64,000 nt of DNA from Clostridia bacterium. GTDB taxonomy: Bacteria > Bacillota > Clostridia > UBA1381 > UBA9506. The stretch lies in contig JAFQAZ010000011.1 in assembly GCA_017416855.1 (NCBI GenBank), forward strand, positions 62,001 to 126,000. Direction: 5' to 3'. The notes under the pieces were generated by a model that saw nothing but the letters and a program-made list of their open reading frames with translations, searched no databases and had not been told where the DNA came from. The position numbers and the translations under genes are program-made. Positions 1 through 64,000 of this stretch are shown one piece after another (within the stretch, counting starts at the first letter, position 1; each line of letters starts with the position of its first letter).

Positions 1-227
1 ATCTTGCTGATATAACTGATAATATTTCAATTCTTGAAATGGATATAAAAGCTGAGTGGGTAGGTAAAACACTGAGAGAGCTTGATTTAAGAAAAAAATA
101 TAACATAAATATAATTGCTTTTAAAAATAGCAATGATGTAGTTTTTGCAAATCCCGACATTGTTATTGAGGATAGTATGAAAATGATAGTAATGACTGAT
201 AAGAAAGGTGTGGATTTCCTTAAATAG
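1..227 (+). CDS. TrkA/KtrA-type potassium uptake regulator, C-terminal fragment
   Basis: The reading frame is open from the left edge (first whole codon at base 3) to TAG at 225-227, so only the last 74 residues are visible. They read as a TrkA-C (RCK_C) ligand-binding domain: an acidic N-terminal strand, the segment EWVGKTLRELDLRKKYNINI, then a D-x-V-I-x-x-D-S-M-K-M-I-V-M-T strand pattern. Such domains end cytosolic KtrA/TrkA subunits that gate Trk/Ktr potassium channels. The Rossmann N-terminal domain and the channel gene would lie to the left, outside the window. Assignment is from the domain pattern only. Confidence 0.75.
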   Translation, partial: LADITDNISILEMDIKAEWVGKTLRELDLRKKYNINIIAFKNSNDVVFANPDIVIEDSMKMIVMTDKKGVDFLK

Positions 228-423
228 TATATGAAATAAAGAACATAGTTCACGAGTGCGAGGCATTTTGTTTCATATGAGCGTTAAAACTTAATAAACT
301 AGTTTGCCGATAGTAATTATTTACATATTGGTCAGGAAAATCTAATATTCCTGGCGGGTTTTAATGGATTTTGTTCAAAGAAAAAACAGTGAAAGTAGTA
401 GGTCCTATTATTCACTGTTCGCC

Positions 424-468
424 TGAGTTGACATGAACTATATAGATATGTCGAATTTTGTTGAAAGG
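424..468 (+). repeat. Dispersed intergenic module, copy A, with tandem Spo0A-like boxes
   Basis: A short copy of the repeat that recurs between genes in the first 17 kb. Its left part (TTGACATGAACTAT) matches the copy at 15091. Its right part holds TGTCGAA (449-455) and TGTTGAA (459-465), exactly 10 bp apart. The second box runs into the ribosome site (GAAAGG) of the gene starting at 477. The rest of 228-423 holds no gene; an imperfect inverted repeat AACAGTGAA/TTCACTGTT lies near 385-419. Confidence 0.6.
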
Positions 469-476
469 ATGTTAAT

Positions 477-1079
477 ATGAAAAAAGAAGTTTTAAATTAT
501 CTGTTTATTACTATAGGGAGTATTTTGTATGCAATAGCGACTGTTGTTTTTATATTCCCTCATTCGCTTCTGCTTGGCGGTACAAGCGGAATTTCTGTAA
601 TCCTTAATGAGTATATATCCTTTTCTCCCGGAACAATTTTGGTTATAATCAATTTTTCTTTGTTGGTAGCAGCATTTGTGGTTTTAGGCAAAGATATGGC
701 TATTAAAACCTTTGTTGGTTCCACATTGACTACAGCTTTTGTTGGAGTTTTTGAAAAAATATTTTATAACAGCACAATTCTTGTTTCTAATATTTATGTA
801 TCCGCCGTGCTGGGCGCTTCTCTGATTGCAATTGCGAGCGGAATTATGTTTTATGTAAAATCAAGCTCAGGCGGAACAGATATCATAGCGCTTATTGTTC
901 AAAAATATTCGAAAATAAACATTGGAAGAGCACTTTTGATAACGGATTTTTTGATTGTGATTGTGGGTGGGATATTATCGGGATACATAATACTTATAAG
1001 TTCATTTATTGGACTTCTTATTAAAACATTCGGCATTGATTTTGTTATAGGATGCATTAAACGAAAGACTTGCATCTAA
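477..1079 (+). CDS. YitT/DUF161-family membrane protein, short form
   Basis: 200 residues with about five hydrophobic membrane segments and the YitT-family signatures LLLGGTSGISVILN (near residue 32) and SSSGGTDIIALI (near 130). The family is of unknown function, placed in the cytoplasmic membrane. Full-length members run to about 280 residues and carry a soluble DUF2179 domain at the C-terminus; this one stops after the last membrane segment. Its stop codon lies inside a repeat copy (1069-1110), so the 3' end may have been replaced when the repeat arrived, or this is a natural short form. GAAAGG at 463-468 supports the ATG at 477. Confidence 0.75.
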   Translation: MKKEVLNYLFITIGSILYAIATVVFIFPHSLLLGGTSGISVILNEYISFSPGTILVIINFSLLVAAFVVLGKDMAIKTFVGSTLTTAFVGVFEKIFYNSTILVSNIYVSAVLGASLIAIASGIMFYVKSSSGGTDIIALIVQKYSKINIGRALLITDFLIVIVGGILSGYIILISSFIGLLIKTFGIDFVIGCIKRKTCI

Positions 1080-1110
1080 ACCTTATGCCTCGCAATAATA
1101 TAATCGAAAG
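1069..1110 (+). repeat. Dispersed intergenic module, copy H
   Basis: Begins with TTGCATCTAAACCTTATGCC, which is shared with the copy at 16123 and nearly shared with 16921 and 15269. It ends AATCGAAAG, a degenerate form of the TGTCGAAAG end seen elsewhere. It supplies the stop codon of the gene before it and lies just upstream of the next gene. Confidence 0.6.
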
Positions 1111-1131
1111 ACAATGAAATGGAGTATTAAC

Positions 1132-2034
1132 ATGACAAAAAAAGGGTATTTAATAGGGAAATATTATGAACTTATGGATAGTAAGAAGGAAAGCAAAATA
1201 GCTTTTTATACAAATCCTGCGAATGCACGTTTGGAATCATTTCAGATTGCAGATCAGCTTTATTATGTAGGCGATAAGAAGGTTTGCATTCATCTTATCG
1301 ATACCGGTGAGGGTCTGATCCTGTTAGATTCTGGATATTTCGGCACAACACATTTGCTTGTTGACAGCATTTTTAGAGCCGGTTTTGACCCTGCAGATGT
1401 TCGCTGGATTATACATTCACACGGTCATCATGACCATTATGGAGCATCAGAAGAGTTCCGCACTATGTATGGAACGAAGCTTGCCATCAGTAAAGTGGAT
1501 GCAGAGTCATTAAGAAAATATCCTCATCGGTCAGCTATTGATACCAGCGAGTATCCCTTTGCAAAAACACCGGAGTTTGATTATGAAATAGAAGATGGTG
1601 AAATTTTTGAACTGGGTAATATTAAAATTCGTTGTGTATTAACCCCCGGACATACTGACGGTGTTTTAAGCTTCTTTTTCGATGTAACCTATGAAGGTAA
1701 AACATATCTTGCCGGTATGCTTGGCGGTGCCGGTGTTAACGCACTGACTCTTCCTTATGTTTATTATAACGAAAGAACGGAAGACCCTGCACATCAGATG
1801 CTCGGTTCAATCGAAAAAATCTGGAATGAACCGGTGGTTGTTCATTTGGGGAATCATCCCGGTAATAACAAAACATTACAAAAACGGGAAAAGAAGCTTG
1901 CAGAAGGCGGCAATCCGTTCATTGCCCCTGATAGCTGGCAGTCCTTTCTGACAGAGCTCAGAGCGAAGGCAGAAAAAATTATAATCGATAATAAAAAATT
2001 GGATGAAGAAGTCAGCGCAATTGTTTGTGACTGA
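1132..2034 (+). CDS. Metallo-beta-lactamase-fold hydrolase
   Basis: 300 residues. The zinc-binding motif H-S-H-G-H-H-D-H (near residue 98), a later TPGHTDG motif and a third metal histidine in VVHLGNHPG identify the MBL superfamily. The spacing and the ligand set resemble the subclass-B3-like hydrolase branch. The substrate cannot be told from sequence; lactonase, phosphodiesterase and beta-lactamase-like members all share this fold. An upstream ATG at 1114 is in frame, but GGAG at 1121-1124 is correctly spaced for 1132. The next gene is another metal-dependent hydrolase 44 bp downstream, so the two may form a small catabolic operon. Confidence 0.85.
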   Translation: MTKKGYLIGKYYELMDSKKESKIAFYTNPANARLESFQIADQLYYVGDKKVCIHLIDTGEGLILLDSGYFGTTHLLVDSIFRAGFDPADVRWIIHSHGHHDHYGASEEFRTMYGTKLAISKVDAESLRKYPHRSAIDTSEYPFAKTPEFDYEIEDGEIFELGNIKIRCVLTPGHTDGVLSFFFDVTYEGKTYLAGMLGGAGVNALTLPYVYYNERTEDPAHQMLGSIEKIWNEPVVVHLGNHPGNNKTLQKREKKLAEGGNPFIAPDSWQSFLTELRAKAEKIIIDNKKLDEEVSAIVCD

Positions 2035-2078
2035 TCATTGATACATTAGGCCAATGACACCTTTGGAGGTAAGATACG

Positions 2079-2870
2079 ATGCTCATAGATTTTCACACAC
2101 ACGCATTTCCGGAAGCCATTGCAACGAAGGCTATGGACAAGCTGTCCTATGCCAGTGGTGGTCTTGTGCCCCAAAGTTTGGGGACTGTGACGTCCTTGCG
2201 GCATGAAATGGAAAAAGACGGTGTGGATATCTCGGTGGTGTTGTCTATTGCCACGAATCCCAAGCAACAGACAAATGTTAATAATTTTGCCAAAGAGATT
2301 AATGATGAAAAATCCGTATTTGCATTTGGCTCTGTTCACCCCGATGCTGAAGATGCACTCTATGAACTGGAGCGTATCAAAGATATGGGTTTAAAAGGGG
2401 TTAAATTTCATCCTGAATATCAACAATTTTATGTTGATGATGAAAAAATGAAGCCTATTTATAGAAAAATTTCATCTCTTGGTCTTATCACCACCTTTCA
2501 CGCCGGCTATGATTACGGCTATGCACCGCCGTATCACTGTATGCCGGAACATCTTCTTGGAGCGTTGAAATGGCTTGATTCACCAGTAATCGCAGCGCAT
2601 TGGGGCGGTGTGAACTGTGGTCTTGAGGTAATCAAACAGCTCTGCGGACAAGATGTTTGGTTTGATTTATCTTTTGGCTTTGGTATAATGCCAAGGGCTA
2701 TAGCGCAGGAAATTGTTGATAAACACACCCCGGACCGTCTTGTTTTCGCCTCTGATATGCCTTGGCACAGACCAGCTTGGGAAAAACAACTGATAGAAAC
2801 TCTGGATATTTCCCAAAACGACAAGGAAAAAATTTATTATAAAAATGCTTTAAAGTTATTGAGCATTTAA
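2079..2870 (+). CDS. Amidohydrolase-family (Amidohydro_2/TatD-like) metal-dependent hydrolase
   Basis: 263 residues. Starts with the H-x-H metal motif (FHTH, residues 5-8), followed by GLKGVKFHPEYQ, a TFHAGYD histidine, AAHWGG, and the closing ASDMPW aspartate motif. Together these are typical of TIM-barrel amidohydrolases that cleave or decarboxylate small cyclic or carboxylic substrates in the cytosol. GGAGG at 2064-2068 fixes the start. It follows the MBL-fold hydrolase on the same strand and is probably co-transcribed with it. The substrate is unknown. Confidence 0.85.
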   Translation: MLIDFHTHAFPEAIATKAMDKLSYASGGLVPQSLGTVTSLRHEMEKDGVDISVVLSIATNPKQQTNVNNFAKEINDEKSVFAFGSVHPDAEDALYELERIKDMGLKGVKFHPEYQQFYVDDEKMKPIYRKISSLGLITTFHAGYDYGYAPPYHCMPEHLLGALKWLDSPVIAAHWGGVNCGLEVIKQLCGQDVWFDLSFGFGIMPRAIAQEIVDKHTPDRLVFASDMPWHRPAWEKQLIETLDISQNDKEKIYYKNALKLLSI

Positions 2871-2983
2871 ATGATGATATTTTGATTGATAATCAACAAT
2901 TTTTTCAAAAAATAATCATAATTCTGTGATTTTCTATAAATTTTTCACAAAATTGCAAGAAATTTGAAAAAAATTTCATTTTA

Positions 2984-3017
2984 TGCATTGCAATGCAGTA
3001 TGTGAATATGATATAAT
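2984..3017 (+). promoter_or_regulatory. gdhA promoter with 14-bp palindrome
   Basis: -35 TTGCAA (2988-2993), 18-bp spacer, -10 TATAAT (3012-3017). The perfect palindrome TGCATTGCAATGCA (2984-2997) overlaps the -35 box, where a repressor or activator dimer could act. The rest of 2871-3048 is AT-rich with no gene. Confidence 0.6.
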
Positions 3018-3057
3018 AACGCTTGAAATATTTTAGTTAGAAGAAGGAGTGTTTTTA

Positions 3058-4413
3058 ATGGCAATCACAAACGAGTATTTAAAACGCGTGTTTGAACAAG
3101 TTCAGGCAAGAGATAAGAATGAGCCTGAATTTTTACAGACCGTTGAAGAGGTTTTTGAATCTATTGAACCGGTAGTGGCAATGCATCCGGAATACGAAGC
3201 AAGCGGTTTGATTGAACGCTTGGTTGAACCCGAGAGAATGATTTCTTTCCGTGTTTCCTGGGTGGATGATAACGGTAAGGTTCATTCCAATAGAGGTTTC
3301 CGTGTACAGTTTAACAGCGCAATTGGTCCTTATAAGGGCGGTCTTCGTTTCCATCCTTCTGTATATTCCGGTATTATGAAGTTCTTAGCTTTTGAGCAGA
3401 CCTTTAAAAACAGCTTAACCAGTCTGCCTATTGGCGGTGGTAAAGGTGGTTCTGACTTTGATCCCAGAGGCAAGAGCGATGCTGAAATTATGAGATTCTG
3501 TCAGGCATTTATGACAGAACTTTACAGACATATCGGTCCTGATGTAGACGTTCCTGCCGGTGATATTGGTGTTGGTGGCAGAGAAATCGGTTATCTCTAT
3601 GGTCAGTATAAGAGAATTAAGGGTTGCTGGGAGAATGGCGTATTAACCGGTAAGGGTATGGAATACGGCGGTTCTATCATTCGTCCCGAAGCAACCGGTT
3701 TTGGTGCTTCTTACTATGCAAATGAAGTGCTGAAGCATGAAGGCGATTCCTTTGCAGGCAAAACCGTTGCAGTTTCCGGTTTCGGTAATGTTGCTTGGGG
3801 CGTTTGCCAGAAGGTAACTGAACTGGGTGGTAAAGTTGTTACCATTTCCGGTCCTGATGGTTATGTATACGATCCCGATGGTGTTGGCACAAAAGAAAAA
3901 TGGGATTTCATGCTGGAAATGCGTGCTTCCGGTCGTGACCGCGCACAGGATTATGCAGAAAAGTTCGGTTGTGAATTTTTTGCAAAGCAGAAACCCTGGG
4001 GTGTTAAGGTTGACATTTGTATGCCTTGCGCAACTCAGAATGAAATTGGTATTGCTGAAGCAGAACAGATTATTGCAAACGGCACCAAATATTATATTGA
4101 AGTTGCTAATATGCCCACCACCAACGAAGCTATGGCGCTCATCAGAAGCAAAGGTCTTGTTGTTGGACCTTCTAAGGCTGTTAACGCTGGCGGTGTAGCA
4201 GTTTCTGCTCTTGAAATGTCTCAGAACTCCATGAGATATGCCTGGAGCGCTGAAGAAGTTGATGCTAAGCTGAAGAATATTATGATTAATATACATAAGG
4301 CTTCTGTTGAGGCTGCTGAAGAATATGGTCTGGGTTACGATCTGGTTGCCGGTGCTAACATTGCAGGCTTTAAAAAGGTTGCAAATGCTATGATGGCACA
4401 GGGTATTGTATAA
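3058..4413 (+). CDS. gdhA: NADP-type glutamate dehydrogenase
   Basis: 451 residues, the usual length of the hexameric small-subunit GDH family, which interconverts 2-oxoglutarate plus ammonia and glutamate. The catalytic-lysine motif PIGGGKGGSDFDPRGKS lies near residue 120. DVDVPAGDIGVGGREIG follows, and the Rossmann motif GFGNVAWG near 241 binds the cofactor. AAGGAG at 3044-3049 is spaced for the ATG at 3058 rather than the GTG at 3049. It is monocistronic, with its own promoter and terminator. With the glutamine synthetase at 20947 and aspartase at 23468, it makes the window rich in ammonia metabolism. Confidence 0.97.
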   Translation: MAITNEYLKRVFEQVQARDKNEPEFLQTVEEVFESIEPVVAMHPEYEASGLIERLVEPERMISFRVSWVDDNGKVHSNRGFRVQFNSAIGPYKGGLRFHPSVYSGIMKFLAFEQTFKNSLTSLPIGGGKGGSDFDPRGKSDAEIMRFCQAFMTELYRHIGPDVDVPAGDIGVGGREIGYLYGQYKRIKGCWENGVLTGKGMEYGGSIIRPEATGFGASYYANEVLKHEGDSFAGKTVAVSGFGNVAWGVCQKVTELGGKVVTISGPDGYVYDPDGVGTKEKWDFMLEMRASGRDRAQDYAEKFGCEFFAKQKPWGVKVDICMPCATQNEIGIAEAEQIIANGTKYYIEVANMPTTNEAMALIRSKGLVVGPSKAVNAGGVAVSALEMSQNSMRYAWSAEEVDAKLKNIMINIHKASVEAAEEYGLGYDLVAGANIAGFKKVANAMMAQGIV

Positions 4414-4434
4414 TTTAAATACACAAGCATTATT

Positions 4435-4470
4435 AAAAGGTCTGTTTGTTGCAAACAGACCTTTTTATTT
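4435..4470 (+). terminator. gdhA Rho-independent terminator
   Basis: Stem AAAGGTCTGTTTG / CAAACAGACCTTT with a TTG loop, followed by a T-rich tract, 22 bp after the gdhA stop. Confidence 0.9.
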
Positions 4471-4709
4471 TTCGAAAAGATTTTAAACTGCTGATATTAT
4501 GATTGAAAACAAAGTGACTTTATAGTATAATTGAGCATATACAGAATTTTATTTTATTAAATTTTTAAAAGCTTTACAGCTTTTATGGTCGTTCCGGGCG
4601 TGTATACCAATTGACGGCGTCGTAAAAAACTCCTTGCAAGCAAAGATTTTTACTCCTGGTAGAATTGACTTGCATTTATCCTGTCAACTTATTATATAAA
4701 GTGAAGTGA
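4471..4709 (+). promoter_or_regulatory. Intergenic region with promoter for the lipid kinase gene
   Basis: No gene is seen. A small hairpin (AAAAGC/GCTTTT, near 4566-4583) and an inverted repeat GTAAAAA/TTTTTAC (near 4621-4653) lie here. A plausible sigma-A promoter is TTGCAT (4670-4675), 17 bp, TATATA (4693-4698). Confidence 0.4.
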
Positions 4710-4715
4710 TTGAAT

Positions 4716-5639
4716 TTGAAAAAAACAAAAAATCTTTTGCTTATAATGAATCCTTGTGCCGGTATAAAAAAGGCAAATAAGTATTTAACCGATATTTTGG
4801 TGCTGTTCAGTAAAAATGGATATAACAACACAGTATACCTTACCGAAGGTGTCGGTGATGCCAAGAAATTTGCAAAACAAAATGCTAAAAACTATGATTT
4901 GATTGTAGCCATCGGTGGAGATGGCACCTTTAATGAGGTTGCTTCCGGTGTGTTAAAATCGGGGGCTGATGTAGAGATTGGCTATATTCCGGCAGGCAGC
5001 ACAAATGATTTTGCAGCCAGTTTAAAGCTATCTAAGAATATCTTAAAGGCTGCAGAAGACATTATGAATGGAACAGCTCACCCAATAGATATCGGCTCGT
5101 TTAACGGCAGAATTTTTTCTTATGTGGCATCCTTTGGTGTTTTTACGGAGGCTTCTTATAAAACGCCACAAAAGGCTAAAAATGCTTTGGGACAACTGGC
5201 ATATGCCTTTGAGGGAATTAAAGACATTGCCAATTTAAAAAGCAAGCATCTTCGCTTTGTGGCAGATGGCGTTACGATTGAAGATGATTTTATTTTTGGT
5301 GCCATCTGCAATTCCACCTCTGTTGGTGGTGTGATTAACCTTGATCCCAAAAGGGTAGACTTAAGCGACGGCCTGTTTGAACTCTTGCTTATCAGACTAC
5401 CGAAAGACCTTTTTGAACTAAATGAAATTGTTGTTGCATTAAGCACTAAAAGATATAAAACAAAAATGATAACCTTTGTAAGCGCAAAAAGTATTACTAT
5501 CGAGACAACAGAGAAGATTAACTGGACTTTAGACGGTGAGTATGCTTACGGGGAAGAGATCATCAAGGTAGAAAACCTGAATAAGGCCATCAGGATTATT
5601 ACCAATAACGGTCGTGCAAAAAATATGGACCTGAGGTGA
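4716..5639 (+). CDS. Diacylglycerol kinase family lipid kinase (DagK/YegS type)
   Basis: 307 residues. LIMNPCAGIKKA near the N-terminus, the nucleotide-binding GGDGTFNEVASG (near residue 66) and PAGSTNDFA (near 94) define the DAGK catalytic domain. The YegS-like C-terminal lobe follows. The enzyme phosphorylates diacylglycerol or a related lipid with ATP at the membrane face, recycling lipid from envelope synthesis. Start is TTG: 4716 gives the family-like M-K-K-T-K start, but TTG 4710 is also open and neither has a strong ribosome site. The next gene starts 5 bp after the stop. Confidence 0.85.
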   Translation: MKKTKNLLLIMNPCAGIKKANKYLTDILVLFSKNGYNNTVYLTEGVGDAKKFAKQNAKNYDLIVAIGGDGTFNEVASGVLKSGADVEIGYIPAGSTNDFAASLKLSKNILKAAEDIMNGTAHPIDIGSFNGRIFSYVASFGVFTEASYKTPQKAKNALGQLAYAFEGIKDIANLKSKHLRFVADGVTIEDDFIFGAICNSTSVGGVINLDPKRVDLSDGLFELLLIRLPKDLFELNEIVVALSTKRYKTKMITFVSAKSITIETTEKINWTLDGEYAYGEEIIKVENLNKAIRIITNNGRAKNMDLR

Positions 5640-5644
5640 TATAA

Positions 5645-6097
5645 ATGAAAAAAAGTATATTTTTAGTCATTGTAATTGTGTTGTTTCTTTTAGCAATTGC
5701 AGGTTTTTTCTATCATAAAACACTTGTTGCTAACGAAGATAATCCCATTGCACAAAAGCAGGAAGCTTTAGTGGATGAATCTGAGCAGAATGACGATTTT
5801 GTTGAAATATCTGTTGACAGCGTGAAGGGAATCACCAAAGAAGAAGCTGAGAAGCTATGTTATTCTGTTTTAGGGGAGAAAGATGCTGAAACCGGTTTTA
5901 TATTTTCCTTTGGCGTTTCAGGTGCTGTTGAAAAGAATGAAAAACAATATTATACCATTCGTGCCTCTTGGCTGGTGAACAATAGCCATATGTCATATAT
6001 CGGAGATTTCTTTGTTTCGGCAGATGGAAAAGAACTCTATAATGGTTTGGTTCAACCGGGAGAATACGAAATGCTAAACAGAATATGGAGTGAATGA
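5645..6097 (+). CDS. Membrane-anchored protein with PepSY-like extracytoplasmic domain
   Basis: 150 residues. One N-terminal hydrophobic segment (residues 4-23) should act as an uncleaved signal anchor. An acidic linker follows, then a segment beginning GITKEEAEKLCYSVLG and ending in alternating strands, which resembles a single PepSY-type domain. No catalytic motif is visible. The 5-bp gap to the lipid kinase gene indicates one transcript. Function is unknown; extracytoplasmic location is inferred from the anchor. Confidence 0.6.
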   Translation: MKKSIFLVIVIVLFLLAIAGFFYHKTLVANEDNPIAQKQEALVDESEQNDDFVEISVDSVKGITKEEAEKLCYSVLGEKDAETGFIFSFGVSGAVEKNEKQYYTIRASWLVNNSHMSYIGDFFVSADGKELYNGLVQPGEYEMLNRIWSE

Positions 6098-6149
6098 TTC
6101 TTTGAAATACGGCTCGTTTAGTTCGCAATAAACCATTGAAAAAAGGGTG

Positions 6150-6314
6150 TCATTCCTGCAATGAATTCCGTTTTAACGTTTGTGCTATGGTATTGCATTT
6201 GGCCTTATTTCGTATATTGTAATCAGCGTCTTTTGTGGGGATTTAAAAAAGATAAAGGCCAGCTCCTGGGTGATTATATTCCTGTTTATAGCAATGCTCT
6301 TGTTAACACATTAA
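6150..6314 (+). pseudogene. Remnant of an NCS2 (AzgA-like) purine permease, 3' end
   Basis: Read in the frame ending at TAA 6312-6314, the segment gives YGIAFGLISYIVISVF, then GDLKKIKASSWVII and a final hydrophobic stretch. This is the pattern of the last two membrane segments of NCS2 purine permeases. Upstream in another frame lies VIPAMNSVLT, which fits the preceding helix, so at least one frameshift is present. No start codon or earlier part remains. A 62-codon open frame (6161-6346) overlaps it but is probably spurious. Confidence 0.5.
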
Positions 6315-6368
6315 ATCGTTCTGGATATGCCGCTTGCGTTGATTGAATGAACTGAAAAGGAGGTACAT

Positions 6369-6779
6369 ATGAAGAAGGAATCGTTTTTTCAAATGTTAAC
6401 ATTCACGCTGTTTTCTATATCGGCAGGGATTATACAGGTCGTCAGCTTTGTGATTTTTAATGAACTGTTTGTATGTCGGTATTGGCCTGCTTATCTTGCA
6501 TCCCTTGTTTTGTCAATTATCTGGAATTTTACCTTTAACAGACGGTATACGTTTAAGTCTGCTGCAAATGTTCCGGTCGCCATGGCGAAGCTCTTTGGGT
6601 TTTATGCGGTGTTTACACCGCTGTCAACCTGGCTTGGCCATCTGGCAGAAACAGCAGCCATTAACGATTACATCATCCTGGTTGTTACAATGCTCTCCAA
6701 CTTCGTTCTTGAATTCTTGTTTTCTAAATTAATAATTTATAAAAATCAAGAGAATACGCTGACAAAGAATAAAAATTAG
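6369..6779 (+). CDS. GtrA-family membrane protein
   Basis: 136 residues with four predicted membrane segments and the GtrA signature WNFTFNRRYTFKS (near residue 57). GtrA-like proteins are thought to move lipid-linked sugars across the membrane or assist surface polysaccharide glucosylation; no partner glycosyltransferase is nearby. AAAGGAGGT at 6355-6363 gives a strong start at 6369. It follows the permease remnant and precedes a copy of the dispersed module. Confidence 0.85.
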   Translation: MKKESFFQMLTFTLFSISAGIIQVVSFVIFNELFVCRYWPAYLASLVLSIIWNFTFNRRYTFKSAANVPVAMAKLFGFYAVFTPLSTWLGHLAETAAINDYIILVVTMLSNFVLEFLFSKLIIYKNQENTLTKNKN

Positions 6780-6805
6780 AATAGTCAATGTCGGATGATT
6801 TTTGT

Positions 6806-6850
6806 TCTGACTTGGTATGAGTCTAGTAAGATTATCGAATATTGTCGAAA
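6806..6850 (+). repeat. Dispersed intergenic module, copy C
   Basis: CTTGGTATGAGTCTA at the left matches the left part of copies A and B. At the right, TATCGAA (6833-6839) and TGTCGAA (6843-6849) are 10 bp apart. It stands upstream of the histidine phosphatase gene. Confidence 0.6.
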
Positions 6851-6914
6851 AAGACAAATAAGAATTTAATAAGGCTTTAATAAATGAATAGAATGGAAGA
6901 AGGGAAGAGAAAAT

Positions 6915-7553
6915 ATGACAAAATTGCTTTTAATAAGACATGGAGAAAGTGAAGCTAATAACAAAGGATTTTTTGCAGGTCAATATGATGCTCCGCTTAT
7001 GCCAAAAGGAAATGAACAAGCAGAAAAAACAGCTAAATATATTGTTGAGAAATATGCTCCTACTAAAATCTATGCAAGTGATTTAAAACGTGCTTATTGT
7101 ACAGCAGTACCGATTTCAAAGCTGATTGGTGCAGATATAATAACTGATCAAGGCATTAGGGAAATAAATGCAGGAAAATGGCAAAAGATGTCATTTGATG
7201 ATTTGGAAAATGAATTTTTGGACGAGTATATGGTGTGGTTGAATGATATTGGTAATGCGTCTTGCAACGGCGGTGAATCGGTAAAAGAACTAAGTGAAAG
7301 AGTTATGACATCATTAACTGCGATAGCAAAAGAAAACTTTGGCGAAACGATTGCTGTTGTAACTCATGCAACACCGATACGTGCTGCACAGACCGTAATT
7401 CAATATGGTGATATAAGTCATATGAAAAATGTGCCGTGGGTTTCAAATGGATCGGTTACAGTTTTTGAATACAATGGTGAATGGAAATGCGTAAGCGTGA
7501 GCGAAGATAATCACTTGGGAACGGATAAAACAGTATTTCCTGCAAATGTGTAA
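6915..7553 (+). CDS. Histidine phosphatase family (phosphoglycerate-mutase-like) protein
   Basis: 212 residues. The catalytic RHG motif is LLIRHGESEANN at residues 5-16 and the second catalytic histidine is in VVTHATPIRAA near 150. The branch is the cobC/GpmB-like phosphatases that act on small phosphorylated metabolites. The substrate cannot be assigned and no cobalamin genes are near. AGAAGGGAAGAG upstream supports the ATG at 6915. The gene stands alone between two copies of the dispersed module. Confidence 0.88.
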   Translation: MTKLLLIRHGESEANNKGFFAGQYDAPLMPKGNEQAEKTAKYIVEKYAPTKIYASDLKRAYCTAVPISKLIGADIITDQGIREINAGKWQKMSFDDLENEFLDEYMVWLNDIGNASCNGGESVKELSERVMTSLTAIAKENFGETIAVVTHATPIRAAQTVIQYGDISHMKNVPWVSNGSVTVFEYNGEWKCVSVSEDNHLGTDKTVFPANV

Positions 7554-7598
7554 GGTTATTTCTTGGTTTTGATATAATCTAAACTATCGCTAAAAACA

Positions 7599-7630
7599 TT
7601 GGCATCAAGATTATACAGTCTTTATAAAGT
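7599..7630 (+). repeat. Dispersed intergenic module, copy G (left part only)
   Basis: ATTGGCATCAAGATTATACAG and the following bases match the core of copies F, D and E. The TGTCGAA pair is missing; the DUF559 element starts about 18 bp downstream. A TTGGCA/TATAAA promoter with 18-bp spacing could be read in it. Confidence 0.55.
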
Positions 7631-7647
7631 TTGATATACAAGGGACA

Positions 7648-8095
7648 AAAAAGCCTTCCCCTTGAGGGGAAGGGGGACCGCTTGCGGTGGATGAGGTGGA
7701 GATGAATAATACAAACAATTCGAAATTAACAGGTAATGCAAAATCATTAAGAAAGAATATGACCAAAGAAGAAAGACATCTTTGGTATGATTTCTTAAAA
7801 ACCTTACCTATAACTGTAAACAGACAAAAGGTTATAGGTAACTACATTGTTGACTTCTATATTGCCACCGCAAAACTTGTTATTGAACTAGATGGTTCAC
7901 AACATTATGAAGATAAGGGCGTAGAGAATGATACAAAAAGAGATGCGTTTCTAAATGATTTAGGAATTACAGTGTTAAGATATTCCAATCTTGATGTTAA
8001 TCAAAGATTCGAGAGTGTTTGTGAGGATATACTAAATAATCTTGACACCTCATCAGTCACTTCGTGACAGCTTCCCCTCAAGGGGAAGCCTTTAG
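7648..8095 (+). mobile_element. Hairpin-ended repeat element carrying a DUF559 nuclease gene
   Basis: Left end: AAAAAAGCCT, then hairpin CCTTCCCCTTGAGGGGAAGG (7654-7673), hairpin ACCGCTTGCGGT (7677-7688), then GGATGAGGTGG. Right end, mirrored: CACCTCATC, hairpin GTCACTTCGTGAC (8056-8068), hairpin CTTCCCCTCAAGGGGAAG (8071-8088), then CCTTTA. The element has two nested hairpins at each end in opposite order. The gene between uses GAGGTGGAG of the left end as its ribosome site, and its last codons lie in the right end. The gene-less element at 15139 has the same design. Confidence 0.65.
7702..8067 (+). CDS. DUF559 (Vsr-like) endonuclease-domain protein
   Basis: 121 residues. Starts MNNTNNSKLTGNAKSLRKNM, continues TKEERHLWYDFLK and a strand-rich core with NYIVDFYIATAKLVIELDG and QHYE. 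The aspartate and glutamate in these strands correspond to the catalytic PD-(D/E)XK-like site of the DUF559/Vsr fold. Such proteins are small DNA endonuclease-like enzymes with no established role. An in-frame GTG at 7687 exists, but the GAGGTGGAG ribosome site fits 7702. The gene fills the inside of a hairpin-ended repeat, suggesting a link between nuclease and repeat spread; this is inference. Confidence 0.85.
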   Translation: MNNTNNSKLTGNAKSLRKNMTKEERHLWYDFLKTLPITVNRQKVIGNYIVDFYIATAKLVIELDGSQHYEDKGVENDTKRDAFLNDLGITVLRYSNLDVNQRFESVCEDILNNLDTSSVTS

Positions 8096-8390
8096 AAAGG
8101 CATTTTAATCGTATGAATTTGTCGGCGTGAAAACCGCCGATAAAAAGTGCCGATAAAAAAGTGCCGATAAACCATTAAATTTTTTGTCCCTAACTTGACA
8201 AAATCATAAAAGAGACATACACCTTTTATAACATTCTTATAGTAATGTTTAGCTTTTTTATGTGCAATTTCAATAGCAATTTCGGTTAGGAATATACAGA
8301 ATAAATAATTAACGAGGAGAATGTCAAGAAATTTGAGATACAGATACGATCACATATAGTAAGGTTTAAAAAATAAAGTATATAAATTGT

Positions 8391-8431
8391 GAGCACATTT
8401 TGAGTAAAATCAAGATGTGCTTTTTAATTTA
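8391..8431 (+). terminator. Attenuator-like hairpin ahead of the recombinase locus
   Basis: AGCACAT and ATGTGCT arms (with TTTTGA/TCAAG extending the stem) are followed by TTTTTAATTT, 15 bp before the first gene. Lying in a leader rather than after a gene, it may attenuate transcription. The rest of 8096-8390 has no gene; two tandem AGTGCCGATAAA units lie near 8146-8172. Confidence 0.5.
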
Positions 8432-8446
8432 GAAAGGCGGTATAAT

Positions 8447-8830
8447 ATGAAAATTAATTATAAAATGAATTTAGAAAATAAGGAGAGAAAAACAATGTTG
8501 AAATTAAATTTACAAGAATCACGTATATTCGGCAGAATATGTTATGGATTCGGACGTGATGAAGAAGGTTTTGTTTATATTAAAGAAGATGAGGCAAATG
8601 TGGTTCGAATGATTTTTGAAATGGTCATAAATGGACACAGCCTACAGAATATTCAGACAGAATTGTTCAACAAAGGAATTAAATCCCCATCAGGTAAAGA
8701 CACATGGACAAGAGATGTTATAGACAAGACAATAAACAATCAAAAGTATGTTCCGCACATTATAGAATTTGATAATTATTTCATAGCACGTGGAGAAAAA
8801 GAGCTGCGTTGCAGATATATAAGAAGTTAG
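8447..8830 (+). CDS. Recombinase-domain protein lacking the catalytic domain
   Basis: 127 residues. From FGRICYGFGRDEEG onward it matches the middle 'Recombinase' domain of large serine recombinases: VYIKEDEANVVRMIFEMVI, then SLQNIQTELFNKGIKSPSG and a tryptophan-containing turn. There is no resolvase catalytic serine domain and no zinc ribbon. Such stand-alone domains accompany full recombinases in Clostridia and may bind att DNA as helpers. GGCGG fits ATG 8447; AAGGAG also fits ATG 8495. It is followed by the KilA-N gene and the full recombinase on the same strand. Confidence 0.75.
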   Translation: MKINYKMNLENKERKTMLKLNLQESRIFGRICYGFGRDEEGFVYIKEDEANVVRMIFEMVINGHSLQNIQTELFNKGIKSPSGKDTWTRDVIDKTINNQKYVPHIIEFDNYFIARGEKELRCRYIRS

Positions 8831-8893
8831 AATAATGGTGAAATTGCTGATTTGTTATATAATTCTATTATCAAAATGAAAGGAGAATTGAGT

Positions 8894-9469
8894 ATGAGCA
8901 AATCAGCAATTCAAAATCAGCTTCGATATATTATTGCAAGAGAGCAGTACATGAAGCCATTATTGAAAAATGAAATTATAAGTGAGGAGGTGTATAACGA
9001 AGTATTAGAGAACCTGTATGATGAATTAGAAGTCTGGAAATATAATAGAATTCAAAATCCTGGTGTCGAATTTAGAAAGAAGAAAAGAGAGATTAAGAAT
9101 ACCTTAGCAGAACAGAACCCGGGATATATTTCCTTAACAGAATTAGCGAGAAACAAATCACAAAAATCAACCGGTTACACTATTCAAATGTGGTTAAGAG
9201 ATAGTGGCACTGTTGATTTTCTTACTTTATGGGAGAATAAGCACAATAAAAAGTTTCTTCCCATTTCGGTAGAATCGAATTCATTAACGCCAAAAATGTG
9301 GATAAAAGAAACTAATGCTATTGGAATTGTTTCAAGGCAGGGGAAAAATGGCGGAACTTGCGCACATAAGGAAATAGCAATGCATTTTATGTGTTGGTTA
9401 TCTGCTGATGTGAAGCTGAATGTTATAGAGAAATATCTGGAGGTGATTTGCGATGAAGAAAGTAACTGA
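8894..9469 (+). CDS. KilA-N domain protein
   Basis: 191 residues. The first 55 form a helical segment (SKSAIQNQLRYIIAREQYMK) often seen in mobile-element proteins. From about residue 75 to 190 is a KilA-N-type DNA-binding domain: ISLTELARNKSQKSTGYTIQ, WLRDSGTVDFLTLWE, then GGTCAHKEIAMHFMCWLSAD. KilA-N proteins are common in phages and integrative elements as regulators. AGGAG at 8881-8885 selects ATG 8894. The last 17 bases overlap the recombinase gene, indicating translational coupling and a shared job in mobility. Confidence 0.8.
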   Translation: MSKSAIQNQLRYIIAREQYMKPLLKNEIISEEVYNEVLENLYDELEVWKYNRIQNPGVEFRKKKREIKNTLAEQNPGYISLTELARNKSQKSTGYTIQMWLRDSGTVDFLTLWENKHNKKFLPISVESNSLTPKMWIKETNAIGIVSRQGKNGGTCAHKEIAMHFMCWLSADVKLNVIEKYLEVICDEESN

Positions 9470-11003
9470 GATACCGGCCACGATATTTCCAAAGGTTAAA
9501 GATAATAAAGCCAAACTTAATGTTGCAGCATATTGCAGAGTAAGTACAGAAAGTGAAGAACAGGAAAATAGTCTTGAAACCCAAAGAGAGCATTATAAGA
9601 ATGAAATCGAAAGAAACCCTAACTGGACCCTTGTAGATGTGTTTGTTGATTTTGGTGTAAGTGGATTAAATGATACAAAGCGTACAGAATTTATGAGAAT
9701 GATTGAAATGTGCGAAAAGGGTAAAATCGACTTGATTCTCACAAAATCAATTTCAAGATTTGCGCGAAATCAATTGGATTGTTTAACCTACATAAGAAAA
9801 TTAAAACTCAAGAATATTGGAATCAAATTTGATAAAGAGGGGATTAACACACTTGAACCATCAAGTGAAATTTTTCTCTCTTGGTTTAGTGCTTTTGCTC
9901 AGGCAGAAAGTGAATCGCTCAGTATGAACATAACCAGAGGAAAGAGAATGAGATATAAAGAGGGTAAATACCCGTTTCCATTTTCGCTATATGGATATAA
10001 AAGAGGGGAGAATGGACAACCTGAAATCGTTCCGGAAAAAGCAGCGATAGTTCGTAAAATGTTCTATATGTATCTTGAAGGCAATTCCTTAAATGACATA
10101 CGAAAATGGCTTGAAGAAAATGAAATAGAATCTCCAATGGGAAATGATGAATGGACAGTCAATTCCGTAAGCGGAATTCTTAAAAATGAAAAATACAAAG
10201 GAGATGCACTGTTACAGAAAACTTATACGGTTGATTACTTAACCAAAACAATTGCAAGGAATAGAGGGGAAGTCGCTCAGTATTATGTTGAGAACAGCCA
10301 TCAGGGAATTATATCAAGAGAAATATTTGATATGGTTCAGGATGAAATTAAGCGTAGAAGAAATTATACAGGGTATAAAACAACTTCGTATTCATCCCAA
10401 TATGCTTTGACAGGAATTGTATATTGCGGAGAATGTGGTGCTAACTATAGAAGAGTTACTTGGTCGAAAAACGGTAAGAAGAGAATTGTTTGGAGATGTA
10501 TAGAGAGACTTGAAAATGGAATACAAAATTGCAAGAATTCTCCTACAATTTATGAAGACAAATTAAAAGATGCAATTCTGTCAGGTTTATCTCAAATATC
10601 ACCAGATGTTTCTGATGTCGCTGAAATGGTGAAGAGTGAAATAGGGACTGTAATTCATAAGAATGAAGACCAGAATGAATATACGATAAAATCGAAAATT
10701 AAAAAGCTCGAAAAGGAAATGAAAGTATTAAATCATATTATAAACGAAGCTGATGATAAGCAAATATATCTTGATAAAATTAAGGAGTGCGAGGAGGAAC
10801 TCACAAGATTAAATTCAAAACTTATAGGATGTACAAAAAGTGAAATGAATGATATTGAAGATTTTATAAATGGTAATGTAGTGAATATGCTTGATTATTT
10901 CAATGCAGTAGTAAGAAATACAGTTGAATCCGTTCTAATAATTTCACAAAATAAAATTAAAATCAAATATGTAGGTGGAATTGAAATTCACAAATTAGTA
11001 TAG
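9453..11003 (+). CDS. Large serine recombinase (site-specific integrase)
   Basis: 516 residues with the full set of parts. The resolvase domain starts YCRVSTESEEQE (catalytic Ser31), with LTKSISRFARN near 105. A Recombinase domain follows (about 170-280), then a zinc ribbon (YCGECGAN with later C-x-n-C) and a C-terminal coiled coil (KKLEKEMKVLNHIIN). These enzymes integrate and excise elements at att sites. GGAGGTGA at 9439-9446 gives a strong start. The adjacent genes suggest a small element of about 4-5 kb (roughly 8.2-13 kb). Att sites were not identified. Confidence 0.93.
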   Translation: MKKVTEIPATIFPKVKDNKAKLNVAAYCRVSTESEEQENSLETQREHYKNEIERNPNWTLVDVFVDFGVSGLNDTKRTEFMRMIEMCEKGKIDLILTKSISRFARNQLDCLTYIRKLKLKNIGIKFDKEGINTLEPSSEIFLSWFSAFAQAESESLSMNITRGKRMRYKEGKYPFPFSLYGYKRGENGQPEIVPEKAAIVRKMFYMYLEGNSLNDIRKWLEENEIESPMGNDEWTVNSVSGILKNEKYKGDALLQKTYTVDYLTKTIARNRGEVAQYYVENSHQGIISREIFDMVQDEIKRRRNYTGYKTTSYSSQYALTGIVYCGECGANYRRVTWSKNGKKRIVWRCIERLENGIQNCKNSPTIYEDKLKDAILSGLSQISPDVSDVAEMVKSEIGTVIHKNEDQNEYTIKSKIKKLEKEMKVLNHIINEADDKQIYLDKIKECEEELTRLNSKLIGCTKSEMNDIEDFINGNVVNMLDYFNAVVRNTVESVLIISQNKIKIKYVGGIEIHKLV

Positions 11004-11043
11004 CTAACTATCTAAATAAAATTTTACAAATTTTACATATATA

Positions 11044-11072
11044 TTGATTTTTGTCGAATAATGTAGTATACT
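11044..11072 (+). promoter_or_regulatory. Promoter for the cargo operon, with Spo0A-like box in the spacer
   Basis: TTGATT (11044-11049), 17 bp, TATACT (11067-11072). The spacer contains TGTCGAA (11052-11058), followed 10 bp later by the weak TGTAGTA. This resembles the right end of the dispersed module. Confidence 0.6.
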
Positions 11073-11108
11073 ATTATTGGAATTATAGTATTGTTGTTAA
11101 GGAAACTA

Positions 11109-11567
11109 ATGAGGAAAGGCTCTAGTAGTATTATGAAGAATAAAAAACAGAATTATGATAGAGCCTTTGAGCTTCTATTACAAGCAATCGAAGAAACAAA
11201 TGAAGATGAAAGGCGTATTGGTGAATATACCAAAGAAATTAGCAAACTTGAAGAAAAAAAGAAAAAAGACACAAAGAAAGCAAATGTAATGGCTGCTCAT
11301 TATTTCTCAGAAGAAAAGATTTCTGAATTACATAAAAAAACAGTCGAATTGCTTAAGGATGATGATTTTAACGAGCAAGAATATATTGAAGAATTTTCTG
11401 ATATTTCTAAAATAGAAACAGAACATGTTAATTTTTTAATCGAAAGACAAAGAGAACTTGAAAGTTTTGAGAAAGATATTAGCAATGAATTAGAAGAACC
11501 TCCGTCAAACAATAAAATGGTTAAAATAGCTAACATCCTATTGAAGGGTGGTGCTAACAATGATTAA
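11109..11567 (+). CDS. Unknown coiled-coil protein
   Basis: 152 residues, highly charged (Lys/Glu-rich), predicted helical coiled coil almost throughout: for example EYTKEISKLEEKKKKDTKK near residue 45 and ERQRELESFEKDISNELEE near 115. No membrane segment or enzyme motif is seen and no family is recognised. Start is uncertain: ATG 11109 has AAGGAAA just upstream; ATG 11133 is the alternative. It is the first of four same-strand genes behind the recombinase and may be a structural or regulatory subunit of whatever they encode. Confidence 0.6.
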   Translation: MRKGSSSIMKNKKQNYDRAFELLLQAIEETNEDERRIGEYTKEISKLEEKKKKDTKKANVMAAHYFSEEKISELHKKTVELLKDDDFNEQEYIEEFSDISKIETEHVNFLIERQRELESFEKDISNELEEPPSNNKMVKIANILLKGGANND

Positions 11568-11886
11568 TATAGTTTTATATGACGAGGAATCAATTGTTAG
11601 AATAGCGGAGAGAGTTATGATCTTTTTTTCTAATGAAAAAGATATGCGTACAACTAATGACACAGTTTGGTTAAAAGGGGCATATTTTAGATTTCGATCA
11701 AGGTCTATTACAATTAATTTATATGATAATAATTTTTTATTGAAAGATAACATCTTGAAAAGTTTAAATTACATATTGTCAGGAGAAGAGATTTATATTT
11801 CAAATAGTTGTCAAAAAAAAGAATATTTTAATTTTGTAAATTCATCAACAAATTTTGACACTTTTTTTGCGGATTGTGTGGTATAA
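11560..11886 (+). CDS. Small unknown protein
   Basis: 108 residues. ATG overlaps the previous stop (ATGATTAA) and GGGTGG upstream gives translational coupling. The sequence MINIVLYDEESIVRIAERVM suggests an alpha/beta N-terminus; WLKGAYFRFRSRSITINLYD follows. No known family is recognised. Its tight coupling to the coiled-coil gene suggests the two products act together. Confidence 0.55.
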   Translation: MINIVLYDEESIVRIAERVMIFFSNEKDMRTTNDTVWLKGAYFRFRSRSITINLYDNNFLLKDNILKSLNYILSGEEIYISNSCQKKEYFNFVNSSTNFDTFFADCVV

Positions 11887-11890
11887 TTTT

Positions 11891-12271
11891 ATGAATGTTA
11901 TTAAAAATTGGTATGCTATTGTGGCATTAGTTACATTGATGGTAATAAGATTGTTTGCATCAGGAGAATGGTTCGGATCTGTTGTGGTTGCCGGAGTATT
12001 AGTTACATGGATTGACACAACAAATAAGATTTGGCATAAAAATTCAAATATAATAAGAACCAAGGAAAAGGTTAGGTTTGCAATCGTCATGTTGAGCATG
12101 TCTTTTTTGGGAGTGGTGCAGCTGGTTTTAATAATTGTAAATTTAGTTGTAGGTCTCAAGTGGTTGAATTCGCCATTAATTCTAGATGAAATTACATTGA
12201 TGGCTCTGTTAATATGTGTTATACAAAACGAATTTATTGATTGGATAAATAACATAATTAAAGTTAAATAA
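11891..12271 (+). CDS. Small membrane protein, unknown
   Basis: 126 residues with three or four hydrophobic segments (about 8-25, 33-50, 68-92, 103-120). Start assigned to ATG 11891, 4 bp after the previous stop; the ribosome site is weak, so coupling or the upstream TTG 11855 are alternatives. No family is recognised. A membrane component in an operon with soluble helical proteins resembles anti-phage abortive modules in layout only. Confidence 0.55.
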   Translation: MNVIKNWYAIVALVTLMVIRLFASGEWFGSVVVAGVLVTWIDTTNKIWHKNSNIIRTKEKVRFAIVMLSMSFLGVVQLVLIIVNLVVGLKWLNSPLILDEITLMALLICVIQNEFIDWINNIIKVK

Positions 12272-12283
12272 GGAGTAAATATT

Positions 12284-12979
12284 ATGGAAGAAATTAAAAA
12301 ATTATTAGATACTTTTGATGGTGAACTATATAATTTGTGCTATGAGCTTTTAGAGAAATATGAAAAAAGCCAAGAAATTTTTGAGTTTGTTTGTAAAAAC
12401 TATGATGCTAGTGATGAAGATAATCCAATAGTTGAAGATGATTCATTATCAATAAAGGAATATTTTACGGAAGATGAAATTGAAGAGTATGAGTCAATAT
12501 ATGGAGACATTGTAGATGGTTTGTTATATAGTAATATTAAAAAATGTAATTTGGGATTAATTGAAGAAAAAAATTTTTATAAAACCTTGTGGGAGTCTTA
12601 TTGTACTAATTTTTCAACGATAAAAGAAAGAGCGTTCGCATTTTTCTATACTATTATTGACAATAGTATCCCATATGTATATTTGGGAAAACCTTTGTCA
12701 ATGAGTGACCAACGTTTTAAAGATTTACTTGATAAGAATAAAGCAAATATAGAAAAAATTAAATTTATATTAAAGAGTAGTTATTCGCAACGAACTGAAA
12801 GAGCATCGTTGTTACTCAATTGTTTAAATGAAATTGATGACTATGAATCTAAAGTAGTTGTTTTATCAAAGGCAATTTCTCTCTTTAATAAAGAACGACC
12901 AGTTGTAACTCCTACTGTTGTAGAAGATTTGCTAAAAAGAATAGACGAAAAAATTAAGGAATTAGAAGAGTCAGAGTAA
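12284..12979 (+). CDS. Acidic helical protein, unknown
   Basis: 231 residues, acidic and helical, with a Glu-rich tail (KRIDEKIKELEESE). AAGGAG upstream gives a clear start 12 bp after the previous gene. No catalytic motif or known domain is recognised. It is the last gene of the cargo operon before a terminator at 13056. Confidence 0.6.
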   Translation: MEEIKKLLDTFDGELYNLCYELLEKYEKSQEIFEFVCKNYDASDEDNPIVEDDSLSIKEYFTEDEIEEYESIYGDIVDGLLYSNIKKCNLGLIEEKNFYKTLWESYCTNFSTIKERAFAFFYTIIDNSIPYVYLGKPLSMSDQRFKDLLDKNKANIEKIKFILKSSYSQRTERASLLLNCLNEIDDYESKVVVLSKAISLFNKERPVVTPTVVEDLLKRIDEKIKELEESE

Positions 12980-13055
12980 TTCGATAAGTGCCAGTATTTT
13001 GTTTAGTTTATACATATAATAGTTTTATGAAAAATAAATAGATGTTCTAATCATA

Positions 13056-13087
13056 AAAATCCGCATGCTTTTGTGTGCGGATTTTTA
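13056..13087 (+). terminator. Rho-independent terminator of the cargo operon
   Basis: AAAATCCGCA / TGTGCGGATTTTT stem with a T-rich 3' side, 77 bp after the last cargo gene. Confidence 0.85.
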
Positions 13088-13195
13088 AAGAGTATTAACA
13101 TTTTTTCTGTTTGGCCTGTTGTTATATATGTGTTTTACATTTATGAGAAATAAGGCTCATGTTAATTATAAAAAACGATTTGAATGGTAATGGAG

Positions 13196-13250
13196 ATTGG
13201 CATCTAGATTATACAGTCTTTATAGTAAGATTGTCGAATATTGTCGAAAG
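13196..13250 (+). repeat. Dispersed intergenic module, copy F
   Basis: The best-preserved right half of the family: TTGGCA (13197-13202), 18 bp, TATAGT (13221-13226), then TGTCGAA at 13232-13238 and 13242-13248, exactly 10 bp apart. As a unit it looks like a promoter with two operator boxes at the start of the transcript, followed by the ribosome site of the next gene. Confidence 0.7.
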
Positions 13251-13262
13251 AGAGGAAGACAT

Positions 13263-13691
13263 ATGAAGAAACGATTGTTGATTGGAATTTTTTCCCCATT
13301 GTTGTATTTTTGGATATACCATTTATTGCGTTATTGTCCTTTATTTGAATATAGCGAAAAATATGGCGTAATTCAAAATGCGATGTTATTTATATTGCCT
13401 GCAGTACCTGGTATAGCACTTGCCTTTCTTTTGGTGGAGAATTCTGTAAAAAAATATTTTAAATCAGTTGGAGTATGCTTTATAGTTTCTTTGATTGTAT
13501 TTATTCTTTATATTCAATCTGGTGTTGAATTGATAATATTTAAAGCAATAACCGGATATGAAGAAGGTTCTGTGGGGGAAGGAATTTTGATTCTTGTTAC
13601 ATTTATGTCTTACATAATATCTTGTTTTGTAGGAACAATTGTTGCTGGTATTATTACGAATCACAGACAAAAGATATCGAACAATAAGTAG
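13263..13691 (+). CDS. Four-helix membrane protein, unknown
   Basis: 142 residues with four hydrophobic segments (about 5-22, 38-58, 70-88, 108-130). Start ATG 13263 has AGAGGAAG 6 bp upstream. No family recognised. It is bracketed by copies F and D of the module, as a single-gene cassette. Confidence 0.6.
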   Translation: MKKRLLIGIFSPLLYFWIYHLLRYCPLFEYSEKYGVIQNAMLFILPAVPGIALAFLLVENSVKKYFKSVGVCFIVSLIVFILYIQSGVELIIFKAITGYEEGSVGEGILILVTFMSYIISCFVGTIVAGIITNHRQKISNNK

Positions 13692-13700
13692 TTTTTAGTT

Positions 13701-13787
13701 CTAATTTAACACGAACTACGACTAAAAAAGACCGGCATCTAGATTATACAGTCTTTATAGTAAGAATGCCAAATAATGTCGAAAGGA
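13701..13787 (+). repeat. Dispersed intergenic module, copy D (long form)
   Basis: Left part TTTAACACGAACTACGACT, then GGCATCTAGATTATACAGTC, identical to copies E and F over about 31 bp. It ends in TGCCAAA (13767-13773) and TGTCGAA (13777-13783), 10 bp apart. The second box merges into the ribosome site GAAAGGAG of the next gene. Confidence 0.7.
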
Positions 13788-13795
13788 GTGATAAA

Positions 13796-14287
13796 ATGGA
13801 AAAAGTAATAATAATCGGTTGTCCCGGTAGTGGTAAAAGCACTTTTGGACGGAAACTTAAACATATTACAGGGTTACCATTATATCACTTGGATATGATG
13901 TTTTGGAATGAGGATAAGACAACTGTTTCTAAAGAGATTTTTGTTGAACGGTTACACGAGGTTATGAGTAATCCTAAATGGATTATTGACGGAAACTATG
14001 GTAGTAGTATGGAAATGCGTATTAGAGAAAGTGATACAGTTTTCTTTTTAGATTATCCAACTAATGTTTGTATAGAGGGTATAGAATCAAGAAAAGGACA
14101 GCCTCGCTCTGATATGCCTTGGATTGAAAATGGAAATACGGATAAAGATTTCATTGATTTTATAAATAAGTATAATTCAGAAAGCAGACCTAAAGTTATC
14201 AGTATATTAGAAAAGTATCCCTCAAAAAATATTGTGGTATTTCGTTCCAGAGTGGAATCAGAAGAGTACTTATTAGCGCTGAAATGA
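13796..14287 (+). CDS. P-loop kinase, 'topology modulation' (FlaR-like) family
   Basis: 163 residues. Walker A is GCPGSGKST at residues 8-16; YHLDMMFW and GNYGSSMEMRI are characteristic of the FlaR/adenylate-kinase-like ATPase family. These small NTP-binding proteins resemble shikimate or adenylate kinases, but no substrate is proven. GAAAGGAG at 13781-13788 gives the start at 13796. It sits alone between module copies D and E. Confidence 0.85.
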   Translation: MEKVIIIGCPGSGKSTFGRKLKHITGLPLYHLDMMFWNEDKTTVSKEIFVERLHEVMSNPKWIIDGNYGSSMEMRIRESDTVFFLDYPTNVCIEGIESRKGQPRSDMPWIENGNTDKDFIDFINKYNSESRPKVISILEKYPSKNIVVFRSRVESEEYLLALK

Positions 14288-14300
14288 TTTTTCAGCCCTG

Positions 14301-14379
14301 ATCTAACACGAAATACTGCTGATAAGTTTGGCATCTAGATTATACAGTCTTTATAGTAAGAGTGTCGAAATTTGTAGAA
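14301..14379 (+). repeat. Dispersed intergenic module, copy E (long form)
   Basis: Left part ATCTAACACGAAATACTGCT, then TTGGCA (14328-14333), 18 bp, TATAGT (14352-14357), then TGTCGAA (14363-14369) and TGTAGAA (14373-14379), 10 bp apart. Here a separate consensus promoter for the toxin-antitoxin operon follows directly. Confidence 0.7.
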
Positions 14380-14390
14380 TAATAAATAGG

Positions 14391-14435
14391 TTGACAATAT
14401 CCTACGATTTGTATATAATATAAATTGTAGGATAT
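14391..14435 (+). promoter_or_regulatory. Promoter and operator of the phd-doc operon
   Basis: TTGACA (14391-14396), 17 bp, TATAAT (14414-14419): full consensus. A 14-bp inverted repeat (ATATCCTACGATTT at 14397-14410 and AAATTGTAGGATAT at 14422-14435, one mismatch) brackets the -10. This is the expected site for autorepression by the antitoxin and its toxin complex. Confidence 0.8.
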
Positions 14436-14464
14436 ATTTATTGTATAAATAATAGGAGGTAGTT

Positions 14465-14707
14465 ATGAATATAAATACTGAAACAATTACAACTATGACA
14501 GAAGCAAATCAGAATTTTTCAAAGGTAGCAAAAGTGGCTGAGAACAATGGTCAGGCAGTTATTTTCAAAAACAACAAGCCGAAGTTTTTGCTTGTTGATA
14601 TTGATTCTAATTCATATTTTGATATTACTGATGACGAAAAAATAGATGTGGCAGCTAAAAGAATTATGAACAGATTCAAACCTGCTTTTGAGGAGTTGGC
14701 AAAATGA
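14465..14707 (+). CDS. phd: Phd/YefM-type antitoxin
   Basis: 80 residues. The N-terminal two-thirds has the Phd/YefM pattern: ITTMTEANQNFSKVAKVAEN, then GQAVIFKNNKPKFLLVDID. This is the DNA-binding fold, which also represses its own operon. The C-terminal helix (AAKRIMNRFKPAFEELAK) should wrap and neutralise the toxin. AGGAGGT at 14454-14460 sets the start. The gene overlaps the toxin gene by 4 bp (ATGA). Confidence 0.88.
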   Translation: MNINTETITTMTEANQNFSKVAKVAENNGQAVIFKNNKPKFLLVDIDSNSYFDITDDEKIDVAAKRIMNRFKPAFEELAK

Positions 14708-15081
14708 TTAAATTGAGTAAAGAAAAGGTTTTACTTTTACATCAGTTAATAGCAGAAGAAACGGGCGGAAGTGTCGGTGTAAGAGATATTGGATTATTGG
14801 AGAGTGCTCTTAATAATGCGTATGCAACATTCGGAGGAGAAGAACTCTATAAAACAAAAGAAGAAAAAGCAGCAAGCCTTGGATATTCGTTAATATCTAA
14901 CCACGCATTTGTTGATGGCAATAAGAGAATTGGTGTATATGTTATGCTAACATTTTTGGAAGCAGAGGGAATAAAAATGAATTGCACTAATGAAGATGTT
15001 GTTGATTTTGGTTTGTCTGTCGCAGCAGGGGATATGAAATATGCTGAAATTCTGAAATGGATAAATAAATTCAAAAAGTAA
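14704..15081 (+). CDS. doc: Doc-type Fic-fold toxin
   Basis: 125 residues, the length of Doc. The Fic-family loop reads HAFVDGNKRIGVYVML (near residue 62), with the Doc-type lysine instead of the Fic GNGR arginine. Doc kinases inactivate elongation factor Tu by phosphorylation. SVGVRDIGLLESALNNAY is the usual N-terminal Doc signature. It starts inside the antitoxin stop codon region, a standard arrangement ensuring coupled synthesis. Confidence 0.9.
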   Translation: MIKLSKEKVLLLHQLIAEETGGSVGVRDIGLLESALNNAYATFGGEELYKTKEEKAASLGYSLISNHAFVDGNKRIGVYVMLTFLEAEGIKMNCTNEDVVDFGLSVAAGDMKYAEILKWINKFKK

Positions 15082-15090
15082 GTTTTTGTA

Positions 15091-15135
15091 CTAACTTGAT
15101 ATGAACTATATGGATATGTCGAATATCGTCGAAAG
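15091..15135 (+). repeat. Dispersed intergenic module, copy B
   Basis: CTTGATATGAACTATATGGA at the left, then TGTCGAA (15117-15123) and CGTCGAA (15127-15133), 10 bp apart. It closely resembles copy A. A hairpin-ended repeat element follows directly. Confidence 0.6.
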
Positions 15136-15138
15136 CAA

Positions 15139-15263
15139 AAAGCCTCCCCTGTGTAAGGGGAGGTGGGTTTGCAAAGCAAACTCGGAGGGGTTGTAAATGG
15201 ATAGAATAATAACAATCCCTCAGTCAGCTACGCTGACATCTCCCTTTACACAAGGGAGCCTTT
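15139..15263 (+). mobile_element. Gene-less hairpin-ended repeat element (MITE-like)
   Basis: AAAAAGCC, hairpin CCTCCCCT/AGGGGAGG (15143-15163), hairpin GTTTGC/GCAAAC (15167-15181), GAGGGGTTGT, about 17 bp of interior, ACAATCCCTC, hairpin GTCAGC/GCTGAC (15223-15237), hairpin CTCCCTT/AAGGGAG (15240-15258), CCTTTA. This is the same plan and the same outer ends as the DUF559 element at 7648, but with no gene. Confidence 0.65.
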
Positions 15264-15268
15264 AAAAT

Positions 15269-15296
15269 GTTTACAGCTAAACCTTATGTGTCGCAG
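15269..15296 (+). repeat. Dispersed intergenic module, copy K (degenerate)
   Basis: CAGCTAAACCTTATGTGTCG resembles the CATCTAAACCTTATGCCTCG core of copies H and I. The box pair is not present. Confidence 0.4.
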
Positions 15297-15349
15297 TAAA
15301 GAAAATTTTGTAAAAAAGGATTAATAAAAGATTTGAAGGAAAAGTAGCA

Positions 15350-15922
15350 ATGAAAGATATTAAATTCACCAAGGGAAACTGGGAAGAATATTTTGAACAT
15401 GCTTACACACAGCGGTTTCCCTTTAAGCCGGAATTTATACAGGAAGAGGAATGCATAGCAAATTCAAAAAATCCTGAAATGAAGGATGGGTTTGACTATA
15501 CCACCATTATGACAAAAGAAAAATATGGCATTGGTACCCGGCTGTGGACTACCTGCTCTTTTGAAAAGTATGGCGCTCCCCTTATCACCCTGACGGACAA
15601 ATTGAAAAGGGATGAAGAAGGTAATCTTTGTTATGGAGCATGCCATGAAGTTGTTCTTTGGGAAAAAGGAATAAATGTATGGAACCTTTTTGAGGAAAAC
15701 GGAGAAATAAAGTATCATAATCTTCTAGCGGTAGAATTTCCTTTGGAAGCAGGAATTAAGCACGAAATGTACATAGAATTGGAGAAGAAAGCTGTCAAAG
15801 TGGTTATAGGCGATAAAACTCTTACTTTAAGAATTGAAAATCTGCCTAAAGAGGTATATATAGGAATTACCGGATGTGAGAATATCAATAGATTTTACAG
15901 TGTGAAGATTGATAATGAATAG
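15350..15922 (+). CDS. Unknown protein, probable beta-sandwich
   Basis: 190 residues, soluble, no signal peptide. Many short alternating strands (for example LLAVEFPLEAGIKHEMYIEL and KAVKVVIGDKTLTLRIENL) suggest a jelly-roll or concanavalin-like fold of the kind found in glycan-related cytosolic proteins. No catalytic motif is visible and no family is claimed. GAAGGAAAAG upstream supports the start. The gene stands alone between repeat copies. Confidence 0.6.
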   Translation: MKDIKFTKGNWEEYFEHAYTQRFPFKPEFIQEEECIANSKNPEMKDGFDYTTIMTKEKYGIGTRLWTTCSFEKYGAPLITLTDKLKRDEEGNLCYGACHEVVLWEKGINVWNLFEENGEIKYHNLLAVEFPLEAGIKHEMYIELEKKAVKVVIGDKTLTLRIENLPKEVYIGITGCENINRFYSVKIDNE

Positions 15923-15923
15923 A

Positions 15924-16115
15924 TTGCATTGCATAGCAATGCATCGATATGAATTCTGACGAATTCTCGATATGTGCTTTGCACTCGATATGCCTGATGA
16001 CTCGATATGTTGCCTTGCGGCAACGAGAATTCATATCATATCGAGTTTGAGCAAAGCGAAAACATATCGATTTACGAAGTAAAATATCGAGCAAACTTCT
16101 AGTTTGCATATCGAC
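15924..16115. repeat. Array of small hairpins spaced by TCGATATG / CATATCGA
   Basis: Four TCGATATG units in the left half and four ATATCGA units in the right half make the whole stretch an imperfect large palindrome. Between them lie short self-complementary words: GCATTGCATAGCAATGC, GAATTCTGACGAATTC, TGCTTTGCA, TTGCCTTGCGGCAA, TTTACGAAGTAAA and GCAAACTTCTAGTTTGC. There is no coding content. It is a repeat of the REP kind, unrelated in sequence to the elements at 7648 and 15139. Confidence 0.65.
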
Positions 16116-16122
16116 AGAAAAT

Positions 16123-16182
16123 GTTTGCATCTAAACCTTATGCCTCGCAATTAATAAAAAGATTGTTGAATAATGTCGAAAG
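16123..16182 (+). repeat. Dispersed intergenic module, copy I (links the two sub-families)
   Basis: TTTGCATCTAAACCTTATGC at the left as in copies H and J, and TGTTGAA (16164-16170) plus TGTCGAA (16174-16180), 10 bp apart, at the right as in copies A to F. It shows that both sub-families are one module. Confidence 0.65.
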
Positions 16183-16206
16183 AGGAAGATGGAAGGTGAA
16201 AGAGTC

Positions 16207-16887
16207 ATGAAAATTGTGAAAATTGTAATATTGATTATTGTAGTTTGGAATGTTTTTGCTGCAGGAAGTGCTCTTGTGCTTGACAAAATTGATCCATATT
16301 ATGCGGTTCAGCAGAAAGAAAACGAACTGACGGAAGAGGAATTAAATGCTGTATGCCCCAATGCTTTCATTTCTGAAGCGGACAAAAAATTGTTGTTGTC
16401 TGTTTTAAATGATGCTGTGGTGATTGACAAACTTCCTGTCGAATACGGTGATATGCTATGGCTTCCGGAGGATGATTGCGAACGCATCATAAGTCAATAT
16501 CAGGATGCGCCTACAAACATATGCCGAATTAGTGTTTCAGACACTACCGGGTCTACATATATAAGCATTGAGTTTTATGAAACAGAAGACGATAAAGGAA
16601 GTTCGCCATCTACAGCATATCCTTGCCTTTATCTCAATCTTAAAGCAACCGACCATTCTGAATATTTCTATAGAAAAGAGGTTTTTAATTACTCATTAAA
16701 GGTACCATATAATCGAATTGGAACATCAAGTTGGGGCGGTCCCGATGCAACATACCATAGATATAGCTGTGATACATCACCGTACGGAACACCTTTTGAG
16801 CACCAAGAAAAAATATTGACGCCTATGAAACATCGCCATTTATATCTAAGATATTTTGGATGGTTTGAAGCTATGATGTCTGTTTGA
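16207..16887 (+). CDS. Membrane-anchored extracytoplasmic protein, unknown
   Basis: 226 residues. One hydrophobic segment (about 5-24) should anchor or export it. The rest is a soluble domain with no recognised motif; DPYYAVQQKENELTEEELNA follows the anchor. An in-frame ATG at 16189 is too close to GAGGAAG; AAGGTGAAAG fits 16207. The gene is bracketed by module copies I and J. Confidence 0.6.
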   Translation: MKIVKIVILIIVVWNVFAAGSALVLDKIDPYYAVQQKENELTEEELNAVCPNAFISEADKKLLLSVLNDAVVIDKLPVEYGDMLWLPEDDCERIISQYQDAPTNICRISVSDTTGSTYISIEFYETEDDKGSSPSTAYPCLYLNLKATDHSEYFYRKEVFNYSLKVPYNRIGTSSWGGPDATYHRYSCDTSPYGTPFEHQEKILTPMKHRHLYLRYFGWFEAMMSV

Positions 16888-16920
16888 TACAAGCCTAGAA
16901 TGCAAGCTTATATAAAGGTT

Positions 16921-16988
16921 TCTGATTTGACATAACCATTCCTTGAAGAATGTTTGCATCTAAAACTTATACATCGCAATGAAAGGAG
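16921..16988 (+). repeat. Dispersed intergenic module, copy J
   Basis: Left ATTTGACATAACCAT resembles the TTGACATGAAC left part of copies A and B. TTTGCATCTAAAACTTATAC matches copies H and I. It ends at the ribosome site AAAGGAG of the hydrogenase gene; no box pair remains. Confidence 0.5.
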
Positions 16989-16996
16989 TCTTACAT

Positions 16997-18670
16997 ATGC
17001 CTTATTCAGTAACAGCAATTAATGAAAACTGTAAAAACTGTCACCGTTGTATCCGGCAATGCCCTGTAAAAGCTATTCGCTTTACAGATGACCGAGCCTA
17101 TGTAATTCATGAGGACTGTGTTTTATGTGGCCGGTGCTTTTTGGTTTGTCCGCAACATTCCAAACGAATCTCCAATGAAACCGATAAGGTAAAAGAATTT
17201 TTACGGAATGGTCACAAGGTCATTGCCAGTCTGGATCCCTCTTTTGTGGCTAAATTTGAAGGGATTGGGATGGCTAATATGCGGAAAGCCTTACAATCTT
17301 TAGGTTTTTTTGAGGCTGAGGATGCCTCTTTGGGTGCCGCTATCGTCAAAAGAGAATATGAACGCATTTTAAAAGAAGAAAAGCCGGATATTTTAATTTC
17401 TTCTGCCTGCCATTCAGTGAATATACTGGTGCAGAAATATTATCCTCAGTTATTGCCTTATCTTGCACAGGTTGTAACACCTATGGAGGCTCATTGTAGA
17501 GAAATTAAGCGACGTTATCCCGATGTAAAAACGGTTTATATTTCCCCTTGCATTTCCAGACGCGATGAAGCGGAGCAGTGCGGGAGCGTAGATGCAGTGT
17601 TAACGTTTAAGGAGCTTTCAAAATGGATGATTCAGGAAGGGATTCAATTGGATAAAGAGATTGAACAAAGCGGTCAGGGCTGCCGCTCCGGGTTGTTTGC
17701 CGTTGTTGGCGGTATTATTAAATCCATGGAGCCGGTGCCTGGCTATGAATATATAGCTGTAGATGGTATGAAGAGCTGTATTTCAGCTCTTAAAGATATT
17801 AATGATGGTGATATTCATTCCTGTTTCTTTGAAATGTCCAGTTGCTTCAGTGGTTGTGTCGGTGGTCCGCTTTTAGACCATTATTACCATTCTTCTATTA
17901 AAGAACATCTTGCTGTATGTCGTCGGGCAGGAGATGATGACGGGAAGGTAACACAACCGGATATAACGGAAATAAAAAAAGAGTTTCCTGCTATTAGCAG
18001 AAATGTTGTTATCCCATCCGAAGAAGAAATTACGAAAATTCTGAACCAAATGGGCAAATTTAAGCGCGCAGATGAATTAAACTGCGGTTTCTGCGGATAT
18101 CACAGCTGTCGCGAAAAAGCTGTAGCTGTATATCAGGGCAAGGCAGAAATCAATATGTGTCTGCCGTTTTTAAAGGACAAAGCAGAAAGCTTTTCTCATT
18201 CGATTGTTAAACATACGCCCAATGGTATTGTTGTTTTGAATGAAGATTTAATCATCCGTGAAATTAATGAAGCGACGAAGAATATATTGAATCTTTCGGA
18301 TACAGAATCTGTTTTAAATCGTCATGTTGAAACTATTTTAGAATCGGAACCCTTTAAGGAAGTTCTTTTGACAAAAGAAAACCTTCGCGAGCGCAGAATG
18401 TATTTAGAAAAATATGATTGCTTCGTAGAACAGACGATTGTTTATGTTCAGGATTCACATCGTTTAATCTGTATTCTTCGTGACATTACAAACGAAGAGG
18501 AAAAGCGCATTAAAATGGAGAACATCAGTCAGCAGACCATTATGGTAACAGATACCATTGTTGCCAATCAGATGCGTATTGTACAGGATATTGCATCGCT
18601 TTTGGGTGAAACGGCTGCACAAACAAAAATTGAGCTGGCTAAATTAAAGGAGTCGATGTCAGATGAATGA
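16997..18670 (+). CDS. Sensory (group C, HydS-like) [FeFe]-hydrogenase with PAS domain
   Basis: 557 residues. Two [4Fe-4S] ferredoxin motifs (CKNCHRCIRQC from residue 12, CVLCGRCFLVC near 45) lead into an H-cluster domain with divergent motifs. L1 is SSACHS (the proton-transfer cysteine of TSCCP is alanine; the cluster cysteine is kept). L2 is ISPCISRRDE. L3 is EMSSCFSGC. A further cluster motif (CGFCGYHSC) and a PAS-like segment (about 405-500) follow, with a helical tail. This is the build of sensory hydrogenases that report H2 rather than catalyse turnover. AAAGGAG fits ATG 16997. It overlaps the phosphatase gene by 8 bp, so the phosphatase is the likely signal output. Confidence 0.88.
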   Translation: MPYSVTAINENCKNCHRCIRQCPVKAIRFTDDRAYVIHEDCVLCGRCFLVCPQHSKRISNETDKVKEFLRNGHKVIASLDPSFVAKFEGIGMANMRKALQSLGFFEAEDASLGAAIVKREYERILKEEKPDILISSACHSVNILVQKYYPQLLPYLAQVVTPMEAHCREIKRRYPDVKTVYISPCISRRDEAEQCGSVDAVLTFKELSKWMIQEGIQLDKEIEQSGQGCRSGLFAVVGGIIKSMEPVPGYEYIAVDGMKSCISALKDINDGDIHSCFFEMSSCFSGCVGGPLLDHYYHSSIKEHLAVCRRAGDDDGKVTQPDITEIKKEFPAISRNVVIPSEEEITKILNQMGKFKRADELNCGFCGYHSCREKAVAVYQGKAEINMCLPFLKDKAESFSHSIVKHTPNGIVVLNEDLIIREINEATKNILNLSDTESVLNRHVETILESEPFKEVLLTKENLRERRMYLEKYDCFVEQTIVYVQDSHRLICILRDITNEEEKRIKMENISQQTIMVTDTIVANQMRIVQDIASLLGETAAQTKIELAKLKESMSDE

Positions 18671-19835
18671 TTTAAGTGTTGATATCGGTTATACCTGGAT
18701 TAATTGTCATGATGAATTGCTTTGCGGAGATCACATAGATGTTGTGGAGCAGGATGACAATTCTTATGTTGTGGTATTGGCTGATGGTTTAGGTCACGGT
18801 GTAAAGGCCAGCATTCTCTCAACGCTGACTTCAAAAATTCTGTCTACAATGGTTGCTTCCGGCTTGCCCATCGAAGAATGTGTGGCAACCGTTGCAGAAA
18901 CGTTGCCGGTCTGTTCTGAACGGCATGTGGCTTATTCTACCTTTACGGTATTACATCTTTTGGCTGATGATACAGTCGAGATCGTTCAGTATGATAATCC
19001 GCAGGTCATTCTCCTCAGAAATGGTAAAAATTTTGAATATCCCATAACGGAAATGACCATCGGCGGAAAAAAGATTCTCAGTTCAACTGTTAAGGCCGAA
19101 GAGGATGATGTTTTTATCGCAATGAGTGATGGGTGCACCCATGCCGGTATGGGCCTTGAATATCAATTTGGCTGGAGCAGGGGTGATATTATCAAGTTTT
19201 TAGAATCGACCGTTCAGCAAAAGCACACCGCAAAAAACATTTCCACTTACTTAATCGAAGAATGTGAACGACTGTATGATTACAAGCCGGGGGATGATAC
19301 CAGCGTTTGTGCGGTTCGTTTCAGAAAACGAGAGCCTGTGAATGTTCTCTTTGGTCCTTCTTATAACCCGGATGATACGGATAAGATGATGGAGCTTTTC
19401 TTTTCCAAGAGTGGTAAGCATCTTATTTGTGGTGGCACAACATCCACCCTTGCGGCGAAATATCTTGGTAAGGAACTGGAAATTGACCTGAATTTTAATC
19501 AGTCTAATTTACCGCCGGTTGCGAAAATTGAAGGTGTTGATCTGGTGACGGAAGGTGTTATTACCATCAGCCGTGTGCTGGATTATGCAAAAGATTACCT
19601 GGAGGAAAATACATATTATGACTATTGGAGCATGAATCAGGATGGAGCCTCCAAAGTCAGCCGCGTGCTGTTTGAAGAGGCAACCGATGTGAATTTTGTT
19701 GTTGGCCGGGCTATTAATCCGGCTCATCAGAATCCGGATTTGCCCATTACCTTTAACATTAAAATGAATTTAGTGGAAGAATTGACAAAATGCTTACGGC
19801 AAATGGGTAAGCAAGTTACAGTTCAGTATTTTTAA
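18663..19835 (+). CDS. SpoIIE/PP2C-type serine phosphatase coupled to the sensory hydrogenase
   Basis: 390 residues. The PP2C-like SpoIIE domain occupies about 1-220: VVVLADGLGHGVKAS is the metal-binding DG motif, with FIAMSDGCTHAG and GDDTSVCAVR closing the site. A C-terminal domain of about 170 residues without a recognised family follows. Such phosphatases dephosphorylate anti-anti-sigma factors or similar serine-phosphate partners. The start overlaps the hydrogenase stop, so the pair is co-translated and should form an H2-sensing switch. The target protein is not in the window. Confidence 0.88.
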   Translation: MNDLSVDIGYTWINCHDELLCGDHIDVVEQDDNSYVVVLADGLGHGVKASILSTLTSKILSTMVASGLPIEECVATVAETLPVCSERHVAYSTFTVLHLLADDTVEIVQYDNPQVILLRNGKNFEYPITEMTIGGKKILSSTVKAEEDDVFIAMSDGCTHAGMGLEYQFGWSRGDIIKFLESTVQQKHTAKNISTYLIEECERLYDYKPGDDTSVCAVRFRKREPVNVLFGPSYNPDDTDKMMELFFSKSGKHLICGGTTSTLAAKYLGKELEIDLNFNQSNLPPVAKIEGVDLVTEGVITISRVLDYAKDYLEENTYYDYWSMNQDGASKVSRVLFEEATDVNFVVGRAINPAHQNPDLPITFNIKMNLVEELTKCLRQMGKQVTVQYF

Positions 19836-19879
19836 GACTCATAAATTTCTCATAGTGCTGGCTTGTAAAAGTATATACA

Positions 19880-19908
19880 TTGACACCTGATTGAAATTTT
19901 GGTATAAT
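19880..19908 (+). promoter_or_regulatory. Consensus promoter for the SPFH gene
   Basis: TTGACA (19880-19885), 17 bp, TATAAT (19903-19908), perfect sigma-A consensus; AAAGGAG and the start lie 24-38 bp downstream. Confidence 0.85.
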
Positions 19909-19945
19909 CAAATTAATTAAAAATAATTGAAAAGGAGAATGTTGT

Positions 19946-20896
19946 ATGATGGGATTTATTACCGTTTTAATTTTTCTTTTAGTTGTAATTCTAATTGTGA
20001 GTATTAAAATTGTCCCTCAGGCAAGTGAATTTGTTATTGAGCGTCTTGGTAAATATAAAGGCACTTGGAGTGCAGGTCTGCATTTTAAAGTACCGTTCAT
20101 TGAAAAAATTGTTAAAAGGGTTACATTAAAAGAACAGGTTCTGGATTCTCCGCCACAGCCTGTTATCACAAAGGATAATGTAACGATGCAGATTGATACT
20201 GTTATCTATTATGCTGTTTATGATGCTAAACTGTATGCATATGGCGCTGTTAGTCCTATTTCTGCATTGGCTAATCTGGCTGCAACAACGCTGAGAAATA
20301 TTGTTGGTGAATTGGAACTTGATGGTACGTTAACTTCACGCGATACCATTAATGCGAAAATGACAACAATTCTTGATGAGGCAACAGATAAATGGGGCAT
20401 TAAGGTTAACCGTGTAGAACTCAAAAACATTATTCCGCCTCAGGAAATTCAAAAATCTATGGAAAAGCAGATGAAGGCAGAGCGAGACAGACGTGAAACC
20501 TTACTGCAGGCAGAAGGGCATAAGGCTGCTGCAATCACTCGTGCTGAAGGTGATAAACAGGCAATGATTCTTGCCGCTGAAGGCGAAAGAGATGCAAGAA
20601 TAGCCCGTGCTGAAGGCGAAGCAAAAGCAATCTTTCTGCAAAAGAAGGCAGAAGCTGATGGTTTGGCTGCATTAAAAGAAGCCGGCGTTGATTCTGCTGT
20701 GTTAGAATTGAAAAAGTTTGAAGCTCTGGTTGCTATGTCCAATGGTAAAGCATCAAAAATTATTATTCCTACTGATGCAGTAGAAATGACAAAATCAAAT
20801 GTTGTATTCTCCGAAACAACTGGTCTTGGAGATACTACTGCCCCCGGAGAAGATGATCCTGTTATTCCCAAAAACGATCCTTGTTGTGAGGAATAA
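19946..20896 (+). CDS. SPFH/Band 7 (stomatin-like) membrane protein
   Basis: 316 residues. An N-terminal hydrophobic anchor (3-22) is followed by the SPFH core (IVPQASEFVIERLGKYKGTW) and PPQPVITKDNVTMQIDTVIYY. A long Ala/Glu-rich coiled coil (about 175-240, with repeated RAEGE units) follows. The tail ends Cys-Cys-Glu-Glu. Stomatin-like proteins oligomerise into membrane microdomain scaffolds and often regulate proteases; no NfeD partner is adjacent. The glutamine synthetase gene follows 50 bp downstream and may share the transcript. Confidence 0.92.
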   Translation: MMGFITVLIFLLVVILIVSIKIVPQASEFVIERLGKYKGTWSAGLHFKVPFIEKIVKRVTLKEQVLDSPPQPVITKDNVTMQIDTVIYYAVYDAKLYAYGAVSPISALANLAATTLRNIVGELELDGTLTSRDTINAKMTTILDEATDKWGIKVNRVELKNIIPPQEIQKSMEKQMKAERDRRETLLQAEGHKAAAITRAEGDKQAMILAAEGERDARIARAEGEAKAIFLQKKAEADGLAALKEAGVDSAVLELKKFEALVAMSNGKASKIIIPTDAVEMTKSNVVFSETTGLGDTTAPGEDDPVIPKNDPCCEE

Positions 20897-20946
20897 AGCA
20901 TAATTTTCACTAAATTTATTAACATATTAATAAAGGAGCGTACAGA

Positions 20947-22371
20947 ATGAAGAAAACAGTTAAAGATATTTTATCAATGATCAAACAGTATGATATCAAG
21001 ATGGTTGATTTTAAAATGGTTGATATTAACGGTCAATATCGCCATGTGACCATTCCTGCCAAGAATTTTTCTGAAAAAACCATGAAAAACGGCATTGGTT
21101 TTGACGCCTCCAACTATGGCTATGCGGTAGTAGAGAAGAGTGATATGGTATTTATTCCTGATCCTGATACAGCAGTTATTGATCCTTTCTGTGAAATTGC
21201 CACCCTTTCTATGACCGGTAATGCAATGATTATCGATAATCCCGAAAACAGACCGCTGGCACAGTATCCCCGTAACATTGTCCTGGCGGCAGAGCAGTAT
21301 TTGAAAGATAGCGGCATTGCAGATACAATGCTGATTTTACCTGAGTTTGAATTCTACCTGTTTGATCAGGTGGGCTGGGAGGTTAGCCCCCAGACTGTTG
21401 GTATGTCTGTAGATGCTGTTCAGGCTCATTGGAACAGTGGGGTTGAAGGTAGCGGTAATGTTGTGGCTAAGCAGAAGAATTACCACATTGCAAAGCCTTT
21501 TGATGTTTCTTATGAAGCACGCAGCGAAATGTGTATGTTAATTGATGATGCGGGTATTGCATTAAACTATCACCATCCTGAAGTTGGTGCCGGTGGTCAG
21601 TTTGAAATTGAACCGGAGCTTGGTCAGATGTCCAAAATGGCCGATGCCACGATGATGATTAAATATATCATCCACAATACAGCCAGAAAATACGGTCTTT
21701 CTGCGACTTTTATGCCGAAGCCGATTATGGGCGAGGCCGGTAACGGTATGCATGTGCATATGCTCCTGTTAAAGGATGGTCAGCCTGTTTTCTCAGACGA
21801 TAACGGATACTCCAATTTAAGTAAAGAAGCGCATTACTTTATGGGCGGTCTGCTTAAGCATATTGCATCTTTGTGTGCATTAACAAACCCAAGCACCAAC
21901 TCCTTTAAACGCTTGGTGCCAGGATTTGAAGCACCGGTAACAGTTGGTTATGCAACCTCGAACCGCAGCGCGGTTATTCGTATTCCGGCCTATGCCAAAG
22001 CGCCGGAACTGCGACGCTTTGAGCTGAGAAACCCTGATGCCACCTGCAACCCCTATTTCTGCTATGCGGCTATTTTAATGGCGGGGATTGACGGCATTAA
22101 AAATAAGATTGATCCTCACGAAAATGGCTGGGGTCCTTATGATATGAATCTCTTCCATCTGAGTGATGAAGAAAAAGCAAAACTGAAGCATCTGCCCACA
22201 TCTTTAGACCAGGCTCTGGATGCTTTGGAGGCTGACCACGACTATTTAACAGCCGGTGGTGTATTCCCCGAAGAACTGCTCAAAAACTTTATCGCCACAA
22301 AGCGTGATGAATGTCGTCAGCTGGCGGCAATTCCACATCCGGCAGAGTTTGATAGGTACTATAATCTTTAA
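20947..22371 (+). CDS. glnA: Glutamine synthetase, type I
   Basis: 474 residues. Motifs of GSI are present: ILPEFEFYLFD, GAGGQFEIE, the ATP-site GNGMHVHMLLL, and the glutamate-site RRFELRNPDATCNPY. It makes glutamine from glutamate, ammonia and ATP as a cytosolic dodecamer. The usual Tyr adenylylation motif of the GSI-beta group is not evident, as expected in Clostridia. AAAGGAG upstream supports the start. It lies between the SPFH gene and a shared terminator. Confidence 0.95.
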   Translation: MKKTVKDILSMIKQYDIKMVDFKMVDINGQYRHVTIPAKNFSEKTMKNGIGFDASNYGYAVVEKSDMVFIPDPDTAVIDPFCEIATLSMTGNAMIIDNPENRPLAQYPRNIVLAAEQYLKDSGIADTMLILPEFEFYLFDQVGWEVSPQTVGMSVDAVQAHWNSGVEGSGNVVAKQKNYHIAKPFDVSYEARSEMCMLIDDAGIALNYHHPEVGAGGQFEIEPELGQMSKMADATMMIKYIIHNTARKYGLSATFMPKPIMGEAGNGMHVHMLLLKDGQPVFSDDNGYSNLSKEAHYFMGGLLKHIASLCALTNPSTNSFKRLVPGFEAPVTVGYATSNRSAVIRIPAYAKAPELRRFELRNPDATCNPYFCYAAILMAGIDGIKNKIDPHENGWGPYDMNLFHLSDEEKAKLKHLPTSLDQALDALEADHDYLTAGGVFPEELLKNFIATKRDECRQLAAIPHPAEFDRYYNL

Positions 22372-22372
22372 T

Positions 22373-22415
22373 AAAAAAAGAAGGACTGTTAATGCTAAAA
22401 CAGTCCTTCTTTTTT
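22373..22415. terminator. Bidirectional terminator between glnA and the LysR gene
   Basis: AAAAAAAGAAGGACTGTT / AACAGTCCTTCTTTTTT arms around an 8-base loop; T-tracts on both strands serve both convergent genes. It overlaps the LysR stop codon. Confidence 0.9.
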
Positions 22416-23349
22416 ATTTCCCAGCATTTATTTCTATAAATTTCTGGCAAGCTTGAGATAAATAATGGGCTTTTTTCTTGTAAAAATATATGTTTCTTTC
22501 AATCTCCTTATCCTGTAATCGGTAATAATAAAGAGAAGAGCCTGTCTCCATTTCTCTAATGAGAATGTCACTGACAAATGATATGCCCATACCGGTAGAG
22601 GAGATGTTATATGACGTGACCTGTTGGTCAAGAAAAAAGGCAACGTTGGGATTGATGTGGTGTTTTTTGAATAACTGTAGAGCACGTTTGCCGGTGTCGT
22701 TTTCAGAATGTAAAAGAATAAATGGATACGAACTGAATTTTTTGAGTGAAACAGAATAAGCATTATCCTTATGCACACCGTTTTTAATATCATCTGCACT
22801 CAGACGATAATTTTTAAGTGATTCATTAACGGTAAAAGACTTTGGAACTGACAGCAGGATTGTTTCAGAACTGCAGATAGTGGCTTCGGTTGCTTCGTCA
22901 TCAATCATTGTATTATCAATAATCAAATCAAGCTCGCCAAGACTGAGTTTTTCCAACAGCGTTTTAGTATTGTCTTCGAAAATTTCAAATCTGATATTGG
23001 GATACTTTTGATTAAAGCTGGAAATCATACCGGGAAGCATAAAAGAAGAAAATAAGCTACTACCACCGATTCGCACAGAACCGGTTAAAAAGTTTGCATA
23101 ATCACCTATGTATCTGGCAAAATCCTGCTCTTTTTCCTCAAACGATAAGGCGTATTTAACATATTCCTGCCCAACCTCAGTCAATGAAACCGGTGTTGTT
23201 GAACGGTCGAATATGGGCACGCCGATTTTCTCTTCTATTCTTTTAACGGAAGCACTCAATGATGGTTGCGAAATATACAGCTTTTTTGCAGCGTTAGAAA
23301 AGCTTCCTTCGCGGTAAATTGTTAGTACATAGTTCTTATTTGTAAACAT
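22414..23349 (-). CDS. LysR-type transcription regulator
   Basis: 311 residues. The N-terminal winged helix reads YREGSFSNAAKKLYISQPSL, then SASVKRIEEKIGVPIFDRS. The effector-binding domain begins with SVRIGGSSLFSSFMLPGMI. AGAGGTGGG on the minus strand fits the ATG ending at 23349 rather than the upstream codon at 23382. It is transcribed divergently from the aspartase gene, and a dyad lies between them. That is the classical LysR layout, so aspA is its probable target. Confidence 0.9.
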   Translation of the reverse strand: MFTNKNYVLTIYREGSFSNAAKKLYISQPSLSASVKRIEEKIGVPIFDRSTTPVSLTEVGQEYVKYALSFEEKEQDFARYIGDYANFLTGSVRIGGSSLFSSFMLPGMISSFNQKYPNIRFEIFEDNTKTLLEKLSLGELDLIIDNTMIDDEATEATICSSETILLSVPKSFTVNESLKNYRLSADDIKNGVHKDNAYSVSLKKFSSYPFILLHSENDTGKRALQLFKKHHINPNVAFFLDQQVTSYNISSTGMGISFVSDILIREMETGSSLYYYRLQDKEIERNIYFYKKKAHYLSQACQKFIEINAGK

Positions 23350-23383
23350 ATTGCCCACCTCTATAACTTTGAAGCTATACAAA

Positions 23384-23430
23384 ACATATTTTAATATGTA
23401 TTTGATTATATCATGGTTTTGCTATATAAT
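23384..23430 (+). promoter_or_regulatory. aspA promoter with LysR-type dyad
   Basis: TTGATT (23402-23407), 17 bp, TATAAT (23425-23430). Just upstream ACATATT/AATATGT (23384-23399, 2-bp centre) is an inverted repeat of the kind LysR regulators bind. Confidence 0.75.
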
Positions 23431-23467
23431 CAATAGCGAAGCATAGAAGATGTGGGGGATAAATAGT

Positions 23468-24844
23468 ATGAACTTCAGAGAAGAGTTTGATTCATTAGGC
23501 AAAAAAGAAGTACCGGCTGATGCATATTATGGTGTTCAGTCGTTGAGAGCATATGAAAACTTTCAGATTTCAGGGAAGAAAGTACATCCGGAAATGATTC
23601 GCAGCATTGCCGAAATAAAAATGGCAGCAGCAATCGCTAACAGAAAAGCGGGTGTTCTGACTGAACAGGTTGCGAACGCCATTGTGCAGGCTTGCAAAGA
23701 GATATTAAATGGTCGGTTTGCAGAAGAATTTATCGTAGATTCTGTTCAGGGTGGTGCCGGCACCTCTTTTAATATGAATGCCAATGAGGTTATTGCAAAT
23801 CGTGCGATTGAATGTTTAGGCGGTGTTAAGGGTGATTATTCCGTTGTACATCCCAATGACCATGTAAACTGTGGGCAGTCTACTAATGATGTATACCCCA
23901 GTTCAGGTAAAATTGCCATTATTCGTTTGCTGCAGAAAGCAATTACCGAATTGAATCGTCTGCATAAAGCTTTGCTGCAAAAATCAGAAGAGTATGCCGA
24001 TGTGATTAAAATGGGCCGAACTGAAATGCAGGATGCTGTTCCCATCAGCTTTGGCCAGGTGTTTAATGCCTATGCTTCTGCAATTCTTCGCGACAGAAGA
24101 CGGTTTAGCACTGCAGTCGAAGAACTTTTGGTTTTGAATATGGGTGGTACCGCTATCGGCACTGGCATTAATGCCCATGAGAAATATATAAAAGCTGTCG
24201 TACCCACTCTTGCTGAGATCACAACGCTGCCTCTGGTTCAGGCAGAAGATTTAGTTGATGCCACACAGAATCTTGATTCCTTTGTTTATGTATCCGGTAT
24301 CATTAAATCCTGTGCAATAACATTATCTAAAATGTCCAATGACTTGCGCTTAATGTCTTCAGGTCCACGTGCCGGATTTGAAGAAATTAACCTTGCACCA
24401 AAGCAAAACGGTTCTTCCATTATGCCGGGGAAGGTCAATCCGGTTATTCCTGAAGTTATGAGCCAGATTGCCTTTAATGTTATTGGTAATGATACAACGG
24501 TTACGCATGCAGCAGAAGCAGGACAACTGGAATTAAATGCGTTTGAACCAATTCTTTTTCATTGCTTGCTGGAATCAATCGAAATGCTGACAAACGGGGT
24601 TCGTGTTTTTACAAATGACTGCATAAAAGAGCTGACAGTCAACAGAACACAGTGTCAGGAATATCTGGAAAACAGCATTGGTATTGTAACAGCATTGTGT
24701 CCGTATATCGGGTATGCAAAGGCCTCTTCATTTGCGAAAAAAGCAATGAAAGAAAACAAAAGCATCCGGAAAATTATTCTGGAAGCAAACATAATGGATA
24801 AAGATACTCTTGATAAGATATTGAATCCTGTAAGGATGATATAA
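23468..24844 (+). CDS. aspA: Aspartate ammonia-lyase
   Basis: 458 residues. The fumarase/aspartase superfamily signature appears as GSSIMPGKVNPVIPE near residue 318; GQSTNDVYPSSGK and TEMQDAVPISFGQ are conserved active-site regions. Aspartase deaminates aspartate to fumarate and ammonia in the cytosol. Class II fumarase or argininosuccinate lyase are less likely given the N-terminus (EEFDSLGKKEVPADAYYGVQ), typical of aspartase. GGGGGAT fits ATG 23468. Regulated probably by the divergent LysR protein. Confidence 0.92.
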   Translation: MNFREEFDSLGKKEVPADAYYGVQSLRAYENFQISGKKVHPEMIRSIAEIKMAAAIANRKAGVLTEQVANAIVQACKEILNGRFAEEFIVDSVQGGAGTSFNMNANEVIANRAIECLGGVKGDYSVVHPNDHVNCGQSTNDVYPSSGKIAIIRLLQKAITELNRLHKALLQKSEEYADVIKMGRTEMQDAVPISFGQVFNAYASAILRDRRRFSTAVEELLVLNMGGTAIGTGINAHEKYIKAVVPTLAEITTLPLVQAEDLVDATQNLDSFVYVSGIIKSCAITLSKMSNDLRLMSSGPRAGFEEINLAPKQNGSSIMPGKVNPVIPEVMSQIAFNVIGNDTTVTHAAEAGQLELNAFEPILFHCLLESIEMLTNGVRVFTNDCIKELTVNRTQCQEYLENSIGIVTALCPYIGYAKASSFAKKAMKENKSIRKIILEANIMDKDTLDKILNPVRMI

Positions 24845-24864
24845 TTGAATACACTCTTCTAAAA

Positions 24865-24911
24865 CCGGAATGTATAACATATAGTAAACCATAAGTATAA
24901 TTCCGGGAGGA
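24865..24911 (+). promoter_or_regulatory. spoIIID upstream region with hairpin and possible sigma-E-like motif
   Basis: CATATAGT (24878-24885) and CATAAGTA (24890-24897) resemble the -10 (CATA-N-N-N-T) of mother-cell sigma-E promoters; no convincing -35 was fixed. CCGGAAT (24865-24871) and ATTCCGG (24900-24906) could pair and partly cover the ribosome site GGGAGGA (24905-24911). Confidence 0.35.
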
Positions 24912-24921
24912 GAGAGTAGTT

Positions 24922-25053
24922 TTGAAGGACTACATTTCAGAACGTGTTATTTTACTTGCCGAATATATTCTTGAAAACAAAGCTACTGTAAGAAAAACAG
25001 CCAAAGAGTTCAATATATCTAAATCAACAGTACATACAGTGAGAGTAACATAG
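24922..25053 (+). CDS. spoIIID: SpoIIID, N-terminal part, interrupted by the 18.1-kb element
   Basis: TTG start; 43 codons to TAG at 25051-25053. Residues 1-38 are SpoIIID: KDYISERVILLAEYILENKA, then TVRKTAKEFNISKSTVH, the helix-turn-helix of this mother-cell regulator. After His38 the frame runs into five foreign codons (T-V-R-V-T) and stops. The C-terminal part lies 18.1 kb to the right at 43149-43306. Joining at the common core CAGTACA restores K-S-T-V-H-K-D-V-T-E-R-L and an 87-codon gene, close to the about 93 residues of Bacillus SpoIIID. In this arrangement the chromosome can make only a truncated HTH fragment. Confidence 0.9.
   Translation: MKDYISERVILLAEYILENKATVRKTAKEFNISKSTVHTVRVT
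25028..25034 (+). other. Left attachment core of the spoIIID intervening element
   Basis: CAGTACA, in codons 36-38 of spoIIID (A-CA GTA CA-T). The same seven bases recur at 43149-43155 in the same codon phase. The central GTAC is palindromic, as would suit crossover by a serine recombinase. Confidence 0.8.
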
Positions 25054-25167
25054 AAACTTTTTATATCGAAGTGGCGTAAAAGCCAGAAATACAGGGTCTT
25101 TCAGCAAAACGGCAAAATCACATCAATCTCAACTACAACCTAATATAACAGACAGAGCAAAAAAATC

Positions 25168-25206
25168 ATAAAACCCTTGTGAGATGCATTCTTACAAGGG
25201 TTTTTA
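25168..25206 (+). terminator. Terminator at the left end of the element
   Basis: AAAACCCTTGT / ACAAGGGTTTTT arms. It would stop transcription coming from the truncated spoIIID into the element. 25054-25167 holds no gene. Confidence 0.85.
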
Positions 25207-25234
25207 GCATTTCAACTAAATTTTCAAAAATTAC

Positions 25235-25263
25235 TTGATTTTATTTCGGTATAGCGATATAAT
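25235..25263 (+). promoter_or_regulatory. Promoter of the hipB-like/hipA-like pair
   Basis: TTGATT (25235-25240), 17 bp, TATAAT (25258-25263). Confidence 0.75.
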
Positions 25264-25293
25264 AATAGCATAGAATATATTAGGGTGATGAAA

Positions 25294-25704
25294 ATGAGTA
25301 TAAATGAAATTTTAAGTAATATCGGAATGACAAAATACCGATTGGCAAAACTCTCCGGTATTCCCCATGCGACACTTAGTGAATTGTGCAGCGGTAAAAC
25401 AAACATTGAAAAGTGTTCCGGAGAAACATTATATAAAATCGCAAAAGTATTAAATGTGTCTATGGAGAGCCTGCTTGATGACAGAATGACAACTCTTGCA
25501 AGAGAGCGTTCCTACGAGTATGGTCTTCCTTCATATCTACAACATGATTTGGATGTATACAAAGATGCCGTATCAAAGAATTCCACTTTGATAGATTGCT
25601 ATTGGGGCGAACTTTACGGAAGCATCAATATGGCAGAAATCAGCGATCGACTAATAACGCCGGAGCATGCGGATTATTTAAGGCAGAAATATTTATGGAG
25701 GTAA
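25294..25704 (+). CDS. HTH (XRE/HipB-like) regulator paired with a HipA-like kinase
   Basis: 136 residues. An XRE helix-turn-helix occupies residues 2-62: GMTKYRLAKLSGIPHATLSE, then SGETLYKIAKVLNVSMESLL. A C-terminal region (about 70-136) has no recognised domain. AGGGTGA fits ATG 25294; GTG 25285 and ATG 25288 are also open. The kinase gene begins 4 bp after its stop. It should act as the antitoxin and autorepressor of a HipBA-type module, which would also favour retention of the element in vegetative cells. Confidence 0.8.
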   Translation: MSINEILSNIGMTKYRLAKLSGIPHATLSELCSGKTNIEKCSGETLYKIAKVLNVSMESLLDDRMTTLARERSYEYGLPSYLQHDLDVYKDAVSKNSTLIDCYWGELYGSINMAEISDRLITPEHADYLRQKYLWR

Positions 25705-25708
25705 CATT

Positions 25709-26596
25709 ATGGCAAACAGAATTGATTTTACAAACTGTAAGCGAATTATAGGCAGAGCATATAATGGTGCAAACGGAAAGAAAATTGCAGTAGAATATGA
25801 AGGTGAAAGATATATGCTTAAGTTTCCTCCATCAGGAAATAAAAAGCCAACAGAATTATCATATACCAACAGTTCAATTAGCGAGCATATAGCAAGCAGT
25901 ATATTTAATATGATAGGCATAAAAGCACAAAAAACAAAACTTGGAACCTTTACTGTAAATGGCAAGGTGAAAATTGTTTGTGCATGCAAGGATTTTACTG
26001 ATAAAAATAAAAACTTATATGATTTTTGTTCTATAAAAAATACCGTTATTGACTCTGAACATAATGGTACAGGAACAGAGCTTTCCGATGTTCTCGAAAC
26101 CATAGAAAAGCAACAATTTGTAAGTCCCGAAGAATTGCTTAAGTATTTCTGGAATGTGTTTGTAGTAGATGCCTTACTTGGCAATTTCGACAGGCACAAT
26201 GGTAACTGGGGATTTTTGTTCGATGATGAAACTCAAACATCTGAGATTGCACCTGTTTTTGATTGCGGTAGTTGTTTGCTTCCACAGGCAGACGAAAAGA
26301 TAATGAGAACTATTTTAGAAAACGAAGATGAACTAAATGCCCGTATTTTCCAATTCCCTACATCCGCAATTAAACTGAATGACAAAAAAATCAACTACTA
26401 TGATTTCATTTCTTCAATGGGAAACGAGGATTGCAACAAAGCAATTTTAAGAATTGTGCCCAATATTGATATTGACCTCATAAATGCATTTATTGATAAT
26501 ATTATTTATATATCCGATTTGCAAAAGGAATTTTATAAGACATACATTACAGCAAGATACGAGAAGATTTTACTGCCGACCTATAGAAAATTATGA
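25709..26596 (+). CDS. HipA-like (CtkA-type) serine/threonine kinase toxin
   Basis: 295 residues, shorter than classical HipA (about 440) and close to the CtkA-like short form. Catalytic-loop motif is ALLGNFDRHNGNWGFLF (near residue 152) and the metal-binding DFG-like motif is PVFDCGSCLL (near 186). The N-terminal lobe contains KIAVEYEGERYMLKFPP with the ATP-lysine. HipA toxins phosphorylate targets such as tRNA synthetases and arrest growth. TGGAGGTAAC upstream gives a strong start. Coupled to the HTH gene as a two-gene toxin-antitoxin module. Confidence 0.82.
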   Translation: MANRIDFTNCKRIIGRAYNGANGKKIAVEYEGERYMLKFPPSGNKKPTELSYTNSSISEHIASSIFNMIGIKAQKTKLGTFTVNGKVKIVCACKDFTDKNKNLYDFCSIKNTVIDSEHNGTGTELSDVLETIEKQQFVSPEELLKYFWNVFVVDALLGNFDRHNGNWGFLFDDETQTSEIAPVFDCGSCLLPQADEKIMRTILENEDELNARIFQFPTSAIKLNDKKINYYDFISSMGNEDCNKAILRIVPNIDIDLINAFIDNIIYISDLQKEFYKTYITARYEKILLPTYRKL

Positions 26597-26632
26597 TTAT
26601 TATATAACAACAAAACAAGGAGGTGAATAGTT

Positions 26633-26956
26633 TTGGGTAAATATACTGATGATGAAATTAGGAATATGCCGAAGATAACATGTAAAATTGCTGCTGATTA
26701 TTTAGGAATATCTCCTATGGCTGTAAGCTGTGGGATGCGCAACAATCAACTGCCCATTGGTTTTGCTATACACACTGAGGACAGATATACTGACAGTTGG
26801 TCATACAATATCATTCCAGAAAGATTAATCGCATACAATCACGGCAAGATTAATGAAGTTCAAGTTCAAAGTATAGAGAAAAATTTGGAGACCATTATAT
26901 CTGAATTTCAAACCATGAAAAACGATTTAAGTTTTTTATTGCGTGGCGAAGATTAA
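26633..26956 (+). CDS. Small excisionase-like DNA-binding protein
   Basis: 107 residues, TTG start with AAGGAGGTGA 6 bp upstream. The first half (MPKITCKIAADYLGISPMAV) looks like a MerR/excisionase-type helix-turn-helix; the second half is a helical tail (VQSIEKNLETIISEFQTMKN). It could be the recombination directionality factor of the element or an ordinary regulator; the sequence alone does not decide. It lies 8 bp ahead of the next gene. Confidence 0.6.
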   Translation: MGKYTDDEIRNMPKITCKIAADYLGISPMAVSCGMRNNQLPIGFAIHTEDRYTDSWSYNIIPERLIAYNHGKINEVQVQSIEKNLETIISEFQTMKNDLSFLLRGED

Positions 26957-26964
26957 AAAGGGGG

Positions 26965-28308
26965 ATGAGAATTGCTGAAGAAGAAAACAAACGAATTATA
27001 AAAGAAATAGAAACACGCCGAGTGTTTTATGATCAAATATTAAATAACGGAAAGGGTGAATGCGAATTGAACGACCAAGAGGTGCTGAAAATTTCAAGAG
27101 AACAATTGTATAATGAAATATGGGAGTTGTCAGTTTCAAAGGTTGCTAAAAAATATAACATATCATATGCAAAGTTAAAACAAGCGTGCATTGATGCAAA
27201 TATTCCTACACCCTCGAATTCTTATTGGACAAATCTTCAAATGGGTAATTCGGTAACAAAAACACCACTTCCGTTCTCCGATATAAAAGACATTATACTA
27301 CTAAAATCAAAAAGTTTATCTTCAAAGATTCTAATTCCAATTGAAGAAATTTTTATAAATTCATTATTATTCCTTGAATTAGAGGAAAAAAGTGCAGTAT
27401 TAGACGCTTTAAGTTCATTAAGTATTAACAAGGAAGATAAATTGCATCCAAAGATAATACAACACGATAGAAAAATTAAATCTTGGAAACAAACTCATCC
27501 GTTGGATCCAAACGCTTCACGCAAAAGAGATACATATTACAGACCGCCGGAAGGTGAACCTTTTCTTTACAGAGATGTTTCTGAACTGTCGCTTACAAGA
27601 GTATACAAAATTCTTAATGCACTATTTAAATGTGTAGAATCTCTAGGTGGTAGCGTGAACGAAGACCTTACTCTAACTATTCGTAATGAGATTGTTCGAT
27701 ACAAAATTACAGAAACTGAGGAAAAGGTTCCGCATGTATTGACTAAAGAAGAGCAAAAGGCTATGGAACAATATGAAAGAGATAGACTTACAAGAACTTA
27801 TGCCTACAAGCCTAATATAAGAAAATGGGACTATGTTTTTAACGGCAAACTGCGCTTTTCTGTTCTCGAAAATAAACATTATCGAGATGGTGAAAGTATC
27901 CTTATAGAGCAAAGACTACCTGAAATGTTGATCGATATGTATGAAGAATCAGAGAATGTACGAATTGATCGCGAAGCTCGGGAAGCTGCTTCTAGAAAGG
28001 CTGAAGAAGAAAGAAAAGCCAAGGAAAGACGTCAGGAAATTTATAATGAAGAGGTCGAAAGGGTTATCGCTCTCGAAAGCGAAGCTGAAGATTATGCTTT
28101 AGCTTGTAAAATTCGTGCATACATATCTGCGGTGGAAGCTCAAAAGAACTTCGACGAAAATACACAAGAATGGGTTGAATGGGCAAAACAAAAAGCTGAT
28201 TGGTATGATCCGTTAATTGCAAAAGAAGATGAGTTACTTGGTCGGAGGGATCATAAACTAGATAAAGAACAAAAACAACTAAAAAAGAGGCACTCATATT
28301 TTTGGTAA
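26965..28308 (+). CDS. Large unknown protein with N-terminal HTH-like region and coiled coil
   Basis: 447 residues. Residues 40-90 carry SREQLYNEIWELSVSKVAKK and YNISYAKLKQACIDANIPTP, a helix-turn-helix-like signature seen in proteins scattered over genomic islands of many phyla. The centre is unassigned; from about 330 a highly charged helix follows (REAREAASRKAEEERKAKER). Function is unknown. It lies between the excisionase-like gene and the SEFIR gene, so it may belong to a defence cassette. Confidence 0.65.
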   Translation: MRIAEEENKRIIKEIETRRVFYDQILNNGKGECELNDQEVLKISREQLYNEIWELSVSKVAKKYNISYAKLKQACIDANIPTPSNSYWTNLQMGNSVTKTPLPFSDIKDIILLKSKSLSSKILIPIEEIFINSLLFLELEEKSAVLDALSSLSINKEDKLHPKIIQHDRKIKSWKQTHPLDPNASRKRDTYYRPPEGEPFLYRDVSELSLTRVYKILNALFKCVESLGGSVNEDLTLTIRNEIVRYKITETEEKVPHVLTKEEQKAMEQYERDRLTRTYAYKPNIRKWDYVFNGKLRFSVLENKHYRDGESILIEQRLPEMLIDMYEESENVRIDREAREAASRKAEEERKAKERRQEIYNEEVERVIALESEAEDYALACKIRAYISAVEAQKNFDENTQEWVEWAKQKADWYDPLIAKEDELLGRRDHKLDKEQKQLKKRHSYFW

Positions 28309-28476
28309 TTGCTATTATATTTAGATTTAATTAAAAACAGCTATCCTACTATCAATGTAAAATTCACAGATAGAAAAAATACTATTCCGCATTCGATGAG
28401 TTCTATAAAACAATACCCTGAATCGATAATAGAAATAGTTGCAGAGTATGCAATTGAACGAATGAACAGTATTTAG
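28309..28476 (+). pseudogene. Short reading frame, possible gene remnant
   Basis: 55 codons from TTG 28309 with no ribosome site. The product ends NTIPHSMSSIKQYPESIIEI and a helical tail. It resembles the tail of a longer protein more than a complete one. No family is recognised; it might also be non-coding spacer. Confidence 0.3.
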
Positions 28477-28515
28477 AAATATTATTTACAAATAGAGAAA
28501 ATTGAGGAGTAACAG

Positions 28516-29949
28516 ATGGAAGTAATAACAAAAAAAGTATTTATTTCATATTCTTGGGCCGTTCAAGAAAAAGTTATAGAACTAGCTGAACGACTTATTG
28601 CCAATGGAGTAGATGTCATACTCGATGTATATGATTTGGGCGATGGCGATGACAAATATGTTTTTATGGAGCAATCGGTAAACAATCCGGAAATTGACCA
28701 TGTATTAATTATTTGCGATAAAACCTATACGGAGAAGGCAAACAATCGTACAGGTGGTGTTGGGGATGAAACTGTAATAATCACACCGGAACTTTATGGT
28801 AATGTGAAACAGGACAAATTTATTCCAATAATTTTTGAAAAAGACGAAGACGGGAAACCATACTGTCCACATTATATTAAAAGTCGTATATACATTGATT
28901 TAACAGATGAAGCCACATATGAGTCAGAATATGAAAAACTTCTTAGGGATATTTATAAAAAACCATTGTACAAAAAACCAGCTTTAGGGAAAAAACCAGA
29001 ATGGTTAGAAAATGACACAATTGATCTTTCTCCCATTCGCGATGTGGTTAAACAAGTTCGAGGTTTTTCGAGAAACAATTATACAAAGGCAGATTTTTTA
29101 CTGAGAAGGGCATTAGATGAATTTATAATAGCAGGCAAGCAATATGTTTTAACCAAGGATGGCGACTCAGGCGAAGAATTACTTTCTTTGATTGAACAAT
29201 GTAAAACATATAGAGATGTATTTGTGGATTTTTGTGAAGCACTAATTTATAGCGGCTTACCGCTAAGTGATACATTAAGTCATTTTTTTGAAAGATTGTA
29301 TAATGAAATTCATGAGGCTGATGAGCGCAAATCGTATAGTAGTTATGATTATGAATTACAAGATTATATAATTTGGGAACTGTTTATATGCATGATTGCA
29401 ACATTGATCCATTATGAAAAATTTGAGGAAATACATGATATACTAATACACCCATACTTCATACGCAGAGATTTCTTTAATCCTGATGTAGAGGCTTTTA
29501 ATTACTTTAAATTTAGACCTGTATTTAGAAGAATTGAAAACGAGTGTAAACCAAAGAGTAAAGAGCCAAACCGTTATACCATGGCTGGTGATATTATAAT
29601 TAAGCGTGAGAAAAAGCCGATTCTAACAAAGGAATCCATTTCTAATGCAGACCTTGTTTTATATCAGCTTGGTGTATTGTTGCCTGTTTCACATTTAAAC
29701 GGATATAATTACTGGTTTCCTCTTACTTATGTTTATCATCAATCCGTTCAAGTTATGTGGCAAAAACTAAAGTCTAAAACATATTGTTTGAAAATTGCGC
29801 CTCTTTTTGGTGCTACTACAATTGATGAACTAAAAAACATAGTTCAAAATTCTGTGGTAGATGAGCGTATGAAATATAACTATGCGTGGGAATGCGCAAA
29901 TTCAATATTAAGCAGTATTGATTTTGAGGACATAGCAACATTAAATTAA
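28516..29949 (+). CDS. SEFIR/TIR-superfamily domain protein, probable anti-phage effector
   Basis: 477 residues. Residues 5-150 form a SEFIR domain: KKVFISYSWAVQEKVIELAE at the start, VLIICDKTYTEKA in the middle, and a conserved FIPIIFE strand. The C-terminal 300 residues are helical and unassigned, probably a sensor or oligomerisation part. Bacterial SEFIR proteins act in abortive anti-phage defence, depleting NAD+ on infection; this role is inferred for this protein. GGAGT upstream gives the start. Its neighbours inside the element are HipA-like and unknown genes, as in a defence cluster. Confidence 0.8.
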   Translation: MEVITKKVFISYSWAVQEKVIELAERLIANGVDVILDVYDLGDGDDKYVFMEQSVNNPEIDHVLIICDKTYTEKANNRTGGVGDETVIITPELYGNVKQDKFIPIIFEKDEDGKPYCPHYIKSRIYIDLTDEATYESEYEKLLRDIYKKPLYKKPALGKKPEWLENDTIDLSPIRDVVKQVRGFSRNNYTKADFLLRRALDEFIIAGKQYVLTKDGDSGEELLSLIEQCKTYRDVFVDFCEALIYSGLPLSDTLSHFFERLYNEIHEADERKSYSSYDYELQDYIIWELFICMIATLIHYEKFEEIHDILIHPYFIRRDFFNPDVEAFNYFKFRPVFRRIENECKPKSKEPNRYTMAGDIIIKREKKPILTKESISNADLVLYQLGVLLPVSHLNGYNYWFPLTYVYHQSVQVMWQKLKSKTYCLKIAPLFGATTIDELKNIVQNSVVDERMKYNYAWECANSILSSIDFEDIATLN

Positions 29950-29988
29950 ATATTTAATTATTTGAGGAATGGATACTAAAGAAACTCA

Positions 29989-30037
29989 TTCCTTCGTTGA
30001 CTTGTTATCTTTCTTGTGATATTGTTTGAGTCACAAG
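29989..30037 (+). promoter_or_regulatory. Repeated promoter P1 with dyad operator
   Basis: ATTCCTTCG leads into TTGACT (29997-30002), 17 bp, TATTGT (30020-30025). CTTGTGA (30013-30019) and TCACAAG (30031-30037) are perfect arms bracketing the -10. The same arrangement recurs at 37467 and 41551. Confidence 0.75.
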
Positions 30038-30049
30038 GAGGTGACATAA

Positions 30050-30271
30050 ATGGCAAAGTATACATTAGAAGATATTATGTACGGCGACAAGTACGGCATA
30101 GAAAGTGCTGTGTTTTCAGAAGTATTCAGATTAGTGGAACAGAAAGTTGATGCCAAGAAAATACGAGAACAACTCAATATGATTTATGTCAAGCATACAT
30201 TGCTTGCGGTAAAGAAAATGCACGTTGAAGGCGATTGTATTTCAGATAATGAAATTACAATCGCCTTTTAA
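30050..30271 (+). CDS. Small unknown protein of the element
   Basis: 73 residues, AAGGAGGTGA ribosome site, ATG. Helical, with DIMYGDKYGIESAVFSEVFR and a Lys-rich centre. No family recognised. It is driven by promoter P1, so it should be co-regulated with the DUF6809-like gene (37530) and the serine recombinase (41626); a regulatory or recombination-assisting role is possible. Confidence 0.6.
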   Translation: MAKYTLEDIMYGDKYGIESAVFSEVFRLVEQKVDAKKIREQLNMIYVKHTLLAVKKMHVEGDCISDNEITIAF

Positions 30272-30357
30272 TATGTCCAATTGAAAGCTCAAATTATTGA
30301 CAACCCTTATATATTTTATTGTTAGTGGTAAAATGAAATTAAAGGAGTTGATTCAAT

Positions 30358-31197
30358 ATGAAGAAAATTACTAATGAATTAATACAGAAGTTCAAAGAAT
30401 ACTTGATTGACGAGGAAAAATCAGTAGCGACATTAGATAAATACATCAGGGATGTAAACACATTTATGGCATGGTGCGAAAATAAAGAATTATGCAAGAG
30501 CCTTGTACTTGAATATAAGCAAGAGATAATAGAAAAATATGCTCCAGCGAGTGTAAATTCAATTATATCTTCCCTTAACAGTTTCTTCGCATACAACGAA
30601 TGGTATGACTTAAAGGTTAAGGCACTTAAAATTCAAAAGCAGATTTTTGCTAATAATGACAAAGAGCTTACAAAGGCAGAATATGAAAGATTGCTCAAGG
30701 CCGCCAAGAGTAAGAAAAATGAAAGATTGTATTATTTAATGCAGACAATTTGTTCATCAGGCTTGAGAGTATCTGAATTACGTTTTATAACAACCGATGC
30801 TGTAAGATGTGGGCAAGCTACAATAAACTGCAAAGGTAAAATGAGAATTGTTATATTACCCAAGCAGCTTTGCAAAATGCTGAAAGACTATATAAAAGAA
30901 AATAATATAAAAAGCGGCTCCGTGTTCGTTAGCAAAAACGGAAAACCACTTGACAGATCAAATATATGGTCTGATATGAAAAAACTTTGTGAAATTGCTG
31001 GGATATCAAAAGACAAAGTATTCCCACACAATCTCCGCCACTTGTTCGCAAGAACCTACTATTCCCTTCAAAAAGATGTAGTAAGACTTGCTGATATCCT
31101 TGGTCATTCAAATGTAAATACTACAAGAATTTATACAATGGAAAGTGGCATTGTGCATCGTCAGCAAATACAAAAATTAGGATTGCTACGGTGCTAA
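30358..31197 (+). CDS. Tyrosine recombinase, probable invertase of the adjacent promoter segment
   Basis: 279 residues. Core-binding domain (about 1-95) and catalytic domain with R in SSGLRVSEL, K in CKGKMRIVI, H-x-x-R in FPHNLRHLFA, H in LGHSNVNTTR and the nucleophile in RIYTMESG. This is the XerC/D-like build used by small invertases. The stop codon is 8 bp before a 25-bp inverted repeat that, with its partner, flanks 205 bp holding a promoter. That position argues that it flips the segment rather than moves the 18-kb element. Confidence 0.9.
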   Translation: MKKITNELIQKFKEYLIDEEKSVATLDKYIRDVNTFMAWCENKELCKSLVLEYKQEIIEKYAPASVNSIISSLNSFFAYNEWYDLKVKALKIQKQIFANNDKELTKAEYERLLKAAKSKKNERLYYLMQTICSSGLRVSELRFITTDAVRCGQATINCKGKMRIVILPKQLCKMLKDYIKENNIKSGSVFVSKNGKPLDRSNIWSDMKKLCEIAGISKDKVFPHNLRHLFARTYYSLQKDVVRLADILGHSNVNTTRIYTMESGIVHRQQIQKLGLLRC

Positions 31198-31205
31198 AAT
31201 AAAAA

Positions 31206-31460
31206 TACCACATAACTGAAATTATGTGGTAAGTTGATACAAAACTACAGATAAAGTATACCACAAAACCCAGATAAAGTCAATGATTTGAGAAAAAATA
31301 CAATTTAATTCTACATATTTTCTAAAAATAGACAACATTAAGAGACCAATTCGCAGAATAACACTAATTGGTCTGAAAATTGTTGTTGCAAAAACCACCC
31401 ATTTTTCTTGCAACTTATATTTATTAAAATTTTTCACCACATAATTTCAGTTATGTGGTA
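31206..31460. other. Invertible promoter switch (25-bp perfect inverted repeats)
   Basis: Left repeat 31206-31230 and right repeat 31436-31460 are exact reverse complements over 25 bp. Each is itself a near-palindrome (ACCACATAA...TTATGTGGT). The 205 bp between contains one strong promoter, on the minus strand at present, and an inner inverted repeat AGACCAATT/AATTGGTCT (31343-31374). Flipping would move the promoter to about 31383-31411 on the plus strand, reading into the gene at 31483. A tyrosine recombinase gene abuts the left repeat. Confidence 0.88.
31255..31283 (-). promoter_or_regulatory. Promoter inside the invertible segment, currently pointing left (OFF)
   Basis: On the minus strand: TTGACT (31278-31283), 17 bp, TATACT (31255-31260), preceded by TTGTGG as in the repeated element promoters. 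In this orientation it transcribes toward, and antisense to, the tyrosine recombinase gene. Confidence 0.8.
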
Positions 31461-31482
31461 ACAATGATGGAGGTAATTAAAT

Positions 31483-32187
31483 ATGTTAAAAGACAAAATC
31501 AAAGGAACTATTATCGGTGTGGTAATTGGAGCAACATTAACAGGCGGAGTAGCAATGGCAGCAAACACAACAACTTTATATGATGTAGTAGCAAATGGTA
31601 TCAAAATTGTTGTTGATGGTAAAAAGTTAAACCCAACGGACGCAAAGGGTAATAAGGTGGAACCGATGATTTATAACGGAACTACATATCTGCCGGTTCG
31701 TGCAGTTGCTGATGCTTTAGGAAAGTCTGTCTATTGGGACGGGCCTAATTATACGGTTTATCTTGGTGAAATGGATGGCAAACTGGAGTATCCGACTACG
31801 TATATGACCGATTTAAAAAGTATCGGTGAAAGTCCTTGGACAGATAAATCATCGATTGACAATTATGGCAACCGATATACAAATGTTATTAACAATGATA
31901 ATTATGATCATTGTAATTTTGAATATCTTTTGGATATGAAGTATAGCCGTTTTAAGGCAACACTGTTTGTACCAACCACCTCTATTGATGGTACGGGTTA
32001 TTTAGAAATTATTGCTGACGGGAAAACGATTTATACTTCACCGGAAATGACCAAAACGTCTCGTCCGGTAAATATTGATGTTAATGTCACCGGTTGTAAT
32101 AATATAAAAATTAATTTTAGTTGTTGGCATATGGGCTATTTAGACCAAATCCCAATGTGTCTTGCTGATGCCGGTTTCTATCAATAA
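31483..32187 (+). CDS. Secreted protein with copper-amine-oxidase N-like domain
   Basis: 234 residues. Signal peptide (about 1-27, ending VAMAAN), then a copper amine oxidase N-terminal-like domain (KIVVDGKKLNPTD, NGTTYLPVRAVADALG). From about 105 a beta-rich domain follows that resembles NPCBM-type carbohydrate-binding modules (YSRFKATLFVPTTSIDGTGY). It should be surface-located. ATGGAGGTAA upstream gives the start. It is the first gene downstream of the invertible promoter, and no other promoter is obvious in the 22 bp between the right repeat and the start. Confidence 0.82.
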   Translation: MLKDKIKGTIIGVVIGATLTGGVAMAANTTTLYDVVANGIKIVVDGKKLNPTDAKGNKVEPMIYNGTTYLPVRAVADALGKSVYWDGPNYTVYLGEMDGKLEYPTTYMTDLKSIGESPWTDKSSIDNYGNRYTNVINNDNYDHCNFEYLLDMKYSRFKATLFVPTTSIDGTGYLEIIADGKTIYTSPEMTKTSRPVNIDVNVTGCNNIKINFSCWHMGYLDQIPMCLADAGFYQ

Positions 32188-32204
32188 TAAAAAGGAGAAA
32201 AATT

Positions 32205-32279
32205 ATGTTTTGTAAAAAATGTGGCAAACAAATTTCTGACGATTCAGTTTTTTGTTCTTATTGTGGAGAAAAAGAGTAA
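32205..32279 (+). CDS. 24-residue zinc-ribbon micro-protein
   Basis: M-F-C-K-K-C-G-K-Q then C-S-Y-C-G: a complete C-x2-C...C-x2-C ribbon and nothing else. AAAGGAG 7 bp before ATG 32205 supports translation. It may be a true micro-protein or the leftover head of a longer zinc-ribbon membrane protein like the one at 35277. Lies in the envelope operon. Confidence 0.5.
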   Translation: MFCKKCGKQISDDSVFCSYCGEKE

Positions 32280-32341
32280 GAAAATTACTGTTATATGAAT
32301 CCGAAAATAAAATGATTGGGGCGTAATAAGGGGGATTTAAA

Positions 32342-33301
32342 ATGAAAAGAAAGGTATTATCAATTTTAATGATGTTGTATGTAACATCATTATGTGGGTG
32401 TAGCAATGCAGGCAACACACCAAATAACGATGATTTTCTAAACGATTATAAACAATATATTGGAAGTTCTGACATGGAATTCGAACAAGTTGAAGTTATA
32501 AAAGAGCAATTATTTAAAGAAAATAAAAAATTCAATGTGGAGGTTAAGTTTACAGGAAAAGATGATTATGCAAACTATGAAAAGATTACAACATTAACAT
32601 ATAACTACTATGATGATGTTGGTTGGACATTAGAAGACGAAACCACGCATTCCCATGAAACAAAATGTTTTAAGGGTCGAAGCATCACAGAATTAGAGGA
32701 CGATATACAGAAAAATTATTCTAACTATGTTGACGCCTGCAAGGATATGCGAATAAATGAAGTCGGCGGTATTTCCAATAATAATGAGCAAATCATTACC
32801 GTCAGTTGTTTACTGAAAGATGGAAAGGTAATTGGAACATATGATAATACAACACTATTATTTGCATATGAAAATGGAAAATGGAACTTTATTGAGTCTA
32901 GGTTATCTAACGCGAGCAATTACTTTTTAGATATTGTAGGAACAAAGTGGCATAGCGAGATGAATTCGTCAGGGAAGAGAGAAGGAGAAACCATAGAGAT
33001 AATTTCTGTTTCTGACGATAGTAAAACAATTATCTTCAAATACGGGGAAATTAGCTGTACTGCTAATTTTGCCGGGGAATATAACGATTTCAAAACTAGC
33101 CATGTTAAATATATCCCAAAGGAAAAAATATATCTGGGTGAAGCGAAAGTAATTAGCAGCAAATATAAAGTTTACCTACAAGAAATTCGATTTGCTACAT
33201 TTGCTGGGGCAGGAAATGATTCTATAATTATAGAGGGAAGAATGGATGGGTGGAATGGTTATGACCCGACTAGAACTTATTTTTACAATATAATTAATTA
33301 A
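32342..33301 (+). CDS. Lipoprotein, unknown
   Basis: 319 residues. Signal with a lipobox (VTSLCGCSNAG; lipidated Cys near 20). The mature part alternates strands, with KFNVEVKFTGKDDYANYEKI early on. No known family. It should be fixed to the outer face of the membrane. Part of the same-strand run 31483-37450. Confidence 0.7.
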   Translation: MKRKVLSILMMLYVTSLCGCSNAGNTPNNDDFLNDYKQYIGSSDMEFEQVEVIKEQLFKENKKFNVEVKFTGKDDYANYEKITTLTYNYYDDVGWTLEDETTHSHETKCFKGRSITELEDDIQKNYSNYVDACKDMRINEVGGISNNNEQIITVSCLLKDGKVIGTYDNTTLLFAYENGKWNFIESRLSNASNYFLDIVGTKWHSEMNSSGKREGETIEIISVSDDSKTIIFKYGEISCTANFAGEYNDFKTSHVKYIPKEKIYLGEAKVISSKYKVYLQEIRFATFAGAGNDSIIIEGRMDGWNGYDPTRTYFYNIIN

Positions 33302-33350
33302 CCAATATATGAGAAATGAGATTTTAATTAAACAATAGAAAGGAAAAAAC

Positions 33351-35252
33351 ATGAAAAGAATAATTAGTTTAATTTTAGTTGTTATAATGGCTTTGTGTTT
33401 ATGCACGGTATCTGTCAGCGCTGCAACAGGACAGGATATTGTAAATGATTTGAATGACAATTATGTGGGCAAATATCCCTATGTATTGAATACGCATGGA
33501 CCAAAAACTTTTGATTGCTCCGGCTTGGTATATTATGTATACAAACAGCACGGTGTAACCCTGCCGTATGTTACAAGTGCGGATTGGACCAAATACGGAA
33601 CTGTAATAACGGACAGAAGTCAATTAAAAAGCGGTGATATCCTGTTGTTTGGTTCATCTAAGACAAGTTTAAACCATATAGGAATTTATGACGCAAATGG
33701 TGGATATATTATTCAAGCATTAAACAGTCGATATGGCATTATAAGGAAGCCAACTCTTTCAGAATGGGTATCGAGTTCCAGTTGGAACAGCAACGGCAGT
33801 AATCAGTTTCAGTATGCAATTCGTGTATTTGGCGGAGAAAGTTCCAATAATAGTAATTCATCCAACTCTGGAAACACTTCCTCTTCTTCGTCTTCAAAGC
33901 CTTGTATATCAAATCCCAATCGTACACTTAGATGGAAAGAGTTAAATAGTACATATGATGTAACCACAAAGGAATTACAGGAATGTCTTAATTACATCAT
34001 GAAAGCCGGACTTAAGGTAGATGGAAAATATGGTATTGCTACACATGATGTAGTAAAAGAATTTCAAGGACAATATGGTTTAAAGGTAGATGGTGATGCG
34101 GGTCCACAAACATTAAAGAAGGTAAATGAAGTTTTGTCCAGCATGGGAGGGGGTCATACTCATAGTTTCACCGGAACTTGGCACGAAGCAGTGCATCCAC
34201 ATAGAGAATACAGGAAATGTAGCAGTTGCGGAGAAACAGAACTAACTGGTAATACCGTATCCGATGCTAATTGTGCTCAATGTACAACACCGGGAAAGCC
34301 TAGCCTACTGAATATGAAACAGGAGTATGTTGAGGGTACAGAAATCAAGTTTACATGGAATCCCACAGTTAACACAACCCACTATAATTTATACATAAGC
34401 AAGCAGGATGCAAGTGGCGAGTATAAATATTATGAAAATGTTTTTTATGCAGAATCAGGCATGACACGCAACTTTGATGCTGGAAAATATAAAGTTTTCC
34501 TCCAACCTACAAACTCAAACGCATGGACAGATGACAAATCAACATGGCGTTACACAAATAGCGATATGTATTATTTTGAAGTAACCGAAAAGCATACGCA
34601 CGAGTATGCAGAGAAGTATGATAAAAAACATCCTCACAAAGTTTACAAAGAGTGTGATTGTGGTGATATTCAGTATTCTGACGAAACTAAAAAAGTTAAA
34701 AACTGTGAAGAATGTTATCCGCACGAACATGATTATGTTGCTAAATACGAAACAACACATCCGCATGAAAAGTACTGGATTTGTGATTGTGGAGAAATGA
34801 AGGAAACTGGTGAGACAAAAAAGATAAGCGGATGCTCAGAATGTTATCCAATCGTAGAAAAAAAGACGTTAAAACTACAAATAGGAATTCCTAATATGTA
34901 TGTGGACGGGCAAATTCAAGAAATTGATCCCGGCAGGGGAACGGCACCTGTTATTCAAAATGAAAGAACACTGCTTCCTATTCGTATGGTAATGGAAACT
35001 TTTGGGGCTTATGTTCTTTGGAATGAAATTGAAAATAAAGTGACTATTTATGCAGGCGATACAACAATGGAATTTTGGATTAATAACACTAGAGCCACAG
35101 TAGATGGCAAAATATTCACTATGGATGTTGCCCCAACTATTATTAATGAAAGAACCTTTATGCCCCTAAGGTTTATTGCGGAAAATATGGGGCTCAACGT
35201 TGGCTGGAATGGTATTAATCAAACTGTTACCATTGAAGGAGAAATTTCATAA
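33351..35252 (+). CDS. Multidomain secreted cell-wall hydrolase (NlpC/P60)
   Basis: 633 residues in order: signal peptide (1-24); NlpC/P60 peptidase (about 27-165) with catalytic Cys56 in DCSGLVYY and His109 in LNHIGIYD; Ser/Asn-rich linker; peptidoglycan-binding domain (about 195-262, GLKVDGKYGIATHDVVKEFQ). Then come three copies of a Cys/His unit with the pattern H-P-H-x-x-Y/W-x-x-C-x-C-G, the second and third closing in C-x-x-C-Y-P; a fibronectin-like insert lies between units 1 and 2. A C-terminal copper amine oxidase N-like domain (about 520-633) ends it. It should cut peptidoglycan stem peptides outside the cell. Confidence 0.88.
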   Translation: MKRIISLILVVIMALCLCTVSVSAATGQDIVNDLNDNYVGKYPYVLNTHGPKTFDCSGLVYYVYKQHGVTLPYVTSADWTKYGTVITDRSQLKSGDILLFGSSKTSLNHIGIYDANGGYIIQALNSRYGIIRKPTLSEWVSSSSWNSNGSNQFQYAIRVFGGESSNNSNSSNSGNTSSSSSSKPCISNPNRTLRWKELNSTYDVTTKELQECLNYIMKAGLKVDGKYGIATHDVVKEFQGQYGLKVDGDAGPQTLKKVNEVLSSMGGGHTHSFTGTWHEAVHPHREYRKCSSCGETELTGNTVSDANCAQCTTPGKPSLLNMKQEYVEGTEIKFTWNPTVNTTHYNLYISKQDASGEYKYYENVFYAESGMTRNFDAGKYKVFLQPTNSNAWTDDKSTWRYTNSDMYYFEVTEKHTHEYAEKYDKKHPHKVYKECDCGDIQYSDETKKVKNCEECYPHEHDYVAKYETTHPHEKYWICDCGEMKETGETKKISGCSECYPIVEKKTLKLQIGIPNMYVDGQIQEIDPGRGTAPVIQNERTLLPIRMVMETFGAYVLWNEIENKVTIYAGDTTMEFWINNTRATVDGKIFTMDVAPTIINERTFMPLRFIAENMGLNVGWNGINQTVTIEGEIS

Positions 35253-35276
35253 TTAATAAAAGGGGGGGATGATATT

Positions 35277-37211
35277 ATGCAATGTAATCATTGCGGAGAA
35301 AGAATTAAAACTGGTGCAAGCTACTGTGCAAAATGTGGTGAAGAAGTTACTTTATCAAAAGATAATGTTCCTAAATATAAAGCTAAAATGATTACTTATA
35401 TTCTTCTTTGTTCTGTTGTTTTCATTATTATATTGCTTGTTGGAATAATTTGGAATTGGGCATCAACTCGTTATACAGGGAGCATGGCTGTTGAGGAGCA
35501 CCCTATCGTTTATGTAAAAAACAACGAGCATTTAATGCTAAAACATCAAAAACAGGAGGAAGCCTGGGAAATTACTAATACTTTTGGTGCGTGTATTGAT
35601 GAAGATGGGTATGAGTATGAGAAAATAGAAGTATCCAGAGACGGACGAATTTTGTTTTTCGCTGATAATATTTCAACAACGTCGCGTGATGGCGGATATT
35701 TACATTATGATATCAAATATGATTTATATTATAGATATACAAATCAAAAGGAATTGAAAGATAAAAACGCAGAAAAACAAGGGTATTTTATTTCTGCCAA
35801 TGTTTTAAATTTTGATGCAGCACAAGACGGAAGTTTTGTCGTATATCTAAGAAATGACGAATTGTGTCTTTCGCAGTTAAATGATGAAATAATTATAGCA
35901 GATGATGTTTCTGCTTTCATGCTTAGTGATGACGAAAAGATAGTTACATTTAATAAAAAAGGAGGAGGGCTTTACATATACCGACTTGGAGCAGGAGTTG
36001 AGGCTGAAACTCTCTATAGTGGCAACGACACGGTTGCTCTTTATTCGGTATATATGGAAAATGATAAAATCATATATAAAACCGGCACATATCAGGATGG
36101 ATATAAAGTATTTATAAAAGAAAGCACCGAGGAGCCCGTTCAGGTTACAGAAGACATTTATGATATGTATGTAAACAATGGCATAATATATGTAACAAAG
36201 CAGAATGAACACAAGCTAGGGTTTGACGATTTATTCGCAAACGATTTAGGTAATATTTCACAGCCTACAAAACCTAATATATCTAATTATGAAAAACCTT
36301 CAAAAAATGGTTCGTATATGCTTACTGACTATGATGCCTATGATGATGCTATGGATTTATATTATAAAAAAAATACCGCATATGAAATTAAAGATTATTA
36401 TGATAAAAATCCGTTGACAGAGAATACATACGCACTGTATAAAATAGAGAATGGCGAAATGCAAAAAATAGATGACGACTTATCGTTCGGCGAATTTTAT
36501 TCGGGGGACTATGGCGGGAATACTCCAATTATATTTCATAAAAAGTTAGATAGTGGTTCAAAAGTGAAATTAAGTGATGTAGGTAGCTTAAATGCTGCAA
36601 AAAATAAAGTAAAAGAAAGCCAACAAGAAAAAAACAGTATGGCATATGATGTATTCTTATTAACTCCGAGTGGTAAATATATATGTTTGGGAAACAGTAA
36701 CGATGGCGCCGGAGGCGGTCTAATTTCATTGGACGAAAAGTATTTTTATAGAAACGAACATATACTCAGTGACGGACGAGGTATCGTTGTAAAGTACGAA
36801 ATTACAAATGATGGTTTGGTTAATGCACAGGAAATTTATCAAGGCGCACAAAGCATGTATTTTTACAAAGATTATCTTATCATTAATTCAAGTGATGCTA
36901 CCGTTTTATATGATGGACAAAGATGCCACCAATTAAAAAATGAGGGAGATTATACCAGTAATTGGTATGATGATGGTGTGTATTATTACTTTAGTGAATA
37001 TGATAGAAATGATCAGTCAGGAATACTTATGAAGTTTCAAAATGGCGAAAAAATTCAAATAGATACAGACGTCCATACAATGATGTTACATGGCACAGAT
37101 GTTTATTATTTAAAACATTATAACACAAACAGACAAAAAGGAGATCTGTATCAATATAAAAATGGTATTTCAACCAAAATCGATTCGGATGTCAGTTGGT
37201 TTGGCTATTAA
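35277..37211 (+). CDS. Zinc-ribbon membrane protein with large extracellular repeat domain
   Basis: 644 residues. Cytosolic zinc ribbon (CNHCGERIKTGASYCAKCGE, residues 3-22), one membrane segment (about 40-62), then about 580 residues of outside domain with repeated strand motifs of the YDGQ / YLKHYN kind, suggesting a beta-propeller-like fold. Similar ribbon-plus-TM-plus-repeat proteins are common in Clostridia without known function. Strong AGGGGGGGA ribosome site. Same operon as the NlpC/P60 protein. Confidence 0.75.
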   Translation: MQCNHCGERIKTGASYCAKCGEEVTLSKDNVPKYKAKMITYILLCSVVFIIILLVGIIWNWASTRYTGSMAVEEHPIVYVKNNEHLMLKHQKQEEAWEITNTFGACIDEDGYEYEKIEVSRDGRILFFADNISTTSRDGGYLHYDIKYDLYYRYTNQKELKDKNAEKQGYFISANVLNFDAAQDGSFVVYLRNDELCLSQLNDEIIIADDVSAFMLSDDEKIVTFNKKGGGLYIYRLGAGVEAETLYSGNDTVALYSVYMENDKIIYKTGTYQDGYKVFIKESTEEPVQVTEDIYDMYVNNGIIYVTKQNEHKLGFDDLFANDLGNISQPTKPNISNYEKPSKNGSYMLTDYDAYDDAMDLYYKKNTAYEIKDYYDKNPLTENTYALYKIENGEMQKIDDDLSFGEFYSGDYGGNTPIIFHKKLDSGSKVKLSDVGSLNAAKNKVKESQQEKNSMAYDVFLLTPSGKYICLGNSNDGAGGGLISLDEKYFYRNEHILSDGRGIVVKYEITNDGLVNAQEIYQGAQSMYFYKDYLIINSSDATVLYDGQRCHQLKNEGDYTSNWYDDGVYYYFSEYDRNDQSGILMKFQNGEKIQIDTDVHTMMLHGTDVYYLKHYNTNRQKGDLYQYKNGISTKIDSDVSWFGY

Positions 37212-37243
37212 TATTTTAATTACTGAACAGAAAGGAAAAAGAT

Positions 37244-37450
37244 ATGAAAAAAATTAATTTATGTTTATTACTGATTGTTTTTTTGTGTATGCTTTGTGGT
37301 TGTGGTAAATCATATACTTGCTATGATTGCGGAAAAAGTACCACTAAAGCCTATTACAATATGGATGCAAAAATAGAAAAAGTAATGTGTGAGGAATGTG
37401 CAAGGAAGTATTGGATGCCGATGCCTTACCAAAATTATAGAGTAAATTAG
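37244..37450 (+). CDS. Small Cys-rich lipoprotein
   Basis: 68 residues. Lipobox LCGC at about 17-20, then two C-x2-C pairs (CYDCGK and CEEC), a surface-exposed zinc-ribbon-like unit. GAAAGGAAAAAG upstream. It is the last gene of the run governed by the switch, before promoter P2. Unknown function. Confidence 0.65.
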   Translation: MKKINLCLLLIVFLCMLCGCGKSYTCYDCGKSTTKAYYNMDAKIEKVMCEECARKYWMPMPYQNYRVN

Positions 37451-37466
37451 TTTATAGAATTTTTAA

Positions 37467-37516
37467 ATTCCTTCGTTGACTTCCGCCTCTTCTTGTGGTA
37501 CTGTTTGTGTCGCAAG
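37467..37516 (+). promoter_or_regulatory. Repeated promoter P2 with dyad operator
   Basis: ATTCCTTCG, TTGACT (37476-37481), 17 bp, TACTGT (37499-37504). CTTGTG (37492-37497) and CGCAAG (37511-37516) form the imperfect dyad over the -10; the right arm merges with the ribosome site AAGGAGGTGA. Confidence 0.75.
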
Positions 37517-37529
37517 GAGGTGAAATCAA

Positions 37530-37814
37530 ATGAAAGTGCTTGAAGAATTCTGGTATGGCAATATTAACCCGATGGAAAGACCATTTCAAAGCCAAAGAAA
37601 GTTTGACAAAGTATTCAGGGTGTTGACTAAAAATGAAGAAGAATTGCTCAAGAATCTAAATGAGCAAGAAAAAGAATTGTTTGACAAAGTCAAAACCTGT
37701 TATGACGAAATGATACAAATAACAGAATGTCAAACCTTTATAAAAGGATTTAAATTAGGAGCAAGGTTCTTTATAGAATGCTTTGAAAATGATACCGACA
37801 TATTCGATGAATGA
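37530..37814 (+). CDS. DUF6809-like small protein
   Basis: 94 residues, N-terminus LEEFWYGNINPMERPF typical of a small helical family (DUF6809, recognised with moderate certainty) common on clostridial mobile elements. The remainder is helical: KNEEELLKNLNEQEKELFDK. Function unknown. AAGGAGGTGA ribosome site; expressed from P2. Confidence 0.65.
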   Translation: MKVLEEFWYGNINPMERPFQSQRKFDKVFRVLTKNEEELLKNLNEQEKELFDKVKTCYDEMIQITECQTFIKGFKLGARFFIECFENDTDIFDE

Positions 37815-37862
37815 AATTCGAGTATGTCGGTATTTTTATACCCAAAATGAAAGGATGAGTTT

Positions 37863-38405
37863 ATGAAAAAGAAAATAATATGTACGTCACTTGCTATAAC
37901 AATGTTGCTGACACAAACAGCATCGGCAGCACCTTGGCAATGGCATAGGGATGAACTGATATACGATAGTGAAATCAGGTTCTTTGGAAATGTCACCTTG
38001 CAATTCGCATCGGACGGCGGAAGCTTTATCAGGCCAAAAACGAAAAGATACGGCGAGAGCATCAGCCTTGAAAGTTATGTCCCCACAAAATACGGATACA
38101 TCTTCAAAGGATGGTTCACAGACCCAAGAACAAAGCAGAATCAGGTAACAACATTCAAATTCACAAAGCCTGATGTACTTTATGCAAAATGGGAAAAGAA
38201 TCCAGAAGCACCCATAAATCCAAAGGACGAAATTATGGCAATAGACACCTGCTACCTCACAGATGAGGAAACTAAAATACGAAATGAAATCATAGAAGAA
38301 AAAAACAAAGCCTACATAGACGGTTTCGGCTATGTAGCCCCGAGTAAAACAAAAACTATCATAGTAGGCTCGGATGGCGATATAAATAAAATGGTAGGTT
38401 ATTAA
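37863..38405 (+). CDS. Secreted protein with InlB B-repeat
   Basis: 180 residues. Signal peptide (about 1-23, ASAAP), then one Listeria-Bacteroides (InlB B-type) repeat, about 45-113, with YGYIFKGWFTDPRTKQNQVT and a closing VLYAKWEK. The tail is short and lacks a sortase motif. Such repeats mediate surface contacts. It follows the DUF6809-like gene on the same strand. Confidence 0.8.
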   Translation: MKKKIICTSLAITMLLTQTASAAPWQWHRDELIYDSEIRFFGNVTLQFASDGGSFIRPKTKRYGESISLESYVPTKYGYIFKGWFTDPRTKQNQVTTFKFTKPDVLYAKWEKNPEAPINPKDEIMAIDTCYLTDEETKIRNEIIEEKNKAYIDGFGYVAPSKTKTIIVGSDGDINKMVGY

Positions 38406-38460
38406 TACAGAGAGATAAATTAAAATAATGCCCATTCTTATTCCAAAAACGCACAATATT

Positions 38461-38515
38461 AAGGGGTATGTGAACCGAACTCATAATGAGCAAGGTAAAC
38501 ATACCCCTTTAACTT
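38461..38515. terminator. Bidirectional hairpin terminator
   Basis: AAGGGGTATGT (38461-38471) and ACATACCCCTT (38499-38509) with an inner CTCATAATGAG. It lies between the convergent secreted-protein gene and the DUF6076 gene. Confidence 0.7.
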
Positions 38516-38534
38516 TCATTTTGCCAATATCTGC

Positions 38535-39536
38535 TTATTTGTTGGCGTTTAAATCGTATTTTTTCTTATTCTCCGTTATAATAATCGAAAGCGCTTCCTC
38601 TTTGGTAATTTCACCAAGCTGATATTTTTCAAGTGCCGGCTGGGCTTTTTTACGCCATTTATTAAGGCGCCTCTCTGCGGCAAGCTCTTCCTTGGTTTCC
38701 ATAATTGGGTTTCTTGCTCGTTCTTTTCGGCGTTGCAACTTGCGTTCATTCTGCCGATAAGCTCTTAAAACATCATCAGCATTTTCGTCTTGTCTTCTTT
38801 TTTTCGAAGGTCCGATATCTTTGCAAGTACGTCCGTCCCTAATAACTCTGTCACAGTACAGGGTTTCTTTTTTTGTCTTAGGAACGAAATATCTTCCACA
38901 GCAGTTGCACCTCTGCACACAATAGCCTGCAGCAATAAACTGCTGAACTATGAAAATATAATACTGCGATAGTGAACGGAACACATACTCGTATGTCAAA
39001 TTCTTTCCGTTAAACATACAACGAGTGGGAGCCGTAACTTCAGTAAACTGTTTAAAATCCCGTTTAAAATTCAAGTCTATACCATCAGAAGTCCGATGTA
39101 AAAACTCCATCAGGTGCCTATAGAACATATAAATATCATACAGGCAAGCACGCATCTCGTGTACAGCTTCAAAAATATAGTATGTGGTGCCATCATCCAC
39201 AGGAACACTATCCTTAAGCAATGTGCTGGTAAGAGTACCCATAACAAAATCTTTTTTCTGTAAACTCTTGCATGAATCGGAAACGATGTTAGCAAATTTT
39301 ATAAACTCGTCCACATTAACCTCGGATTTATACTCTTCATTTCCAACAACATCTTCAGCGGCAGTATCAATTTCAGTAAGCATTTCAAGGTAGGGTTCGA
39401 AGTTCTGCTCGGAGAAAGAAATAATCTCATCCTTGATTGTAGTAGCAGGTAGTTTGCGTTGGAAGCCCCTAAAGATAATCCTTTTAGTCATAGTCCCGTC
39501 AGAAGTCATCTTAATATATAAACCATCGTACTCCAT
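38535..39536 (-). CDS. DUF6076-like protein
   Basis: 333 residues. A long helical N-terminal region leads to a Cys cluster QRCNCCGRYFVPKTKKETLY followed by CDRVIRDGRTC (near residues 210-245), probably a zinc site. The C-terminus is very basic (NERKLQRRKERARNPIM). The build suggests nucleic-acid binding. GAGGTG on the minus strand selects the start at 39536. It is divergent from the replication-initiator-like gene, and both are typical of integrative elements in Clostridia. Confidence 0.65.
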   Translation of the reverse strand: MEYDGLYIKMTSDGTMTKRIIFRGFQRKLPATTIKDEIISFSEQNFEPYLEMLTEIDTAAEDVVGNEEYKSEVNVDEFIKFANIVSDSCKSLQKKDFVMGTLTSTLLKDSVPVDDGTTYYIFEAVHEMRACLYDIYMFYRHLMEFLHRTSDGIDLNFKRDFKQFTEVTAPTRCMFNGKNLTYEYVFRSLSQYYIFIVQQFIAAGYCVQRCNCCGRYFVPKTKKETLYCDRVIRDGRTCKDIGPSKKRRQDENADDVLRAYRQNERKLQRRKERARNPIMETKEELAAERRLNKWRKKAQPALEKYQLGEITKEEALSIIITENKKKYDLNANK

Positions 39537-39595
39537 AGCGCACCTCGTTGTGGTTAAGTAATAATTATATAAAACACTTGAACACAAATATACAT

Positions 39596-39625
39596 TTGGA
39601 AGCGTGTTTCTAGGTATATTATAAT
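39596..39625 (+). promoter_or_regulatory. Promoter of the replication-initiator-like gene
   Basis: TTGGAA (39596-39601), 18 bp, TATAAT (39620-39625); AGGAGGAATT ribosome site follows at 39661. Confidence 0.6.
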
Positions 39626-39677
39626 GATACCATACTCGAGTATAAAATTCAATAAATAACAGGAGGAATTAGTTATT

Positions 39678-40442
39678 ATGAAAAAGAGAAATGGATATTT
39701 TAAAGTTGACAGAGGATTTTTTGAGTTAGGGCTTAGACCTCATACTGCGATGGTGTATCTTTATTTACTGTCGAGTATCAACAAGGATACGAGACAGTGC
39801 TGGCCTAGTATGAAGACCATCGCAAGGAAGCTTAACATCAGCAAGAGTACTGTTGAAAAAGCGGTTGTGGAATTGGAACAGAGAACACTTATCATCAAGT
39901 CAAACCGCAGCCGCGACAGTCGTATCATCAGCAACCTCTACACCCTGCCTGATGGTATTGCATATTACCACAGAGAAGGTAAGGATGAGTTTTTGTATAT
40001 GGTACCCCGTGACTCTGACGAGGGTGGTGCTACCGGAACAGGCGGTCAGGAAATAAATAAAGAAAAAGAATTGAAAGATAATTATTTGAATAATCAATCA
40101 TTCAATAAGAGTCTTGATGAAATTCTTGACCTGGCCTACCTCGATGGAATCAAAGACAAGTATCGCAGAGATTACATCCAAAGTATCATCACCAAGATGT
40201 ACTACTCGGACTTCATCAAGGTAAATAATGCACGGATACCTCGTGAGCAAATCATCAAACAGCTCTCAAGAATCACACCTGATACCATTGAGTTTATGAT
40301 GAAGAAGATGCTTGAAAACACCGGCAGTATGTCAAATGAAGTGGGTTATGCCATCGCTTGTCTATACAATGCGATAGACGGAATTGACATAGATGTGGAA
40401 GTTGACATCGCCAGAGATTTTGGTTACAGGGGGTGTTATTGA
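39678..40442 (+). CDS. Replication-initiator-like winged-HTH protein
   Basis: 254 residues. N-terminal helix-turn-helix (about 12-95): HTAMVYLYLLSSINKDTRQC, WPSMKTIARKLNISKSTVEK, AVVELEQRTLIIKSNRS. The second half (about 140-254) is a helical domain (YRRDYIQSIITKMYYSDFIK) resembling DnaD-like or RepA-type replisome proteins. It may start replication of an excised circular form. Its stop overlaps the next start by one base (TGATG). Confidence 0.75.
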   Translation: MKKRNGYFKVDRGFFELGLRPHTAMVYLYLLSSINKDTRQCWPSMKTIARKLNISKSTVEKAVVELEQRTLIIKSNRSRDSRIISNLYTLPDGIAYYHREGKDEFLYMVPRDSDEGGATGTGGQEINKEKELKDNYLNNQSFNKSLDEILDLAYLDGIKDKYRRDYIQSIITKMYYSDFIKVNNARIPREQIIKQLSRITPDTIEFMMKKMLENTGSMSNEVGYAIACLYNAIDGIDIDVEVDIARDFGYRGCY

Positions 40443-40675
40443 TGAAATTATCTGCCTACGAGCGTGAGACTATTATTCTTTTCAACGAGACAAGTGAGCC
40501 TGCTGAGGTGTTCACTTACAACAAGAGAATGATAAGAAAACTCGAAAGACTTGCTAAAAAGTTCCCCAATGAATTCAGGCTCAAGTCTGATAACGGGGAC
40601 GGCGGAATGACCTACATAGTACCCAAAAACAGAATCCTGATTAGCACACCGAAGCGGAAAACTGCGACAGAATAA
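40442..40675 (+). CDS. Small conserved element protein
   Basis: 77 residues starting MKLSAYERETIILFNETSEP, followed by AEVFTYNKRMIRKLERLAKK and a basic C-terminus. This sequence style is widespread on clostridial integrative elements next to replication genes; the function is unknown, but its basic charge suggests DNA or RNA contact. Coupled to the initiator-like gene by the overlapping TGATG. Confidence 0.7.
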   Translation: MKLSAYERETIILFNETSEPAEVFTYNKRMIRKLERLAKKFPNEFRLKSDNGDGGMTYIVPKNRILISTPKRKTATE

Positions 40676-40691
40676 AATGAAGCAGGAAAAG

Positions 40692-40720
40692 GCATTGGTG
40701 TCGGACACCGACACCAATGC
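40692..40720. repeat. Perfect 13-bp-arm hairpin near mobilisation/replication genes
   Basis: GCATTGGTGTCGG (40692-40704), ACA, CCGACACCAATGC (40708-40720). No T-tract follows, so it is not a typical terminator. A second GC-rich inverted repeat (CCACCGGCA/TGCCGTTGG) lies just to the right. Candidate origin of replication or transfer. Confidence 0.5.
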
Positions 40721-40804
40721 AGTCAAACGCCCACCGGCAGTGCCGTTGGGAGATGGTGCTAAATCATGGGGAGTGGTGCTGATTTGTAGGATACTTAAGG
40801 CGAA

Positions 40805-41233
40805 ATGGCTGAAATCAAGCAGAATTCATCGTATGATAAGGAGGTGTCAGGCAGAATTGTGGCAAATGTAAGAATTACAGTATCGCTTAGAAAAGAGCAG
40901 ATAGAATCAAGCGAAATGTTGATGAAATTGGCAGGTGCAAAGAATCAAAGCGAGTACATACGGAAAGCCATCGAAACGTATAACGAGTATATTTTAAATC
41001 CCGAAGATGCGAAATGGAAATCGCCTATGGCGAAATCGGTTGAAAATTCGGTGAAGAATATGCTGAAGCATTATGAGAGACTGGTTTTCAAGAATGAAGT
41101 TATGATTGCGAAATTGTATTGGCTGATGGTTCGAAGATTAGATGTAGAGCAAGAATGGGGTGATGAAATTCATCAGGTGGCGGTGTTCGATGCCAAGCGT
41201 ACACATGGAGAATTTAATTCTCCAAAAGAGTGA
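40805..41233 (+). CDS. Ribbon-helix-helix protein (MobC/CopG-like)
   Basis: 142 residues. The RHH domain is at 18-55: VRITVSLRKEQIESSEMLMK then KNQSEYIRKAIETYNEYI. The rest is a helical extension. RHH proteins on mobile elements act as relaxosome accessory proteins or repressors; no relaxase is in the window. It follows the hairpin at 40692, a possible binding site. The ribosome site is weak. Confidence 0.65.
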   Translation: MAEIKQNSSYDKEVSGRIVANVRITVSLRKEQIESSEMLMKLAGAKNQSEYIRKAIETYNEYILNPEDAKWKSPMAKSVENSVKNMLKHYERLVFKNEVMIAKLYWLMVRRLDVEQEWGDEIHQVAVFDAKRTHGEFNSPKE

Positions 41234-41301
41234 ATATTTTAGGACAGGCTTACATAGTATGTAACATAAATCAAATTTGGAATTGGAAGGAGAAATGTTA
41301 T

Positions 41302-41481
41302 ATGAATAAGGCGAAACTACATATAACCTTCCATAATCCAAATACGAGAAATGACTCTGAAAGAATAGCAGGTGAATTTATTTCACAGGCGGCGACAGGA
41401 GTTCTGACCAAAATGATTTTAGACAAGATGGATAAGCATAGCGAGAATAATAACTCTGAATCATACAGTGATTTGGATTAA
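41302..41481 (+). CDS. Small unknown protein, candidate recombination directionality factor
   Basis: 59 residues: KAKLHITFHNPNTRNDSERI then an Ala-rich helix with IAGEFISQAATGVLTKMILD. GAAGGAGAAA fits ATG 41302. It sits directly before the serine recombinase, where directionality factors are often found, but no sequence homology is claimed. Confidence 0.55.
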   Translation: MNKAKLHITFHNPNTRNDSERIAGEFISQAATGVLTKMILDKMDKHSENNNSESYSDLD

Positions 41482-41497
41482 GGAATACATAGCAAAC

Positions 41498-41537
41498 ATA
41501 CTCCGCCTGAATGAAATTTTTAGGCGGAGTATTTTCT
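41498..41537 (+). terminator. Terminator before the recombinase gene
   Basis: TACTCCGCCT / AGGCGGAGTA arms followed by TTTT; isolates the recombinase from upstream genes, so it depends on promoter P3. Confidence 0.85.
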
Positions 41538-41550
41538 TAAAGAAGGTATA

Positions 41551-41606
41551 ATTCCTTCGTAGACTTTTAGAATTTTGTGTGGTATGTTGTGTGTTACAAA
41601 ACCACA
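41551..41606 (+). promoter_or_regulatory. Repeated promoter P3 for the serine recombinase
   Basis: ATTCCTTCG, TAGACT (41560-41565), 17 bp, TATGTT (41583-41588). TGTGGT before the -10 and ACCACA after it are the dyad arms. Third member of the P1/P2/P3 family, weaker by its -35. Confidence 0.7.
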
Positions 41607-41625
41607 GAAAGAGAGGTAATCATTT

Positions 41626-43194
41626 ATGAGAATAGCTCCATATTGCAGAGTATCAACTGACAAAACTGATCAGCTGAATAGTTTGGAAATGCAGAAGAAA
41701 TTCTACGGCGAATTTGCTGAAAGAAACAATCACGAAATTGTTCATATGTATGCAGACGAAGGCATTTCAGGAACACAGATGCGAAAGCGTCCTGAATTTA
41801 TGAGACTCATGAGGGACGCAAGACTTGGCAAGTTTGATATGGTGGTAACAAAAGACATATCAAGAATGGCAAGAAATGTGGTGGACTTTCTGCAATCAAT
41901 CAGAGAACTGAAAGCTATAGGAATCCCGGTTGTATTCGTAAACACTAATTTATCAACCGAGGACGGAGAATTGGTGCTCACCATGCTTGCGATGGTAGCA
42001 CAACAGGAAAGCGAAAACACATCCAAGAGAATAAAGTTTAGTAAAAGCCTTAATGCAGAAAAAGGCAGAGTGCCAAACATCATATTCGGCTATGACAAAA
42101 CCATCGGCGATTACTTTAACCTAAACATTAACACCTTTGAAGCAAATGTAGTTCGCCGAATATATCAAATGTACATAAACGAGGAATATAGTGCAAGCAA
42201 AATCGCAAAAATCCTTAACGAAGAAAACATAAAAACAAAGCGAGGATGCAAGTGGACCCAAAACGGAATTTGCAGAATTCTCACTAACAGAATGTACTGC
42301 GGAATTATCATCAATGGCAAAGAAGAAGTAAAGGATTTTCTGACAGGCGACAGAATTTGTAAACCTGAAGAAGAATGGAAAGTTACCGAAAGACCTGACC
42401 TTGCGATTATAGATATGAACACCTTTGAACTTGCTCAAAAGAAGATGGAAACAAACAAGCAAAAATTCTCTCAGGGACAGCGAAAGGACTGCAAGCATGT
42501 ATTCAGCACCTTGCTTAAATGCACTGACTGCGGACATTTCTTCAGGCAAGCAAAACGAAAGGTGAAAAGCGGTTATAAATACACATGGGTATGTTGCGGA
42601 CGAAATATCAACGGAGCAGATTTCTGCAATAACAAGACGGTTATAGATGAGGGTGAATTGCTTGAGTCTATCAAAAAGTATCTTACAGGCTTAATTGAGG
42701 ACAAGCAAAAAGTTATTAAGAAAATAATCAAAGACTTCAATAAGAATTACGAGCCTATGCACCAAAATCTTAAAACCGAAAAAGAGATAGCAAAAGAGAT
42801 AGAAAAACTCAAAAAGAGTCGACAGAGATATGTGGATATGTATGACAATGAGGTTATCTCAATGGAAGATTTAAAACAAAAGACCGAATCTACCAATGCT
42901 GAAATTAAAAAGCTGGAAGAGAAAATCAAGATGGTGAGGTTCGGCATCACACAGGCAGATAAGCTCGAATACGGACTGACTGATACATTCAAAAGTATAG
43001 GCGATATTTTGAGCACTGCGGAAATTACCAACGAGATGCTAAAGCGCGTGATAGACAGAATTGAAGTGGCTGAAGACGGACATATTGACATATACCTAAG
43101 ACTCCTTGCAGACATAGGACTTGACGAAAAGTATCAATGTTCCTCTATCAGTACACAAAGATGTGACAGAGCGGCTACAGTCAGTCAACCGTGA
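41626..43194 (+). CDS. Large serine recombinase of the spoIIID intervening element
   Basis: 522 residues. Resolvase domain starts PYCRVSTDKTDQLNSLEMQ (catalytic Ser10) with TKDISRMARNVVDFLQSIRE near 85. Recombinase domain about 150-260; zinc ribbon CTDCGHFFRQ with a later C-C pair; C-terminal coiled coil (KEIEKLKKSRQRYVDMYDNE). It should cut at CAGTACA and remove the element. The last 14 or so codons lie over the right core and inside spoIIID: in the inserted state it ends QRCDRAATVSQP. After excision the circular form would end YSESNIETFYIEVA (stop at 25077-25079). Drive is from P3. Confidence 0.95.
   Translation: MRIAPYCRVSTDKTDQLNSLEMQKKFYGEFAERNNHEIVHMYADEGISGTQMRKRPEFMRLMRDARLGKFDMVVTKDISRMARNVVDFLQSIRELKAIGIPVVFVNTNLSTEDGELVLTMLAMVAQQESENTSKRIKFSKSLNAEKGRVPNIIFGYDKTIGDYFNLNINTFEANVVRRIYQMYINEEYSASKIAKILNEENIKTKRGCKWTQNGICRILTNRMYCGIIINGKEEVKDFLTGDRICKPEEEWKVTERPDLAIIDMNTFELAQKKMETNKQKFSQGQRKDCKHVFSTLLKCTDCGHFFRQAKRKVKSGYKYTWVCCGRNINGADFCNNKTVIDEGELLESIKKYLTGLIEDKQKVIKKIIKDFNKNYEPMHQNLKTEKEIAKEIEKLKKSRQRYVDMYDNEVISMEDLKQKTESTNAEIKKLEEKIKMVRFGITQADKLEYGLTDTFKSIGDILSTAEITNEMLKRVIDRIEVAEDGHIDIYLRLLADIGLDEKYQCSSISTQRCDRAATVSQP
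43149..43155 (+). other. Right attachment core of the spoIIID intervening element
   Basis: CAGTACA, overlapping the last codons of the recombinase gene and codons 36-38 of the restored spoIIID frame (T-CA GTA CA-C). Confidence 0.8.
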
Positions 43195-43306
43195 TCTTGC
43201 GAAGAAAATTAAAATGATTTTAGATGAAAATAAGGCAGACAGACACATTCGTGGCGGCTTGGCAACAAAACAGAAATATGAAAATAAGAGGAAAAAAGGT
43301 GCGTAA
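43149..43306 (+). CDS. spoIIID: SpoIIID, C-terminal part
   Basis: From the core, the frame reads V-H-K-D-V-T-E-R-L, then NRDLAKKIKMILDENKADRH and IRGGLATKQKYENKRKKGA before TAA at 43304-43306. K-D-V-T-E-R-L and R-H-I-R-G-G-x-A-T-K-x-K-Y are hallmark SpoIIID C-terminal motifs. There is no ribosome site or start codon of its own; the frame is only open leftward to 43121 by overlap with the recombinase gene. Fused at GTA to codons 1-37 from 24922 it gives an intact protein of 87 residues. Confidence 0.9.
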
Positions 43307-43324
43307 GCTTTTACGCACTTTTTC
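43299..43324 (+). terminator. spoIIID terminator
   Basis: GTGCGTAA / TTACGCAC arms then TTTTTC; the left arm contains the spoIIID stop codon. Confidence 0.85.
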
Positions 43325-43358
43325 TTATATTAATTTTTTGTGACAAATTAAAAAGTTA

Positions 43359-43387
43359 TTGAAATCTGAACGAAAAAGCGGTATAAT
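43359..43387 (+). promoter_or_regulatory. Promoter of the SLH protein gene
   Basis: TTGAAA (43359-43364), 17 bp, TATAAT (43382-43387); AAGGAGG ribosome site at 43411. Confidence 0.8.
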
Positions 43388-43425
43388 TAAATAAAGTATA
43401 ATAGTATACAAAGGAGGATTTTATC

Positions 43426-45243
43426 ATGCTGAAAAAATCTTTATCCCTGATGCTGTGCATTCTGATGCTGAGTTCTGTTTTCTCTGTATCGGCAGCACGT
43501 TTTACCGATGTTCCCGCAAGTTATGACTGGGCAAAGGAATCGATTGAGTTTTTAGCTGATCATTCTGTTATCAATGGTTATCCTGATGGTACTTTCCAGC
43601 CCGGAAAAAACATTTCTAAAGAAGAAGCAATTGCTTTGTTTGCAAGAATGCTTGGTGCTAATGAAGAAGTGAATGCTTCTATTTCAATATTAGCCAAAGT
43701 TATGTATGAAGATTCCATTAAGGGTTATGATTCATTTGCAAATGACGCCGCAGCATTTTTAATGTATAAAAAAGTATTGGCTGATTCAGATATTGCAACG
43801 TATCTGTCTTCTTCCAACAAGGGTCAGCCCTTAAAGAGATATGAAGCTGCAACTTTAATTGCAAAATGCTTAGGTGGCGATGTGTGGCTGAAATCCAATC
43901 CGGATGTTACCTTATCATTTGCTGATGCTGATGAAGTTCCCGCAGCAGCTAAAGGCTATGTTTATTTTGCTTCTGAAGCCGGTGTTATGCAGGGCGTGGA
44001 AGATAATAAATTTATGCCGATGGGCAATGTAAACCGTGCTCAGGTAGCTACAATGATTTATAGAATCTTATCTCAGATGAATTATACATATTCTGCATGT
44101 ATTATCACAAATATTGATTCTGTTGCCAACACGGTTACCGTTCGCGACGCAAATGGTGCAGTTGAAAGCTATGCAATCAATAAAAACATTGCAGTTATGT
44201 TAGATGGTGAACAAACACAGTTGACCTTACTGACAGTCGGTCAGGAAGCAGTTTTAACATTCTCCAACAGTGCATTGTTTTCATTAGAAATTGTGGCTCA
44301 GGAAGTTGATGAAGTTTACGAAGGTATTTATAAGGGTAAGAGTTCTGATACAAAAGGAACTACCATTAAATTTATTCCAATGGATTCCAGCGCGACATTA
44401 TCATATTTACTGACTGACGATTACGTTATTTCTTATAATGGAGTAGGCGGCAACTTAAGTAATCTGGTCATCAACGATTTTGTTAAGATTCATGTTGAAG
44501 GCGGTAAAGTTACTTTAATTGAAGCTGAATCCAAGAACACAAGCATAACCGGTGCTCGTGTTGAGAGCATCACATTGGAGCCTGATGTTGTTGTGACCGT
44601 TCGCACATTAGATAACGAGTTAATCAGCGCAACAGTCAGAACTGGTGCATCTATCCGCAAGAATAATGTTGTAACAACTTTCTCCGATTTGGTTGTAGGC
44701 GATAAAGTTGATGTAACATTTGAATATGGCCAGATCAGTAGTGTTGTTGCAATCGGTGTCGAAAAGAAGGTATCCGGTTCCATTGAGGAAATCACAATTT
44801 CCAAGACCAATTCTTCTTTGGTATTAAACAATGGCACCAACACAACAAAGTACAGCATCAGCAGAGACGTGGATATTACTTTGGATGGAAAAGCTGCTAC
44901 TTTATATGATTTACGCATTGGTTACGAAGTAGACCTGGTAACTTCCAGTGCAACCATTACAGAAGTTAAGGTTAAATCTGTTGCCGCTCCGCTGCAGTTA
45001 ACCGGTCAGATTTCAATTGTGAATACCTCTTACAATATGATTGTTGTTAAATATACAGATACAAACGGCAATTTGGCTGAAAAGAATGTATTCCTGAATT
45101 CTGCAAAGATTTTAGACAGTAACGACGGTAAGATTAAGACAATCCGTAACCTTTCTGTCGGTCAGAATGTTACCATTGCTGGCACCGAAAATGTTGGTGT
45201 GTTTGAAGCATCTTCTCTGATGATTCTTTCTAATGCTCAGTAA
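43426..45243 (+). CDS. S-layer homology (SLH) domain surface protein
   Basis: 605 residues. Signal peptide (1-23, VSAA), then SLH repeats: FTDVPASYDWAKESIEFLAD with VINGYPDGTFQPGKNISKEE (24-75), a degenerate middle one, and FADADEVPAAAKGYVYFASE with MQGVEDNKFMPMGNVNRAQV (about 165-218). The remaining 390 residues are repeated beta units (for example VSGSIEEITISKTNSSLVLN). SLH domains bind wall polymers, so this protein coats the cell. Own promoter and terminator. Confidence 0.9.
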   Translation: MLKKSLSLMLCILMLSSVFSVSAARFTDVPASYDWAKESIEFLADHSVINGYPDGTFQPGKNISKEEAIALFARMLGANEEVNASISILAKVMYEDSIKGYDSFANDAAAFLMYKKVLADSDIATYLSSSNKGQPLKRYEAATLIAKCLGGDVWLKSNPDVTLSFADADEVPAAAKGYVYFASEAGVMQGVEDNKFMPMGNVNRAQVATMIYRILSQMNYTYSACIITNIDSVANTVTVRDANGAVESYAINKNIAVMLDGEQTQLTLLTVGQEAVLTFSNSALFSLEIVAQEVDEVYEGIYKGKSSDTKGTTIKFIPMDSSATLSYLLTDDYVISYNGVGGNLSNLVINDFVKIHVEGGKVTLIEAESKNTSITGARVESITLEPDVVVTVRTLDNELISATVRTGASIRKNNVVTTFSDLVVGDKVDVTFEYGQISSVVAIGVEKKVSGSIEEITISKTNSSLVLNNGTNTTKYSISRDVDITLDGKAATLYDLRIGYEVDLVTSSATITEVKVKSVAAPLQLTGQISIVNTSYNMIVVKYTDTNGNLAEKNVFLNSAKILDSNDGKIKTIRNLSVGQNVTIAGTENVGVFEASSLMILSNAQ

Positions 45244-45256
45244 TTTTTACTTGTAC

Positions 45257-45294
45257 AATCAGCGCAGAATATAATTTCTGCGCTGATTTTTTTC
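45257..45294 (+). terminator. Terminator after the SLH gene
   Basis: AATCAGCGCAGAA / TTCTGCGCTGATT arms then a T7 tract. Confidence 0.9.
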
Positions 45295-45333
45295 TATTTT
45301 TGATTATACTATTAAACAGGAGGGAGAACAAAT

Positions 45334-46260
45334 ATGAAGATTGCAAACAGTATTGTTGATCTGATTGGCAACACGCCAATGATGGCATTGACAAGTATTA
45401 AAAATGAATTGAATTTACAAGCAAATCTCTATGCAAAGCTCGAGCTTTTTAATCCGGCCGGTAGCGTTAAAGACAGGGTTGCCGCCATGATGATTAATGA
45501 AGCAGAGAGAAAAGGCTTGTTAAAACCCGGCTCGGTGATCATTGAACCTACAAGCGGCAACACAGGAATTGGTCTGGCTGCTGTTGGTATTTCAAAAGGG
45601 TATCGAGTAATTTTAACAATGCCTGAAACGATGAGTGTTGAACGACAGAATCTGATTAAGGCATATGGTGCAGAGGTTGTATTAACCGATGGCAAATTGG
45701 GTATGAAGGGCTCAATTCAAAAGGCAGAAGAGCTAGCCAACGAAATTCCTGATAGCTTTATTCCCGGTCAGTTTGTAAATCCTGCCAATCCTGCAGCTCA
45801 TTTTGCATCTACCGGTCCGGAAATATGGGAGGCAATGGACGGGAAAATTGATTTCTTTGTAGCCGGAGTAGGCACAGGCGGCACAATTTCGGGTACAGGA
45901 GGCTATTTGAAATCAAAGAATGAAAAGATACAGGTCGTTGCGGTTGAACCGAAGGATTCTGCCGTTTTATCCGGTAAAACAGCCGGTGCTCACGGACTGC
46001 AGGGGATTGGTGCCGGCTTCGTCCCGGAAACACTTAATGTAGGCATTTTTGACGAAATTATTACCGTCTCCACAGAAGAGGCTTATGCTTTTGGTAAGCT
46101 GATGGCAGAAAAAGAAGGTATTTTGATTGGTATTTCTTCCGGTGCGGCTTTGTTTGCTGCAGTTTCTGTAGCAAAGAGGCCGGAGAATAGAGATAGAAAT
46201 ATTGTTGTCTTATTACCGGATACCGGCGAACGGTATTTATCAACACCAATGTTTGCTTAA
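45334..46260 (+). CDS. cysK: Cysteine synthase (O-acetylserine sulfhydrylase)
   Basis: 308 residues. PLP lysine is Lys46 in NPAGSVKDRVA; phosphate loop GVGTGGTISGTGGY; substrate loop PTSGNTGIG; C-terminal GISSGAA. It makes cysteine from O-acetylserine and sulfide in the cytosol. Length fits CysK. GGAGGGAGAA ribosome site. Single gene with its own terminator; no T-box or S-box leader was seen upstream. Confidence 0.95.
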   Translation: MKIANSIVDLIGNTPMMALTSIKNELNLQANLYAKLELFNPAGSVKDRVAAMMINEAERKGLLKPGSVIIEPTSGNTGIGLAAVGISKGYRVILTMPETMSVERQNLIKAYGAEVVLTDGKLGMKGSIQKAEELANEIPDSFIPGQFVNPANPAAHFASTGPEIWEAMDGKIDFFVAGVGTGGTISGTGGYLKSKNEKIQVVAVEPKDSAVLSGKTAGAHGLQGIGAGFVPETLNVGIFDEIITVSTEEAYAFGKLMAEKEGILIGISSGAALFAAVSVAKRPENRDRNIVVLLPDTGERYLSTPMFA

Positions 46261-46270
46261 TTTAGGCAAT

Positions 46271-46300
46271 AAAAAAAGACCTCAGCCGAGGTCTTTTTTT
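46271..46300. terminator. Bidirectional terminator between cysK and upp
   Basis: AAAAAAAGACCTC AGCC GAGGTCTTTTTTT; T-tracts on both strands. Confidence 0.9.
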
Positions 46301-46308
46301 TATTGATA

Positions 46309-46938
46309 TTATTTTGTGCCGAAAATTCTATCGCCGGCATCGCCTAAACCGGGAACAATGTAGCAACGTTCGTTCAGCTTTTCATCCACATTTGCACAGT
46401 AAATTTCAACGTCGGGATGAGCCTTGGAAAGTGCTTCAATTCCTTCAGGAGCTGCGATGAGGCAGAGGAACTTAATCTGACTGCCACCATATGATTTAAT
46501 CTGTCGGATAGCATCAATGGCAGAACCACCGGTTGCAAGCATTGGGTCAACAACCACAATCAGACGTTTTTCAATGTCAGCCGGAAGCTTGCAGTAATAC
46601 TCATGAGGTTCCATGGTTTCTTCGTCACGGTACATACCGATATGTCCAACCTTAGCGGAAGGAACAAGGTTCAGCATGCCGTTTACCATGCCTAAACCTG
46701 CACGAAGAATGGGTACAACAGCCATCTTTTTTCCTTTAATCATTTTTTGTGTTGTTTTTTGAATTGGTGTTTCAATTTCAACCTCTTCTAACGGCAAATC
46801 GCGAAGTGCTTCATAGCACATAAGCATTGTAATTTCTTCAACCAATTCACGGAATTCTTTGTTGGTTGTTGAAGTCTGACTCAGAATTGTTGTTTTGTGT
46901 TGGATTAAAGGATGATCAAAAATTACAACATTACTCAT
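46309..46938 (-). CDS. upp: Uracil phosphoribosyltransferase
   Basis: 209 residues, the standard length. The PRPP-binding motif reads [16 protein letters not shown] near residue 130. [20 protein letters not shown] and the C-terminal uracil loop ([17 protein letters not shown]) are conserved. It converts uracil and PRPP to UMP. It lies 7 bp downstream of uraA on the minus strand, so uptake and salvage are co-expressed. Confidence 0.96.
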
Positions 46939-46945
46939 AGGAAAA

Positions 46946-48307
46946 TTAATCCTCCTTGGCTTTGGAAAGAACTAAATTGGTAATAATACCAAGAATCAGT
47001 GCACATGCAATAGATGTGATTGTAACCTGGCCGAAGTTCAGCGTTAAACCACCGATACCGGAGATTAAAATAACAGAAACAACGAACAGATTCTTGTTCT
47101 GGTTTAAATCAACCTGCTGAACCATTTTCAGACCAGATACAGCAATAAAGCCATAAAGAGCCATACAAACGCCGCCCATTACACAAGAGGGAATGGTGTT
47201 AACGAATGCAATGAAGGGGGCAACAAAGGCAATTACAATGGATAAAATAGCTGCCAGTAAAATGGTTCTAACAGAAGCGTTGCGGGTGATAGCCACACAA
47301 CCAACAGATTCACCGTAAGTTGTATTGGGGCAACCGCCGAAGAATGCACCGAACATAGAACCAACACCGTCACCTAAAAGTGTTCTGTGGAGACCGGGAT
47401 CTGTTAACAGGTCGCTTTCAATAATTGATGAAATGTTCTTGTGGTCAGCAATGTGTTCAGCAAACACAACGAATGCAACAGGAACATAAGCAACAGCAAT
47501 GGTGCCTATGTAAGCAGGATTCAATTCACCGATACCTTTAAAAGCAGTTACAAAAGTAAAATCAGGAACAGCTAAGAAGGTATTCAATGTAACGCCATCA
47601 GCAACCAGTGCCTTGAAGGGCTCAATGTTTAAAATTTTCAGAACATCCAGATTAGCAGCGTAACCGATGGCTGTGAAAATAGCACAAACGGCATAACCAC
47701 CTAAAATACCAATAATAAACGGAATTAATTTCAAGGTTTTTTTACCATAGGTCGAGCTGATTATAACGATTAATAAAGTAATGATACCGCAAAGAACGGT
47801 GATTAATGGAGAAGCTGCAACATCAGGGATGCTGCCTTTGCAGATATCACCAACAGCATTACCGGCTAAGCTTAAACCGATAATAGCAACGGTGGGACCA
47901 ATAACAACAACAGGCATCAGCTTGTTTAACCAGTTAACACCGGCAAACTTTACAAGCAATGCGATTACTACATACACAAGGCCGGCAAAAAAAGCACCGA
48001 TGATTAATCCTAAAAATCCTAAAGACATGGATACACCACCGGCGAAAGCAGCCATCATAGAACCAATAAATGCGAAAGAAGAGCCTAAGAAAACGGGGGA
48101 TTTCATTTTGGTGAAGGCTAAATAAATTAATGTACCAACACCGGCACCTACTAAAGCAGCGGCAGAACTCATGGTTGTTCCGCAGGCACCGTTAATGATA
48201 ACAGGCACTACCAAAGTAGCAGTCATGATGGACAACAATTGCTGAATGGCAAAAATAATGAGTTGTCCAAATTTGGGTTTGTCGTTTACACCGTAAACAA
48301 GTTTCAT
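46946..48307 (-). CDS. uraA: Uracil/xanthine permease, NCS2 family
   Basis: 453 residues, with 12-14 membrane segments. [17 protein letters not shown] at the N-terminus and the NCS2 signature ([20 protein letters not shown]) near residue 315 mark the uracil branch. GGAGGAATTGC fits the ATG ending at 48307. Proton-coupled uracil import. First gene of the uraA-upp operon. Confidence 0.93.
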
Positions 48308-48353
48308 TGCAATTCCTCCATTATTTTGATATTTTTTGACAAATACTATTAAT

Positions 48354-48382
48354 AATATACTTAATTTTTTGTATCTTGTCAA
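48354..48382 (-). promoter_or_regulatory. uraA-upp promoter
   Basis: Minus strand TTGACA (48377-48382), 17 bp, TATATT (48354-48359). Divergent from the his promoter 67 bp away. Confidence 0.8.
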
Positions 48383-48448
48383 TAGAAAATGGATATATTT
48401 ATTGTATTTTTTTATTATTTTTATTATAAATAATTTTCTTGTTTAACC

Positions 48449-48477
48449 TTGCAATCACTTGGCTTCTATGATATACT
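48449..48477 (+). promoter_or_regulatory. his operon promoter
   Basis: TTGCAA (48449-48454), 17 bp, TATACT (48472-48477), 53 bp before hisA. No T-box leader fits in this short space. Confidence 0.7.
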
Positions 48478-48529
48478 AGTTTATTATATAAACAATGTAT
48501 ATTTGACATATGAGAAACGGAGTTTTACG

Positions 48530-49252
48530 ATGATTATTTATCCGGCTATTGACCTTCGTGGTGGCCATTGTGTCCGTCTTTTGCAAGGTGATTTTGATAA
48601 GACAACAGTTTTTTCTGATAATCCGCTTCAAACAGCTCAAAAATGGGCAAGCTGTGGCTCATCCTGGTTACATGTAGTTGACTTAGATGGGGCCAGACAG
48701 GAGCAAAGTGATAATCGCAGGATTATCTGTGACATTGCTTCAAATTTATCTATCCCTGTTCAGACGGGTGGCGGTATACGCACCATGTCAGATGTTGATG
48801 AATTGTTGGCACACGGCGTTTCGCGTGTTATTCTTGGTACAGTCGCGGTGCAAGATCCGGATTTTGTTGCTCGTGCCGTAGAAAAATATGGTGAAAAAAT
48901 TGCGGTTGGTATTGATGCGAAGGATGGCTATGCTGCTGTTTCAGGTTGGGAAAAGGTCAGCGACCGAAAAGCGGTCGATTTAGCGGTTGCAATGAAAAAG
49001 CGTGGTGTGAAGCATATTATTTACACCGATATTGCAACAGATGGCATGCTCACCGGTCCGAATCTATCGGCTATGAGTGAAATGAGTCAGGTCTTTGGAC
49101 CCGGCATTATTGCTTCTGGCGGTGTTGGCTCATTGGGTGATTTACATGCGCTGACCAAAACCGGCGTAAGCGGTGCCATTGTAGGCAAAGCACTGTATAC
49201 CGGTGCGGTAGATTTAACGGAAGCTGTTTTACTGGAAAAGGAAGGAAAATAG
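48530..49252 (+). CDS. hisA: ProFAR isomerase
   Basis: 240 residues. A TIM barrel with catalytic Asp in [19 protein letters not shown] and the second in [14 protein letters not shown]; two phosphate loops (GGGIRT and ASGGVGS). It isomerises ProFAR in histidine synthesis. ACGGAG fits ATG 48530. hisF starts 1 bp after its stop. hisG, hisD, hisC, hisB and hisH are not in the window. Confidence 0.95.
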
Positions 49253-49253
49253 A

Positions 49254-50012
49254 ATGCTGACAAAACGAATTATACCTTGTCTGGATGTTCACCGAGGTCG
49301 TGTGGTAAAGGGCGTTAATTTTGTTGATTTAAAAGATGCCGGTGACCCGGTCGAAATCGCCAGCGTATACGATAAAGCCGGTGCTGATGAATTGGTTTTT
49401 CTGGATATAACCGCATCTTCTGATGCTCGGAATATCATTGTAAATTTAGTTGAAAAAACGGCAGAGCAGGTGTTTATTCCCTTTACAGTTGGCGGCGGTA
49501 TTCGTACCGTTGATGATTTTAAAGAGATTTTACTTGCTGGTGCCGATAAAATTTCAGTTAATTCAGCGGCAATTAAAAATCCCCGTTTGATTGCTGATGC
49601 TGCTTATAAATTTGGCTCTCAATGTGTGGTTGTTGCCATTGATGTGAAAAGCCGGCCGGATGGCAGTTATACTGTTTATTTAAACGGCGGTCGTGTAGAT
49701 ACCGGTTTGGATGCTTTAGAATGGGCAACAAAAGTAGAGGAGCTTGGTGCCGGTGAAATTCTTTTGACCAGCATGGATGCAGACGGCACAAAAGCCGGCT
49801 ATGATTTAGGCATTACCAGAAGAATTGCTGATGCTGTGAAAATTCCTGTTATTGCATCCGGTGGCGCTGGCACGCTGCCACATTTTAAAGATGCTTTAAC
49901 GGTTGGCGGCGCAGATGCAGTACTGGCAGCTTCTTTATTCCATTATAAAGAACTGACGGTGCAGGAAGTTAAGGAATATCTTAAAGGTGAAGGCATACCT
50001 GTCAGATTATAA
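49254..50012 (+). CDS. hisF: Imidazole glycerol phosphate synthase, cyclase subunit
   Basis: 252 residues. [18 protein letters not shown] with catalytic Asp, [27 protein letters not shown] with the second Asp, and ASGGAGT. It works with the glutaminase HisH, which is not nearby. It cyclises PRFAR to imidazole glycerol phosphate and AICAR. Tightly follows hisA. Confidence 0.96.
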
Positions 50013-50040
50013 ACTGTAAATTCATAGGAGGATGATATAT

Positions 50041-50661
50041 ATGTTAAAATTTGATGAAAAGGGTTTAATTCCCGCAGTGGTACAAGACTACATTTCCGGT
50101 CGGATTTTAATGCTGGCTTATATGAATGAAGAATCATTGAAGCTGACAATGGAAACCGGAAAAGCTACCTTTTTCTCTCGTTCCCGTCAATGCTTGTGGG
50201 TGAAGGGCGAACACTCCGGTAACATCCAATGGGTGAAGGAAATTCTTGTGGACTGCGATGAGGATTCTCTGATTATAAAGGTTGATCCGGCTGGCCCTGC
50301 TTGTCATACCGGTGAAACTACCTGTTTCTACAGAAAACTGGAAAATGACGGAACCTTAACAGATCATAAGAAGGAAACAGTTTCTCTTTCCATTTTAAAA
50401 GATGTTTACGATGTGATTGTAGACAGAAAGAATAACCCCAAAGAGGGTTCTTACACAAACTATCTCTTTACCAAGGGCATTGACAAGCAGCTTAAGAAAA
50501 TTGGTGAAGAGTCTGCCGAAATTATTATTGCGGCTAAAAATCCGGATGTCAGCGAACTGGAATATGAATCATGCGACTTTTTATACCATCTGATGGTTGT
50601 GATGGTAGAGCGCGGTCTCACTTGGGAAAACCTGATGTCTGAACTGAACAAACGCCGCTGA
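50041..50661 (+). CDS. hisIE: Bifunctional PRA-cyclohydrolase / PR-ATP pyrophosphatase
   Basis: 206 residues. HisI part (1-105): [38 protein letters not shown], zinc Cys in [20 protein letters not shown]. HisE part (about 112-206): helical, [18 protein letters not shown] and [13 protein letters not shown] with the Mg-binding glutamates. It does steps 2 and 3 of histidine synthesis. AGGAGG at 50025 fits ATG 50041. Confidence 0.95.
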
Positions 50662-50674
50662 ATCAGGAGCTTTT

Positions 50675-51877
50675 ATGAAAGTTTTAGCTGTTATCTGTGA
50701 GTATAATCCGTTTCACAACGGCCACGCTTATCAGCTTGCAAAGCAAAAAGAAGAGCTTGGTTGTGATGCTGTAGTTTGTCTGATGAGCGGTTCCTTTGTG
50801 CAACGTGGTGAACCTGCTATATTTGACAAATGGTCCCGGTGCGAAATGGCCCTGCATTCCGGATGTGATCTGGTTCTGGAACTGCCGGTTTTGTACTCCC
50901 TTAAATCTGCTGAAGGCTTTGCACGAGGCGCCGTTGCCTTGTTATCGAAATTAGGGATTGAAGGATATTTAGGCTTTGGAAGTGAATCAGGGGATTTGCC
51001 TTCTTTGATTCAGGCTTCTCAGCTTATGCAATCATCTGCCTTTCAGGCGAAAGTTAAAGAAATGCTCACCACAGGCATTAGTTATCCCAAAGCGTGTGCG
51101 GATGCATTGTCAGCATTATCCGGCGATCCATTTGATTTGCAGGAAAGCCCCAATGATATTTTAGGAATTGAATATATTAAAGCACTTGAGGCTGAGACTT
51201 CGTTGCTTAAACCAGCTGTTATCAAGCGGACAGGGAGCAGTCACGACAGTTTAACCCCTGTAAATGGTTATATGAGTGCAAGCGGTATTCGTAGCGCTAT
51301 TCAAAATGGCCGTGATGCCTCAGAGTTTATGCCTCAGAAGGCTTATGAGATTGTTGCACGTGAAATCAAAGCAGGTCGCGGGCCGGTGCTTCCGGAGTCG
51401 CTAACAACATTGCTTTGTTATGCAGTAACTTTGCATAACAGAGAGTGGCTTGCCGGCATCAGCGGTATGTCGGAGGGGTTGGAAAAACGCATTATGGATG
51501 CAGTTTCTTCTAGGAGAAGTTTTGAAGAAATTGTACTGAGCGCTAAAACCAAGCGTTATCCACAAACCAGAATTCAACGTGTTATGATGAATATTTTGCT
51601 TTCCATCAGAAAAGATGATGAAGTATTGTTTCCATCTTATGCCCGTGTGTTAGGGTTTGGGGCAAAAGGCGCTGAAGTATTGCGGCAAATGCAAGAAAGC
51701 TCTGATATACCCATTATCACAAAAACGGCAGACGCCATCTTATCTACAGAGGAAAGTAAACGCTTGTTTGAGCTTGATATTCTGTCTACAGATATTTATA
51801 GCTTATTGTATCCACAAAAGAGTGTCGGCAGAAATGGTATGGATTTTTACCGCTCGCCGATCATTTTGTTTTCGTAA
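50675..51877 (+). CDS. tmcAL: tRNA(Met) cytidine acetate ligase
   Basis: 400 residues. Nucleotidyltransferase HxGH motif in YNPFHNGHAYQLAKQK (residues 11-26), LMSGSFVQRGEPAIFDKW near 38, and later SASGIRSAIQNGRDASEFMP. TmcAL activates acetate with ATP to acetylate the wobble C34 of elongator tRNA(Met). It lies 13 bp after hisIE, unusual company for a tRNA modification enzyme. Confidence 0.92.
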   Translation: MKVLAVICEYNPFHNGHAYQLAKQKEELGCDAVVCLMSGSFVQRGEPAIFDKWSRCEMALHSGCDLVLELPVLYSLKSAEGFARGAVALLSKLGIEGYLGFGSESGDLPSLIQASQLMQSSAFQAKVKEMLTTGISYPKACADALSALSGDPFDLQESPNDILGIEYIKALEAETSLLKPAVIKRTGSSHDSLTPVNGYMSASGIRSAIQNGRDASEFMPQKAYEIVAREIKAGRGPVLPESLTTLLCYAVTLHNREWLAGISGMSEGLEKRIMDAVSSRRSFEEIVLSAKTKRYPQTRIQRVMMNILLSIRKDDEVLFPSYARVLGFGAKGAEVLRQMQESSDIPIITKTADAILSTEESKRLFELDILSTDIYSLLYPQKSVGRNGMDFYRSPIILFS

Positions 51878-51889
51878 AGGAGTATTCCC

Positions 51890-52558
51890 ATGAATCCTTC
51901 CCATATCTATAAAACCGAAATGCATTGTCATACGATGGAATCCAGCCTGCGTTGCGGTAAAGTACCGGTAAAAGAAATTGTGAAAATTTATGAAGCTGCA
52001 GGATATGATACCTTGATTATCACGGACCATTTTGGCGGCAAGCATGTCAGCGATAAAGGCTCGGAGTATGATCTGCAGGTTTTTTTAGAGGGCTATCGTA
52101 CCGCACAAGCGTGTAGTAAGAATATGACCATTTTACTGGGAATGGAAATAAATCTGCTGGAGAATAAAAACGATTATCTTGTTTATGGTATAACAGAAGA
52201 TATCATTCGCAAGTTCCCTAAAATGTATGAGTTGACAATTAATGATTTTTGTGATTTTGCTCACGAAATCGGCTTATCAGTTTATCAGGCTCATCCTTTC
52301 AGAAACGGCATGACCATTATCCCACCGGTTATTGTAGATGGGATTGAAGGTTTTAATGCGCACCCCAGACACGATTCCAGAAATTCCCTTGCTATGGCCT
52401 GGGCTGAACTATATAACAAAAAAACAATCAGCGGTTCAGATGCACATCAGCTTCCGGATATGGCAAGAGGTGGCATTATGAGTCGATTGAAAATTACCAA
52501 TAACCACGAACTATTAACAGTTTTAACAAATTGCGACTATTCGTTAATTACGTTATAA
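51890..52558 (+). CDS. PHP-domain phosphoesterase
   Basis: 222 residues. PHP metal motifs: EMHCHTMESS (H-x-H), LIITDHFGG, VYQAHPFRNG and SGSDAHQL. Relatives include histidinol-phosphatase HisJ and YcdX-type phosphoesterases. Given the his genes upstream it might be histidinol phosphatase, but it lacks specific proof. It starts 12 bp after tmcAL with AAAGGAG. Confidence 0.8.
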   Translation: MNPSHIYKTEMHCHTMESSLRCGKVPVKEIVKIYEAAGYDTLIITDHFGGKHVSDKGSEYDLQVFLEGYRTAQACSKNMTILLGMEINLLENKNDYLVYGITEDIIRKFPKMYELTINDFCDFAHEIGLSVYQAHPFRNGMTIIPPVIVDGIEGFNAHPRHDSRNSLAMAWAELYNKKTISGSDAHQLPDMARGGIMSRLKITNNHELLTVLTNCDYSLITL

Positions 52559-52561
52559 GTC

Positions 52562-52595
52562 AAAAGCGGTTAATGCAAATGCATTAACCGCTTTT
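52562..52595. terminator. Bidirectional terminator
   Basis: AAAAGCGGTTAATGC AAAT GCATTAACCGCTTTT between the PHP gene and the SNF2 gene. Confidence 0.9.
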
Positions 52596-52598
52596 AAA

Positions 52599-55500
52599 TT
52601 ATCGGAATAAATCCAGAATTTCTTCTTTTGACATTTTGGAGAGAAGTGTGTTCTCATCCGGCAGAACCTGGTTGGAAATTTTTTGCTTACGTTCTGCCAT
52701 TGCCAATATTTTTTCTTCAATAGTATCTTTTGCAATCAATTTGTATACGGTCACATTTTTTTTCTGACCAATCCGGTGCGCGCGGTCTGTCGCCTGATTC
52801 TGCACACTCACGTTCCACCAAGGATTATAATGAATGACTGTATCGGCACCAATCAGATTCAACCCGGTACCTCCGGCTTTAAGTGAAATTAAAAACACAG
52901 GCGTATCATCACGGTTAAAAGCCTCAACCTGGGCAATGCGATCCTCTTTTTTTGTGCTGCCTTCAATGAGGTAATAGGGAATTTCCTTTTGCTTCAATTT
53001 TTTACCAAGCAGGGCGAGCATTGAGGTAAATTCAGAAAAAATGAGAATTTTATGACCTGATGCGACTGAGGTATCTACAAGGTTCATACATAAATCAAAT
53101 TTAGCGCTATTTTCCTTGTAATTCTCATAGATTAAGGATGGATCGCAGCAAAGCTGTCGTAGCCTCATCAGCATAGCCAGTACAATCATTCTGTTTTTGC
53201 CGGTCAGCTCATTTTCATACTTTGTAGATAGTTCGTTATACATAGAAGCTAAATTGCTGTAATAGAGCTTGTTTTGTTCCGGTGCCAGAGCGGTATATAA
53301 AACAGTTTCGGTTTTTTCCGGCAATTCCTTTAACACATCTCGTTTTATACGACGGAGAATAAAAGGGGCTGTCATTTTTTTCAATTCTTTCAGTACTGAA
53401 GTATCACCGTCGCGAACTAAGGGCATTTCAAAGCGTTCACGGAAACGAGCATATCGATATAAATATCCGGGCATTAAGTAATCAAAAATGGACCAAAGCT
53501 CTGCAATGCTGTTTTCTATTGGTGTGCCGGTGAGAGCAAAACGATGTTTTGCGTGAATTGCTTTGACAGAACGGGCATTTTGTGTGTTATGATTTTTAAT
53601 ATATTGCGCTTCATCAATAATTTCAAAATCAAATTCTCTTGATTCATATAAGCAGATATCACGCTTTAACAAATCATATGATGTTATAATGACATCATAT
53701 TTCTCAGCTTTTTGAAGCAGGTTAGCACGCTCTATGCCTGTTCCCATAATGCAAACTGAAGCAAGGGAAGGTGTAAATTTCCGTATTTCCTGTTCCCAAT
53801 TTAAAATCAGAGAAGAAGGGCAGATAACAAGCGCTTTGCAGTTACCGTTTTCTTCCTTATAAGCAGATAAAAGTGATAGCACCTGAATGGTTTTACCAAG
53901 ACCCATATCGTCTGCTAAAATACCGCCAAATCCGTTTTTGGCCAATGCGTTCATCCAGCGAAAACCATACTTCTGATAATCACGCAACACGCTTTCTAAT
54001 TCTGTTGGCAGCATCGTTTCATCAAAGCTATGAGAAGTAAAAGATCTGGCTAAATCTGTAAAGCTTTTCTCCTTTACAATTTTGATATCGGATTCAGATT
54101 CAATATACATAGCGCGGTATGCAGGTACCAACAGTTCCGGTTTTTTGATGTCAGAGGAAGAGAAGCCTGCACCGTTTGCAAAGCGGCTGAACTGTTGCAT
54201 GGACTCTGTGTCCAAAACTAAAAAAGAGCCATCCTTTAAACGAATATATTTTTTCTTTTGGCGGTATGCTGAAAGTGCCTCTGATATGGTTTTAGAGGAT
54301 AAATCAGCTGCCATGATATCAAACTGCAATAAATTAGATTTTGCACGAACACCAACGCTTGTTGTCGGAAAAGGTTTAATACGAACTTTTTTCAAATCTG
54401 CATCAATATAGAGTACTGCATGCCGCGAAAGCTCGGGAATGCCTTCATATACAAGGCGGAACAGACTTTCATCATCAGCTGTAAAATACGCAGAACCAAT
54501 CTGTTTTTCCTGTTGGCTAAAATAGGTTTTAATTAAATTTTCTATGAGAGTTTCGCCCTCAATGTCCCAAACTGTCTGCAAATCACGATTGGGCAAAAAT
54601 GCGGGATAAACAGCATTACCATAATGAAACTCAGTTTTAGCAATTACTTTTTTGCCTTCAATTGTCAGATAAATTTTTGTCTGCAGAGTACTGGGCATAA
54701 AGCTTTTATCATCACATTCGAACAAAATGTAGCGCTGAGCCGGTTTGATAATCAGACTATAGAAGGTAGGCATATCATTTTTGTGAATAACGGGATCTTT
54801 CTGTGAATGAGCAAAGCGGCACAGCAGACTGCTGCAGGCATCTGAAAAGGAATGGCCGCATACATAAAGGACATCATCCTTTTTCAGATAAATCTGATTC
54901 TTTCCCTCAAAAACTTCGTATTGATTCTCGTTAAGACTCAGTCTGTAGAAATCCTTAGAAGCTCTGCTGTATAATGTGAAGGGTGGAATATCAGCACGGA
55001 TAGAAACAGTGCCACCTTCGGTGAGAAGCTTTTCATTTTTGTTAATTTCAATGAAATAATCCAAAGCTTCCGGATTCAATAGCATATATTTTTCGTTTTC
55101 ATCTCTGCAAATGGGGTAGTAAGCCATAAAAAAACGAACAAGAGCTTCGTTGTTGAAGTTTTCAGGTGCGTAAAAAAAGCTTTCAGAACGTCCACAGGGT
55201 GCCGTTTCACCATCAGAGATTAAACGGAATAATTCCTGCAGATTGCGAACAATATATGCCCGCTCGCAACCAACTTTAAACATCAATCGCACATTGTTTT
55301 CAGAAATACTGATAACAGGGACGATGAGTGCTTTTTGAAAAGAGGCGCGTTTTAAAGCTCTGGATTTTAAAATATCAAGTCGGTTGTTCAGGATAACAAG
55401 GGATTCATTATCAGTAGAGATAGACTGCTCAGCAGCGTCCTTCTGTGCAAAGGATTCTGAAAAGAATTCATTTTCAATTTTTAAAAGCAGAGCAACGATG

Positions 55501-55754
55501 TGCTTGCATATGGCTCCGTTTTCAGTAGCCTCACCGCAATTGCATTTCTTTTCTTCAAACCATTCATTTTCGTTATCAATTACCAGATGAACACGAACGC
55601 CGTCTTCTGGAAATTCGGCATACACGTCATATAAGCCTGAAAAAGGTGTGGGATGAACCTTATAAGAGAAGTCTGTAGCAGAAAGGGAGAGACCTTCCGT
55701 ATAGACAGAGTTTTCACCTGTCATTTTTCTGATAAAGCCTCTTGGAATTGACAT
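52599..55754 (-). CDS. SNF2-family helicase with SWIM zinc finger
   Basis: 1051 residues. SWIM motif (KCNCGEATENGAICKHIVAL) near 90; a long middle region of the bacterial SNF2 type; helicase N domain with Walker A in GILADDMGLGKTIQVLSLLS, DEAQ box in EIIDEAQYIKNHNTQNARSV, and GTPIENS. The C domain has LISLKAGGTGLNLIGADTVI and ATDRAHRIGQ. DNA translocase used in repair or transcription. AAGGTG on the minus strand fits the ATG ending at 55754; 55760 is also possible. Confidence 0.92.
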   Translation of the reverse strand: MSIPRGFIRKMTGENSVYTEGLSLSATDFSYKVHPTPFSGLYDVYAEFPEDGVRVHLVIDNENEWFEEKKCNCGEATENGAICKHIVALLLKIENEFFSESFAQKDAAEQSISTDNESLVILNNRLDILKSRALKRASFQKALIVPVISISENNVRLMFKVGCERAYIVRNLQELFRLISDGETAPCGRSESFFYAPENFNNEALVRFFMAYYPICRDENEKYMLLNPEALDYFIEINKNEKLLTEGGTVSIRADIPPFTLYSRASKDFYRLSLNENQYEVFEGKNQIYLKKDDVLYVCGHSFSDACSSLLCRFAHSQKDPVIHKNDMPTFYSLIIKPAQRYILFECDDKSFMPSTLQTKIYLTIEGKKVIAKTEFHYGNAVYPAFLPNRDLQTVWDIEGETLIENLIKTYFSQQEKQIGSAYFTADDESLFRLVYEGIPELSRHAVLYIDADLKKVRIKPFPTTSVGVRAKSNLLQFDIMAADLSSKTISEALSAYRQKKKYIRLKDGSFLVLDTESMQQFSRFANGAGFSSSDIKKPELLVPAYRAMYIESESDIKIVKEKSFTDLARSFTSHSFDETMLPTELESVLRDYQKYGFRWMNALAKNGFGGILADDMGLGKTIQVLSLLSAYKEENGNCKALVICPSSLILNWEQEIRKFTPSLASVCIMGTGIERANLLQKAEKYDVIITSYDLLKRDICLYESREFDFEIIDEAQYIKNHNTQNARSVKAIHAKHRFALTGTPIENSIAELWSIFDYLMPGYLYRYARFRERFEMPLVRDGDTSVLKELKKMTAPFILRRIKRDVLKELPEKTETVLYTALAPEQNKLYYSNLASMYNELSTKYENELTGKNRMIVLAMLMRLRQLCCDPSLIYENYKENSAKFDLCMNLVDTSVASGHKILIFSEFTSMLALLGKKLKQKEIPYYLIEGSTKKEDRIAQVEAFNRDDTPVFLISLKAGGTGLNLIGADTVIHYNPWWNVSVQNQATDRAHRIGQKKNVTVYKLIAKDTIEEKILAMAERKQKISNQVLPDENTLLSKMSKEEILDLFR

Positions 55755-55790
55755 TTTCATCACACCTTTCTTTTCTTGGCTCAATAGTAT

Positions 55791-55819
55791 ATTATACCAC
55801 AATAAAAAGAATATCACAA
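55791..55819 (-). promoter_or_regulatory. Promoter of the SNF2 gene
   Basis: Minus strand TTGTGA (55814-55819), 17 bp, TATAAT (55791-55796). Confidence 0.75.
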
Positions 55820-55837
55820 GTTTTTCCTGAAAAAATA

Positions 55838-55870
55838 TAAAAAAATTGGCGACTACCTAAGTAGTCGCCG
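55838..55870 (-). terminator. Terminator of the DUF1540 gene
   Basis: Minus strand GGCGACTAC TTAG GTAGTCGCC then AATTTTTTT. Confidence 0.85.
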
Positions 55871-55876
55871 TTTCGT

Positions 55877-56050
55877 TCAGGAAGACTTCTTTTTAAATGA
55901 TTTACAGTCAGTGCACTGTTCATCGGTGGGATTCAATTCGTGTGTGCCCACCATAATGGAATCCAGTGTGCAGTATTGTTCTCTGCAATCGTTATAGGTG
56001 CATTGCTGAACAGTACATTTAATGGTTTGTTTACCTGTATTTGTCATCAT
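55877..56050 (-). CDS. DUF1540 cysteine-rich small protein
   Basis: 57 residues. The DUF1540 pattern is KCTVQQCTYNDCREQYC and, later, EQCTDCKSF: six or more cysteines suggesting a metal site. The family is widespread in spore-formers, of unknown function. AGGAG on the minus strand supports start 56050; 56047 is an alternative ATG. The gene has its own terminator. Confidence 0.82.
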   Translation of the reverse strand: MMTNTGKQTIKCTVQQCTYNDCREQYCTLDSIMVGTHELNPTDEQCTDCKSFKKKSS

Positions 56051-56119
56051 TTTGTCTCCTTTCGTTTGTCTTCTATTACTTTTCCGGGTACAAATTTATT
56101 ATAAGTCGAAACAATGAAA

Positions 56120-57253
56120 TTATACAGAGTTTTTTACTATATAAAATATTGCATCAATGGCTTTTTTTACCTCTTTTTTTGTTGTAAAATATCCAAAACT
56201 GAACCGGATACAGCCGGTTTCAAGGGTGCCGATGGTTTTGTGCGCCCAAGGAGCACAATGCAATCCACTTCGCACAGCAATGCTAAATTGATCGTTAAGT
56301 TCCGCAGCAACATCAACACAGTCCTGACCGTGAATATTCAGGGCGACGACGCCAACCTTATTCTGGTTGCCATATAATGCGATTTTTTTCATATTTTTCA
56401 TTTCCTCTGAAAAATATTCCGTCAGTTCGCGTTCGTGGTTATAAATTGTCTGTATGCCTACCTGAGAGATGAAATCAACTGCGGCACCTAAGCCAGCAAT
56501 GGCTGGCACATTCAGCGTGCCGCTTTCCAGGCGGTCGGGGAACTCATCCGGCTGCATTAACTGTTCCGACTGGCTGCCGGTCCCACCTTCCATAATCGTA
56601 CTGAGATTGAGTCCTTCGCGAACATACAAGCAGCCACTGCCCTGAGGGCCGTATAACCCTTTGTGACCTGGAAAGGCCAATAGATCAATTTCTTGCGCAT
56701 TAATATCTAAAACACCGGCGCTTTGCGCGGCGTCTACCATAAATAGAGCACCTTGTTTGCGAACCAAGTGGCTGATTTTTTGAACATCATAAACATTTCC
56801 GCATACATTGGAGGCCTGTGTACAAATTACAAGCCTGGTATTTGATTTCATAGCTATTAGAAAATCTGCGGGCATTAAACTGCCGTTTGTATCACCCTGA
56901 ACAACAGAGTAGGTAATGATTCCTTGTTTTCTCAGCGATTCTAAGGGCCTTGCCACCGAGTTGTGTTCCATTGAACTGACCACAACATGATCACCAGGGT
57001 GTAATACACCTTTGATGCCGGTGTTTAAAGCCGCAGTAGCATTTGGAAAAAATGAAAATTGTTCCGGCGCGTTCACATGAAAGAAATTGCTTAATTTTTC
57101 TCTGGTTTCATACACAATTTCACCTGCTTTTGCTGATGGAGTATGCCCGCCACGCCCCGGATTGGCACTATAATACATCATAGCGTCGGAGACCGCTTTG
57201 TAAACAGTTTTAGGTTTTACAAATGAGGTGGCTGCATAATCAAGATAAATCAA
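56120..57253 (-). CDS. Class V aminotransferase, cysteine desulfurase family
   Basis: 377 residues. IYLDYAATSFVKPKTVYKAV at the start, HPGDHVVVSSMEHNSV, MVDAAQSAGVLDIN and the PLP lysine in LLAFPGHKGLYGPQGSGCL. A conserved Cys lies in SGLHCAPWAH, the place of the persulfide Cys in the CsdA-like/SufS group. It may supply sulfur for clusters or thio-modified tRNA. Start is probably TTG at 57253, since AGGAGGTG lies 5 bp before it; the upstream ATG (57271) contains that ribosome site. Confidence 0.88.
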   Translation of the reverse strand: MIYLDYAATSFVKPKTVYKAVSDAMMYYSANPGRGGHTPSAKAGEIVYETREKLSNFFHVNAPEQFSFFPNATAALNTGIKGVLHPGDHVVVSSMEHNSVARPLESLRKQGIITYSVVQGDTNGSLMPADFLIAMKSNTRLVICTQASNVCGNVYDVQKISHLVRKQGALFMVDAAQSAGVLDINAQEIDLLAFPGHKGLYGPQGSGCLYVREGLNLSTIMEGGTGSQSEQLMQPDEFPDRLESGTLNVPAIAGLGAAVDFISQVGIQTIYNHERELTEYFSEEMKNMKKIALYGNQNKVGVVALNIHGQDCVDVAAELNDQFSIAVRSGLHCAPWAHKTIGTLETGCIRFSFGYFTTKKEVKKAIDAIFYIVKNSV

Positions 57254-57374
57254 ATTTTCACCTCCTGACATTGTTTTAGTATATTGTATGACAAAACATT
57301 TGCCTCGGTTCTTGTCATTATTTTAATGTGCAAACATATAATGTTATTGAGTGTTGTGAAAGAGAGGTAAAATT

Positions 57375-57623
57375 ATGTTTGATAAACAATTAAAATTACA
57401 GCTTGAAAAAATGATTCAGCAAATGAGCCCTAAGCAGAGGGAAAAATTAAACAGTATTCTCGAAAACGAAGAAAGTCTGAAAAAAGCCATAGCTTCCATA
57501 GATTCAAAAAAAGCTAAGTCAGCAATGGAAACACTTAATATGGACTCGGAAAATGTAAATAAAATAATTGATGAAATTAAAGAAAATCCTGATTTAATTA
57601 AGAATTTGGATAAAAAGTTTTAG
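57375..57623 (+). CDS. Small helical protein, unknown
   Basis: 82 residues, Lys/Glu-rich, all helical: LEKMIQQMSPKQREKLNSIL and DEIKENPDLIKNLDKKF. No family recognised. GAGAGGT upstream. First of three same-strand genes; CATATAAT at 57337-57344 resembles a mother-cell sigma-E/K -10 element but no -35 was fixed, so a sporulation role is only a suggestion. Confidence 0.6.
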   Translation: MFDKQLKLQLEKMIQQMSPKQREKLNSILENEESLKKAIASIDSKKAKSAMETLNMDSENVNKIIDEIKENPDLIKNLDKKF

Positions 57624-57634
57624 GAGGAAAGAAG

Positions 57635-57991
57635 ATGAGTGATGACAGCACAAAATTAGTTGATCGTTTGATGGAAATGTTAGGAGAGAATCCGTCAGAA
57701 GCTGTTGGCCAGGTGCTGTCTGCCTTATCTGACAGTTCAAATAGTGAAGACAAAAGCAATGAAAAAGATTCAGATGTAAATTTTGACCCTTCTATACTGA
57801 TTAAATTGCAGGGAATTATGAGTATGTTATCAAGTGACGAAACGGATCAACGCAGCGCTCTGCTGCTTGCCATTAAACCGTTTTTGAGCGAAGATAAGAA
57901 GCCGAAAGTTGATCAGGCAATTAAATTGTTAAAACTCTCTCAAATAGCCAAAACTGCTCAGGATTTAGATTTGTTCAAAGGACTGTTATAA
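57635..57991 (+). CDS. Small acidic helical protein, unknown
   Basis: 118 residues. LVDRLMEMLGENPSEAVGQV at the start and SALLLAIKPFLSEDKKPKVD with a Lys/Leu helix at the end. No domain known. AGGAGGAAAG fits the start, 11 bp after the previous gene. Confidence 0.6.
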   Translation: MSDDSTKLVDRLMEMLGENPSEAVGQVLSALSDSSNSEDKSNEKDSDVNFDPSILIKLQGIMSMLSSDETDQRSALLLAIKPFLSEDKKPKVDQAIKLLKLSQIAKTAQDLDLFKGLL

Positions 57992-58010
57992 ATGAAGGAA
58001 GGCAAAAGAT

Positions 58011-58325
58011 ATGGAAATGAAATATTATAATGCCAGCAACAATTTCAGAGCTCCAATCCGCAGAGAACCCAAGCCTTATATTCCACAACAAAAAAACAGT
58101 GGAGAAGTGATCGTTCCGCAAAAACCGGAGGAATTTTCGAATAGCGATTCGTCGGTTTGTGAAGAAGTTGAGTTCGAGAACAGCAATGATAATCATCTGA
58201 CTTTTGTAAATAATAAGGATGATTTATTATTGGTTGGTCTGATTCTACTGCTTTTACTCAACCAATGTGATGATTTTTTATTGTTATTGGTGCTGGGATA
58301 TCTGTTATTTTGTGATAAAAAATAA
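58011..58325 (+). CDS. Small protein with C-terminal hydrophobic hairpin, unknown
   Basis: 104 residues: a Pro/Arg/Asn-rich soluble head (NFRAPIRREPKPYIPQQ), an acidic middle, and a hydrophobic tail with LLLVGLILLLLLNQ and FLLLLVLGYLLF, two short membrane helices ending CDKK. Such tails are seen in spore-associated proteins of Clostridia. Third gene of the unknown operon. Confidence 0.6.
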   Translation: MEMKYYNASNNFRAPIRREPKPYIPQQKNSGEVIVPQKPEEFSNSDSSVCEEVEFENSNDNHLTFVNNKDDLLLVGLILLLLLNQCDDFLLLLVLGYLLFCDKK

Positions 58326-58357
58326 AGGCTGTGACGAACTTCGTCACAGCCTTAAAA
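58321..58357. terminator. Bidirectional terminator between the orphan operon and glyA
   Basis: AAGGCTGTGACGA (58325-58337) and TCGTCACAGCCTT (58341-58353). Confidence 0.85.
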
Positions 58358-58367
58358 TTATGCCATA

Positions 58368-59606
58368 TTATCTGTATAAAGGATATTTTGCACACAGAGC
58401 AGCAACACGCTCATTCACTTCATCCTTCTTGTTATCAAAGTCGGTAATGGTCATGTAAATCAGTTTTGCGATTTCAGCCATATCCTCTTCGTTCATACCA
58501 CGGCTTGTAGAAGCAGGAGTGCCAATACGGATACCGCTGGTGATAAACGGACTCTGTGTTTCAAAAGGAATGGTGTTTTTATTAACAGTAATGTGAACTT
58601 CATCCAGCATATGTTCAGCATCTTTACCGGTAACGTTCAGGCTTGTTAAGTCAGCCAGCATTAAGTGGTTATCGGTACCGCCGGAAACCAGATTAACGCC
58701 TTCTTTCATCAGACCGTCTGCCAAAGCCTTTGCATTTTTGATAACCTGCTTCTGATACGCTTTGAAGTCATCGTGTAACGCTTCTTCAAGACAAACGGCT
58801 TTAGCAGCGATTACGTGCATTAAAGGACCACCCTGAATACCGGGGAAAATGGCTTTGTTAATCATTTTAGCGTGTTCTTCTTTGCAGAGAATTAGACCAC
58901 CTCTGGGACCACGCAGGGTTTTATGAGTGGTGGTGGTTACAAAGTCAGCATAGGGAACCGGATTGGGGTGGAGTCCTGCAGCAACAAGACCTGCAATGTG
59001 AGCCATATCCACCATAAAGTAAGCGCCAACTTCTTTTGCAATGTCAGCAAATTTAGCAAAGTCGATGGTTCTGGGGTATGCACTTGCGCCGGCCAGAATC
59101 AGCTTTGGTTTGTGTTCTAATGCCAGCTTTCTTACTTCTTCATAGTCGATGGTGTTGGTATCTTCTGTTACACCGTAAGGAACGATGTTAAAGTATTTAC
59201 CGGAAATGTTAACCGGACTTCCGTGAGACAGATGACCGCCGTGAGAAAGATTCATACCTAATACAGTATCACCGGGCTGTAGGGCTGCAAAGAAAACAGC
59301 CAGGTTAGCCTGAGCACCAGAGTGAGCCTGCACATTGGCATGCTCAGCACCAAAGAGTTTTTTAGCGCGTTCAATAGCTAAGTTTTCAGCAATGTCAACA
59401 TACTGACAACCACCATAATAACGTTTACCGGGATAACCTTCGGCATACTTGTTGGTCAGCGGAGAACCCATTGCCGCCATAACAGCCGGGGACACAAAGT
59501 TTTCAGACGCAATCAATTCAATGTTTTGATTTTGTCTGCCGATTTCTTGCATGATGACTTCCGCAATCTGCGGATCGGTCTTTCTTACATCTTCAATTGA
59601 AAACAT
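58368..59606 (-). CDS. glyA: Serine hydroxymethyltransferase
   Basis: 412 residues, standard length. PLP lysine in [37 protein letters not shown] and [16 protein letters not shown] are signatures. It converts serine and tetrahydrofolate to glycine and methylene-THF. AAGGAG on the minus strand at 59614 region. It is the single gene of its transcript and the main entry to the folate C1 pool, relevant to the folate transporter at 62919. Confidence 0.97.
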
Positions 59607-59651
59607 AACGACAGCTCCTTTTTTATGTAAAGTAAAATATTAAAAACTAAA

Positions 59652-60110
59652 TTATTTCTTTTTCTTTTTATGCTGGATTTTTTCGGATTCGGATTTAACG
59701 AGAGGTTTACGTAACTGAATAGCTGTAACAATTGAAAGGACAATAAAGTAAACAGCCATTAAGATATAAACAGGAATAACAGCAGTCATTTTGTCAAAAC
59801 CGGGAATCCAGCCGAATTTAGAAACATAAAGAACAGCACAGCTGATAAACGTGCCGAAGAAAATAGCGCTGTAATTAGTAAGTTTTGGTTTTTTTATTTT
59901 GCCTAAAACAAATACATAAACACCCAATGCCAGGCTGATGATGCCCAGAATCAGGATAATCAGATAAGTCGGGTTAGAAATTCTAATGCCACTGCGCAGG
60001 GCAGAATTTACATACAGTAAAATTAAACCGGCCGCCAGAAGAATGCCAAAGTTCATAACCAATCGGTTAGAAAGTTGTTCTTTTTGTTTTCTTGTCATAA
60101 TGTAATTCAC
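59652..60110 (-). CDS. Four-helix membrane protein, unknown
   Basis: 152 residues, four hydrophobic segments (about 17-36, 48-68, 78-97, 110-132), then a basic tail ending HKKKKK. No family recognised. Lies between rsmE and glyA on the minus strand, probably co-transcribed with rsmE. Confidence 0.65.
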   Translation of the reverse strand: MNYIMTRKQKEQLSNRLVMNFGILLAAGLILLYVNSALRSGIRISNPTYLIILILGIISLALGVYVFVLGKIKKPKLTNYSAIFFGTFISCAVLYVSKFGWIPGFDKMTAVIPVYILMAVYFIVLSIVTAIQLRKPLVKSESEKIQHKKKKK

Positions 60111-60149
60111 TCCTAAAAATAATTCATATAAAACGTTATCATAAAACGC

Positions 60150-60890
60150 TTACTGACGATTCATTTCATCCCATTCGTACAGAAGAAGGGAAAGCGTTAC
60201 CGGACCGGCGGTCTCTGTTCGTAAAATACGGGGACCAAGAGTAACGGTTTTAGCGCCGATTGCTTTTAATTGCTCAACCTCTTCTGGCGCAAAACCGCCT
60301 TCGGGACCAATGAAAATACCGGCGGATGACTTTTTTTCGATGGAAAGGGTAGTCTTAACATCGTTTGTCTGCTCATCTTCATATGGTAAAAGCAAAAATT
60401 CGGGTGCATTGTCAGTTGTTATATCGGAAATCGTAATCGGCATTGTGATGTGGGGAATCTGACCGCGTCCGCATTGTTTGGCTGCCGCTTCAGCTGTTTT
60501 TTGCCAGCGCTCCAATTTTTTACGAGCCTGTTCTTCGTTCAGCTTCACCACACTACGGGACATCTGGACCGGAACGATGGTATGAACACCGATTTCCGTA
60601 CATTTTTCAATAATCCATTCCATTTTTCCCTGTTTGGGTAAACCCTGATAAAGAGTCACTTTTACACTAGGTTCGGTTTTGCAAGGATAAGAGCGGATGA
60701 CTTTAGTGAGAACAGCATCTTTTGAAATGGTTTCAATCACAACATCATAGTTCAAGCCTTCACCATCACAAATCAAAAGTTCATCACCAACTCTGGCACG
60801 AAGAACCTTTACAATATGATTTACATCTGCACCGGTGATTTCAATGCCTGCATCAGTTATTTGATTTTTCTCAACAAAAAATTTAGACAT
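60150..60890 (-). CDS. rsmE: 16S rRNA m3U1498 methyltransferase
   Basis: 246 residues. SPOUT fold: VTLYQGLPKQGKMEWIIEKC and TEIGVHTIVPVQMSRSVVKL, then the SAM knot FIGPEGGFAPEEVEQLK and TLGPRILRTETAGPVTLSLL. It methylates U1498 of 16S rRNA. Own promoter at 60920-60949. Confidence 0.94.
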   Translation of the reverse strand: MSKFFVEKNQITDAGIEITGADVNHIVKVLRARVGDELLICDGEGLNYDVVIETISKDAVLTKVIRSYPCKTEPSVKVTLYQGLPKQGKMEWIIEKCTEIGVHTIVPVQMSRSVVKLNEEQARKKLERWQKTAEAAAKQCGRGQIPHITMPITISDITTDNAPEFLLLPYEDEQTNDVKTTLSIEKKSSAGIFIGPEGGFAPEEVEQLKAIGAKTVTLGPRILRTETAGPVTLSLLLYEWDEMNRQ

Positions 60891-60919
60891 AACACAATCT
60901 CCGACAATTCAATGCTATA

Positions 60920-60949
60920 AGTATATCATTTTTCGCTACTGTTTGTCAA
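60920..60949 (-). promoter_or_regulatory. rsmE promoter
   Basis: Minus strand TTGACA (60944-60949), 18 bp, TATACT (60920-60925). Confidence 0.8.
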
Positions 60950-60987
60950 GGTGAAATCACAAAATACAGATGGGAACATAGCAAAGA

Positions 60988-61025
60988 AAAATCGTGTTAA
61001 AGCATATTGACTTTAACACGATTTT
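60988..61025 (-). terminator. Terminator of the YtxH-like gene
   Basis: AAAATCGTGTTAAAG / CTTTAACACGATTTT arms, T-rich on the minus strand. Confidence 0.85.
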
Positions 61026-61041
61026 AATCATTTACAATTGG

Positions 61042-61209
61042 TTATTTTGTTATCATAGCATCCAGCACCGTTCCCATGGTTTTAAACATAGAATGTGTGC
61101 CTTTATGCAGTTTTCTGCGTTGCCTGTCAGTTATGGGATCCATCACCATTGTCAGAGCAGAGCCTACAATAGCACCGGCAACCACACCGCTTAAAAAGCT
61201 TAATTTCAT
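61042..61209 (-). CDS. Small YtxH-like membrane protein
   Basis: 55 residues: MKLSFLSGVVAGAIVGSAL is a glycine-rich membrane helix, then PITDRQRRKLHKGTHSMF and a short helix. This resembles the head of YtxH-like envelope proteins. GGAGG on the minus strand fits the start at 61209. Confidence 0.65.
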   Translation of the reverse strand: MKLSFLSGVVAGAIVGSALTMVMDPITDRQRRKLHKGTHSMFKTMGTVLDAMITK

Positions 61210-61277
61210 ATCTGTTCCTCCGCAACTCATATTTCAATATGTAGTATGTGAAGAAAAACAGAATTTATGCAATATTA

Positions 61278-62078
61278 TTACATAGATTCGGCTTTTTCTG
61301 TGCAGGCCTGCATAGCAGACATAATGGCGCTGCGAAAGCCAAATTCTTCCAACCGTTTAACGGCCTCAATGGTTGTGCCGCGCGGGGAACAAACCATATC
61401 TTTCAGTTCGCCGGGATGCTTGCCGGTTTCGAGCACCAGCTTAGCTGCGCCCATAACAGACTGAGCGGCTAAACGATAAGCTGCATTTCTTGCAATGCCG
61501 TCACGAACAGCGGCATCTGCCATTGCCTCAATCATCATAAAAACATAAGCAGGACTGCTGGAGGAGACGGCAATAACTGAATTCAAGAGAGATTCCGGCA
61601 AAAGCTCTGTTTCACCAACTGCACGGAAAATATTCACCGCCTGAGCGAATTCTTCATCAGAAGCGGGAGCATATTCTGCGGCGATGACGCTCATTCCGCA
61701 CAATGCCATTGCCGGGGTGTTGGGCATTACGCGAATGACTTTAGCATCAAAACCAAGCAGCTCCTTAATGGCGCTGATTTCAACGCCGGCCGCAATGGTG
61801 ATCAATACTTTGTCTTTAATTATAGTGGCATATTTTTCTTTCAGTTCAGATAAAACCAAAGGAAGAATAAAAGGTTTAACTGCCAGAATAATATAATCTG
61901 CTTCCAGCGCACAACCATTATCTTCTTTGGCGGTAATACCTAATTTTTTGAACTTACTTAACGCATCTTTATTGGGATCGGAAACAAAAATTTCACTCTC
62001 TGAGCAGAGGGAGGAAGCCAAAACACCACCGGCAATAGCAAATGCCATGTTACCTCCGCCGATAAATCCAAGTTTCAT
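61278..62078 (-). CDS. proC: Pyrroline-5-carboxylate reductase
   Basis: 266 residues. N-terminal Rossmann GFIGGGNMAFAIAGGVL, VIRVMPNTPAMALCGMSVIA, and the dimer signature (TGKHPGELKDMVCSPRGTTI) near 225. Last step of proline synthesis. Single gene on the minus strand. Confidence 0.95.
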   Translation of the reverse strand: MKLGFIGGGNMAFAIAGGVLASSLCSESEIFVSDPNKDALSKFKKLGITAKEDNGCALEADYIILAVKPFILPLVLSELKEKYATIIKDKVLITIAAGVEISAIKELLGFDAKVIRVMPNTPAMALCGMSVIAAEYAPASDEEFAQAVNIFRAVGETELLPESLLNSVIAVSSSSPAYVFMMIEAMADAAVRDGIARNAAYRLAAQSVMGAAKLVLETGKHPGELKDMVCSPRGTTIEAVKRLEEFGFRSAIMSAMQACTEKAESM

Positions 62079-62120
62079 TCAGTACCACGTAGCCTTTCTA
62101 TATGTAAAGTATCAGCAAAC

Positions 62121-62153
62121 AAGAGGCTGAAAAAGCTTAATTTTCAGCCTCTT
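62121..62153 (-). terminator. Terminator at the end of the Asp23 gene
   Basis: AAGAGGCTGAAAA / TTTTCAGCCTCTT arms; the right arm holds the last codons of the gene at 62137. Confidence 0.8.
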
Positions 62154-62526
62154 CGTTAGCAGCATCTTTCTTTTTGCTTTCAGGAATAATACCTTCAACG
62201 CAAACATCAACATGGGTTACAGTCAGATCAGTCATTGTTTCAATGTTACGTTTAATGTTTTCCTGCAATTCTGCTGCAACTTCCTGAATTTTTACGCCGT
62301 AATCAACAACAATATGAACTTCAACCACAACGTTTTTTTCTACAGCTTCAATACGAACACTTTTGTTAGAGTTCTTTTTAACGATTTTTTCAACAATACC
62401 GTCAGCCAGGGTGGTATAAAGAGCGGCGCCCTTTGTTTCTGCCACAGCCATAGCCGCAATAGACTGGATTACTTCGTCAGAAATGTTCACGGAACCGGTT
62501 TCAATATAATTTGTATTTTCAGACAT
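62137..62526 (-). CDS. Asp23/Gls24 family envelope stress protein
   Basis: 129 residues. GSVNISDEVIQSIAAMAVAE, then KGAALYT and the strand EKNVVVEVHIVVDYGVKIQE of the family, and VTHVDVCVEGII. Asp23-type proteins are abundant cytosolic, membrane-associated stress proteins. AGGAGGTAA fits the start; promoter at 62558-62586. Confidence 0.93.
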   Translation of the reverse strand: MSENTNYIETGSVNISDEVIQSIAAMAVAETKGAALYTTLADGIVEKIVKKNSNKSVRIEAVEKNVVVEVHIVVDYGVKIQEVAAELQENIKRNIETMTDLTVTHVDVCVEGIIPESKKKDAANEEAEN

Positions 62527-62557
62527 AAGATTTACCTCCTATAATGTATATATACAT

Positions 62558-62586
62558 AGTATAACACTTCCTAGATGAAAAATCAA
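62558..62586 (-). promoter_or_regulatory. Promoter of the Asp23 gene
   Basis: Minus strand TTGATT (62581-62586), 17 bp, TATACT (62558-62563). Confidence 0.75.
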
Positions 62587-62647
62587 GAAGTTTACTTTGT
62601 GTCTATGAGAATATTTACCATTTAGCGCAAAAATAATTAATATGTAT

Positions 62648-62680
62648 AAAAAAACGGTGCAAGTTGCACCGCTTTTTTTA
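62648..62680. terminator. Terminator of the Asn/Gln-rich gene
   Basis: CGGTGCAA / TTGCACCG arms with A/T tracts on both sides. Confidence 0.85.
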
Positions 62681-62685
62681 TGTCA

Positions 62686-62814
62686 TTAGTCGTTGTAGTT
62701 GTTATTGTTTTTATTCTGCTGATTATTCTGATTTTTATTCTGTTGCTGATTGTTCTGGTTTTTGTTCTGCTGCTGATTGTTCTGATTGTTCTGGTTCTGA
62801 TTTCTGTTATCCAT
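62686..62814 (-). CDS. Asn/Gln-rich micro-protein
   Basis: 42 residues, MDNRNQNQNNQNNQQQNKNQ followed by more of the same and ending NNNYND. 33 of 42 residues are Asn or Gln. AGGAGG on the minus strand 9 bp before ATG and a terminator right after support a real gene. Two longer open frames over the same DNA (a hydrophobic one on plus, an Arg/Thr one on minus) are by-products of its repetitive codons. The role is unknown; similar tiny N/Q-rich proteins occur in spore-formers. Confidence 0.7.
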   Translation of the reverse strand: MDNRNQNQNNQNNQQQNKNQNNQQQNKNQNNQQNKNNNNYND

Positions 62815-62918
62815 TGTGATAACCTCCTGATTTTTTTTGTTTTGACGTTAAGTGGCCTTGATAAATCCTTTGCCAACAGTTATTCTAAACAAAAAATCAA
62901 AAGATATACAATTTAAAT

Positions 62919-63431
62919 TTATTTTTTCTTTAAAAAACGAGAACCGACAAACTTCCAGGTGTATTTTATGCCGAAATACTTAACAGGGAGCATAACGATT
63001 GCGCTTACGATTCGTGAAGACAGTATCAGCATAATGGGATTCCCATATAAAAGGTGAAGCCAAAGAGTCGATAGACCTAAGTCAATGATAATTGTTTGCA
63101 GTATCAGACAAGGGAAGATGTGTCTGAAATCCTTTTTTTTATTAAATAAGAACAAACCGTAGGTCAAGGCATATAACGCTTCGTTTAAACCAAAGCCGGG
63201 GAAATAGGGGCCTTTAGGAAAAACCAACATTCCCAGTAAATCAGCAACAAAGCCAAAGATGGCACCAATCCAGGGACCGAATAACATAGCACAAAGAGAA
63301 GTTGGAACAAAACTGAAGCTGATTCTGAAAATTTGTGTCTCAACAGCGATAAATCTGGTTACCACAATGTGCAGTGCGAGCAAAAGGGCAATGGTTGCCA
63401 ACTTTCGTGTGGATAAAAAACGTTTTTGCAT
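62919..63431 (-). CDS. folT: Folate-family ECF transporter S component
   Basis: 170 residues, six hydrophobic segments. LATIALLLALHIVVTRFIAV then RISFSFVPTSLCAMLFGPWI and GAIFGFVADLLGML are typical of FolT S components, which bind folate in the membrane and dock to the shared EcfAAT module. Start assigned to the ATG ending at 63431; the long upstream open frame is riboswitch leader. Its probable THF riboswitch supports the substrate assignment. Confidence 0.88.
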   Translation of the reverse strand: MQKRFLSTRKLATIALLLALHIVVTRFIAVETQIFRISFSFVPTSLCAMLFGPWIGAIFGFVADLLGMLVFPKGPYFPGFGLNEALYALTYGLFLFNKKKDFRHIFPCLILQTIIIDLGLSTLWLHLLYGNPIMLILSSRIVSAIVMLPVKYFGIKYTWKFVGSRFLKKK

Positions 63432-63507
63432 AAAAATAACACTTCCTCTTTTATGGATATATTGCGGGCAAATTCGCCACAAAAAGGGAGGTGTTTCACG
63501 ATTTTGT

Positions 63508-63611
63508 GGCAGCGGAATGCAGTGATGATACCGCAAGTAATAGAAATTACTTTTCGTACAGTGGCAACTTCCCGTCCAACTGTCACTTAACGCATCAAAA
63601 CCTACTCTGCC
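63508..63611 (-). promoter_or_regulatory. Probable tetrahydrofolate (THF) riboswitch
   Basis: Read on the minus strand: GGCAGAGTAGG at the start, TGCGTTAAGTG, ACGGGAAGTTGCC, ACGAAAAG, a hairpin, then GCGGTATCATCACTGCATTC and CGCTGCC, closing a GGCAG/CTGCC stem. These are the conserved blocks of the THF aptamer in the right order. After it GCCACAAAA/TTTTTGTGGC can fold (63475-63510) and CACCTCCCTTTT could mask the ribosome site AAAAGAGGAAG, so control is probably at translation. Confidence 0.85.
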
Positions 63612-63631
63612 TACTATTAAACTCAATACTC

Positions 63632-63660
63632 ATTATAATACATAAAAACTGTTTTGTCTA
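63632..63660 (-). promoter_or_regulatory. Promoter of the THF-riboswitch-folT transcript
   Basis: Minus strand TAGACA (63655-63660), 17 bp, TATAAT (63632-63637), 20 bp upstream of the aptamer. Confidence 0.75.
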
Positions 63661-63740
63661 TGCTTTTTATGAAAATAATTATTTTTCAGGATAGTTAAAC
63701 AGATTATGCACAAAATAGTTAAAAAACTTGAAGGATGAAA

Positions 63741-64000
63741 ATGATGAATAAAAGAATAGGAAAACAAACAGTTACACTTGAACACCCGCCTGTGATTTTA
63801 GGAACAGGCACAGTGGCAGGAAAAAAAGAAGGGGAAGGACCCATTGGAAAATATTTTGATGTGATTGCAGATGATAACGTGCTGGGTGCCAAAACCTGGG
63901 AAAAGGCCGAGAGTGGGTTTGCGAGCCGTGCGGGACGAGAAGCATTTAAAAAATGCGGCATCGAAAAAGAAAAAATTGATTATATTTTCGGCGGCGATTT
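63741..64000 (+). CDS. spoVAD: Stage V sporulation protein AD, N-terminal part (cut by window edge)
   Basis: 86 residues visible. MNKRIGKQTVTLEHPPVILG at the start, GTVAGKKEGEGPIGKYFDVI, and SGFASRAGREAFKKC are typical of SpoVAD, the thiolase-fold protein that binds dipicolinic acid for uptake into the forespore. AAGGA upstream; ATG 63741 or 63744. The rest of the spoVA operon lies beyond the right edge. It confirms that the organism forms spores. Confidence 0.93.
   Translation, partial: MMNKRIGKQTVTLEHPPVILGTGTVAGKKEGEGPIGKYFDVIADDNVLGAKTWEKAESGFASRAGREAFKKCGIEKEKIDYIFGGD

Follow-up and report, generated by a model that had tools for sequence, protein, structure and literature searches.

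A predicted phase-variable promoter inverter upstream of an envelope operon in a Clostridia genome, and the family of switches around it

A 64-kb stretch of the Clostridia bacterium assembly GCA_017416855.1 (contig JAFQAZ010000011.1, positions 62,001–126,000; hereafter the window) carries a tyrosine recombinase gene, a pair of inverted repeats and an envelope operon in succession, which raises the question of whether the recombinase flips the DNA between the repeats and thereby makes the operon phase-variable. A first-pass annotation had proposed that the segment is an invertible promoter served by its own recombinase and present in the OFF orientation. The features on which the analysis draws are as follows (window coordinates, strand, basis of assignment).

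30358–31197, plus: tyrosine recombinase, 279 aa, predicted invertase of the switch (Pfam Phage_integrase, 2.6e-31)
31196–31231, minus: predicted arm-formed intrinsic terminator, left-arm hairpin followed by TTTTTATTTT (~ -13 kcal/mol, conserved U-tract)
31206–31230, plus: left arm, ACCACATAA-CTGAAA-TTATGTGGT at 31207–31230, spacer at 31216–31221 (sequence)
31255–31283, minus: invertible promoter TTGACT-17-TATACT with extended TG, facing the recombinase, i.e. OFF (sequence)
31343–31374, no strand assigned: internal palindrome AGACCAAT-N16-ATTGGTCT (family conservation, score 20 or more in 48/78)
31436–31460, minus: right arm, ACCACATAA-TTTCAG-TTATGTGGT, spacer at 31445–31450 (sequence)
31483–32187, plus: first controlled gene, exported protein of 234 aa with Cu_amine_oxidN1 and NPCBM domains (Pfam)
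32342–33301, plus: probable lipoprotein, 319 aa, LCGC lipobox, no Pfam match (translation)
33351–35252, plus: NlpC/P60 cell-wall hydrolase with PG_binding_1 and Cu_amine_oxidN1 domains (Pfam)
35277–37211, plus: zinc-ribbon protein, 644 aa, with a hydrophobic membrane-type stretch (weak Pfam match; stretch by eye)
37244–37450, plus: small probable lipoprotein, 68 aa (short gap after the preceding gene)
37530–38405, plus: possible operon extension, a DUF6809 protein and an exported List_Bact_rpt protein (no terminator between)

The two arms are 25 nt long, 100% complementary and separated by a 205-nt gap, as the annotation had described, so that the invertible unit including the arms spans 255 bases (31206–31460). 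They form the only exact inverted repeat of at least 20 bp within 600 bp in the whole window, and the longest inverted repeats in five block-shuffled windows reached only 12–13 bp, which rules out a chance origin. Another exact inverted repeat, of 18 bp with arms ~400 bp apart, lies at 7655–8088. Each arm is built from 9-bp palindromic halves around a 6-bp spacer that is its sole asymmetric part, and the right spacer is the reverse complement of the left one; an in-silico flip of the segment leaves both arms unchanged. Sites at which tyrosine recombinases cross over are expected to consist of palindromic halves around a short asymmetric spacer. The whole 2.37-Mb genome contains exactly four copies of the core ACATAA-N6-TTATGT, arranged as two pairs, and no match to a reversed control pattern. 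The arm palindromes with their asymmetric spacer and the four core sites of the genome had escaped the first-pass annotation, as had the arm terminator and the inner palindrome considered below.

The stop codon of the recombinase gene ends at 31197, and the 8-bp distance to the left arm given earlier is thus exact. The protein has a SAM-like domain at its N-terminus (Pfam), and its Phage_integrase domain together with the catalytic R, K, H-x-x-R, H and Y places it in the Xer-like tyrosine recombinase family; an alignment of 19 members shows no variation at the six expected catalytic residues (R137, K161, H224, R227, H250 and Y259). Its relatives by sequence in the PDB are XerA and XerD, and it scores below the NCBI cut-offs for Xer equivalogs. 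A search of viral contigs found no relatives, and those on phages and plasmids are mostly distant, the best being a Monoglobus replicon (54%) with the same layout as the window switch. The closest relative, locus L126, has 84% DNA identity, and the homology extends precisely to the inner edge of the left arm (31231) and no further; at the sequence level, the recombinase-plus-arm unit is kept between the two loci while the segment and the target differ. The surroundings upstream of the switch are defence-island-like, with a bSEFIR anti-phage defence protein immediately upstream (28516–29949; PADLOC 9e-98) and an HTH and HipA-like pair, a candidate PDC-M03A, at 25285–26596.

Of 199 related genomes, 70 encoded homologues of the recombinase at E ≤ 1e-20, often more than one each, and 110 such switches, representing 78 non-redundant clusters, were found in Clostridia. 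Nearly all of the fetched loci share the order recombinase, arm, promoter segment, arm and target, and the core site comes after nearly every related recombinase. The same layout was seen again in a named genome collection, in animal-gut MAGs and isolates such as Anaerotignum lactatifermentans, a collection that overlaps in part with the set of related genomes. The spacers were initially compared on pairs that had been picked by matching spacers; when the comparison was repeated without this pre-selection, which rules out selection bias as the source of the match, the spacers were inverted copies of each other in 82 of the 84 distinct loci with two or more perfect core sites, and only one end had been fetched for the remaining two. 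Across the loci there are 46 different spacers, varied between loci and matched within each. Such freedom of the spacer to vary suggests that many independent inverters can operate without cross-reaction. Additional tandem copies of the arm, in the same orientation and 33–45 bp apart, were observed at one segment end in L013, L014, L015, L018, L024, L027, L031 and L033, and at both ends in L017.

The promoter reported earlier, TTGACT-17-TATACT on the minus strand, was recovered with its -35 element at 31283–31278 and its -10 element at 31260–31255, and once the segment is flipped in silico, 72 bp lie between the end of the -10 element and the downstream ATG at 31483, in agreement with the ~70 bp estimated before. 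At a score cut-off of 11 or more, a strong sigma-70-type promoter was present near one arm in 69 of the 78 non-redundant segments but in only 6 of 780 shuffled segments. The promoter points to the recombinase (OFF) in 61 of the 78 and to the target (ON) in 17, and both orientations occur inside four clusters of closely similar segments. The window locus itself appears only in the OFF orientation, in one clean assembly. In the longer segments of L063 and L069 (358–393 bp), outward-facing promoters are located near both arms, and flipping there might swap promoters instead of switching the target off.

Draft assemblies also carry traces that flipping would leave. In G055, which has a single detected recombinase gene, contigs C2 and C42 begin with an identical 77 bp, consisting of the promoter end of the segment and the arms, and then diverge, one continuing into the recombinase flank and the other into the target flank. 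This pattern is what a mixed population would give in a de Bruijn assembler, with the qualification that G055 is an incomplete draft bin in which a second, unassembled switch is possible. In G049, contigs C5 and C7 share an overlap of 77 bp, and their break coincides with the inner edge of the left arm. Of 59 loci, 9 have a contig end within 360 bp after the gene and none has one before it, compared with ~1 expected (Fisher p = 0.0014). The genome of the window contains a second switch (L097, contig C7, 2740–2987), whose target encodes an exported metallo-beta-lactamase-fold protein and whose target flank is identical on both sides for 118 bp to the contig end. This arrangement fits the presence of both orientations but could also reflect a genuine inverted duplication of the target. 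The 3-kb contig of L097 lacks a recombinase gene, and since the search of this genome detected a single recombinase of the family, the enzyme encoded in the window may act on this second switch in trans. Copy numbers taken from draft genome bins can mislead.

Since the family layout, the matching spacers, the presence of both orientations among relatives and the contigs in which the same segment end is linked to either flank all agree, a fim-like inverter is well supported, and with it the proposal of the first-pass annotation. We consider it highly probable that a site-specific promoter inverter makes the envelope operon at 31483 phase-variable and that the operon is at present OFF; that the exact segment in the window flips is something we infer from its sister switches, and on/off expression of 31483–37450 would follow from the arrangement of these elements. 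One claim was not supported, namely that in the OFF state the promoter produces antisense RNA to the invertase gene. Read on the minus strand, the left arm folds into a hairpin of 11 bp, after which comes the U-tract TTTTTATTTT, and when at least six T in the ten bases beyond the arm are required, such a tract is found beyond the left arm in 57 of 78 clusters but beyond the right arm in only 7 of 76. Because the U-tract is conserved at the left arm and not at the right, the arm looks like a terminator toward the recombinase but not toward the target. The OFF transcript therefore probably ends at the left arm, and a long antisense RNA to the invertase is unlikely.

The segment contains an additional conserved element, a palindrome of the form AGACCAAT-N15-20-ATTGGTCT (read in the ON direction) that lies between the far arm and the promoter in most segments. 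Palindromes scoring 20 or more were present in 48 of the 78 clusters compared with 0 of 78 shuffled segments, with stem letters ~85–100% conserved. They are common with recombinases at least 60% identical to that of the window and rare below this value. The exact motif occurs in 13 of the 199 related genomes; both copies in the genome of the window lie inside switches, as do most of the remaining ones, with G128 as the exception. The distances from the far arm to the palindrome fall at 49–52, 59–61, 70–72, 80–83 and 89–93, those from the palindrome to the -35 element at about 40, 50, 59, 71 and 91, and those from the -10 element to the near arm at about 14, 24, 35 and 46, forming 46 distinct combinations. 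All three follow a 10.5-bp lattice, with best periods of 10.3–10.9 bp. The phasing holds for each distance even with repeated values reduced to one (20,000 random draws, p below 5e-5), a treatment that, like the clustering, reduces relatedness without removing it. Shared descent was rejected as the source of the signal, which survives on the 78 clusters and on unique distance values. Because the spacings of the palindrome follow the DNA helical repeat, they suggest a DNA-level nucleoprotein complex common to the family. The searchable literature yielded no account of the palindrome, of its phasing or of the arm terminator.

The same elements can be read in other ways. The segment could act mainly through termination, as in cwpV, with an upstream promoter such as that of the recombinase driving the operon and read-through being blocked in one orientation. 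The recombinase and the operon are indeed co-directional, the palindrome can form an RNA hairpin (~ -16 kcal/mol in the window) and T-rich stretches lie 14–19 nt beyond it, stronger in the ON direction; yet the palindrome has such stretches to either side, 69 of the 78 segments carry a strong promoter directed at an arm, and the cwpV promoter sits outside its segment (PMC2784873), so that we regard this explanation as improbable. Even less credence is given to a dead switch, an old inverted repeat now locked OFF. The single clean orientation at the window locus is what such a relic would display, but decay would add mismatches to the arms, which here are perfect over 25 bp and accompanied by an intact recombinase and a good promoter, and signs of flipping are present at sister switches.

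For the palindrome, we see about an even chance that it is an enhancer-like element, phase-locked to the recombination sites and the promoter, at which a host protein builds an invertasome-like complex that couples recombination, and perhaps transcription, to the state of the cell. It might alternatively be no protein site but an intrinsic terminator working in both directions, which would shield the operon from transcription running on from the recombinase gene, a role compatible with its placement between two co-directional genes in either orientation, with T-tracts on both sides and with stem pairing that includes some two-sided changes (A-T to G-C in 4, C-G to G-C in 1). Loops of 15–20 nt are large for a terminator, however, the stem letters are themselves conserved at ~85–100%, and a 10.5-bp lattice to the arms and the promoter is unexpected for an RNA element, which together leave this reading possible but on the unlikely side. 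Class I activators work at helically phased positions, and the phased distance from the palindrome to the -35 element (50/59/71/91) would equally suit a transcription-factor operator upstream of the promoter with no part in recombination. Transcription control alone does not require that the distances from far arm to palindrome and from promoter to near arm also be phased, and an operator of this kind seems to us doubtful, slightly more so than the terminator.

The operon that the inverter would control begins with a start codon at 31483, 22 bp after the right arm, preceded by a GGAGG ribosome site. It may run on to 38405: no plus-strand terminator-like site was found between 37211 and 38405. 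At L072, a gene at 3850–4392 downstream of a different switch is a close homologue of the List_Bact_rpt gene in this possible extension, ~89% identical in DNA over 413 bp to window positions 37986–38398, which hints at gene exchange between switch-controlled operons. The first-gene targets across the family include List_Bact_rpt, cohesin, dockerin, SLH and BspA-type LRR proteins, TetR regulators and SLOG proteins, and on the basis of these target types the switches probably diversify surface and fibre-binding functions. Switches at L061, L065, L072 and L098 adjoin genes for small SLOG-type proteins with a CCFxGHR/K motif, unexpected company for surface proteins. At L042, L084 and L086, the switch precedes helicase genes, behind which come genes for aminotransferases and sugar transferases that resemble surface polysaccharide loci, and at L040 it lies upstream of an Hsp70-like gene and its downstream operon.

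In the mechanism that we propose, the recombinase would bind the two palindromic arms, exchange strands across the 6-bp spacers and flip the 205-bp segment; the internal palindrome is probably occupied by an architectural or regulatory protein that aids assembly of the synaptic complex. In the ON state, the promoter would transcribe through the right arm, which lacks a U-tract, into the operon from a predicted start ~65 nt upstream of the ATG. In the OFF state, the promoter faces the recombinase, and its transcript would be expected to stop at the left-arm hairpin and U-tract. Some expression of the operon in the OFF state could come from read-through of the recombinase gene, and weak internal promoters within the operon are possible. 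From the phased palindrome one can predict an accessory factor, which lends itself to a direct search. The analysis moreover provides a sequence-level definition of these switches, comprising the site core, the spacer rule, the promoter position, the palindrome and the arm terminator, with which phase-variable surface genes can be located in gut Clostridia, including the many that are uncultured.

Among known systems, the E. coli fim switch (FimB/FimE, fimA promoter) is similar in having a promoter in a short inverted segment, an adjacent tyrosine recombinase gene and a surface-structure target (fim features from PMC2784873 and general knowledge). In the window, as in its relatives, the promoter likewise lies inside the inverted-repeat segment upstream of the target, with the recombinase adjacent (8 bp in the window). 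The window switch differs from fim in having one recombinase rather than two, long palindromic arms with a 6-bp spacer, a conserved internal palindrome in a helical lattice and an arm-formed terminator on the recombinase side only. The cwpV/RecV system of C. difficile shares the Clostridia background, an XerC/D-like tyrosine recombinase, a cell-wall protein target and a similar segment length (195 bp). However, inversion at cwpV, which has imperfect 21-bp repeats, is proposed to switch a terminator, its promoter lies outside the segment and recV is not adjacent (PMC2784873), whereas the window promoter is inside its segment and the recombinase next to it; the earlier citation of cwpV as an example of a promoter inverter was therefore mistaken. 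The Hin/Fis invertasome resembles the predicted complex in that an additional DNA element near the sites, whose helical phasing matters, organises inversion (PMC3798978). Hin is a serine recombinase and its recombinational enhancer binds Fis (PMC3798978), while the window enzyme is of the tyrosine type and the conserved phased palindrome has only a predicted partner and a predicted role in inversion. PsrA of streptococci, also a tyrosine invertase from Bacillota, is ~30% identical to the window recombinase at the protein level and is known for in-vitro DNA inversions in S. pneumoniae (PMC7096588).

Inverton group 139, paired with invertase group 35 in a 2025 paper (PMC11892184), has 32 of its 33 members in Clostridia; a tyrosine-type recombinase lies no more than 5 kb from nearly every one, and read counts in cultures showed shifts of orientation. 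The internal palindrome, the phasing and the arm terminator are not described in the passages of its main text consulted. In this group, the arms are 26 bp long and 205 bp apart in Clostridium sp. D5, with 227 bp between the arms in Intestinimonas (PMC11892184). The window switch shares with the group a Clostridia host, an adjacent tyrosine-type recombinase and a similar arm length and spacing, and group 139 is probably the same family, as judged by taxon, recombinase, arm length and gap.
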